Made by a program: the position numbers and the translations under genes. Of a stretch of 34,130 nucleotides of DNA, positions 1-34,130 are shown in pieces; within the stretch, counting starts at the first letter, position 1; each line of letters begins with the position of its first letter. The stretch comes from Clostridiales bacterium. Its GTDB lineage: Bacteria; Bacillota; Dethiobacteria; Dethiobacterales; Dethiobacteraceae. The stretch is taken from NCBI GenBank assembly GCA_018335855.1, contig JAGXRM010000046.1, forward strand, positions 1-34,130, written 5' to 3'. The notes under the pieces are model-generated. The model saw only the letters and a program-made list of their open reading frames with translations, made no database searches and was not told the DNA's origin.

Positions 1-102
1 GCCCTGTATGATGCGAAACAACGGGGACATGACGTTATTGAGGAGTCCCATGTTATTCGGGTGTTAACCGACCTTGACCGCCAAAGAGGTATTATTGCTT
101 AA
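1..102 (+). CDS. C-terminal tail of a probable AAA-ATPase transposition protein (partial)
   Basis: The window opens inside a reading frame whose last 33 codons run to a TAA at 100-102. The tail contains KQRGHDVIEESHVIRVL and ends DRQRGIIA. It resembles the C-terminal lid helices of ExeA/TniB-type AAA ATPases, which act with Mu-type DDE transposases. Such genes usually lie last in the element, and the repeat-rich segment directly downstream looks like a transposon end, which supports this reading. The identification rests on a short tail and memory of the family, so it is tentative. The start lies outside the window. Confidence 0.4.
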   Translation, partial: ALYDAKQRGHDVIEESHVIRVLTDLDRQRGIIA

Positions 103-122
103 GGCTAGTATTTTAACTAAAA

Positions 123-223
123 ACGAGTGACGGCTGAATTCTCACCATGCTTGAAGGTTGTCGTTCAAGCTACAACGCCATTGTCGGTGAGAATTCCGCC
201 GTCAGAATTCGTGAGCGGTGACA
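123..223. mobile_element. Probable transposon right end with three transposase-site-like repeats
   Basis: An 18-bp arm at 129-146 pairs 17/18 with 186-203, and an inner hairpin pairs 149-155 with 164-170. The core GAATTCTSACSG occurs three times: at 136-146 on plus, and at 183-196 and 198-210 on minus. Read on the minus strand, the segment begins TGTCACCGCTCACG, with TGACA at 219-223 on plus. Elements of the IS21/Tn552/Mu type have TGT...ACA tips and several subterminal transposase sites, so this is read as the end of the element that carries the upstream gene. The other end is not in the window. Confidence 0.45.
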
Positions 224-236
224 CCTAGGTAGCCAT

Positions 237-623
237 ATGAAGGCTGAGCTAACTCAGGTTGATCTAATCGGAGATAATGTTGTGTTAACTTTTTCTCGGG
301 AAGAGGTTCCTTCAGGTGGAAATTTTTTACCAATAATTGAGTTGCCATTTCATTATCCAGTAAGAGGTTCAACTGGAGTTATTTTGACTAATGTGTTTAC
401 TATAGGATTACCAAATATCACTGCAAATGAGAGCATAGTATATCAACTGGAAAAAATTAAACAGCACACACTTATAACTAATGCCTATATAGAACAGTAC
501 AATGATTGTTTTAATGAGACCGTGCTAGTTATATTTTTAGAATTTAAACAACCCGTATTATATAGTTGTAATGCAAGCATAAGTAATAATGATACTGCTA
601 TTGTTTCACTTCATTTTAAGTAA
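237..623 (+). CDS. Hypothetical protein, AT-rich, 128 aa
   Basis: No family is recognised. The 128-residue product has no obvious signal peptide, membrane segment or cysteine motif. It is rich in Ile, Asn, Thr and Val and alternates beta-prone stretches, so a small beta-sandwich is possible but unproven. The ATG at 237 has no good Shine-Dalgarno. The gene is much more AT-rich than its neighbours and sits between a transposon end and a broken transposase, which suggests recent arrival. Inverted 9-mers CCTAGGTAG (224-232) and CTACCTAGG (668-676) flank it. It could be passenger DNA of a mobile element. Confidence 0.45.
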   Translation: MKAELTQVDLIGDNVVLTFSREEVPSGGNFLPIIELPFHYPVRGSTGVILTNVFTIGLPNITANESIVYQLEKIKQHTLITNAYIEQYNDCFNETVLVIFLEFKQPVLYSCNASISNNDTAIVSLHFK

Positions 624-711
624 GTCACTAGTAAGCTAAGTTACCTATATTAATGAAACAAAATTACCTACCTAGGGACTGCTTAACACCCCAGCATTTT
701 TCATTAAAAGG

Positions 712-1872
712 CTAAAAAACGAAATTAATGAGATCAAATACTACACCGAAAAAATGGGCAAAAAGAATCCGGAGCCTGCGTTCCAGATTCATAACCAATA
801 ATTGCATGGCAATTACAGTCTCACTGGTTTCCCGGAGACGTGCCATGATTCTACCCAGACCGTAAAGGCGTTTCCCTTCACCGAATATCGCCTCAACACG
901 ATTTCTAACTTTGGCATCTAGCCTTTCTTCCCGTCTTTGTGCTTTTAGTAATTCAAGATCCTTTGCTGGACGCCCTAGGGGCGGACCTGAAAGGCGAATA
1001 CCTAGTGATTTGCAAAAATTAATATTTTCCCGGTTGCGATAGATCTTGTCCACTACTACCGCTTTTGGACAGAAACCAAACCTATGATAATAGTTATTAA
1101 CTGAGGCAATAAGGGTGTTCGCTTCATTGAACGCATCAAAGCTTAAGTGTTCCATGAAGCAAAATCCGTTAACCGTACTGATTGATTGCCAGCTTGGCTC
1201 CAAACTCTACGTCAGCAGTTGCCTTGCCCCGTACAATGGGGCGGACAAAGGGCATATGTAGACTAACGATTCGATCTTCTGTTTTATGTATATGGTTCCT
1301 ATACATCTCTAGTTGTTGACGGTATACTTCATGGCAGACCAGAAGGTCTTGATACTGTCGATTACTAAGAAGAGATAAAGGACTTTTAAAGCACAGCCTC
1401 TCGATGATTTTTAGGTCTCTTTTGATGTAGCGCAGCTGCTTACCAATACCTTTGCGAATTGCCTTAGCTGTTTTATGCTTCTTCTTATCAATATTCAAAT
1501 AGCTCTTTCTAGCACTTTAGTGATATGTACGGGGCTTCATGCTTTGGCCAATGTGTGGTTCGTGTAAAACATCTATGATTTCTTCCAGTACTTCACGGGT
1601 TTGGTTTAGCAGCCATAAATCCGTTGGATAGTGGATATCTGCCGGAGCACATGTGGCGTCCAGCAACAGAGTACCTTGGTTTTCAAAAAGATTTTCTTGG
1701 CCACTGGACTCCTTTTCTGGCTTTGACATTTTCCCGTCAGAACCGTCATTGTCGTCATCTTTTGATTTAGCCGCAGCCTCTTTTGCTATCAGGTCATTGA
1801 TTTCGTTGATAATATCTTTGCCAAGACGTTTCCGGAAATAGACCATCATGGCAGGGGCAAACGGAAGACATT
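712..1872 (-). pseudogene. IS5-like (IS1182-type) transposase, truncated, stopped and frameshifted
   Basis: The minus strand encodes the C-terminal two-thirds of a DDE transposase in three pieces. The first piece begins LPFAPAMMVYFRKRLGKD and contains GTLLLDATCAPADI with the first catalytic Asp. An in-frame TAA at 1517-1519 interrupts it, and the same frame continues with SARKSYLNIDKKKHKT. A frameshift near 1180-1200 then moves to the frame holding FGFCPKAVVVDKIY and VRNRVEAIFGEGKRLYGLGR, the usual C-terminal YREK-like region. The N-terminal third, before about 1872, is missing and unrelated sequence abuts it. No functional transposase can be made. Terminal inverted repeats were not found. 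Confidence 0.85.
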
Positions 1873-2028
1873 ATAGGACCCACATCTCCCCCGTCTAATC
1901 CGGCAGGGCCTGTAGAACCCACCATCCCTGAAAGTCCAGAAGAACCCGGGGATACGACTCCCCCCGAACCGATAAACTACACCTTTGAGGCACACTTCAT
2001 TGGCCGGGTTTTTCTGTGCAGAGAGTGA
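1873..2028 (+). pseudogene. Fragment of a proline/glutamate-rich linker protein
   Basis: The plus strand is open from the transposase junction to a TGA at 2026-2028. It encodes a Pro/Glu/Ser-rich stretch (PVEPTIPESPEEPGDTTPPE) followed by INYTFEAHFIGRVFLCRE. Such linkers are typical of secreted or cell-wall proteins. There is no start codon context, and the 5' side is cut by the transposase fragment, so this is probably the 3' remnant of a larger gene that the IS element interrupted. A chance open frame cannot be excluded. Confidence 0.3.
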
Positions 2029-2064
2029 CCCAATCAACCTTGTGAGCGTGGAGTTGGCTGGCGA

Positions 2065-2871
2065 TTACCCCGGCAATAACGGCTCATACATCATAATTGC
2101 GTGATTCTCTACCACATATTCATCATTAACTTCGGTATTGTTATCATCCAATACTTTACGGCGCAGGATATTGTGGCGCATATAACCGCCCCACCATTCG
2201 TGGGAAATACTATGTTCCGCTTCATACACCTGATAGGTATGGGGTTGAGAATCTGCAGAGAGTAAACGGCCGTGCAGATGGGTTTCATCGAGCCAAAGCA
2301 GAAGCTGATATGTATTCGTTGTATTATTTTCAATCTGCAGGTCTATGTAGTTATAGGACACAGTGGCACCACTGCCAAAGGGTTGTGTTCTGTTATTGTC
2401 CGGGAATACATCGTAACTATGGCGCCAGCGTTCTTTGATGGTTAGGGGAGTGTGGAGTGTCATCCAGTAAAGCAGATTGGCCAATTGGCAGAGGCCACCG
2501 CCTGTTCCCGCATAAAACGAACCTTCACTGAGAATCATCCCTTTCCGATAACCTTTCTTGGCCGTGGGCTTCCCTAGTAGGCGCCAGAAAGAGAAGGTTT
2601 CACCAGGACGGATAAGCACTTGATCCAGGTGTTGTATGGCAAGCCGCAGGTTATGGACTTTATTCTCCTGTACCCACATATCCACATTGCGCAATTTCCT
2701 GTATAACGGGGTACTGTGCTCTGCCACAAGAAAAGGCAATGCGTTCCCCTGTTTCGTAAGCGCGAATTTTGTTCCGGTGAAATGCCAGTGCAAGAGACGC
2801 CGCCATATAAAGTAACGGCTGCCAGCCCAACGACGTATGCGGGAACGCTTTTTCGGTTTCTCGCTCAGCAT
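2065..2871 (-). CDS. VanW family protein
   Basis: This 268-residue protein belongs to the VanW family (PF04294), named after an accessory gene of VanB-type vancomycin resistance clusters, whose biochemical role is unknown. The hallmark region is visible: RPGETFSFWRLLGKPTAKKG, then GGGLCQLANLLYWMTLHTPL. The start is set at the ATG at 2871 because GGGAGGAGC lies just upstream at 2878-2886. An in-frame ATG 14 codons earlier lacks such a site. It stands alone and no other van genes are near, so it is likely a housekeeping envelope homolog and not a resistance gene. It is divergent from the helicase gene at 3135. Confidence 0.85.
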   Translation of the reverse strand: MLSEKPKKRSRIRRWAGSRYFIWRRLLHWHFTGTKFALTKQGNALPFLVAEHSTPLYRKLRNVDMWVQENKVHNLRLAIQHLDQVLIRPGETFSFWRLLGKPTAKKGYRKGMILSEGSFYAGTGGGLCQLANLLYWMTLHTPLTIKERWRHSYDVFPDNNRTQPFGSGATVSYNYIDLQIENNTTNTYQLLLWLDETHLHGRLLSADSQPHTYQVYEAEHSISHEWWGGYMRHNILRRKVLDDNNTEVNDEYVVENHAIMMYEPLLPG

Positions 2872-3134
2872 AAAAAAGCTCCTCCCATATGGAACTACTA
2901 CCTTATATGCCACAACCTGGATAATATCCTTTGTTCTTAAGAAAATTTAAATGATAAGCCTATTGTTAAAAACGTCATTCATAACTTTGATAAAAGGGAA
3001 TCTGCCTGCCAAGCTTTTTCGTAATATATGAAAGGAAAAAACATCCAGCTTATCGAATTCAATGTACAAGATACCATGCTTTATTTAGTTGTTTCTCCTG
3101 ACTACAAGTCTCGTATCGTCTGGAAGGAGCTGCA

Positions 3135-6100
3135 GTGTTGAATAATACACTCATGGACGAACAGGCCCGAAATGCCATCCGCCAAGACCTGGACAAAACG
3201 TTTTTGGTAGAGGCCGGCGCAGGCTCTGGTAAAACGTCAAGCCTGGTTGACCGCATGGTAGCATTGATTGCCGAGGACAAGTGCCGAGCTGAAAACATGG
3301 CCGCTGTTACCTTTACACGCAAAGCTGCCGCCGAACTCCGTGAGCGCTTTCAGCTTAAGCTGGAGAGCGCTAGTGGCAACGCTCATAAAGCAGGAGACAA
3401 TATAAAAAAAGAGCGGCTCTCCCAAGCGCTGTCCCACTTAGACCGCGTCTTTATCGGCACCATTCACTCCTTTTGCTCCCGACTTTTACGGGAACGTCCC
3501 GTGGAAGCGGGCATGTTCCCCGACTTCACTGAAATCGAGGGGCTGGAAGAACGCCTCCTGGAAGAAGCTGCCTGGGAAGAATATCTGCTCACCGTTCGCC
3601 TGGAGCAGCCGGAACACCTGAAAAACATTTATGGTTTGGACGTTACCCCCCAGGAACTAAAAGTGGCTTACCAGCAATTGGTTCTCTACCCCGATGTGGA
3701 ACTTCCCTCGGAACCGGTGGCCTACCCTGACCTGACAGAAGCTCGCAAAGAGTTGGCTAATTTGTCCACTGCGGCCAGAACCATGCTCCCTGCCACCGCA
3801 CCAGACAATGGCTGGGACAAGCTGCAGCTTCTATTAAGACAAGCGCTTCGCTGGCAGCGCTATTTCGATATGGGCCAAGATCGCTTTTTACTTCGTCTCC
3901 TGGCTCGGCTAAATAAATCTGCCGAACCCACACTCAATAGATGGGAAAGCCGTGAAACGGCCAGAGAAATGGAGGCACTCTTCCATGACTTTCGCGAGCA
4001 AATTGTCCAACCTGTGCTCTGTCGCTGGCGAGAGTACCGCTACCATCATCTGCTGAGTTTCCTTCTACCCGCCGTCAGTCATTATCAAACCGTCAGGGAG
4101 CGGGAAAACAAAGTAAACTTCCAGGATCTCCTGATGCGCACGGTCCAACTTCTCAAAGACAAAAGCGAAGTCCGGACGTATTTCCAAGATCGATTCAGCC
4201 ATATCCTGGTCGATGAATTCCAGGATACCGACCCCATCCAGGCGGAGATTATGCTTTACCTCACCGGTAGTGATACCACCGAAACAGACTGGACGAAACT
4301 TACGCCCAACCCCGGTTCTCTCTTTGTGGTAGGCGATCCCAAACAGTCCATCTACCGGTTTCGCCGCGCCGACATTGACATCTACAATCACGTCAAACAA
4401 CAAATTAAGGCAACAGGGGGGGAAGTATTACACCTAACTGCCAATTTCCGCTCCCTGCCCGCCGTTATCGACTGGGTCAATCCTGCCTTTTCCCATGTGT
4501 TCTCCCAGGATCAACCGCCCTACCAGGCATCCTACTTTCCCATGCAACCCCATCGTAAAGATACCACCGGTGGCATCGTGAGGCTGCAACTTCCTGTGGT
4601 GTACCGCCATAAACAAGAAGAAATTGTCCACCATGACGCCAGACAAATCGCCTCCTGGATTCGCTCCTGCCTGGACGGCCAACTCACCTTGTCCCGTACT
4701 GAAGAGGAGGAAAGAGCCGGGTTATCCCCCGTACCCGTTGCTTCGGACTTTATGGTTCTCATCCGCTATAAAAGCAACATGGCCCATTACGCCCGGGCAC
4801 TGGAAAGCTACCAGATTCCCTTTAGCTTATCTGGTGGCAGTGACATTGCCGCCTCCCGGGAACTGCAGGAACTCCACATCCTTTTGCAAACCATACTGGA
4901 CCCGGATAATGCTGTCTTTCTCGTTGCCGCCTTGCGCGGCTTATACTTCGGCATCAGTGACGACACGCTCTACCGCTATAAAATGTCCGGCGGTCGGTTT
5001 TCCTTCCTGAGTGCCATTCCCCAGGATGCACCGCAGGAAGTGGTCACTGCCTTCACCCCTGTCTGGGAAACACTGCGGCTATACCACCGCTGGTCCCGGG
5101 AACTGCCTGCGGGCGCCGTATTGGAAATGATCATGGCTGACCTGGGCTTAATCCCGTATACACTTTCCGGCAGCATGGGAAAAGGACGCGCCGGCTACAT
5201 CCTGCAGTTGATTGAACTCATCCGACGCCGGGAAGAGAATGGCCAAACAGGCTTTGCCTCCGCCGTTAGCTATTTCTCACAGCTTCTCGAATCGGGTCTG
5301 GAAGAAGAACTGGACATGGAAGGAGGCCGGTCCCCCGGAGTCCGGATCATGAATCTGCATAAAGCCAAAGGGCTAGAAGCGCCGGTTGTCATCCTGGCCA
5401 ATCCCGGCAAATGTGTGACCCGGGAACCAGACTTTCACGTTAACCGCACCACCGGTTTCCCCCAGGGGTTTATCCAAATCATAAAAAAAGGCAAACACAC
5501 CAGCGAAACGCTGGCCCAACCCGTCAACTGGACCATCCACCAACAGGAAGAAACGCGCTACCAAAGGGCAGAAGAAAGTCGCCTGCTCTACGTGGCTGCT
5601 ACCCGAGCCAAAAACATTCTGCTTATCAGCACCTATCCCGCCAAGGAAACCATTAGCCCCTGGCAGCCCCTCCATGCGTACCTGGAAAACACGCCAGTCC
5701 TGGAGATTCCCGAGATTCCAGTTCCCACTAAAAAACCGGGCCAACTGGTTACTCCAGGTATGCTGGCCCAGGCAAAAGAAGAAATCAAAGGAAGCATGAG
5801 CCGGCTAATTACGCCCACCTACAGCCGTCACACCGTCACCGAACTGAGCAAAAAAGAAGACGCCCCCCACAGAGTTCATACCGGCCGCGGCATGTCCTGG
5901 GGGAACGTTATCCATAAAGCTCTGGAAGTTCTGGTAAAGAAAAAAGAGAAGGTAGACCTGGACACATTAATCCGCACTTTACTGGAGCAGGAGATGCGTC
6001 CCGCTGAAGAGCTAACCGAAGTAACCAAATCACTGGATGAAATCATGTCTTCGTCATTCTGGCAGCGAGTCCGTTGCGCCGCGGAAAAACAGGCGGAGGT

Positions 6101-6353
6101 ACCCTTTGGCATCTGGGAAGGCGACCGCTACCTGACCGGCACCATGGACCTGGTCTTTAAAGAGGAGGAAGGATGGATTCTGGTGGACTACAAAACAGAT
6201 ACCGTCCATGACGAAGACCACCGGTCACAACTAAGGCAATATTACCGCCCTCAACTTGAAGAATACGCCCGCCGCTGGCAGGAAATCACAGGAGAGACTG
6301 TACGAGAATACGGCCTGTTTTTTACAGAGAGCGGAAGATATTATCCGTACTGA
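3135..6353 (+). CDS. AddA/RecB-type UvrD helicase with C-terminal nuclease
   Basis: A 1072-residue ATP-dependent DNA helicase-nuclease. The superfamily 1A motifs are all visible in order: Walker A EAGAGSGKT (about residues 26-34), TFTRKAAAELRERF (Ia), ILVDEFQDTDPIQ (II), VVGDPKQSIYRFRRADI (III), LTANFRS (IV), MNLHKAKGLE (V) and LLYVAATRAKN (VI). The C-terminus carries a RecB-type PD-(D/E)XK nuclease, with GTMDLVF, ILVDYKTD and QLRQYY. The GTG start at 3135 follows AAGGAG at 3124-3129. It is close to AddA in architecture but shorter than the usual 1200 or more residues, and no addB is adjacent, so its partner is unknown. The likely role is resection of broken ends or degradation of foreign DNA. 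Confidence 0.88.
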   Translation: MLNNTLMDEQARNAIRQDLDKTFLVEAGAGSGKTSSLVDRMVALIAEDKCRAENMAAVTFTRKAAAELRERFQLKLESASGNAHKAGDNIKKERLSQALSHLDRVFIGTIHSFCSRLLRERPVEAGMFPDFTEIEGLEERLLEEAAWEEYLLTVRLEQPEHLKNIYGLDVTPQELKVAYQQLVLYPDVELPSEPVAYPDLTEARKELANLSTAARTMLPATAPDNGWDKLQLLLRQALRWQRYFDMGQDRFLLRLLARLNKSAEPTLNRWESRETAREMEALFHDFREQIVQPVLCRWREYRYHHLLSFLLPAVSHYQTVRERENKVNFQDLLMRTVQLLKDKSEVRTYFQDRFSHILVDEFQDTDPIQAEIMLYLTGSDTTETDWTKLTPNPGSLFVVGDPKQSIYRFRRADIDIYNHVKQQIKATGGEVLHLTANFRSLPAVIDWVNPAFSHVFSQDQPPYQASYFPMQPHRKDTTGGIVRLQLPVVYRHKQEEIVHHDARQIASWIRSCLDGQLTLSRTEEEERAGLSPVPVASDFMVLIRYKSNMAHYARALESYQIPFSLSGGSDIAASRELQELHILLQTILDPDNAVFLVAALRGLYFGISDDTLYRYKMSGGRFSFLSAIPQDAPQEVVTAFTPVWETLRLYHRWSRELPAGAVLEMIMADLGLIPYTLSGSMGKGRAGYILQLIELIRRREENGQTGFASAVSYFSQLLESGLEEELDMEGGRSPGVRIMNLHKAKGLEAPVVILANPGKCVTREPDFHVNRTTGFPQGFIQIIKKGKHTSETLAQPVNWTIHQQEETRYQRAEESRLLYVAATRAKNILLISTYPAKETISPWQPLHAYLENTPVLEIPEIPVPTKKPGQLVTPGMLAQAKEEIKGSMSRLITPTYSRHTVTELSKKEDAPHRVHTGRGMSWGNVIHKALEVLVKKKEKVDLDTLIRTLLEQEMRPAEELTEVTKSLDEIMSSSFWQRVRCAAEKQAEVPFGIWEGDRYLTGTMDLVFKEEEGWILVDYKTDTVHDEDHRSQLRQYYRPQLEEYARRWQEITGETVREYGLFFTESGRYYPY

Positions 6354-6410
6354 GCTACAGGTTAATCCGCCTCGCTGACAAACCATAAAAATACGCATCA
6401 ATAACACATC

Positions 6411-6451
6411 AAATATGCAAACTTCCTGCTTGACGGGGAGTTTGCATATTT
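6411..6451 (+). terminator. Hairpin downstream of the helicase gene
   Basis: A perfect 13-bp stem pairs AAATATGCAAACT (6411-6423) with AGTTTGCATATTT (6439-6451) around a 15-nt loop. It lies 57 bp after the helicase stop and before the marR promoter. The T-tract is weak, so termination is likely but not certain. Confidence 0.55.
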
Positions 6452-6473
6452 ACTCGTAATGAAAAATTTCATC

Positions 6474-6502
6474 TTGACTTTGCTATAACAAACCGTTAGA
6501 AT
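6474..6502 (+). promoter_or_regulatory. Promoter of the marR-MATE operon
   Basis: TTGACT at 6474-6479, a 17-bp spacer and TAGAAT at 6497-6502 form a good sigma-A promoter 37 bp upstream of the MarR start. As is usual for MarR efflux operons, the repressor probably binds here, although no clean palindrome was identified. Confidence 0.75.
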
Positions 6503-6538
6503 TTTAATAGTCAGATTTCAAACTAATGGTGGTGTCAT

Positions 6539-7018
6539 ATGGAAGATAAAATTAAACAAATAGAAACACTTTTTCTGGAGTTTTTACCGTTATACCATCA
6601 AAACTTCGGAGTGGTGTTCCGTGATCAGGACGGATTGAGCACACGCTGTACCAAAAATCAGAAGCGAGCTATCCTTCTGATTAAAAAGAGGCAGGGGGTA
6701 ACATCCTCGGAACTAGGCCAATGCCTTGACATGCGCAAAGGAAGTTTAACAACACTCCTTGACTCCTTAGAAAGCATGGGGTTGGTGGAGAGATGTCCGG
6801 ATGTAATCGACAGGCGTCGGACACAACTTTATCTTACACCAGACGGAGAAACCTATTTTGATCGCATGATGGCCAGACACGGGCAACTCTTTCATTCATT
6901 ATTCTCCGCACTATCCGACGACGATCTGGACAAATGCCTGACCGGCATGGCCGATATCGTCACCATCATGAAAAAATTGCAGCAGGAGGCCCCACATGGT
7001 ATCCACAAAACAACTTGA
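6539..7018 (+). CDS. MarR family transcriptional regulator
   Basis: A 159-residue winged-helix regulator. The DNA-binding half is clear: TSSELGQCLDMRKGSLTTLL is the helix-turn-helix, and ERCPDVIDRRRTQLYLT is the wing with the usual DRR signature. It overlaps the MATE efflux gene by 23 bp, so the two are co-transcribed. MarR proteins with this arrangement usually repress their own operon and release it when a small molecule binds. The ligand cannot be read from the sequence. Confidence 0.9.
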   Translation: MEDKIKQIETLFLEFLPLYHQNFGVVFRDQDGLSTRCTKNQKRAILLIKKRQGVTSSELGQCLDMRKGSLTTLLDSLESMGLVERCPDVIDRRRTQLYLTPDGETYFDRMMARHGQLFHSLFSALSDDDLDKCLTGMADIVTIMKKLQQEAPHGIHKTT

Positions 7019-8375
7019 AGACGGCAACATCGCCGGTTTAATACTTAAATTCTCCGGTCCTGCAGTGGTGGGCATGGTGGTCATGGCCATCTACAATGTG
7101 GTGGACCGGATTTTTATCGGACAGGGAGTGGGCCCTTTAGGCCTGGCCGGTATTACAGTTGGTTTCCCCATGATGCTATTAATCATGGCCGTGACCATGA
7201 TGGTGGGCATCGGAGCCAGTGCGCTGGTTTCCATCCGTCTGGGTGAGAAAAATCAACCGGAAGCAGAGAAGATCATGGGCAACGGGGTTACCCTGCTCGT
7301 TGGTCTGGCACTAATCCTCACCGTATTTGCTCTGATTTTCCTCACACCGCTTTTGCGCCTTTTTGGCGCCAGCCCCAATGTTATGCCATATGCCGCAGGT
7401 TACATGCGGATTATCTTAATCGGCACCGTTTTCCAGGTATTCAGTTTTGGCGCCAATAACTTTATTCGGGCAGAGGGAAATCCAAAAACAGCCATGCTAA
7501 CCATGCTCATCGGGGCCATCCTGAACACAATTCTTGACCCCATCTTCATCTTTATCTTCGGTATGGGTGTGGCCGGAGCGGCTCTGGCCACCATCATCTC
7601 TCAGGCCGTTTCCGCTATCTGGGTTCTCTACTACTTCCTGAACGGCAAAAGCCTGCTCAAATTCCGCCTTCCCAATTTCAAGCCGCAACGTGACGTCGTT
7701 GCCAACATTATTGCCGTGGGCACACCATCTTTTGTCAAACAGTTAGCGACCAGCCTGATTGTTATCATCTTAAACAACAGTCTGCTCCACTACGGCGGCG
7801 ACATCGCCATTTCCGCCATGGGCGTGATTCACAGCGTTCTCACCATGATGATGATGCCAATCTTCGGCATCAGTCAGGGAGCCCAGCCTATTATCGGTTA
7901 TAATTACGGCGCCAAAAAATATAATCGGGTCAAACAGGCTCTATATTACTCCGTCTTTATCGCCACCGCGGTTGTTGCCCTGGGGTATATTGCCGTTATC
8001 TTCTTCCCGGAACCTTTCATCCGGCTCTTCTCCAGTGATCCCGAATTGATTGCCATCGGTATGCAGGGAATGCGCACTGCTCTGGCACTGCTGCCCATTC
8101 TGGGCTTCCAGATTATCGCTGCTAACTACTTCCAGGCTGTTGGCAAACCCAAACAGGCGATCTTTCTCAACCTGGCCCGCCAGGTATTGCTTCTTATCCC
8201 CGCACTCCTGATTCTCCCCCGTTACTTTGGCCTTCTTGGTGTCTGGCTGGCCATACCTGTAGCCGATTTCGGCGCCACAGTACTCACCGGCATCTGGCTG
8301 GCCATGGAAGTACGCTACCTGGACAGCAAAGAAATTGAATATACACTTGAATTAGAACCGCAGTATGAGAGCTAA
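6996..8375 (+). CDS. MATE family efflux transporter (MepA-like)
   Basis: A 459-residue membrane protein with about twelve hydrophobic segments. The MATE signatures are visible: GPAVVGMVVMAIYNVVDRIF near the N-terminus, FGANNFIRAEGNPKTAM in the middle and ANYFQAVGKPKQA in the second half, which shows the internal duplication. It is an Na+/H+-coupled drug or metabolite exporter in the cytoplasmic membrane. An AGGAGG precedes the ATG at 6996, inside the 3' end of marR. The MepR/MepA-like gene order suggests induction by a compound it exports. Confidence 0.92.
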   Translation: MVSTKQLEDGNIAGLILKFSGPAVVGMVVMAIYNVVDRIFIGQGVGPLGLAGITVGFPMMLLIMAVTMMVGIGASALVSIRLGEKNQPEAEKIMGNGVTLLVGLALILTVFALIFLTPLLRLFGASPNVMPYAAGYMRIILIGTVFQVFSFGANNFIRAEGNPKTAMLTMLIGAILNTILDPIFIFIFGMGVAGAALATIISQAVSAIWVLYYFLNGKSLLKFRLPNFKPQRDVVANIIAVGTPSFVKQLATSLIVIILNNSLLHYGGDIAISAMGVIHSVLTMMMMPIFGISQGAQPIIGYNYGAKKYNRVKQALYYSVFIATAVVALGYIAVIFFPEPFIRLFSSDPELIAIGMQGMRTALALLPILGFQIIAANYFQAVGKPKQAIFLNLARQVLLLIPALLILPRYFGLLGVWLAIPVADFGATVLTGIWLAMEVRYLDSKEIEYTLELEPQYES

Positions 8376-8390
8376 TGTAAAAATGCAAGA

Positions 8391-8422
8391 ATTCGGCGCA
8401 TGTGGTAATGCGCCGAATTTAT
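8391..8422 (+). terminator. Terminator of the marR-MATE operon
   Basis: ATTCGGCGCA (8391-8400) pairs perfectly with TGCGCCGAAT (8409-8418) around an 8-nt loop, followed by TTATT. It lies 15 bp after the MATE stop codon. Confidence 0.75.
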
Positions 8423-8491
8423 TAATTCCTTAATGATATTCTCATTTCTTTTTACATGGTACTATAATAATAATATAGAGAGGAGGCAACC

Positions 8492-9031
8492 ATGAAAAAG
8501 ACCATAATCATCATGTCTTTTGCTGTCGTTGCCCTGGCTGCCCTTGCCATGCTGCAAGGCGGCACAGCTTTTGTCATGCAAGGGGTTCTTGCCGGCGCCT
8601 TCATGCTGTGGAGTGTCTTGCCTCTTCTTGTGGCAGCCTTCGCCCTCAGCGGTCTGGTCCAGGTTCTTATCAACCCGGAACAGGTCGGCCGCATTCTTGG
8701 TAAAGGTTCCGGAGTGAAAGGAATATTACTGGGCTCCGTAGCCGGCGGCCTTCTCCCCGGCGGCCCGTACGTATACTTCCCCATCGCCGCTTCGTTTGCC
8801 GCCTGCGGTGCGGAAGCGCCCACAATCATGGCCTTCGTTATCGCCAAATCCCTCTGGGACCTTTCCCGGATTCCCATGGAAGTGGCCATTATGGGCGGCC
8901 GCGTTGCCGCTATCCGCCTCCTGGTCACCTTCCCCCTGCCGGTTATTATCGGCCTGCTAACCCATTGGCTGTACCCCAACCTCACAGAAACACTCCTGCC
9001 TGTGAAAAAGGAAGGTGAAACAGAGTGTTAA
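8492..9031 (+). CDS. Half-size permease, first subunit (PF03773-like)
   Basis: A 179-residue, very hydrophobic protein with about five membrane segments. Its core, LLGSVAGGLLPGGPYVYFPI followed by AAS and then PMEVAIMGGR, resembles one half of the predicted permeases of the DUF318/ArsP group. Family members are usually single chains of about 300 residues or more with two repeated halves. Here the second half is a separate gene that overlaps this one by 7 bp. A TATAAT at 8463-8468 and AGGAGG at 8481-8486 precede the ATG. The substrate is unknown. The Cys motif of arsenical permeases is not evident. Confidence 0.72.
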   Translation: MKKTIIIMSFAVVALAALAMLQGGTAFVMQGVLAGAFMLWSVLPLLVAAFALSGLVQVLINPEQVGRILGKGSGVKGILLGSVAGGLLPGGPYVYFPIAASFAACGAEAPTIMAFVIAKSLWDLSRIPMEVAIMGGRVAAIRLLVTFPLPVIIGLLTHWLYPNLTETLLPVKKEGETEC

Positions 9032-9519
9032 TAACCGTGCTGATTCTCACCGCCCTGGCGCTTGCGCTGTTCTTTGTCGCTCTAAAACGCCGGGACGACA
9101 GTCATAAAGAAGGCGTTATCATCGGCGCCAAGCTCTTTTATAATTATCTGCCGCTATTGCTCCTGGCCTTCCTAGCCGCCGGCCTGCTGCAGGTGGCTCT
9201 CCCGGCCGGGGTGGTCCGCAACTGGCTTGGCGCCGAAGCCGGCTTCCGCGGCATCCTGATCGGCAGTGTGGCCGGCATGTTTATTGCCGCCGGTCCCTAT
9301 GTGTCCTTTCCCATCTTTGCCTCTATCATGGTAAGCGGCGCCGGCATCGGCACTGCCGTTGCCCTGCTCACCAGTTGGTCCTTGATGACCTTCTCTAAGC
9401 TCCCCTTCGAAATCGCCCTCCTGGGCCCCCGCTTCACCATCGCCCGCTATTCCCTGGTCATTATCATGCCTGTTATCGCAGGCTTTATTGCCCATTTCTT
9501 TTTTGCCGGCATAATTTAA
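9025..9519 (+). CDS. Half-size permease, second subunit (PF03773-like)
   Basis: A 164-residue membrane protein paralogous to the gene before it. LIGSVAGMFIAAGPYVSFPI aligns with LLGSVAGGLLPGGPYVYFPI upstream, and LPFEIALLGPR aligns with IPMEVAIMGGR. The start is GTG at 9025, overlapping the previous stop (GTGTTAA) and preceded by AAGGTGA, so translation is coupled and equal amounts are expected. The two proteins probably form a heterodimer equivalent to one full-length permease. The substrate cannot be inferred from neighbours. Confidence 0.72.
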   Translation: MLITVLILTALALALFFVALKRRDDSHKEGVIIGAKLFYNYLPLLLLAFLAAGLLQVALPAGVVRNWLGAEAGFRGILIGSVAGMFIAAGPYVSFPIFASIMVSGAGIGTAVALLTSWSLMTFSKLPFEIALLGPRFTIARYSLVIIMPVIAGFIAHFFFAGII

Positions 9520-9581
9520 CTACAAAAACGCTGCTTATGTTTATTGCCATACTGCTGTTAGTTTGGGAGAGGAGAATCCCT

Positions 9582-9677
9582 ATGGTGCTACGTAAATTAC
9601 TGTCATGCGGTATTTCTTTTAAAACGCATGAACTTTGTGTTATATTTCACTATTTTTCGACATGCGAAAATATTTAA
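9582..9677 (+). CDS. Possible 31-codon peptide
   Basis: An ATG at 9582 follows a good GGGAGAGGAG ribosome site and opens a 31-codon frame that ends TAA at 9675-9677. The peptide is Cys- and Phe-containing with no recognised motif. There is no other support, and it may be a chance frame. Confidence 0.2.
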   Translation: MVLRKLLSCGISFKTHELCVIFHYFSTCENI

Positions 9678-9705
9678 AAAATATTCAGATAATTCAAAAA
9701 ACTTA

Positions 9706-9734
9706 TTGCAATTCAATCCGTACCATGGTATAGT
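9706..9734 (+). promoter_or_regulatory. Promoter of the 49-codon gene
   Basis: TTGCAA at 9706-9711 and TATAGT at 9729-9734 are separated by 17 bp. They lie 39 bp upstream of a small ORF that has a strong ribosome site. Confidence 0.65.
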
Positions 9735-9773
9735 CAGTACATTATTATTTTTAACAGAGAGGAGGCGGTGTGA

Positions 9774-9923
9774 ATGCCGTTTATGAGTTTGTTGGAACGT
9801 ATTGCAAAAGCAAACGAGAAAGAGTATCAAGGGAATCGGCTTTCAACTAGCAGATTAAACCGTCCCTGCAGGAAGAAGAAAGTACTCACCCCCTATCTTA
9901 ACATCCGTCGTAAATGTGATTGA
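9774..9923 (+). CDS. Small basic protein, 49 aa, unknown
   Basis: The ATG at 9774 is preceded by GAGAGGAGG and opens a 49-codon frame ending TGA at 9921-9923. The product begins MPFMSLLERIAKANEKEYQG and has a basic second half with clusters CRKKK and IRRKC. It has its own sigma-A-type promoter (9706-9734) and a strong intrinsic terminator (9956-9989), so this is a complete monocistronic unit. No family is recognised. Two Cys residues and the net positive charge could suit a nucleic-acid-binding or secreted peptide, but that is speculation. A small regulatory RNA that also encodes this peptide is an alternative. Confidence 0.6.
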   Translation: MPFMSLLERIAKANEKEYQGNRLSTSRLNRPCRKKKVLTPYLNIRRKCD

Positions 9924-9955
9924 TTAGGCAGCAAACTATAATCAATAATTCCACG

Positions 9956-9989
9956 AAAAGAACCGTGCCCCTCCCTGCACGGTTCTTTT
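9956..9989 (+). terminator. Intrinsic terminator after the 49-codon gene
   Basis: AAAAGAACCGTGC (9956-9968) pairs perfectly with GCACGGTTCTTTT (9977-9989), with an 8-nt loop and a T-run. It is a textbook rho-independent terminator. Confidence 0.9.
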
Positions 9990-10119
9990 CATATAAAGAT
10001 TGTCTTAGCAGGAATATGGCTCATTTCTATCGAATTCAACAGTAATTATTACTATAGGATTTCTTCCCCAAAAAAATATTCCGACATCGCAGGGATAATT
10101 GCTCTTCACGCATAATATT

Positions 10120-10162
10120 CTGACAATAAGAAAAGATTGTATTTGAGCCTGACAATAAGAAA
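10120..10162 (+). repeat. Tandem 14-bp direct repeat upstream of the FMN-binding lipoprotein
   Basis: CTGACAATAAGAAA occurs at 10120-10133 and again at 10149-10162, starting 29 bp apart. The second copy ends just before the ribosome site (GGTGG) of the gene at 10174. It may be a regulator-binding pair or a duplication scar. Confidence 0.45.
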
Positions 10163-10173
10163 GGTGGTCCTCA

Positions 10174-10566
10174 ATGAAGAGCAAAACACAGTATAGGTTA
10201 TTGATCGTTCTGTTATGTACCATTGCTTTTTTCCTTATCGCCTGCGGGGACCGCAGCAATACAGAAAAACCCGAAATAAAGCCCACCATCGATTTTTCCA
10301 CCGTTCCCGACGGAACCTATCGCGGCCGATTTACCTACGGCGCCTTTAACTACATTGTTGACGTAGTCGTAGCCGATGGCAAAGTAACAGAAATCATTGC
10401 CATCCAAAACAAAGATAACGAGCCCTCCGAAATGGCAGAGGGCGTGTTCGATAATATCATAGCAGCACAGTCGGTAGACATCGACGGAATCTCCGGGGCC
10501 ACAGCATCCAGCAAAGCACTAATTAAAGCCGTGGAAAACTCAGTGAAACACGCACAGCAAAAATAA
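10174..10566 (+). CDS. FMN-binding domain lipoprotein
   Basis: A 130-residue exported lipoprotein. An N-terminal hydrophobic segment ends in the lipobox FLIAC, with Cys at about residue 24, followed by a short charged linker. The remainder is an FMN_bind domain (PF04205): PDGTYRGRFTYG near its start and DGISGATASSKAL near its end. The Thr in SGAT is where FMN is joined covalently in RnfG/NqrC-type domains. It is therefore likely a membrane-anchored flavoprotein on the outer face that takes part in electron transfer. It is monocistronic and ends at a shared bidirectional terminator. The partner is unknown. Confidence 0.88.
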   Translation: MKSKTQYRLLIVLLCTIAFFLIACGDRSNTEKPEIKPTIDFSTVPDGTYRGRFTYGAFNYIVDVVVADGKVTEIIAIQNKDNEPSEMAEGVFDNIIAAQSVDIDGISGATASSKALIKAVENSVKHAQQK

Positions 10567-10577
10567 TCGCTCTAAAT

Positions 10578-10606
10578 AAAGAAACTACGGATTCCGTAGT
10601 TTCTTT
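10578..10606. terminator. Bidirectional terminator between convergent genes
   Basis: GAAACTACGGA (10581-10591) and TCCGTAGTTTC (10593-10603) form a near-perfect palindrome flanked by A and T runs, between the lipoprotein (plus) and OsmC (minus) stop codons. Confidence 0.85.
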
Positions 10607-10607
10607 T

Positions 10608-11027
10608 CTAATCTATCTCAACACCGTTTAGAATGATTTTATACTCAATAGCAGCGCGAAGCGAATTAGCCACAACGCTGTATTTTTCATAAGAACTCCT
10701 TACAGCCTTTAACGCCTGTTCTGCACTGGTCTCCCCCTCAATCCGGTACACTGCTGTAATGTTGGTAAAAGATTTCGGATGTGTTTCCCTCTTTATCCCT
10801 TCCAGTTCCACTTCAAACGATGTCGGAGGAGCGCCAAACTTCCTCAGCAATGAAAGAATATCCATCGACGTACAACCACCCAAGGCAGTCAGCAAAAGCT
10901 CGCTTGGCATAAAGCCCTTCCCCTGTCCGCCTACAGTCGCCCCCGCATCCAGTGAGACAGAGTGCCCAGATGATGCATGCCCTTCCAGGTGAAGCCCGTC
11001 AATCAATTTCAGTTGTACTGGTTTCAT
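10608..11027 (-). CDS. OsmC family protein
   Basis: A 139-residue OsmC/Ohr-superfamily protein (PF02566), related to thiol peroxidases that reduce organic hydroperoxides. SELLLTALGGCTSMDILSLL holds the first conserved Cys on the central helix. The second conserved Cys, normally in a (Y)C.VS segment, appears replaced: the sequence reads EKYSVVANSLRAA. The protein may therefore not use the usual two-Cys cycle and may instead be a YhfA-like variant. The start at 11027 is chosen for its GGAGGT 7 nt upstream. An upstream in-frame ATG lacks one. Confidence 0.87.
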   Translation of the reverse strand: MKPVQLKLIDGLHLEGHASSGHSVSLDAGATVGGQGKGFMPSELLLTALGGCTSMDILSLLRKFGAPPTSFEVELEGIKRETHPKSFTNITAVYRIEGETSAEQALKAVRSSYEKYSVVANSLRAAIEYKIILNGVEID

Positions 11028-11178
11028 TCCAAACACCTCCATCTTTCTTAAAAACGTAGTAATATTATGATATAATGACCGCAAAGATATCATTGTACTC
11101 TGAGCTGGCAACTCACACATATCTATTTACATGGTATGGGGCAGCAGTGCTAATATATATCCTGAAAGGAGACTCAAA

Positions 11179-11700
11179 ATGAACTTCGAAGAAAGCATTA
11201 TAAGAGCCGTGGAGTTTATGGCCATTTCAGCCAAAACAGCCCCCAAGGCCAAAGGAAGCGATTATGTAGGCATAAAAATTATCACCGGTCAGGAAATCAT
11301 TGAATTGGCAGATGCCATGGTAGAGTATGGCCCGTCGGTAAACAAAAAAGACTTTGACCGTGACGGTGAAAATGTCAGAAATTCAACGGCAGTATTACTA
11401 CTCTCATTGGAAAACCCCCAAGTTCTCGGTCTCAATTGCGGCGCCTGCGGGGAGGATAAATGCGCCAACCTCATATCCAAAGAAGGTTCTGAGTTTACCG
11501 GACCCCTCTGTGCCTGGCGCCTCCTGGACCTGGGCATCGCCCTGGGTTCCGCAGTAAAAACAGCCAGCATGTTTAACCTGGATAACCGCATCATGTACCG
11601 TATAGGAGTTGTCGCCAGAAAAACAGGCTTAATGGATGGCGAAATTGTCATCGGTATCCCTGTTTCGGCAACCGGCAAGAGTATATACTATGACAGGTAA
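11179..11700 (+). CDS. DUF2148 ferredoxin-domain protein
   Basis: A 173-residue protein of the DUF2148 family (PF09918), common in strict anaerobes. Cys residues in LNCGACGEDKCANL and GPLCAWR probably bind an iron-sulfur cluster. The C-terminus IGIPVSATGKSIYYDR is the family signature. The function is unknown; cytosolic redox or electron-transfer work is likely. The ATG at 11179 follows AAAGGAGA; an ATG 16 codons earlier has no ribosome site. Confidence 0.85.
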   Translation: MNFEESIIRAVEFMAISAKTAPKAKGSDYVGIKIITGQEIIELADAMVEYGPSVNKKDFDRDGENVRNSTAVLLLSLENPQVLGLNCGACGEDKCANLISKEGSEFTGPLCAWRLLDLGIALGSAVKTASMFNLDNRIMYRIGVVARKTGLMDGEIVIGIPVSATGKSIYYDR

Positions 11701-11727
11701 TTCCCCCGAGGATGCCGCCGGCATTGC

Positions 11728-11955
11728 CTACCAGGCTTTCGTGGACTCCCGAACCAACAGGGTGGCGGAACTAATATTGACTGTATCCCCGGGCAAATGC
11801 TCCTGCAACAAAGCAATGATTCTTTCATAATCCTTTTTTTCATAATAGTGAGTTGCTTTTTTTACACCTGGGTTTAGTATTCCTTTATCAAGCTGTATTT
11901 CGCAAATAAAAAGCTGGGGCAGCAGGACATCGGGCAAATTCACGCTTTCCCGCAC
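11728..11955 (-). CDS. Hypothetical protein or remnant, 75 aa
   Basis: A minus-strand frame of 75 codons that meets the end of the truncated PH-domain gene. It contains GVKKATHYYEKKDYERIIAL, helix-rich and protein-like, but no family is recognised. The start is uncertain: GTG at 11955, without a strong ribosome site. It may be the remnant of a longer gene whose 5' part was lost together with the end of the PH gene. Confidence 0.3.
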   Translation of the reverse strand: MRESVNLPDVLLPQLFICEIQLDKGILNPGVKKATHYYEKKDYERIIALLQEHLPGDTVNISSATLLVRESTKAW

Positions 11956-12233
11956 TACACTGAAGAGAAACCGGTCCGGCGGGGTGAAGCCGTCAGAAGA
12001 ATTAAATAAATTATTAATTTATAAATCCCCTGCCTGATTTCCAGGCAGTCATCTAATACTCTGTATTTTGCCAGCAGCCTCATTGAGAACAGCCAAAACC
12101 AAAATACAGAAAACAGGAGGTACAGCAATTGTATCTTCAGCGAGTCCGCAGTCACTGTCAGGTATATTGCAATACTAACCGTTACTATCAACAGCAATAA
12201 AAGCAGCGGTGATATTTTTGTCAGAAAGTACAT
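11955..12233 (-). pseudogene. Truncated bacterial PH-domain (bPH_4-like) membrane protein
   Basis: The minus strand encodes 92 residues starting MYFLTKISPLLLLLLI: two hydrophobic segments, then LLAKYRVLDDCLEIRQGIYK, where the PH-like domain of YyaB/bPH_4 proteins begins. The family usually runs another 40 or more residues. Here the frame turns into unrelated sequence (TASPRRTGFSSV) and stops, so the soluble domain is missing. The ATG at 12233 overlaps no stop but follows the Uma2 TAG by one base, with GGAGGT upstream, so it was translated in an operon with that gene. Confidence 0.6.
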
Positions 12234-12234
12234 G

Positions 12235-12993
12235 CTACACCTTACCTCCAGGCGGAAACACTCTTTCCAAGTCCAAATCAAGGCCCGGAAACGCGGGATG
12301 GGTAAATTTATCACCCGGGCCCCCCGCGGCAATCAGCGCGTAATTGCCATGCTGAAGCATAAAAGCTTCCAGCGTGTTTTCCTCAGGGTCTGCCAGCCAG
12401 TAGTGGGGAATTCCCGCTTTGCGGTAGATTTCCAGCTTGCGCAGGCGGTCTTTTCTGCGATTTGACGGCGACATTATTTCCACAACCAAATCGCAGGGGC
12501 CGTCGATGCGTTCTTCGCGCATAATATCCTTTCGTGCCCCGGACACAAACAAGATGTCAGGTTGCAGCACATTTACGGGTGTTAAAGTCACATCTAGCGG
12601 AGCAAAAAAGAGTTCTCCCTTAGGGTCAAAATTTTCAAAATAAGTAAGCAACTGACGTACCATCTCCCGGGATATACGCTGGTGACTCATGGTCGGCGAC
12701 GGTTCTTTTACAAGTACCCCTTCGAGGATCTCAAACCGCCAGCCCGGTTCTTCCGGGATTTCCAAATAGTCCTCGTAGGTGTATTTGCCTTGTTTCAGAT
12801 ACACCGGTTGTTCCTCTTTCACAATTAGGTTTTCCATAACCAAAGCAACCAGCACTGCTTCTTTTTTATACCTGTATTGTTTTTTGCCCAACTCAATGAC
12901 AGGTATTTTCTTTTGCCGGGTATACCTCCAGATTGTTTCCACAGATAAGTTTAAAATATCGGCTAGTTCCTGGGCTGTCAGCAGTTTCTCCAT
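12235..12993 (-). CDS. HTH-Uma2 fusion (putative nuclease)
   Basis: A 252-residue fusion protein. Residues about 1-50 form an excisionase/MerR-type helix-turn-helix: MEKLLTAQELADILNLSVET, then WRYTRQKKIPVIELG. From about residue 65 it is a Uma2 domain (PF05685, DUF820), a PD-(D/E)XK nuclease-like fold: LQPDILFVSG, DLVVEIMSPSNRRKD and YRKAGIPHYWLADP carry the expected acidic and Lys residues. Uma2 genes are abundant in cyanobacteria and some Firmicutes and their biology is unsettled. The start at 12993 is chosen because AGGGGTGAT precedes it. The attached DNA-binding domain suggests site-directed action or self-regulation. Confidence 0.8.
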   Translation of the reverse strand: MEKLLTAQELADILNLSVETIWRYTRQKKIPVIELGKKQYRYKKEAVLVALVMENLIVKEEQPVYLKQGKYTYEDYLEIPEEPGWRFEILEGVLVKEPSPTMSHQRISREMVRQLLTYFENFDPKGELFFAPLDVTLTPVNVLQPDILFVSGARKDIMREERIDGPCDLVVEIMSPSNRRKDRLRKLEIYRKAGIPHYWLADPEENTLEAFMLQHGNYALIAAGGPGDKFTHPAFPGLDLDLERVFPPGGKV

Positions 12994-13104
12994 GAGATCA
13001 CCCCTTTGACGCCATTGTATAATCAAACGCAACTATAGTCAACAAAAAACAAGTTGAACATTAGAAAAATCACCCCTTCTGGCTGTAAATTTTGTGAAAC
13101 AAAG

Positions 13105-13305
13105 AATTGTTGGCACCGGCAGGTAAGCCTCCTGGCCAAAGAAAGCATTAAAAAATGCGCAATCTGGGGTTAGATGTTCAGGCCGGGGATTTTGCGGAAA
13201 ACCTGACAGCAGAAGGGATTGACCTGGTTTCCCTTCCCGTCGGTACCAAACTGCGCATCGGCAAATCGGTATCATGCAAAAAGAAATCCTCTTTCGCATA
13301 GAAAG
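13105..13305 (+). pseudogene. Decayed MOSC-domain protein
   Basis: The plus strand carries readable pieces of a MOSC protein (molybdenum-cofactor-associated domain). WHRQVSLLAKESIKK is followed, after a frameshift near 13155, by MRNLGLDVQAGDFAENLTAE and GIDLVSLPVGTKLRIGKSV. A possible last scrap, MQKEILFRI, resembles the usual MPREGIFARV end after a further deletion. The N-terminus and the conserved Cys region are missing. MOSC genes often accompany tungsten/molybdenum oxidoreductases, and an aldehyde ferredoxin oxidoreductase follows at once. No functional product is expected. Confidence 0.7.
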
Positions 13306-13430
13306 TCAATATATCCTGTCAGTTCCGGACAGGGTCTTTATCTTTAGCTGCTTTATTCTCAAACTGCACCATATATTTAAAGGAAAATGCATAAAGATTG
13401 CGAAAAGTAAAAGAACAAGGAGGTGGCAAT

Positions 13431-15263
13431 ATGTCCGGATACTGGAACAAAATCCTGCGTATCAATCTATCTGACCGCACCTTTACCTGGGAGGAAACAG
13501 ACAGAAACGTACAGCAAAAGTATCTCGGCGGGAAAGGCTTTGGCCGCAAGTTCATCTACGATGAGGTCAATCCTAACATCGATGCCCTCGGTCCGGAGAA
13601 TAAACTGTTTTTCTTCACCGGTCCGGCAGCCGGCACTATATTACCCACCACCACCCGCACATCACTACATACTTTATCCCCACTAACAGGCGTAGCCGTA
13701 GACTCCTACTGCGGCGGCAGCCTGGGAATCTTTCTAAAAAAGGCCGGCATCGACGGCATGGTGATTGAAGGCCAATCCTCGTTACCCATCACACTGTTTA
13801 TTACAGAAAAAGGCGCAGAGTTTCACTGCGCCAAGCATCTCTGGGGGAAAGACAGCTACGAAACAGAGCTGCAGGTAAAAAAAGACCTGAAGCAGCCACA
13901 AGCTCGTGTTCTCACCATCGGACCTGCCGGTGAAAACCTGGTTCGCTTCGCCTCCATCGGCCACGATCTGCACCGCCATTTCGGCCGTGGAGGCGGCGGT
14001 GCCGTGATGGGAGCAAAAAAAGTAAAGGCTATAGCCGTCTACGGCAACCAACGAATACCCGTAGCGTTCGTCAATGACTTAAAGCAATACACCAAAGACC
14101 TTGCCCGCCGGATCAAGGAACATCCCGGCACAGGCAAAATTTTCCCCATCATGGGCACACCGGTAGGTGTGGACCTGGGCAATGCCATGGGTACGTTCCC
14201 GTCACACTACTGGACTGACGGCAGAGTGGATCACGTTGACAACATTAATTTCAACGCACTGCAAAAACATACACTGGTGAAAAACGCAGGCTGTCTGGGT
14301 TGTCCCATCCGCTGTGCCAATATTAACCACATTCAAGACGGACCGTATGCCGGCGTCCGCCTTGACGGTCCCGAATTCGAAACAATATATGCCTTTGGCG
14401 GTCTTTGCGGCATCAACGACATCCGCGATATTATCAAACTCAACGATACCTGCGACCGCTTAGGTCTTGACACAATCTCAGCCGGCAACCTGATCGGACT
14501 GGCGATGCACGGGTCAAAGCAAAATAAACTACCACTGCAGCACCAAATCCATTACGGCGATACCGAAGCTGCACTGCAATTACTCTCCGACATAGCATAC
14601 CGGCAACAATTAGGCGCTACCCTGGCTGACGGCATTCGTGAAGCCGGCCGGCAACTGAATATGACAGAAGAAACCATCGAGGTCAAAGGACTCGATCCTG
14701 CCGGGTATGAACCCCGCGCTCTTAAAGGCATGGCTCTCACATATGCTGTCTCCACCCGCGGAGCCACACACCTAAGCTCCACCGTATACGCCAGAGAGTT
14801 AAAAGGGGTAGCCCGTGACATCGAACTGCCTTCCGGCGAACCAGTCAACCGTTTTGACACAATAAACAGAGCGCCCTTAGTGCATGCCATGATGAACCTC
14901 AACACCATCGCCGACTGTTTTATCTTCTGCCGCTTTCTCAACCGTGACCTGCTTACCTGGGAAGACTATACAACATCCTATGAATTGGTCACCGGCATCA
15001 GCCGCACCAAGGATGAACTCATCCAAACGGCAGAACGCATTGCCACCATCTCCAAGCTCTTTAACATCAAAGCAGGATTGACTCGTCAGGACGACCGGTT
15101 GCCCCAAAGGTTCTTAACAGAACCGTTAGGCAAAGGAGCCTCATCCGGTTATTTGATCACACCCGAGGAGCTATCTGCCATGATTGACGATTATTACGCA
15201 CTACGAGACTGGGATAAGGAGGGGTGCCCCACCAAAGAAACGTTAGCTAAACTGGAATTATAA
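13431..15263 (+). CDS. aor: Aldehyde:ferredoxin oxidoreductase (tungsten-type)
   Basis: A 610-residue enzyme that oxidises aldehydes to acids, or reduces acids, with ferredoxin, using a tungsten bis-pyranopterin and a [4Fe-4S] cluster in the cytoplasm. Cluster ligands C288, C291 and C295 lie in CLGCPIRC, with a fourth Cys at 496 or 500. The Pyrococcus enzyme uses 288, 291, 295 and 494. Other signatures are YLGGKGFGRKF at the N-terminus, HFGRGGGGAVMGAKKVKAIA and LDGPEFETIYAFGGLCG. The start at 13431 follows AAGGAGGTGG. A MoaD/ThiS-like gene lies downstream and a MOSC remnant upstream, so this was a pterin-cofactor cluster. Confidence 0.93.
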   Translation: MSGYWNKILRINLSDRTFTWEETDRNVQQKYLGGKGFGRKFIYDEVNPNIDALGPENKLFFFTGPAAGTILPTTTRTSLHTLSPLTGVAVDSYCGGSLGIFLKKAGIDGMVIEGQSSLPITLFITEKGAEFHCAKHLWGKDSYETELQVKKDLKQPQARVLTIGPAGENLVRFASIGHDLHRHFGRGGGGAVMGAKKVKAIAVYGNQRIPVAFVNDLKQYTKDLARRIKEHPGTGKIFPIMGTPVGVDLGNAMGTFPSHYWTDGRVDHVDNINFNALQKHTLVKNAGCLGCPIRCANINHIQDGPYAGVRLDGPEFETIYAFGGLCGINDIRDIIKLNDTCDRLGLDTISAGNLIGLAMHGSKQNKLPLQHQIHYGDTEAALQLLSDIAYRQQLGATLADGIREAGRQLNMTEETIEVKGLDPAGYEPRALKGMALTYAVSTRGATHLSSTVYARELKGVARDIELPSGEPVNRFDTINRAPLVHAMMNLNTIADCFIFCRFLNRDLLTWEDYTTSYELVTGISRTKDELIQTAERIATISKLFNIKAGLTRQDDRLPQRFLTEPLGKGASSGYLITPEELSAMIDDYYALRDWDKEGCPTKETLAKLEL

Positions 15264-15387
15264 AAACAATCAGGGATGTTATGTTTATGAGTAATCTGCA
15301 AGGGCAGAAGCTGCCGATGGGCAGATTCCCGCTTCGCAAGCGGGAGTACGGCGGAATTCGGCCATTTTTTCCTCTGGGACCTTTTAA

Positions 15388-15720
15388 AGTGCATCCTACT
15401 GGGGCGGTGTTGGCACCTTCCGCGCTGCCACTGTCATTGCAGTCATGCTAATGCCTCTGGTTACCCTGATCCGCCCCGCCTTTGGCATCTTCTTCGCCCT
15501 CACCATGGTGGTGCAAGCATTCGCCTGCGGCTATATCGGCATAAAAATGCTTACAGATAACCAGCAACGCGGTATCGCTCTGGCCATGGCCGCCGTACTC
15601 GCCATTAAAGGTGCTAGTATCGGCCTGTTAAGCGGCGTCGTCCTGTATTTTGTCATCGAGCACAAATTTACACCCAAAGTGGTTGACCATGATGTTCCCA
15701 AAAGCGTTAGCTGCGGCTAA
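15388..15720 (+). pseudogene. C-terminal remnant of a small membrane protein
   Basis: The frame is open from 15388 and reads SASYWGGVGTFRAATVIAV, then three hydrophobic segments ending FVIEHKFTPKVVDHD. The first ATG (15445) has no ribosome site and sits inside the first hydrophobic stretch, so the 5' part appears to be missing. The preceding 120 bp after aor contain a GC-rich hairpin (15328-15344) but no gene that can be supported. The family is not recognised. It may be the remnant of a transporter once in the aor operon. A short real protein starting at 15445 is the alternative. Confidence 0.45.
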
Positions 15721-15735
15721 ATCAGGGGGGCCCTT

Positions 15736-15957
15736 ATGCACGTAATCGTCAAATCTACTCTGCTTTCACATCCAAACGTCAAAAAAACAACCCGCGTCCC
15801 GCTTGAAACAGGTGCTACAGTCCAAACACTCCTCCAAGTACCAGGCATCACCACAGAAGCACACCTGTTCATCATAAACGGCAGAGTCAGCCAACTATCC
15901 GACCCCTTACAGGACGGAGACCAGGTCGGAATCTTTCCCGCACTTGTCGGCGGTTAA
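15736..15957 (+). CDS. MoaD/ThiS-like ubiquitin-fold sulfur carrier
   Basis: A 73-residue beta-grasp protein ending in the diagnostic Gly-Gly (FPALVGG). LQDGDQVGIFPALVGG matches the C-terminal signature of MoaD/ThiS carriers, which become thiocarboxylated and donate sulfur. Its place after aor suggests a role in the pterin dithiolene of the tungsten cofactor. AGGGGGG lies just upstream of the ATG. The E1-like activating enzyme is not in this window. Confidence 0.85.
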   Translation: MHVIVKSTLLSHPNVKKTTRVPLETGATVQTLLQVPGITTEAHLFIINGRVSQLSDPLQDGDQVGIFPALVGG

Positions 15958-15961
15958 AACA

Positions 15962-15985
15962 ATGCCCCCGGATTGCCCGGGGCAT
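15962..15985 (+). terminator. Hairpin after the moaD-like gene
   Basis: ATGCCCC (15962-15968) pairs with GGGGCAT (15979-15985), with extra CGG/CCG pairing possible inside. It lies 5 bp after the stop codon. The T-tract is poor. Confidence 0.6.
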
Positions 15986-16067
15986 CCTATATTCCAAGGT
16001 ATTTTTTTTTAAGCAAATGTAGGATATGATGGACATAGATGGAATGTCAAAATTCAGGAGCGGTGTA

Positions 16068-16307
16068 ATGAAAGAGCGTACATTGAAGGTAGGCAGCAAA
16101 TATAAGCACTATAAAGGGAACGAATATATCATTCTGCATCTGGCCAAGAATTCCGAAACACTGGAGGACCTGGTCGTATATCAGGCTCTCTATGGAGAAA
16201 AGAGAGTATGGGTGAGACCGCTTTCCATGTTCCTTGAACAAATCGAACTCAACGGTAAAATCGTGAACAGATTCAGTATAGTCAACGATGATATGGGAAA
16301 GTCCTAG
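16068..16307 (+). CDS. DUF1653 domain protein
   Basis: A 79-residue protein of the DUF1653 family (PF07866), function unknown. Conserved elements are GSKYKHYKGNEYIIL, VVYQALYGEKRVWVRPLSMF and the C-terminal LNGKIVNRF. The start at 16068 follows AGGAGCGG; two ATGs further upstream in frame lack ribosome sites. It lies 30 bp before msrB and is probably co-transcribed. A C-terminal fragment of a second copy sits at 30933-31019. Confidence 0.85.
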   Translation: MKERTLKVGSKYKHYKGNEYIILHLAKNSETLEDLVVYQALYGEKRVWVRPLSMFLEQIELNGKIVNRFSIVNDDMGKS

Positions 16308-16337
16308 CCATGAAACTAAATACAAGGATGGTATGAT

Positions 16338-16784
16338 ATGGACAAATATACGAAACCCAACGACGAACAGCTAAAAAAATCCCTCTCCGACACCCAATAC
16401 AAAGTAACACAGCAAGACGGCACCGAAGCACCTTTCGCAAACGAATATTGGGATAACCATGAGCGCGGCATCTATGTTGACATCGTTACCGGCGAACCGC
16501 TGTTTCTTTCCAGCGATAAATTTGACTCCGGTACCGGCTGGCCCAGCTTCACCCGCCCCGTTGACGACAGCGCTATCACAGAAAAAAAAGACCGAACTCA
16601 CGGCATGACCCGCACAGAGGCACGAAGCCGCGTAGGAGACAGCCACCTCGGCCACATCTTCGAAGATGGCCCCAAAGATAAAGGCGGCCTCAGGTATTGT
16701 ATGAACAGCGCATCCCTGCGCTTCATTCCTATAGAGGAAATGGAAGCAAAGGGATACGGCGAGTATGTTCCGCTTGTAAAATAA
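16338..16784 (+). CDS. msrB: Peptide-methionine (R)-S-oxide reductase MsrB
   Basis: A 148-residue SelR-domain enzyme that reduces methionine-R-sulfoxide in proteins, using thioredoxin. Signatures are [32 protein letters not shown] and the catalytic [13 protein letters not shown]. The zinc-binding CxxC pairs of some MsrB proteins are absent, as in many bacterial forms. It is not fused to MsrA. AAGGATGG precedes the ATG, and DUF1653 lies just upstream. Confidence 0.95.
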
Positions 16785-16822
16785 GCCATAGGTTGCTTCT
16801 ACCAAAACGGTTATGTACTATA

Positions 16823-16878
16823 CTAATCGTCCATTACTGATGATCACACTCCGGTGAGGGGTGAAGTGGACGAATTAG
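16823..16878. terminator. Long stem-loop between convergent genes
   Basis: CTAATCGTCCA (16823-16833) pairs with TGGACGAATTAG (16867-16878) with one bulge, and the loop contains further short pairing. It lies between msrB (plus) and the gene at 16926 (minus). It may be a bidirectional terminator, but there is no T-run. Confidence 0.4.
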
Positions 16879-16925
16879 TTTCACTCTTCAAGAGCACCTT
16901 ATGTTAAAGGGGACAAATAAAGAAA

Positions 16926-17291
16926 TTAATCTACACTCCTACACCAGTTTTGAATATAAGGGACCCAGTGGCGAATTTCCTCCTTGGCCCGTTCTCCAAC
17001 CTCATATGTTTTATCGCCATCTTCCTGTATACGAACATCTCTTGGTGTATTGGCAAATATCCATTTTGTCCCGTCCCTGAATACCCAGTTTGGATAATAT
17101 CCTTCTGGATCGTAGCCTTTACCCCACCCCTGGGAATCAATATCGTCCGGGTCATTGGCAAGATAATATCCTTTTTCCAGAAGATCCTGGGAGAGACCTG
17201 CCACATCCAGTGAACCGTCCAAGACGGTCCGAAGCTGTCCGTCTTCAATCCATATTTTATTGGTATCATGATTTGTTTCTTGCTGTTTCAT
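16926..17291 (-). CDS. Hypothetical protein, 121 aa
   Basis: No family is recognised. The product is soluble, acidic and rich in aromatic residues: GWGKGYDPEGYYPNWVFRDG, then TKWIFANTPRDVRIQEDGDK. There is no signal peptide. The ATG at 17291 is preceded by a strong GAGGAGGTAG, so it is a real gene. It is monocistronic, divergent from the GNAT remnant and convergent with msrB. Confidence 0.7.
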   Translation of the reverse strand: MKQQETNHDTNKIWIEDGQLRTVLDGSLDVAGLSQDLLEKGYYLANDPDDIDSQGWGKGYDPEGYYPNWVFRDGTKWIFANTPRDVRIQEDGDKTYEVGERAKEEIRHWVPYIQNWCRSVD

Positions 17292-17415
17292 TAAGATGCT
17301 ACCTCCTCGGTGGAATTCGCTGTCTATAATCTATGGTGTCCTACAAATAACAAGTTCCTCCATACCAACCCACATCCAGGTGCAAAACGAATTAATCAGT
17401 CATTGGAGGGTATGT

Positions 17416-17715
17416 ATGATAAGAAAATGCACTGGGCTGGATTTCCATACAATCCACGCTATCATTAACGATGCTGCACAAGCTTACAAAGGAGTAATTC
17501 CAGCTGACCGTTGGCATGATGAGTACATGACAAAAGAAGAACTCCGTCACGAAATTGATGAGGGAGTAGAGTTCTGGGGATATGAGGATCATGGCGAGCT
17601 AGTTGGAGTAATGGGCATTCAGCCTGTTCTGGATGTTACCCTAATCCGGCATGCCTATGTTCGTACAAATCTAAGGAACAAATATATCCCTGTGGTTCGA
17701 GTTTTCTTGACTTAG
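17416..17715 (+). pseudogene. GNAT acetyltransferase with a large deletion
   Basis: The ATG at 17416 follows GGAGGG. The first 85 or so residues are a normal GNAT N-terminus: MIRKCTGLDFHTIHAIINDA, then the strand GELVGVMGIQPV and VTLIRHAYVRTNLRNK. Where the acetyl-CoA loop (R/Q-x-x-G-x-G/A) should follow, the sequence passes directly to YIPVVRVFLT, which resembles the distal end of such proteins. About 60 residues, including the cofactor site, are therefore missing. The gene is probably inactive. A hairpin follows at 17716. Confidence 0.65.
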
Positions 17716-17741
17716 ATTGCTAACATATCTATATTAGCAAT
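17716..17741 (+). terminator. Hairpin after the GNAT remnant
   Basis: ATTGCTAA (17716-17723) pairs perfectly with TTAGCAAT (17734-17741), followed by TGTATTGTG. It is AT-rich and likely a weak terminator. Confidence 0.5.
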
Positions 17742-17786
17742 TGTATTGTGTGGTAGCTTTGTGTTGTTTCAGGATGGCCTATTGCG

Positions 17787-17824
17787 TTGATATGTGGCAA
17801 CAACAATGCTATAATGTGGCTACA
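17787..17824 (+). promoter_or_regulatory. Promoter and direct-repeat operator of the phd-type antitoxin gene
   Basis: TTGATA (17787-17792), a 17-bp spacer and TATAAT (17810-17815) form a strong promoter. ATGTGGCAACA (17792-17802) and ATGTGGCTACA (17814-17824) are near-identical direct repeats exactly 22 bp apart, two helical turns, overlapping the spacer and the -10. They suit autorepression by the antitoxin. Confidence 0.75.
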
Positions 17825-17837
17825 GGAGGTGATTAGC

Positions 17838-18101
17838 ATGAGAGTAGGAATCAGAGAGGTGAAGAATGGCTTAAGCCGTTACCTCAAATATGTAAAAAAC
17901 GGCGAAAGTATTATTATTACCGAACGCAACAATCCAATCGCAAAAATAATACCTATAGATGATAATTTGCTGCCTGAATACGGCGTTCTCATAAAAGAAG
18001 GTACACTTTCGTGGAGCGGTGGAAAACCGCAAGGATCTGCGGAGAAGAAAAGTAATACGGATAAGCAGATTGCTGAATATGTGACGGAGGACCGGCGGTG
18101 A
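17838..18101 (+). CDS. Type II antitoxin, Phd/YefM family
   Basis: An 87-residue antitoxin. The N-terminal DNA-binding part reads MRVGIREVKNGLSRYLKYVK, and NGESIIITERNNPIAKIIPI is the Phd/YefM core. The charged C-terminal tail would wrap around a PIN toxin. The start at 17838 follows AGGAGGTGATTAGC. Its last codons overlap the GTG of a vapC gene by 4 nt (GTGA), the standard coupled arrangement, but that toxin is cut off after about 26 codons. The antitoxin is now without its cognate toxin here; a matching toxin body lies at 27906. Confidence 0.85.
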   Translation: MRVGIREVKNGLSRYLKYVKNGESIIITERNNPIAKIIPIDDNLLPEYGVLIKEGTLSWSGGKPQGSAEKKSNTDKQIAEYVTEDRR

Positions 18102-18184
18102 TACTGTATTTGGATACAAGCGCGTTAGTGAAGTTATATGTGGATGAAGAAGGAAGCGATATTGTTAGAAGCTGTAATGCTTAA
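18098..18184 (+). pseudogene. VapC (PIN) toxin, N-terminal fragment
   Basis: GTG at 18098 opens VILYLDTSALVKLYVDEEG, the start of a PIN-domain RNase with the first catalytic Asp. After about 26 codons the reading runs into the 5' end of the nucleotidyltransferase gene and stops at 18182-18184. The DNA at 18112-18173 matches 27914-27975 with a single mismatch, where the rest of a PIN gene is intact, so the break point is exact. No active toxin is made. Confidence 0.85.
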
Positions 18185-18599
18185 GCTGGACGACAAAATA
18201 CGCTCCCTCAGTAAGCTCCTTTCCTCTTTCCCCCAGGTGCAAACTGTTTTTTTGTTTGGCTCCTATGGCACAGAGTATCAGAGTCAGCACAGCGACATAG
18301 ACTTTGCTGTCTATTTTGACAGGGACATGACCGTGAATGAAGAAGCGGCTTTTTTGAATAAGCTGTCAATCGCACTGGATACTGACCGCGTCGATTTGCT
18401 CAATTTAAATAAAGCGCCACTAATCCTTCAGTTTAACGCTGTTGCCGATAGCAGGATAATCTATGAAAGAGATTATTTCACCACGTGTGATTATATTGAA
18501 CGGGTAGTCAGCCTTTATCAGGATTATGTCATTACCCTCAGCAAATTTCACAGGGATTATGACCTTTCGCTGAAGGAGGCCTATCTGGATGGTCAATAA
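18177..18599 (+). CDS. mntA: MntA-type nucleotidyltransferase antitoxin
   Basis: A 140-residue minimal nucleotidyltransferase. FLFGSYGTEYQSQHSDIDFA is the GSxGRx...SDxD catalytic motif with both metal-binding Asp residues, and VDLLNLNKAPLILQFNAV follows the family pattern. In known MntA-HepT pairs this enzyme adds AMP to a Tyr of the HEPN toxin. The likely start is the ATG at 18177, inside the truncated vapC fragment, where no ribosome site is visible. Its own upstream region was lost at the vapC junction. The partner hepT overlaps its end but is deleted internally. Confidence 0.82.
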   Translation: MLKLDDKIRSLSKLLSSFPQVQTVFLFGSYGTEYQSQHSDIDFAVYFDRDMTVNEEAAFLNKLSIALDTDRVDLLNLNKAPLILQFNAVADSRIIYERDYFTTCDYIERVVSLYQDYVITLSKFHRDYDLSLKEAYLDGQ

Positions 18600-18833
18600 A
18601 GAAGTGCTCAGACAAAAGATACAGATTCACTTCGAATTCTGCAGGAAAAAGGCTACTTTTCAAAAGAGGAAGAAGACCTGTTCGGTACCATGATAAAATT
18701 CCGTAACAGAGTTGTACATCTATACCACAGTGTCAACGAGAAAGAAGTTTACAGGATATTACAGGATAACACCCAGGATTTCTCCCGGTTTATTAAAGCA
18801 ATTGCCAAGAACAATTTTAATAATACCAATTAG
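18589..18833 (+). pseudogene. HepT (HEPN) toxin with internal deletion and frameshift
   Basis: ATG at 18589, overlapping the mntA end, begins MVNKEVLRQKIQ like a HepT. The frame then breaks: the downstream part, in another frame, reads DSLRILQEKGYFSKEEEDLF, then MIKFRNRVVHLYHSVNEKEV and stops TAG at 18831-18833. The RNase motif R-x4-H with Tyr (RNRVVHLY) survives, but about 60 residues between the two parts are missing, compared with the usual length of about 140. The toxin is inactivated, leaving mntA as an orphan antitoxin. Confidence 0.78.
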
Positions 18834-18909
18834 TAGATATCACAATGAGTCGTTGCCAGGAAAACAGGCTTAATATAGGCTTTTTCACATTAAGAGTAAC
18901 ACAAACTAA

Positions 18910-18939
18910 AAAAGCCACTGCAGCCATGCAGTGGCTTTT
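18910..18939. terminator. Bidirectional terminator between hepT remnant and the AbiEii gene
   Basis: AAAAGCCACTGCA (18910-18922) pairs perfectly with TGCAGTGGCTTTT (18927-18939) around a 4-nt loop, with A and T runs on both sides. It serves convergent transcripts. Confidence 0.88.
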
Positions 18940-18951
18940 CTGGCCTGTTTT

Positions 18952-19596
18952 TTATAAACTATCTTGTGGCAGAATTTTTATTGCCAGCTGGTCTGTTTCC
19001 TGCATGAAGAAGGATTTGATATGCTCCCAATCGACAGTGTAAATCATTTCAAGCGGAGGGGATTTTTCTGCATCCTCAAAAAACTGTAAGCTACGTAAAA
19101 TGTGGTAAAGTGAATACTGATGGCCTGAATATTTCTTTGCGAATAAATCTAATAGTAGCTCCTCAAGAGAAATTTCCGTCTTGCAGATATAATACAGGTC
19201 GACAAAATCTTTATTGGTACCTCTGTTTGCAATGGCAACAATTTTCATCAGAGCAATGTCTTTAATATCAGCCAAAGGAACACCCATAAATGTTTGTGTG
19301 GCAAAAAGTAGCGGGTATGGATATAACAGAAAGCTTATTTTTACATTGTTAATAAATCCATGCAGTGAGCCCGCAGTCGAGGATGATATCTGAAATGGTT
19401 CCCGTGCGGCTAAACTGTTTGCTAATGTTTCCGGATGCAACTGATCAGAGAAGAAATCAAAGTCTTCTGATTTTCTGTGACCAAGTTGTAAAGCAGCAGC
19501 GGTGCCTCCGGCCATGTATAATCTATGTAGCAAATTGTAATCAGTTAGCCTTGCCAGTAGTGTAATTCGATCTTCTGAGAGGACGTTTGCAAACAA
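18952..19596 (-). CDS. AbiEii/AbiGii family nucleotidyltransferase toxin
   Basis: A 214-residue protein of the AbiEii family (PF08843), DUF1814-type nucleotidyltransferases that act as toxins or phage-abortive factors. The core motif is GGTAAALQLGHRKSEDFDFF, with both catalytic Asp residues, and the second signature is KIVAIANRGTNKDFVDLYYI. The TTG start at 19596 follows AAGGAGGAAATCAC and lies inside the upstream gene, so the two are translationally coupled. It is the toxin half of a complete-looking pair with the gene at 19545-19841, and ends at a bidirectional terminator. Confidence 0.88.
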   Translation of the reverse strand: MFANVLSEDRITLLARLTDYNLLHRLYMAGGTAAALQLGHRKSEDFDFFSDQLHPETLANSLAAREPFQISSSTAGSLHGFINNVKISFLLYPYPLLFATQTFMGVPLADIKDIALMKIVAIANRGTNKDFVDLYYICKTEISLEELLLDLFAKKYSGHQYSLYHILRSLQFFEDAEKSPPLEMIYTVDWEHIKSFFMQETDQLAIKILPQDSL

Positions 19597-19841
19597 GTGA
19601 TTTCCTCCTTATTCAACCGGAAATAGTTTTTCCAGAAGTTCGCTGTTTTTCTGGAAAGGGAGCGACTGTCTTTCACCACATTGATAATATCCGAATCAGT
19701 GTAATGACGTAAAACCCAATGTATTGCTTCATCATTACCAAGTTCCAAAAGCCGCTCAATAATAAAAAAACTGTGCGTGTCTTCATCAATCTGTTTAACT
19801 GGGTGATCCCAGAAAAAACGGTGCAAGAAGTCTGGAAGCAT
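19545..19841 (-). CDS. DUF6922-type antitoxin partner of AbiEii
   Basis: A 98-residue protein starting MLPDFLHRFFWDHPVKQIDE, with FFIIERLLELGNDEAIHWVL and SRSLSRKTANFWKNYF. This is the small helical family often annotated DUF6922, found directly upstream of AbiEii-like toxins, so an antitoxin role is likely. It overlaps the toxin gene by 52 bp. The ATG at 19841 is preceded by GGAGGAAAGCCC. This is the one toxin-antitoxin pair in the window in which both genes appear intact. Confidence 0.75.
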   Translation of the reverse strand: MLPDFLHRFFWDHPVKQIDEDTHSFFIIERLLELGNDEAIHWVLRHYTDSDIINVVKDSRSLSRKTANFWKNYFRLNKEEITCLQTSSQKIELHYWQG

Positions 19842-19869
19842 GGGCTTTCCTCCAAAGTTTTATACCATT

Positions 19870-19878
19870 ATTATACCA
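19870..19878 (-). promoter_or_regulatory. Extended -10 promoter of the AbiEii pair
   Basis: Minus-strand TGGTATAAT (plus 19870-19878) is an extended -10 element 30 bp before the antitoxin start. No good -35 is present, as is common for extended -10 promoters. Confidence 0.5.
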
Positions 19879-19930
19879 CATAATAGAAAAATTTAACAGA
19901 ATATCTCTGACGCCATACCAGTAAATCCTC

Positions 19931-21415
19931 TTAAGCAGTGGTCAGTATAGAGTGGACTTTTTTCCCGAAATCATCTGCATAAAAAGCAATCTGCTCCTTT
20001 GAAATTTGTCTCCCTGCTTTCATGTACTGCAAATGATCATCAAATGTTTTCACCAGCAGCCTGTTTAAAGCACCAGAGGTACTGTGATTCTGTTGTGTGG
20101 CTCTGCCGCTCCAGATATCATCCATGCTGATAAAAATAATGTTTGTCATTTGGCGCATCAGTTCAGCCAGTACCGCAACCTGAGAGTTTTCAAACGAGGG
20201 AACCCCTTCATATGTGGATGCCGGCTGGACGGCCAAACGTCCGGCGCTTTGCAGCTGCCGGTACGCCGGCGTGCCTTTAAGAACAATCTGGTTGTGATAA
20301 AGTACATTGGCAGTAACAGAAAGATTTTTGAGCAAGTTGTTTCGTTGCAGGAACTCAAAATTAGTACGAAGATCATCAAGGGATGAATCGGGTTCAAACA
20401 TAATAAACCCAATATTGGGCTCCATGCCGTACTTACGCAGAATTTTTATTGCTTCTTCGTTCTGGTTGACGGTGGTCAGTTTATTCATGCGTTTTAATGA
20501 ACTGTCTTTGCCGCTCTCCAAACCGATGAGGATATGGCGAAGGCCTGCGTCCGCCAACGCTTCGATTGTCCGGTCATGAATATCGTTAACACGCGCCTCA
20601 ATGCCAAAGTGAATATCGCGCATCCTAAACAAGGCTGCCAATTGCAAGGCTCTGTCCTGTCCCCGTTGACCCGGGCCAAAGAAATTGGGGTCGGTAAAGT
20701 AAAAGCTCCGGATTCCCCGCTCAGCGATAATCCCGTCAATCTCTGCGATAATGTTTTCCGGGCTGCGCCCCCGCCACAGAGACCCCTGTCCATAAAAGGG
20801 ATTGATATAACAAAACGTGCATCCCCCATAACATCCACGACTTCCCAGGATGTTAACCTCACCCAGTCTATAAAGCGCCTCAGTCCGGATGGGAAAAGGA
20901 AGCGTATTGAGGTCGGCAATAATCTCTCGTCGCTGACAACCCACCCGACTCCTTACGGCCAAACCGGGTAAATTGTCCGGATACACTCCGCAGGCAACCG
21001 CTTCAGTCAGTTCCGCAAACGTTACTTCCGGCTCACCAACAATCACAGAATCCATAGCCAAACATTTTTCCAATAAATCCTCCCAGGCAATGGTGGGATA
21101 AAACCCAAACGCTGTAATATAAGGCACATCGTACTTGATCTGCTGCAAAAAAGCGTAAAGATCATGATCGTCCTGCCAGTGGTAAACCATGTGCACCCCA
21201 AGGATATCCGGCCTGAAATCAGAAATAATCGTACTTATCTCCTGATACGAGAGCTGATCCAGATAGCCTTCCACAATCAGCACTTCATGTCCCTGAGAAT
21301 CAAGCAACCCAGCCACATACCCAGATAACAAACAAGAGGCAAGAGGAGTATTGGCAATATCATTACAGCGCCCCGGGTTAAAACTTCTGGGGTGCTCAAG
21401 CAATAGAATTTTCAT
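19931..21415 (-). CDS. bzaE: BzaE: B12-binding radical SAM protein, anaerobic benzimidazole pathway
   Basis: A 494-residue protein with an N-terminal cobalamin-binding-like domain (MKILLLEHPRSFN to about residue 150) and a radical SAM core. The cluster motif GCYGGCTFC gives C195, C199 and C202; YFTDPNFFGPG and ILIGLESGKDSSLKRMNK follow in the barrel. In the known bza pathway the last gene carries out the final methylation step from 5-methoxy-6-methylbenzimidazole to 5,6-dimethylbenzimidazole. The start at 21415 follows GGGGGTG and overlaps bzaD by 20 bp; an upstream in-frame start has no ribosome site. The assignment as E and not D rests on gene order. Confidence 0.85.
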   Translation of the reverse strand: MKILLLEHPRSFNPGRCNDIANTPLASCLLSGYVAGLLDSQGHEVLIVEGYLDQLSYQEISTIISDFRPDILGVHMVYHWQDDHDLYAFLQQIKYDVPYITAFGFYPTIAWEDLLEKCLAMDSVIVGEPEVTFAELTEAVACGVYPDNLPGLAVRSRVGCQRREIIADLNTLPFPIRTEALYRLGEVNILGSRGCYGGCTFCYINPFYGQGSLWRGRSPENIIAEIDGIIAERGIRSFYFTDPNFFGPGQRGQDRALQLAALFRMRDIHFGIEARVNDIHDRTIEALADAGLRHILIGLESGKDSSLKRMNKLTTVNQNEEAIKILRKYGMEPNIGFIMFEPDSSLDDLRTNFEFLQRNNLLKNLSVTANVLYHNQIVLKGTPAYRQLQSAGRLAVQPASTYEGVPSFENSQVAVLAELMRQMTNIIFISMDDIWSGRATQQNHSTSGALNRLLVKTFDDHLQYMKAGRQISKEQIAFYADDFGKKVHSILTTA

Positions 21416-22739
21416 CTTGCACCCCCTGCCACATAAAGATATTTTTACAGAGATGAAGAGTTTCCAGTTTGTACCGTAAACTCTCAAAAGGCCTTGGGTT
21501 ATAGTAAACAGGATAAAGCAGGTCCGTCTCCGGTGTAGTCACACCATTAGCCAACGCCTTTGCTGCCATGGGTGTATCCGGGAGAATACGGATATTGTTT
21601 AAGACAATGGTGCCCAGATTCTTTTTCTTACTGTGCAATTGAAAAATCTGCTCTATGAGGTTTATCCCCTCAGCAATGGTTTGTTCATTCTCACCGGGAA
21701 CATTGACCATAAAATGATAGACACTCACAACATCTGTTTGCGCAACAAGGCTAGCCGCCCTGGTAATATCTTCAACCCGAAGATTTTTACCCAAAACATC
21801 AAGGGATTGTTGGCTAAGCCCATCCGGTGAAAACGAAAAACATTCACAGCCCGCTTTTTCAAACAGGAAAACATTCTCCTGATTCAAATACTCTTCACGC
21901 ATAAAACCATCCCACCTGATGTTTAACTTTCTGCGTAAGATCTCCCGGCAGATTTCCTCTAAGTGTCCATGAGGAATATTGATCACCGGATCGGTGAAAT
22001 GAAAGCTTTGCACACCATATTCCCTATGCAAATACTCCATTTCATCCACCACAGCAGCCGGTTGACGGCAACGGAGCCTTTTGCCCTGCAGTTTGGGATA
22101 CACACAATAAGAACAGTCAAACGGACAACCCCGTTTCGTTTCAATCCCAATGGAGGGAACATAGCTGTTCATTGTTAAGTATGGTGCAGGATCCAAAAAT
22201 AAGCGCTGCGGCGGCTCATACCGGGCCATGTCAAATTCGGTGGAAGGCGGATTCATTCGAATGTTTTCCCCGTCCCTGAGACAAAGGCCTTTGAGTGACG
22301 GCGGATGATCAATAGATGCGAGTAACGCAGGCAGGGTTTCTTCCGCTTCGCCCACAATACCATAATCGATTTCCGGTAATTCCTGCATGAGCCTCTTGGG
22401 GAAAAGGGAAAAGGCCGTACCCCCGGCAACAATCCTGGCTTGTGGAAGCAGACGCCTGACCAAACGCACAGTGGCAGTAAACGGGGGGACCAGTGAAACA
22501 GTCTTATTGGCCAATGGATCAATATTACGCAAAGACAAACCCACCACATCAGGCTGGTACGCCAAAAGCTTTTCTTTTAATGCTCCATAAGAGTCGGTTT
22601 CCAGATTCATATCCAGCACAGCTACTTCGTGGCCGCTTTTCTGCAACAAGCCGGCCAGCGCCACAATACCGATGGGATAGACTCGCTCCTGTGAAGCATT
22701 TTCCACAGCAATACACTGAACCATTAATACGCGCATCAT
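21396..22739 (-). CDS. bzaD: BzaD: B12-binding radical SAM methyltransferase-like protein
   Basis: A 447-residue protein with a B12-binding-like N-terminus (YPIGIVALAGLLQKSGHEVA, then IVAGGTAFSLFP) and a radical SAM domain. RGCPFDCSYC supplies C205, C209 and C212, and FHFTDPVINIPHGHLEEICR and HFMVNVPGENEQT follow. In the described pathway BzaD is needed to convert 5-methoxybenzimidazole into 5-methoxy-6-methylbenzimidazole. The ATG at 22739 lies 4 bp from the bzaC stop, with GGAG just upstream. A second ATG is adjacent. It is part of the riboswitch-controlled operon. Confidence 0.86.
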   Translation of the reverse strand: MMRVLMVQCIAVENASQERVYPIGIVALAGLLQKSGHEVAVLDMNLETDSYGALKEKLLAYQPDVVGLSLRNIDPLANKTVSLVPPFTATVRLVRRLLPQARIVAGGTAFSLFPKRLMQELPEIDYGIVGEAEETLPALLASIDHPPSLKGLCLRDGENIRMNPPSTEFDMARYEPPQRLFLDPAPYLTMNSYVPSIGIETKRGCPFDCSYCVYPKLQGKRLRCRQPAAVVDEMEYLHREYGVQSFHFTDPVINIPHGHLEEICREILRRKLNIRWDGFMREEYLNQENVFLFEKAGCECFSFSPDGLSQQSLDVLGKNLRVEDITRAASLVAQTDVVSVYHFMVNVPGENEQTIAEGINLIEQIFQLHSKKKNLGTIVLNNIRILPDTPMAAKALANGVTTPETDLLYPVYYNPRPFESLRYKLETLHLCKNIFMWQGVQDENSIA

Positions 22740-22742
22740 TTA

Positions 22743-24281
22743 TCACTCCAATAGCAGTAAAGCAAAGTATTTGACAAATTCATTAGCCTCTTCTAAAGTC
22801 CGCAGCTTCAGTCCCGCCTGCCTCACCGTTGCAAAAACATCAATCCCCGCTCCCTCCATAGACGGCCTGCTGGTTTTTGGGCTATGACACGTTTTGTCAC
22901 TGTTGCAGGCAGGACAGAGGGAGCACGGGCCGGCCCAGTATACAAAGGCCTTATGGAAACCGCTTTTAAAAGCTTTCTTTTCCGCTTCCAGAACGTTTTG
23001 CTGAAAGGAACGGGTCGGCGGTTCCCCCTCAAGCAGCAAGGCCTGGGTGTAATCGGCCAGAACGGCCCTGGTTTGCCCGGGACTGGGACTATGAGGCGGA
23101 CAATTACCTGCACCATAAGAGCTGCAGCCAAACTGACATTTCAGATTGGTCCAGTCAGCAACATAAATTTGATCTGTCCGTACCGGATACACCTTAAAAC
23201 CCTGTTCCCGAATACCGCCCATCAAGATACTTTTTTTGTCCAGCCTCAGATTCACTAACGGCTGCTCATCGTTTGCAGCAATGATCATTCCGGTGTCTGT
23301 TTCCAGCGGAATAAAATCAGTAGCATGAAGCCCAAGCCTGGCAAGCTCCTCCTGAACCCAGTGATGGGAAAAAACTTTACCGTTATAGGTGTTAATCATC
23401 ATATTTAAATCAAACAGAGCCGCTTTAGCAGGATGATGCTGCAGGAAGAAGTCATGAATGAGCACATACCCATCTGTTTTCAAACACTGTGCCGCCTGCG
23501 CAAGAACATGAGAGATCTCTGTTTCCGAACAAGCATGAACAATATTCGAGAGAATAATAAGATCAAAACTGTCCTCAACCGGCCAATCTTCCAGAAAATT
23601 TGCCTGACAGCAGGTTACTCTGTCGGCAAGACCCACATCTGCCATCAATTCCTTGGTGTAATCCAACGTCCAGGGAAGATCCATCAGCGTCGCCCGCGTG
23701 CCGGGAAACTTCCTGAGAAACCCTGCGGCAATTGCGCCGGAACCGGCACCAACATCAAGGATTTGCCCTTTGATGTTAACATTCGTGAATAGGGGGAGCA
23801 TCTCCAATACTTTTGTTTTAGCCACACAGTCCATGGCTTTAATATATTTGCGAACCCGTTGCACCAACTGCTGTTCATCATCCGGAGAATATTCCACCCT
23901 GCCGCCGTTTTTAAGGCAACTCTGTAAATCCCGCCAGCCGGAGGTGAGCGTCTTTCGCCAAAGGATGGAATCCCCCTGATAATTCTCCCCACCCACCACA
24001 AGATAAGCAGAAGAGAGGGCAGAGTTATAGTAATTGCCATCTGTACAGCTTACAAGGCCAAGGCTTAACAGAGCCTGCATAAACCGCTTCAACCCGTCAA
24101 CGTTTACATCTAACGCCTCACCCAGCTCAACTGCACTCATGCCGCCAGCTTCAAGGAACGTGAATATTTCCATTTCCACAGCGGTAAAAAGCACTTCTGA
24201 AAACCAGTAACCCGTAGCCAGATCTTCAAGATATTGCGGGTTCAGTTCCTGTGGATTGTATTCAAAGTACGATAAACTCAT
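22743..24281 (-). CDS. bzaC: BzaC O-methyltransferase fused to a DUF2284 metal-binding domain
   Basis: A 512-residue two-domain protein. Residues about 15-335 are a dimerisation helix-turn-helix plus a SAM-dependent O-methyltransferase: LDVGAGSGA at 175-183, then SFDLIILSNIVHACSETEI and VLIHDFFL. BzaC is known to methylate 5-hydroxybenzimidazole to 5-methoxybenzimidazole. From about residue 345 a second domain matches DUF2284 (PF10050), with Cys-rich CQFGCSSYGAGNCPPHSPSP and CSLCPACNSDKTCHSP, probably an iron-sulfur or other metal site. The start at 24281 follows AGGAG 9 nt upstream. The fusion is unusual and the role of the second domain is unknown. Confidence 0.84.
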   Translation of the reverse strand: MSLSYFEYNPQELNPQYLEDLATGYWFSEVLFTAVEMEIFTFLEAGGMSAVELGEALDVNVDGLKRFMQALLSLGLVSCTDGNYYNSALSSAYLVVGGENYQGDSILWRKTLTSGWRDLQSCLKNGGRVEYSPDDEQQLVQRVRKYIKAMDCVAKTKVLEMLPLFTNVNIKGQILDVGAGSGAIAAGFLRKFPGTRATLMDLPWTLDYTKELMADVGLADRVTCCQANFLEDWPVEDSFDLIILSNIVHACSETEISHVLAQAAQCLKTDGYVLIHDFFLQHHPAKAALFDLNMMINTYNGKVFSHHWVQEELARLGLHATDFIPLETDTGMIIAANDEQPLVNLRLDKKSILMGGIREQGFKVYPVRTDQIYVADWTNLKCQFGCSSYGAGNCPPHSPSPGQTRAVLADYTQALLLEGEPPTRSFQQNVLEAEKKAFKSGFHKAFVYWAGPCSLCPACNSDKTCHSPKTSRPSMEGAGIDVFATVRQAGLKLRTLEEANEFVKYFALLLLE

Positions 24282-24297
24282 AACGGACAACTCCTAA

Positions 24298-25578
24298 TCA
24301 CGCGATACCAAAATATTTAGCCGCCACCTGCGCCGCACATCCCGGCCCGCAAACAGCACAGTCATTGTTCTTTTTCCCACCGCCCAGCGCCGCTTTCGAC
24401 TTCTCCTGATCAATAGATAGCTCAATTTGTCTGTCCAGATCCAATGCCACCCTGGCACGGGCCATTTGCAAATCCCGTTCCCAGGCCTGTTTATTGCCCC
24501 GGGCCAGATCAGCCACATGGGCCGCAATCCTGGCCGCAATGGCACCCTCTTTAACATCCTCCTCATTGGGTAACCCCAAATGCTCAGCCGGAGTGACATA
24601 GCAGAGAAAATCAGCGCCGGCCGCAGCCGCAAGCGCACCGCCAATCGCAGACGTAATATGGTCATAACCCGGCGCCACATCGGTGGACAACGTCCCGAGA
24701 ATAAAATAGGGAGCACCATGGCAAAGGCGCTTTTGCAGCAGCATGGTTGCTTCAACATGGTTCATCGGTACGTGCCCCGGCCCTTCCACCATCACCTGGA
24801 CACCCGCCTCCTGCGCACGGGCCACCAATTCACCGGCAACAATTAAGCCCTGAAGTTGGGCACCATCCAAAGAATCCGCTGTAGAACCCGGACGGATCGC
24901 ATCCCCCATACTTAAGGTCACATCATACTTTTTCAAAATAGCCAACAAACGATCATACTCTTCATAAAGAGGATTCTCCCTGTTATTATGGAGCATCCAA
25001 CCGGTAAGAAAAGCACCTCCCCGGCTGACCACATCCGTCACCCGCCCGGAAGTCTGTAAGCGCCGGATCACATCAAAGTTCAAAGCACAGTGGATTGCCA
25101 TAAAGTCCATACCATCGGCCGCATGTTTCTCAATGGACGCAAACATATCTTCCACCGTCATATCCACAATACTGCCCCGTTTTTCCACCGCCTCAATGGC
25201 CGCCTGGTAAATAGGCACACTACCCACAGCAATATTGGCAGTATCCAAAATCAGCCGCCGCATGCCGTCAATATCACCCCCGGTACTTAAATCCATCATG
25301 GCATCACAACCGGTCGCCTCCACATGGGCCAGTTTTCTTTTTTCCATGGCCCAATCCGACCGGTCACTGGATGTACCGATTAACGCATTCACCTTTACAC
25401 GTAAATCCTGACCAATCCCGCAATAATTAAATTCCTTACGGTTACTATTTCTCGGAATCACAATGGTACCCTTAGCAAGCCCTTCCTGAATCACACTCAC
25501 ATCCACATTCTCCCGATTCGCTACCCATTCCATTTCCCGTGTAATCTTACCAGCCCGTGCTGCCAGCATAAGTGTCAT
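24298..25578 (-). CDS. bzaB: BzaB: ThiC paralog, 5-hydroxybenzimidazole synthase component
   Basis: A 426-residue radical SAM protein of the ThiC fold. Known BzaA and BzaB together convert 5-aminoimidazole ribotide to 5-hydroxybenzimidazole. ThiC signatures are GTIVIPRN, MDLSTGGDIDGMRRLILDTA, VEGPGHVPMNHVE and CYVTPAEHLGLPNEEDVKEG. The C-terminal cluster motif is CAVCGPGC, a C-x2-C-x3-C spacing. The start at 25578 follows AGGAGGAATAACT, 12 bp beyond the bzaA stop. It is a tandem paralog of bzaA and the pair in a bza operon argues against a thiamine role. Confidence 0.88.
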   Translation of the reverse strand: MTLMLAARAGKITREMEWVANRENVDVSVIQEGLAKGTIVIPRNSNRKEFNYCGIGQDLRVKVNALIGTSSDRSDWAMEKRKLAHVEATGCDAMMDLSTGGDIDGMRRLILDTANIAVGSVPIYQAAIEAVEKRGSIVDMTVEDMFASIEKHAADGMDFMAIHCALNFDVIRRLQTSGRVTDVVSRGGAFLTGWMLHNNRENPLYEEYDRLLAILKKYDVTLSMGDAIRPGSTADSLDGAQLQGLIVAGELVARAQEAGVQVMVEGPGHVPMNHVEATMLLQKRLCHGAPYFILGTLSTDVAPGYDHITSAIGGALAAAAGADFLCYVTPAEHLGLPNEEDVKEGAIAARIAAHVADLARGNKQAWERDLQMARARVALDLDRQIELSIDQEKSKAALGGGKKNNDCAVCGPGCAAQVAAKYFGIA

Positions 25579-25589
25579 AGTTATTCCTC

Positions 25590-26888
25590 CTAACAGCTTA
25601 GTTTTGATGTCCCCAAATATTTTGAAACCACATCCATGGCACAGTATTTTCCACACATGGCACATGCCTTTGAAGATTCTTCACTTCTTGTTTTTCTCAT
25701 ATGTTCCGCCCTCTGCGGATCAATAGCCAGCTCAATTTGCTTCTGCCAGTCCAATAACTTCCTCGCCCTAGAAAGCTCCAAATCCCAATCCGCAGCACCG
25801 GGATGGCCTTTTGCCAGATCCCCGGCATGAGCCGCAATCCTCGCAGCCACCACACCTTCCCGTACCTGTGCAACATCAGGCAAGCCCAGATGTTCGGAAG
25901 CTGTAACATAGCAAAGAAACGCCGCACCAGCCCAGGCACTGATGGCACCACCAATAGCAGCACTAATATGGTCATATCCAGCCGCAATATCCGTCACAAC
26001 CGGTCCGAAAACAAAGTAAGGCGCTCCCTTACAAAGACTTTTCTGCAGTGTCACCGTTGCCTTCAAATGATTAAGCGGCACATGTCCCGGCCCCTTCACC
26101 ATAATCTGCACACCTGCTTCCCTGGCCCGCCGCACCAATTCGCCCAGAACCACCAATTCATGCACCTGTGCCCCATCAAGAGAATCAGCCAGACAACCAG
26201 GCCGCAAACCATCCGCTAAACTAATGGTAACATCATATTTTTTCGCAATCTCCAAAACCTTGTCATATTTCTCATACAACGGATTCTCTCTCCCGTTATG
26301 GACCATCCAGCCGATTAAATGTGACCCGCCATAACTAACCAGAGGATCGATCCGTCCTTCTTTTTTAGCCCTCTCCACAATATCCATGGTAGTCCCACAG
26401 TGCAAAGCAAGAAAGTCCACACCATCAGCCGCCTGCCGCTCAATCACTTCAAACAGCTCATCAATCTTCATCCTCACAGAAGAACCATATTTCTTTGACG
26501 CCTCAGCAACCGCCTGGTAAAGAGGCAGCGTGCCAACAGGAGTAGAGCTCACGTCCAACGTCGCCCTGCGCATCCCATCAATATCACCACTCACACTCAA
26601 ATCCATAATCGAATTAGTTTCCGCATCCACCGCCACCCTGATTTTCGCAACCTCGGTATCCACATTCGCCTGTTCACCATACAAACCAATACTGGCACTG
26701 ACCTTTGTCCGCAGTCCCGCACCGATACCCACAGCACTGAAATTCCCACGCATCCTATTACGCGGAATAACAATCGTACCGTCTCCAACCCCCTGTCTCA
26801 CAAAATCAGCGCCAACACCTTCCTGACTGGCCACATGCTCCATCTCCGGCGTAATCACACCTTGCAACGCACTCTCTACCTGTGTCAA
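25590..26888 (-). CDS. bzaA: BzaA: ThiC paralog, 5-hydroxybenzimidazole synthase component
   Basis: A 432-residue ThiC-fold radical SAM protein, first gene of the operon. Visible motifs are GTIVIPRNRMRGNFSAVGIG, MDLSVSGDIDGMRRATLDVS, VKGPGHVPLNHLKATVTLQ and CYVTASEHLGLPDVAQVREG. The cluster motif near the C-terminus is CAMCGKYC (C-x2-C-x3-C). The start is TTG at 26888 with GGAGGAATTGAG before it, placed just after the riboswitch terminator so that expression depends on readthrough. True ThiC has VEGPGHVP; the VKGPGHVP change marks it as a divergent paralog. Working with BzaB on aminoimidazole ribotide is inferred from the operon. Confidence 0.88.
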   Translation of the reverse strand: MTQVESALQGVITPEMEHVASQEGVGADFVRQGVGDGTIVIPRNRMRGNFSAVGIGAGLRTKVSASIGLYGEQANVDTEVAKIRVAVDAETNSIMDLSVSGDIDGMRRATLDVSSTPVGTLPLYQAVAEASKKYGSSVRMKIDELFEVIERQAADGVDFLALHCGTTMDIVERAKKEGRIDPLVSYGGSHLIGWMVHNGRENPLYEKYDKVLEIAKKYDVTISLADGLRPGCLADSLDGAQVHELVVLGELVRRAREAGVQIMVKGPGHVPLNHLKATVTLQKSLCKGAPYFVFGPVVTDIAAGYDHISAAIGGAISAWAGAAFLCYVTASEHLGLPDVAQVREGVVAARIAAHAGDLAKGHPGAADWDLELSRARKLLDWQKQIELAIDPQRAEHMRKTRSEESSKACAMCGKYCAMDVVSKYLGTSKLSC

Positions 26889-26904
26889 CTCAATTCCTCC
26901 TTTT

Positions 26905-26942
26905 TTAAAAATAAAAAATCCACGCGATTAGCGTGGATTTTT
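26905..26942 (-). terminator. Riboswitch-controlled intrinsic terminator before bzaA
   Basis: On the minus strand AAAAATCCACGC (plus 26931-26942) pairs with GCGTGGATTTTT (plus 26914-26925) and is followed by ATTTTT. It lies between the cobalamin riboswitch and the bzaA ribosome site, the right place for premature termination when cobalamin is bound. Confidence 0.9.
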
Positions 26943-26989
26943 CCATCATCCAGACTCTGTCATCCCTCACCACGAGGAGACACGTAACT

Positions 26990-27140
26990 ATTACAGGCAG
27001 GTCTCCTGACTCAGGTTCATCGCTACCTGCCACCTTCCCCCAGATTCGGAGTGGTATCCGGCATTAGCTCACCATTACAGTGACGGGTTCGTCCGGGAAT
27101 CTCACCCGGTTTCCTATTCTCCCTTACGGGCACCTGTAAT
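26990..27140 (-). promoter_or_regulatory. Cobalamin (AdoCbl) riboswitch
   Basis: The minus strand carries the B12 aptamer. P1 is formed by ATTACAGG at one end (27140) and CCTGTAAT at the other (26990). Inside are GGGAGAATAGGAAACCGGGT, then ATGCCGGATACCACTCC and the conserved GGGGGAAGGTGGCAG box and GAGTCAGGAGACCTGCC. These elements define the class. It lies between a strong promoter and a terminator, so it is a transcriptional OFF switch: cobalamin binding stops synthesis of the lower-ligand genes. Confidence 0.95.
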
Positions 27141-27159
27141 AATACTATTCTTTGTGGTC

Positions 27160-27188
27160 ATCATAACCAAATTTATATATGTTGTCAA
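27160..27188 (-). promoter_or_regulatory. Promoter of the bza operon
   Basis: On the minus strand TTGACA (plus 27183-27188), a 17-bp spacer and TATGAT (plus 27160-27165) form a near-consensus sigma-A promoter whose start would fall just before the riboswitch. Confidence 0.88.
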
Positions 27189-27244
27189 GATAAGTTTATG
27201 AAGGAATACAGTAATTACAAGAAGAATAAATAATAAGTCTACAG

Positions 27245-27391
27245 TTAGTGTAGACGCGGAAAAAGGGAGGGGGAGTTTTGGTGGTTTGCGGCCGGTACAC
27301 TGACATTTGCAAGAAAACGCGCATGAGAAATGAGCATTTCCCAAGCGGTTTCCGTAATTTTTACCGTATAAGGCTTATTCTTTTCCGCCAT
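27245..27391 (-). pseudogene. RelE/ParE-type toxin, N-terminal fragment
   Basis: ATG at 27391, overlapping the antitoxin end by 17 bp, begins MAEKNKPYTVKITETAWEML and ISHARFLANVSVPAAN, a recognisable RelE/ParE start. After about 35 residues the homology ends near 27285, unrelated sequence follows and the frame stops at 27245-27247. The remaining 50 or so residues, including the catalytic region, are missing. The break lies about 100 bp from the bza promoter, so the bza region abuts a damaged toxin-antitoxin locus. Confidence 0.72.
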
Positions 27392-27659
27392 TGGAAACCT
27401 CCGCGACAGCCTTGCGCATGGTTGAAACTGTTTCCTCTACGGAATAGGTCCGTCCTTTTAGGATATCAAGTTCTGATTGCATCAGCTTTTCCTTTAGCTT
27501 CAACATACTTTCGCGCCGGGTAAACGCCTCTATATCCATCACCACAAGGTCGCCGCTGCCGTTTTTGGTCAGATAAACCGGTTCGCCTGTGCGTTTGCAG
27601 AGTTCGGAAATTTCATTGTAGTTCTTGCGGATTGCTGCGGAAGGCCGTATATTCATCAT
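27375..27659 (-). CDS. Type II antitoxin, Phd/YefM family (RelB-like)
   Basis: A 94-residue antitoxin: MMNIRPSAAIRKNYNEISEL, then GEPVYLTKNGSGDLVVMDIE, which is the Phd/YefM core, and a helical tail ending EVSNGGKE. GGGAGAG lies upstream of two adjacent ATGs (27659, 27656). The toxin that follows is cut after about 35 residues, so the antitoxin is an orphan. A palindrome at 27678-27700 upstream is the probable autoregulatory site. The gene is transcribed toward the bza promoter. Confidence 0.85.
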   Translation of the reverse strand: MMNIRPSAAIRKNYNEISELCKRTGEPVYLTKNGSGDLVVMDIEAFTRRESMLKLKEKLMQSELDILKGRTYSVEETVSTMRKAVAEVSNGGKE

Positions 27660-27677
27660 TGCTCACTCTCCCATAGA

Positions 27678-27700
27678 AATAGTAATATTGTAGTACTATT
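27678..27700 (-). promoter_or_regulatory. Probable antitoxin operator palindrome
   Basis: AATAGTA (27678-27684) and TACTATT (27694-27700) form an inverted repeat with 9 bp between, 19 bp upstream of the antitoxin start. The spacing and AT-rich context suit an autoregulatory site overlapping the promoter. Confidence 0.5.
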
Positions 27701-27833
27701 GTATTCTAATTGTACTGCTCTATGCTGAGATTGTAAAGTCTTAGCTTCAACAGTCAGGGATGTAGCGACGTGGGAAGACTTGGATATATTAGTTCCGTAT
27801 TATTATAAGGATGTGCACTACATGGAAAAATTA

Positions 27834-27914
27834 AATGATGCCTCCATCCCTACAGGTATATGAGGAAAGAGGGGCAAGAATATTAAGTAAACGGTTTGAG
27901 ACTTTTTGTTATGG
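27834..27914 (+). pseudogene. Deleted copy of the gene at 33288-33635
   Basis: Two blocks match the gene at 33.3 kb by eye without mismatch: 27834-27891 equals 33335-33392, and 27892-27914 equals 33486-33508. The 93 bp between them (31 codons) are absent, so the frame is kept. Immediately after ATGG the sequence becomes a vapC gene. Upstream, 27760-27833 holds an open stretch (VATWEDLDILVPYYYKDVHY) of unknown origin. The rest of 27660-27833 holds only the palindrome above. Confidence 0.8.
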
Positions 27915-28343
27915 GATACAAGCGCGTTAGTGAAGTTATATGTGGATGAAGAAGGAAGCGACATTGTTAGAAGCTCTGTAAAGCAGACATCTGTTGTTGC
28001 GACGGCAAAAGTTGCCTACGTAGAAGCGCGTTCAGCATTTGCCAGAGCAAAACGGGAGGGACTGTTGAGCAATACAAGTTATCGTCACATTATAGAACAT
28101 TTGCGTTATGAATGGAGAAGATACCTGGTCGTTGAAATATCGGACGGACTTAACGAGACTGCAGGAGGGTTGGCAGAAGAATTCAGCTTGCGCGGATTTG
28201 ATGCACTTCACCTTGCGTCTGCTCTTTTTTTACAGCATCAAACTGGTCAGTCAGTTTTAGCTGCTTGTTGGGATGCCAGGCTATGGGAGGCGTTTAAACA
28301 TTCAGGGTTAGAAACTGTACCCGTTAAACATCCAGGATTGTAA
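27906..28343 (+). CDS. PIN-domain toxin (VapC-like) with replaced 5' end
   Basis: A 145-residue PIN-domain RNase. The acidic residues are present: WDTSALVKLYVDEEG, VAYVEARSAFARAK, LRGFDALHLASALFL and CWDARLWEAF. The body is complete, but the first codons come from a different gene fragment: 27914 onward equals vapC at 18112 onward, where the natural start (GTG, ILYLD) is seen. Here translation would begin at TTG 27906 with no ribosome site and no antitoxin upstream, so expression is doubtful. The end is followed by a terminator at 28363. Confidence 0.75.
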   Translation: MLWDTSALVKLYVDEEGSDIVRSSVKQTSVVATAKVAYVEARSAFARAKREGLLSNTSYRHIIEHLRYEWRRYLVVEISDGLNETAGGLAEEFSLRGFDALHLASALFLQHQTGQSVLAACWDARLWEAFKHSGLETVPVKHPGL

Positions 28344-28362
28344 TGAAATAATGACTTAAAGC

Positions 28363-28395
28363 AAAAGAGATGCTTCATCGTGAAGTGTCTTTTTA
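28363..28395 (+). terminator. Terminator after the PIN gene
   Basis: An imperfect stem AAAAGAGATGCTTCA / TGAAGTGTCTTTTT around TCG ends in a T-run, 20 bp after the stop codon. Confidence 0.65.
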
Positions 28396-28438
28396 ATGGA
28401 TATTTATAAATTACAAACAACCACTGACTGTTTCAGAA

Positions 28439-28467
28439 TTGTATAACTTGGAAAGAACTGTTATACT
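28439..28467 (+). promoter_or_regulatory. Promoter of the satD-DUF3307 operon
   Basis: TTGTAT (28439-28444), a 17-bp spacer and TATACT (28462-28467), with TG one base before the -10, lie 29 bp upstream of the SatD start. Confidence 0.6.
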
Positions 28468-28496
28468 GGCATCAAAGATATTAGGTAGGTGAAAGC

Positions 28497-29231
28497 ATGT
28501 CACTGTATGGAGTCGTCATTTTTGATCTTGTTGGCTCAAGGCGAAGTGGTAAGAGAAATGAACTCCAACTCCGCCTCAATAATAATATTATTAAATTTAA
28601 TGAGCGTTACAAGGAAATACTTGCTGCCCCAGCGGACGTCACGCTTGGAGATGAGTGGCAGGTAATTACTCATAAGCCAGCCAAAATCTATGACATTGTA
28701 GAAACCTTTCAACATATGTTCTGGAATGATGGTATTGAACTTTATGCGGGTATGGGTATAGGGTCATTGTCCACTTCACTGGTCAATGACATTCGAAATA
28801 TGGATGGACCTTGTTTCCACCATGCCAGACAAGCAGTCGAGTCTGCGAAAAATGTTACAAGTAAAAGAAATAAGGTTTATTTTGCTGTTGATGAAACAGG
28901 TCGGGATTCTTTTAAGCTTGAAATAGCAGCCACTTCGGAAGAAGTGGCCGCAGATATAAACTTTCTTAATTCAATTACACTCAATGAATTAGTAAACGTT
29001 ATTATTGAAAACAATGAAATTTTAAAAAGTAAAATGACATTTAACCAAAAACAGATATACCTAGCTTACTTAAAGTATGGCTCATATCGAAAAATAGTGG
29101 AACAAACAGAAAAAAAATCTATCAGCAATATCAGTAAAAGATTAAATAGTGCTGAAGTATTTACAATTAAGAGAAACGGAGAAGTGATTGAAAGCCTGTT
29201 GGCGTACTACTGTCTCCTGGAAAGGAGCTAG
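28497..29231 (+). CDS. SatD family protein
   Basis: A 244-residue SatD-family protein (PF16264), AT-rich. Conserved parts are VVIFDLVGSRRSGKRNELQ, then PADVTLGDEWQVI, ELYAGMGIGSL and MDGPCFHHARQAVESAK. The C-terminal 70 residues look like a helix-turn-helix: MTFNQKQIYLAYLKYGSYRK and then KSISNISKRLN. The family was named in the Streptococcus SAT operon and its function is not settled. The layout suggests a sensor domain plus a DNA-binding domain. It is followed 4 bp later by a DUF3307 gene, a common pairing. Confidence 0.82.
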   Translation: MSLYGVVIFDLVGSRRSGKRNELQLRLNNNIIKFNERYKEILAAPADVTLGDEWQVITHKPAKIYDIVETFQHMFWNDGIELYAGMGIGSLSTSLVNDIRNMDGPCFHHARQAVESAKNVTSKRNKVYFAVDETGRDSFKLEIAATSEEVAADINFLNSITLNELVNVIIENNEILKSKMTFNQKQIYLAYLKYGSYRKIVEQTEKKSISNISKRLNSAEVFTIKRNGEVIESLLAYYCLLERS

Positions 29232-29235
29232 ATTA

Positions 29236-29997
29236 TTGACGTACATAGCGCTGGTCTTATCACTATTACTAGCTCACCTTTTGGCTGACTTCCCTTTTCA
29301 GACAACAAAACTTTGCAACATGAAGTTTTCGAATAAACCGGATGAAAGAGAATGGGGTTTGCAACTGCATATACTCATTCATTTTTTAACTGGTTTTTTT
29401 GCCATTATCCATTATGTATGGACGCCTTTTTTATTGGTTTTCCTGGTCATTATTTCAGCTACTCATTATTTGACAGACAAGATGAAAACACGTTTTGAAA
29501 AGGATAGCCTTGTTTCATTTTTCTTTGACCAGTTACTGCATGTCGCGGTAATTATGCTTTTAGTAATTACTCTAAAGCAAAAATTGATACCTGCTCCATG
29601 GCTGAATCCTTTCATACATCAACTAGAAAGTCTGGCCGGCACCGGAGCCTTTATCCAGATACTTGTTGTGTTCAATCTCCTGGTAGTCGGGATTTGGGGA
29701 ACAGGTATATTTATTCGCATATACATAAAAAAACTGAGAGGAAGCCAAATTGTAGATGCGGGCGCTCCAGATGGTGGATACATTATCGGCCTGTTAGAAA
29801 GACTCCTGGTAATTACCGCAGTAGCTACCAATAATGCTTCCTGGGCTGGCTTAATATTAGGTGTAAAGTCAGCAGCAAGATTTCGCAAGTTTAAAGATGA
29901 TGCGTTTGTAGAGTATTTTTTAATTGGTAGCTTTATTAGTATCTTTGTTGCCTTTTTTATTGGCTTTATCATTCAGAGATATTTAATTTTTATTTAA
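29236..29997 (+). CDS. DUF3307 integral membrane protein
   Basis: A 253-residue membrane protein of the DUF3307 family (PF11750). LLLAHLLADFPFQTTKLCNM is the N-terminal signature, and HILIHFLTGFF and HYLTDKMKTRFEKDSLVSFF, followed by FDQLLHVAVI, hold conserved His and Asp residues. About seven hydrophobic segments. The start is TTG at 29236, preceded by AAAGGAGC, which overlaps the satD stop. Its role is unknown; pairing with SatD implies SatD controls it. It converges with a second, shorter SatD gene, the two ends overlapping by 8 bp. Confidence 0.82.
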   Translation: MTYIALVLSLLLAHLLADFPFQTTKLCNMKFSNKPDEREWGLQLHILIHFLTGFFAIIHYVWTPFLLVFLVIISATHYLTDKMKTRFEKDSLVSFFFDQLLHVAVIMLLVITLKQKLIPAPWLNPFIHQLESLAGTGAFIQILVVFNLLVVGIWGTGIFIRIYIKKLRGSQIVDAGAPDGGYIIGLLERLLVITAVATNNASWAGLILGVKSAARFRKFKDDAFVEYFLIGSFISIFVAFFIGFIIQRYLIFI

Positions 29998-30370
29998 TCA
30001 AAACAAGAGAGTAGTCATGTTGCTTCGCGACTTTTATCGCTTTCCTGGCTTTATGAAAAGAAGGTCCATCCAACTGGTTTACAGTTAGCTCAAAGTTAGA
30101 TATTGTAACCTCACCGATCCCAATCCCAGTATAAAACGTAATGTCAGGCATTCTAGCCTGAATAAACGCAATAATCTCTTCGTAATTACATTCCACATTC
30201 ATTAACCCCTGCCATTCATCCCCCAAGGTAATAATAAAAGGGGAAGCTATAACATGGGCATACTGTCTGTTTAGTTCTTTAAGAGTATTAATCAGTTCTA
30301 TCTGAACTTCTTCCCGATTATTCAGTCCACATGAGTTTTTTATATCGCAGGTAATCGTCATGTATTCCAT
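29990..30370 (-). CDS. Short SatD-like protein (sensor domain only)
   Basis: A 126-residue protein equivalent to the N-terminal half of SatD: MEYMTITCDIKNS, then ASPFIITLGDEWQGLMNVEC, FYTGIGIGEVTISNFEL and QLDGPSFHKARKAIKVAKQH. It lacks the helix-turn-helix half, so it is either truncated where it meets DUF3307 or a genuine one-domain partner that could form mixed complexes with the full-length protein. The ATG at 30370 follows AGGAGGGGATTCT. Two GTTCG...CGAAC repeats lie upstream at 30399-30447. Confidence 0.7.
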   Translation of the reverse strand: MEYMTITCDIKNSCGLNNREEVQIELINTLKELNRQYAHVIASPFIITLGDEWQGLMNVECNYEEIIAFIQARMPDITFYTGIGIGEVTISNFELTVNQLDGPSFHKARKAIKVAKQHDYSLVLIK

Positions 30371-30398
30371 AGAATCCCCTCCTCTCAGCAATCAATGT

Positions 30399-30447
30399 GT
30401 TCGCTCCTAGACACGAACACAGCAGAAGTTCGCCTCTCAAAGCGAAC
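30399..30447 (-). promoter_or_regulatory. Two tandem GTTCG-N10-CGAAC inverted repeats
   Basis: GTTCGCTCCTAGACACGAAC (30399-30418) and GTTCGCCTCTCAAAGCGAAC (30428-30447) share the same 5-bp arms and a similar spacer, with centres 29 bp apart. They lie 29-77 bp upstream of the short SatD gene. The tandem symmetry suggests a dimeric regulator. The 4-bp spacer of a Firmicute LexA box is not present. Confidence 0.55.
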
Positions 30448-30539
30448 GTCTTACGTAATAATTTTCCCAAGTACTGCCAATTGTATGTATATCGAAGAAG
30501 AAAATGCACTATATCATATGCAGTGATGTGCTTCCTTGC

Positions 30540-30932
30540 TTCAATTGTTACCAAGCAGTCTCCGAGCTACAAACAGCCGGCATCCTAACTGTCGATTGGC
30601 TTGCCGGTGAAAAAGGCAACCTGTTAAAGCGTGTGATCCTGAATCTGGATAAACTGGACGCAGCCTATTTACTTGCAGAACGTATACCGAAAGCGGACCA
30701 GCTTACTACTTCCGCACAAATGCTCGCCACCACCCTGGCAAGCGTCCACACTCCATCTTTCACCGCTGGCCTTCGGTGCCGTCATCGACTCACACCGGGC
30801 ATCCCGTGCAAAAATAATATCAATCCAAGCAGATAATATCATTCTGGTAGAAAACAAAACAAACTTTCACGAACTTATCCGCCAGAACGTCAGTAAACAT
30901 ATCCTCGTTATTTACACCGGTGGTTTTCCCGG
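30540..30932 (+). pseudogene. Frameshifted fragment of a DUF2220 (JetD-like) protein
   Basis: The first piece reads CYQAVSELQTAGILTVDWLA and GEKGNLLKRVILNLDKLDAA, matching the helical N-terminal part of DUF2220 proteins. After a shift near 30730 another frame reads LAFGAVIDSHRASRAKIISI, then ILVENKTNFHELIRQ and ILVIYTGGFPG, which is the Toprim-like C-terminal core. It then joins directly to a DUF1653 tail. JetD is the nuclease subunit of Wadjet plasmid-defence systems, but DUF2220 proteins also occur alone. No jetABC is in the window. The open frame is broken, so no product is expected. Confidence 0.6.
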
Positions 30933-31019
30933 GTTAGACCACTTTCCATGTTCCTGGAACAAGTTGAACTAAACGGAAAATTAGTTAACAGGTTCAATAT
31001 AGTCGACGACGATATATAA
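30933..31019 (+). pseudogene. C-terminal fragment of a second DUF1653 gene
   Basis: VRPLSMFLEQVELNGKLVNR and FNIVDDDI, then TAA at 31017-31019. It parallels VRPLSMFLEQIELNGKIVNR in the complete gene at 16068 but differs at many third positions, so it is a diverged paralog and not a fresh copy. The first two-thirds of the gene are missing and a DUF2220 fragment abuts the break. Confidence 0.82.
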
Positions 31020-31059
31020 CCAGCTTCCCAATAGTAATCATTGTATAGGAGTTGTTATT

Positions 31060-32175
31060 ATGAAAGTCATTTTCTTTGGCGGTACCGGCAGCATGGGGGA
31101 GAAGGCAATATGTGAGCTCTGCAGTTTTCCTGAAATTAAACAAATTACAGCAACAGCCAGAAGCCGCAGTAAGTATGAAAAACTCTTGGCAAAGGTGGAA
31201 ACCGGGGGAGAAAAACTACGCTATCTGGAGCTGGATTTAGACAAGGCTGAGGATATTGCCGGCATAATCCGCGGACATGACGTGGTGGCCAATACAGCCG
31301 GTCCGTTTTACCGGTATGAAATAAAACTTGCACAGGCCGCCGCAGACGCAAACGCTGATTATGTCAGCATCTGTGATGACTTTGATGCAGCCCAGCAGGT
31401 CTTTGGCTTGGACGCTATGGTACGGGAGCGGGGACTGCGTGCCCTGACAGGAATCGGTTGGACACCGGGTGTTTCCAGTCTTATGGCCCGGGCAGGCGCT
31501 GATTCCCTCGATACGGTGGAAAAGATCAATGTATCATGGGCCGGCAATTCAGATGACTCTGTGGGAGCAGCGGTAATTCTCCATGTCCTACATATCTTTA
31601 ACGGCCTGGTTCCTTCTTTTCTAAAAGGTACGCTGAAGATGGTTCCTGCCGGCTCAGGTAAGGAAAGCTTGCATTTCCCCGGGTCAATTGGCGGCATTAA
31701 TGTGTATAATGTGGGCCATCCCGAGCCTGTAACCATGCCGCGCTATTTTCCCAACATCAAAGAAGTAACCCTCAAAGGCGGCATAAATGAGGATCTATTC
31801 AATAAACTAGCACTTTTTATGGCAAAGCTTGGCCTCTGCAAGAACGAGACTTCCCGCAACATGCTCTCTTCTTTGTTTAGAAAGACCCTGCCACTGATGC
31901 GAAAAACAGTGGGGCCAGCATCGGACCAATCGGGAATCAGGGTTGACATTACAGGCTCCGTAAACGGAGAGCCCTGCCAACTAACCTACAGTGCTGCGGG
32001 ACCTATGGAAATTCTCACCAGCGTCCCCATGGCCATCGCCATCAGGGAACTGGCCAGAGGCAATATTAAAACCACCGGTGTATTTGCACCGGAAGCCCCC
32101 GGCATCCTTGACCCACAGCTTTTCTTTACCGAACTGGAACAACGGGGTGTTAAGATTATCCGCGAAGAGAAGTAA
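31060..32175 (+). CDS. Saccharopine dehydrogenase-like NAD(P)-binding protein
   Basis: A 371-residue oxidoreductase-like protein. The N-terminal Rossmann motif GGTGSMGEKA and the strand VVANTAGPFYRYEIKLAQAA match the saccharopine dehydrogenase NADP-binding family (PF03435). GIGWTPGVSSLMARAGADSL follows the pattern of proteins annotated saccharopine dehydrogenase that act on unknown substrates. No lysine-biosynthesis genes are nearby, so a lysine role is unlikely. TAGGAG precedes the ATG by about 9 nt. It is monocistronic, ends with a strong hairpin, and is one of few intact genes in this mosaic stretch. Confidence 0.82.
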   Translation: MKVIFFGGTGSMGEKAICELCSFPEIKQITATARSRSKYEKLLAKVETGGEKLRYLELDLDKAEDIAGIIRGHDVVANTAGPFYRYEIKLAQAAADANADYVSICDDFDAAQQVFGLDAMVRERGLRALTGIGWTPGVSSLMARAGADSLDTVEKINVSWAGNSDDSVGAAVILHVLHIFNGLVPSFLKGTLKMVPAGSGKESLHFPGSIGGINVYNVGHPEPVTMPRYFPNIKEVTLKGGINEDLFNKLALFMAKLGLCKNETSRNMLSSLFRKTLPLMRKTVGPASDQSGIRVDITGSVNGEPCQLTYSAAGPMEILTSVPMAIAIRELARGNIKTTGVFAPEAPGILDPQLFFTELEQRGVKIIREEK

Positions 32176-32178
32176 AAT

Positions 32179-32204
32179 ATGCCCCCGGGGTAACCCGGGG
32201 GCAT
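32179..32204 (+). terminator. Hairpin after the saccharopine dehydrogenase-like gene
   Basis: ATGCCCCCGGG (32179-32189) pairs perfectly with CCCGGGGGCAT (32194-32204) around GTAA, 3 bp after the stop. There is no T-run. It resembles the hairpin at 15962. Confidence 0.65.
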
Positions 32205-32235
32205 ACCTATTGCCACTACAAGAGTAAGCACTTCA

Positions 32236-32484
32236 TTAATTAACTGCAATAAAATAATTTAGAATCCATTGAATACCGTACTTATCAACTATTTCTGCGT
32301 GTAATGCACCGAAAAACGTTTTCTGAAACTCAATTAATACTTGTCCATTATCCTTAAGTGCTGTGTATGCTTTTTTAATTTCATCTTCGCTCTCAAATTG
32401 TACAATAATTTTTACATTCTCACCTTTAGTAAATTCATTACCCCAAAATGGATAAGGGAACTGCCAAAATGGAACTCCCTTCAT
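32236..32484 (-). pseudogene. PhnB/VOC-type protein, C-terminal fragment
   Basis: The minus strand encodes 82 residues: KGVPFWQFPYPFWGNEFTKG, then NVKIIVQFESEDEIKKAYTA, FGALHAEIVDKYGIQWILNY. This is the second half of a PhnB-like glyoxalase/bleomycin-resistance (VOC) protein, which normally has about 140 residues. The first beta-alpha-beta module, with one set of metal ligands, is missing. The ATG at 32484 lacks a good ribosome site, and beta-propeller sequence on the other strand starts at once, so this is a rearrangement junction. Confidence 0.72.
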
Positions 32485-32495
32485 GTAACAGTTTT

Positions 32496-32993
32496 ATTAT
32501 TTCAACTGTCTACAACGCTTTTGGGCATCGGATACGATACCGACGTGGTTGTCGAATATGGGCGGCCGAGAGTACAGACCAAGGGGATGAAGCTGGCAAT
32601 TTTTGATGTGGCAGACGTGAATAATCCCAAAGAACTTTTCGTAGAGATTATTGGAGGCCCGGGAAGCTACTCTGAAGCTCTGTATAATCACAAAGCTGTG
32701 GTATTTCACCAGGGAACACTCGTCCTGCCTGTTCATGTTGTAGGCAACAATGCCAAAACCGTGTTTCAGGGAGCAATGTCCTACCGGGTTGACAAACAAA
32801 CAGGTTTTTCCTCGATGGGTAACGTATCACTTTTAAAGACGGTAATCCGATTAATAATAATTGGACCGTTAGTCGGGAAATTAGACGCTCACTGATCGTT
32901 AACGATGTGCTTTATTCCATCTCTGACGCCTATGTTACCGCAAATCAACTAACGACTGGTCTGCCAAGCCTAGCCAGTTTACCGCTAGATTAA
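32496..32993 (+). pseudogene. C-terminal part of a secreted beta-propeller protein, frameshifted
   Basis: QLSTTLLGIGYDTDVVVEYG, FDVADVNNPKELFVEI and YRVDKQTGFSSMGNVS match the conserved end of the secreted beta-propeller family (PF09826). Near 32836 the frame shifts; the continuing frame reads DGNPINNNWTVSREIRRSLI and ends LASLPLD at TAA 32991-32993. The N-terminal several hundred residues, with the signal peptide, are absent. It was probably followed by the lipoprotein gene at 33013 in one operon. It is non-functional now. Confidence 0.72.
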
Positions 32994-33012
32994 CTTTGTT
33001 TGGGAGGCTGCT

Positions 33013-33268
33013 ATGAAGAAACCTACCGTTAAAAACATTACCCTTTTACTTTGTTTGCTACTAACATTAGGTGTGGCAGGCTGTAATAAACAGGGGAAAA
33101 CACAGATGAAACCCTACCCACTTGTACCCGATGCAGTCAAGGAATTACGTTATGACTCTATTTATCCTGAAATAAATGACCCACTGGTTTTTCAGGATTG
33201 TTACAGATGACACTCTGTACTTTGTTGTGATCAATATCCAAAGAAAGAGAATTTGCAGATTATTATAG
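33013..33268 (+). pseudogene. Lipoprotein, frameshifted and shortened
   Basis: ATG at 33013 follows GGGAGG and begins MKKPTVKNITLLLCLLLTLG with lipobox GVAGC (Cys about 24). After PEINDPLV the frame runs to an early TGA at 33208-33210. Sliding one base lets it continue as FRIVTDDTLYFVVINIQRK before a TAG at 33266-33268. TLYFVV with a following Gly-rich strand is typical of PrcB-like C-terminal domains, but that part is missing. It is 20 bp after the beta-propeller remnant, so both come from one decayed secreted-protein operon. Confidence 0.55.
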
Positions 33269-33287
33269 GGCAGGCTCGTTAAAACTA

Positions 33288-33635
33288 ATGGATAGAGTAA
33301 ATGAAACGTTTGAGGAAATATCGCCACCATGGATAATGATGCCTCCATCCCTACAGGTATATGAGGAAAGAGGGGCAAGAATATTAAGTAAAAGCCTGTG
33401 GCAAACAAAATGCTTTAAATGTATTTGGGCAAACATAGCCAATGTTGAAATTCAATGGGACTTTGACAGAGATATTAAAAAATATCGGTTTGAGACTTTT
33501 TGTTATGGCCCCAAATCATGTAAATATTATAAAATGGGCAGGGCACGTACAGTTCCATATAAGAATAGGGATTCGGCCCTTGATGATGGATATTTAGATG
33601 AGCTTTGTACTGAAGGTAGAGATGAAGACGAATAA
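33288..33635 (+). CDS. Hypothetical protein, 115 aa, source of the duplicated segment
   Basis: No family is recognised. The AT-rich gene encodes MDRVNETFEEISPPW, then LWQTKCFKCIWANIANVEIQ and RFETFCYGPKSCKYYKMGRA, with an acidic tail. CxxC and C-x4-C spacings (CFKC; CYGPKSC) could bind a metal. The frame is open upstream to 33231 and the ATG at 33288 has no ribosome site, so the 5' end may be missing. A copy lacking an internal 93 bp lies at 27834-27914, upstream of the PIN gene. Confidence 0.5.
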   Translation: MDRVNETFEEISPPWIMMPPSLQVYEERGARILSKSLWQTKCFKCIWANIANVEIQWDFDRDIKKYRFETFCYGPKSCKYYKMGRARTVPYKNRDSALDDGYLDELCTEGRDEDE

Positions 33636-33691
33636 AAATACAATGGAATCTGCTTAACATGAGAGTGTAAATCGGATAAATGATTATAATC

Positions 33692-33713
33692 AACCCTATA
33701 TACACGTAGGGTT
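33692..33713. terminator. Hairpin between the hypothetical gene and the PIN gene
   Basis: AACCCTA (33692-33698) pairs perfectly with TAGGGTT (33707-33713) around an 8-nt loop. It overlaps the stop of the minus-strand PIN gene and may terminate either transcript. There is no clear T-run. Confidence 0.45.
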
Positions 33714-34056
33714 AGATTAATAGCCGTGCTGTCGCCCACAACTGTGCATCCCAGTATGAAAGCCTATGTTCCCGAACACCTCGTAGTGCCTCATTGACAA
33801 TCATTTCATTGATCTCAAATACCGGCCACATCTGACAAAAGCGTTTTATTCTTTCTTGCGCATCTTCTTTTGTTAGTTGAACCTGTTTTCTCGTTATAGC
33901 CACAAAAAACTCACCCAACACCTGGGTACTAATTACCGCGATCCGAAGTGTTATCAATTCATTCAATAAATGTACAGCTGCTTTTTGTTTCTCTTCTTCT
34001 AAACAGTCATACGCGTAAACCAGAATATTGGTATCTATCATTACCTTAGCGTTCAT
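33712..34056 (-). pseudogene. PIN-domain (VapC) toxin missing its C-terminus
   Basis: The minus strand encodes 114 residues from ATG 34056: MNAKVMIDTNILVYAYDCLE, then ISTQVLGEFFVAITRKQVQL and HRLSYWDAQLWATARLLI. The first Asp, the Glu and the third Asp (SYWDAQLWATA) of the PIN active site are present. The usual last 20 or so residues (a strand with a further acidic residue, as in SEDF) are missing, and the gene ends inside a hairpin. It overlaps the upstream antitoxin by 11 bp. Activity is doubtful. Confidence 0.72.
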
Positions 34057-34130
34057 AAAGGTCGTCTCTTTTCCAGTCCCGCTTGCCCTGTAAATCACCC
34101 TTACCCATCAAACTATTTATAAATGCTGAT
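34046..34130 (-). CDS. Antitoxin of the PIN toxin, C-terminal part (runs off the window)
   Basis: The minus strand is open from the window edge to TAA at 34046-34048, reading FINSLMGKGDLQGKRDWKRD and DLYER. The charged, Trp-containing tail suits a VapB antitoxin and it overlaps the toxin start as expected. The DNA-binding part is outside the window. Confidence 0.6.
   Translation of the reverse strand, partial: SAFINSLMGKGDLQGKRDWKRDDLYER

What the first reader, a model, noticed from the sequence alone, without database searches (positions are those of the whole stretch)
9706..9989. Self-contained small gene: promoter, strong ribosome site, 49 codons, terminator
All four parts are present within 284 bp and there is no link to neighbours. 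The protein is basic, has two Cys residues and matches nothing I recognise. It is too short for most annotation pipelines and is a good candidate for an overlooked regulator, toxin or dual-function RNA.
Basis: seen in the sequence. Interest (0 to 1): 0.5.

Follow-up and report, generated by a model that had tools for sequence, protein, structure and literature searches.

The report
Tiny metal-protein cousin without cysteine pair
The short stretch is a real, self-contained gene for a 49-residue protein related to small copper-associated bacterial proteins, but it lacks their metal-binding cysteine pair, so it has probably taken on a different, still unknown job.

Summary
In detail: a 49-codon ORF at 9774-9923 (+), AGGAGG 8 nt upstream, a 14-bp terminator-like hairpin at 9955-9990 (z -6.5) and a promoter-like TTGCAA-17-TATAGT that is at chance level by score alone. 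The ORF is protein-coding: a profile of 14 relatives built without it ranks it first of 998 six-frame segments of the window (E 6.7e-13; next 2.6), and pairs of relatives show purifying selection (dN/dS about 0.08-0.22 in three pairs). It does match something: the N-terminal helix of NCBIfam NF040898, 'LDCC motif putative metal-binding protein' (22.9 bits, under the 30-bit cut-off). The same genome keeps a true DCC copy beside a heavy-metal P-type ATPase; here DCC reads STS. Stand-alone relatives without the pair occur in 7 other genomes of its family and in one distant genome of the phylum; in 4 of them the gene is divergent to lemA. Best reading: an unnamed CC-less branch of the LDCC mini-protein clan, helix plus variable tail, likely a protein-binding accessory rather than a metal binder. 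Toxin and RNA readings have no support. New variant of a known kind; moderate-low interest.

The parts
9706..9734 (+). promoter-like TTGCAA-17-TATAGT with TG before the -10 (not significant by score alone)
   Evidence: same hexamers before G009b
9760..9765 (+). Shine-Dalgarno AGGAGG, 8 nt before ATG
   Evidence: SD-like sequence found before each of the 12 genes listed
9774..9923 (+). 49-codon gene P0001 (stop TGA 9921-9923), CC-less relative of the LDCC mini-proteins
9783..9833 (+). codons for residues 4-20 (MSLLERIAKANEKEYQG), the part shared across the clan; helix 6-18 in a low-confidence model
9843..9851 (+). codons TCA ACT AGC (Ser24-Thr25-Ser26), in the ungapped register of Asp-Cys-Cys of the LDCC proteins
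9955..9990 (+). terminator-like hairpin, 14 bp, loop 8, T-run inside the 3' arm

Best explanation
Shown: a protein-coding gene laid out as a single-gene unit. Its product shares the N-terminal helix (consensus LLERIAxANxxxFQG) with the LDCC mini-proteins (NF040898) but has Ser-Thr-Ser where they have Asp-Cys-Cys, followed by a lineage-specific basic tail. Inferred: it arose from a copper-operon-type LDCC mini-protein, lost the thiol pair and no longer binds metal there; the conserved amphipathic helix docks on a protein or membrane partner and the variable tail tunes the contact, so that it acts as a small accessory or adaptor protein made from its own unit. The partner is unknown. Divergent pairing with lemA in four relatives and permease neighbours in two genomes weakly suggest an envelope-linked role.
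For: Profiles built without P0001 find it first of 998 six-frame segments: 14 relatives E 6.7e-13, six CC-less 1.6e-9, six LDCC 1.2e-6. NF040898 hits: of nine CC-less relatives scanned, six below the cut-off (14.5-24.2 bits), one just above (G185a, 30.9), none for G017 and G010. Selection: dN/dS 0.10/1.24 (G008/G014), 0.31/1.42 (G010/G015), 0.21/1.30 (G009a/G009b); G008/G017 pN 0.37, pS 0.84. Relatives repeat the layout: hairpins with T-run downstream, z -2.1 to -8.7 for the 90 nt after the stop in G008, G014, G015, G010, G009a and G009b; G006 has a 12-bp hairpin but z -1.7; G185's two genes show one by eye. In G006 a relative lies near the same permease pair. The own-genome DCC paralogue sits beside an HMA P-type ATPase, near an ArsR-type regulator. 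Helix moment 0.51, reached by 145 of 5000 shuffles.
Against: No function or partner is shown. P0001 has no close orthologue: no match in the one other same-genus genome held, none in genome contigs except the G008 contig. Selection is thus shown on relatives and for P0001 only over 13 codons, at near-saturated synonymous sites. The tail differs between genera. Structure models are poor (mean pLDDT 61 and 53). P0001 is about equally close to DCC and CC-less relatives, so its place in the RRLTPS branch is not settled. Divergent lemA is seen in 4 of 12 lemA-bearing family genomes and not in the window's genome. For G017 no clear terminator lies within the 90 nt folded.
Confidence: 0.5

Rival explanations
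1. It still handles metal or thiols: Cys32 and Cys48, perhaps in a dimer, replace the lost pair, so it remains a metal sponge or chaperone.
For: The clan is linked to metal: DCC paralogue beside a heavy-metal ATPase; the module also ends a YHS-domain protein. The long relatives in G008, G014 and G017 have five Cys each at similar places.
Against: Cys number varies from 0 to 5 across the CC-less relatives; P0001's Cys fall in no DCC column. The flanking permeases hit ArsP_1 PF03773, a 'predicted permease' family, which is at most a weak metal link.
Confidence: 0.18
2. It is a recent, decaying duplicate of the LDCC gene that still looks intact.
For: No match in the other genus genome; tail unlike its relatives; the same genome holds a shortened copy at C45:63437-63493 running into LGT-like sequence (LGT likeness by eye).
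Against: Intact frame, SD and hairpin; 91 of 160 differences from 11 relatives lie in third positions over the helix (comparisons not independent); CC-less genes persist in several genera.
Confidence: 0.14
3. Toxin (type I-like or other) or small basic regulator such as a nucleic-acid binder.
For: Small, net +9, its own unit; G009a (+8), G009b (+5) and G185b (+8) are basic too.
Against: No hydrophobic segment; no hit in PADLOC or Pfam; six RRLTPS-type relatives are near neutral, net -2 to +4. An antisense antitoxin was not searched for.
Confidence: 0.08
4. The RNA is the product, or it is a dual-function RNA.
For: Compact unit with a strong hairpin.
Against: Third-position-biased substitutions, no Rfam match, no shared leader beyond the SD seen by eye. 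RNA structure conservation was not tested.
Confidence: 0.05
5. Chance ORF.
For: Short; promoter score at chance level.
Against: E 6.7e-13 to a profile that excludes it.
Confidence: 0.01

Closest known systems
NCBIfam NF040898 CC_mini_metal, LDCC motif putative metal-binding protein
   Same: N-terminal helix and FQG turn, size, stand-alone small protein; E 5.5e-5 over profile 4-24
   Different: 22.9 bits against cut-off 30; Asp-Cys-Cys replaced by Ser-Thr-Ser; no heavy-metal ATPase beside it
   Same: LLERIAxANxxxFQG helix, then R-L and a Leu; own SD; 36-43% identity for five, 34% for G017
   Different: P0001 is one residue shorter after QGN and lacks the Cys-rich end shared by G008, G014 and G017
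YHS-domain proteins with the same C-terminal module (L103)
   Same: Helix module FLYRLAESNAEEFKG, NF040898 32.2 bits
   Different: Fused behind a YHS domain, ends in SCH

Membership tests
NF040898 LDCC mini-protein | Score at or above the curated cut-off (30 bits) | tested here: not met
   22.9 bits
NF040898 LDCC mini-protein | Conserved DCC cysteine pair | tested here: not met
   STS at residues 24-26 in ungapped register
NF040898 LDCC mini-protein | N-terminal helix (F/L)LE(R/K)(I/L)AKxNEKEF.G | tested here: met
   residues 3-23 match profile 4-24; alignment
NF040898 LDCC mini-protein | Metal binding | not testable with these tools
   'putative' in the family name itself; needs biochemistry
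CC-less RRLTPS branch (defined here) | Found by a profile of that branch built without P0001 | tested here: met
   E 1.6e-9, first of 998 segments; A6, three rows without it, E 2.8e-4 in its genome
CC-less RRLTPS branch (defined here) | Exact RRLTPS motif | tested here: not met
   reads R-LSTS, one residue shorter
CC-less RRLTPS branch (defined here) | Conserved gene neighbourhood | tested here: inconclusive
   permease pair shared with G006 only; divergent lemA in 4 of 12 lemA-bearing family genomes, not here
Type I toxin | Short hydrophobic membrane-spanning peptide | tested here: not met
   highest 19-residue Kyte-Doolittle mean -0.59
Type I toxin | Antisense RNA antitoxin | not tested
   no search made for one beyond Rfam (no match there)

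The most novel reading that the evidence does not exclude
The CC-less proteins form a separate, unnamed family of autonomous mini-proteins in a few Bacillota lineages, in which a metal-site mini-protein has been turned into a dedicated protein-protein or envelope regulator. The 33-residue stand-alone form in G185 would be its minimal version.
Probability: 0.25. Interest if true: 0.5.

Novelty: new variant of a known kind. Interest (0 to 1): 0.33.

Why it matters
It suggests that the LDCC mini-protein helix exists as an independent, selected unit without the supposed metal site, so the helix has a function of its own. That makes the role of an apparently unstudied mini-protein family testable and points to small genes that the 30-bit cut-off of the family model misses.

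Tried and rejected
Chance ORF: rejected. Pfam gave no family. Phage or plasmid origin: no tblastn match at E <= 1 in either collection; PHROGs only E 0.16 and 0.32 for P0001, and E 0.021 (phrog_627, unknown function) for the G008 protein, not pursued. Solved structures: two hits at E 0.049 and 0.092, taken as chance. No fold search was run because both models are low-confidence. TIGR03584 hit to G009a (18.3 against 205.7 bits) and the Pfam hits (DUF1272 E 0.14, DUF7335 E 0.037, both under cut-off) were taken as chance. The G007:C73 match (E 8.7e-4) was read and I saw no such gene there; dropped. Other weak matches were mostly not read (for example G058 E 0.0018 and G046 E 0.0096, G028 E 0.0107); a few were read and dropped.

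Of the 24 loci L116-L139, 12 gave an ORF by the motif used: 9 DCC, 1 SCC, 1 SCH, 1 CC-less; the other 12 were not classified there. In one search the strand was handled wrongly for L058 (G016) and L060 (G006): G006 was reread, G016 rests on genome-wide searches without a match. Promoter comparison across relatives gave no excess over random sequence (35 of 300 at best, G009b, up to 294 of 300, G006). The DCC paralogue's own downstream side has no hairpin (z +0.76), as expected inside an operon. One search timed out without output and was rerun faster.

Literature: search listings only, no paper opened. 'LDCC motif' had 0 occurrences in the 10 of 18 papers that one search listed; two searches found no paper. 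Class name (Dethiobacteria) and guesses at G009 and G185 (Dethiobacter, Natranaerofaba) are recall from genome sizes, not results; the one record named was L159, 'MAG: Bacillota bacterium isolate AS20ysBPTH_186'. 'Type I toxin', MazEF and transposase likenesses are recall or by eye.

Full report
What is there. The window carries a 49-codon ORF, 9774-9923 on the + strand, with AGGAGG 8 nt upstream, a 14-bp hairpin with a T-rich 3' arm at 9955-9990 (z -6.5), and TTGCAA-17-TATAGT at 9706-9734. By score the promoter is at chance level for such AT-rich DNA (114 of 300 random versions do as well); it is plausible mainly because the same hexamers and spacing precede one relative, G009b.

It is a coding gene. 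A profile from 14 relatives without P0001 finds this frame first among 998 six-frame segments of the window at E 6.7e-13, the next at E 2.6; six CC-less relatives alone give 1.6e-9, six LDCC proteins alone 1.2e-6. Relatives are under purifying selection: G008/G014 dN 0.10, dS 1.24; G010/G015 0.31, 1.42; the G009 pair 0.21, 1.30; G008/G017 pN 0.37, pS 0.84. Random placement of the same substitutions gave pN minus pS as low in 0, 2, 0 and 0 of 1000, and as many third-position differences in 0, 17, 3 and 1 of 1000. For P0001 against 11 relatives over 13 helix codons, differences by codon position sum to 40, 29 and 91; these comparisons share P0001 and their synonymous sites are near saturation.

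What family. P0001 matches NCBIfam NF040898 (LDCC motif putative metal-binding protein) over its helix, 22.9 bits against a cut-off of 30. A true DCC member lies in the same genome (C11:40569-40712; 52.4 bits), next to a P-type ATPase with two HMA matches, near an ArsR-type regulator and an LGT gene. In the ungapped register, its Asp-Cys-Cys is Ser-Thr-Ser in P0001. A third, short copy lies at C45:63437-63493.

Relatives without the Cys pair. In the 97 genomes held of the class, profile searches found RRLTPS-type genes in G006, G008, G010, G014, G015 and G017 besides the window (7 of 97, all in one family of 19 held genomes; G017 reads RRLSFT), and two further CC-less genes in G009. In 398 genomes drawn from the phylum, G185 has two more, of 77 and 33 residues; half of the loci were not classified. 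G185 is one of 3 held genomes of its class; the other two gave no match to the CC-less profile. G008, G014 and G017 share a longer, Cys-rich tail, absent from P0001.

Neighbourhood. In G006, G010, G015 and G017 the small gene is divergent to lemA (Pfam LemA tested in G006 and G017, DUF2207 behind it tested in G006 only). Twelve of 19 family genomes have a lemA by search; in the other eight I saw no such gene within 800 nt on the divergent side. In G006 the order is small gene, lemA, DUF2207, then the permease pair, so up to the small gene the window's order and strands equal G006's with lemA-DUF2207 taken out; beyond it the neighbours differ (a hydrolase in G006, an FMN-binding protein here). 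In G009, G012, G018 and G004 I saw no such gene downstream of the permeases. Orthology with G006 is thus suggested, resting on one genome.

Mechanism. The model of P0001 has one helix, residues 6-18, and no other element, at low confidence (mean pLDDT 61); the moment of residues 3-18, 0.51, is reached by 145 of 5000 shuffles. No stretch is hydrophobic enough to span a membrane. The tail is basic (net +9); six RRLTPS-type relatives range from -2 to +4, while G009a, G009b, G185a and G185b have +8, +5, +3 and +8, so basicity is shared by some and not by all. I infer an accessory protein that docks by its helix and no longer binds metal at the DCC site. That step is inference, at about even odds; the coding status and the clan are shown. 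Metal, decay, toxin and RNA readings are kept as rivals.

Novelty. The clan is known to me only as a putative metal-binding model; the held library's listings named it nowhere that I saw. The CC-less branch has no model of its own in Pfam or NCBIfam as far as tested, although the 77-residue G185 protein just passes NF040898 (30.9 bits). New variant of a known kind.

Noticed in passing
window 26979-27152 (-): Cobalamin riboswitch, 108.5 bits, complete model match.
   Followed up: no
window 8492-9519 (+): Two adjacent half-size permeases (each hits ArsP_1/PF03773), a pair with close matches in six other family genomes.
   Followed up: partly
G000:C45:63437-63493 (-), locus L089: Shortened LDCC-like ORF (MLDFLKKFMERLAKTNEKEAW) running into LGT-like sequence (by eye), looks like a broken copy; the own-genome DCC gene also lies near LGT.
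   Followed up: partly
L086 5066-7342 (G009): Two CC-less copies about 2 kb apart, separated by a transposase-like ORF and an ORF pair resembling MazEF (both by eye), with the same downstream hairpin.
   Followed up: no
L101, L103, L106, L107, L108, L112: The LDCC-type helix module forms the C-terminus of YHS-like proteins ending in SCH or SCHG in other families of the class; the YHS domain was tested in L103 only.
   Followed up: partly
L202 1492-1593 (G185): A 33-residue stand-alone gene that is little more than the helix plus GRISYQKL, with a strong SD and a downstream hairpin with T-run by eye.
   Followed up: no
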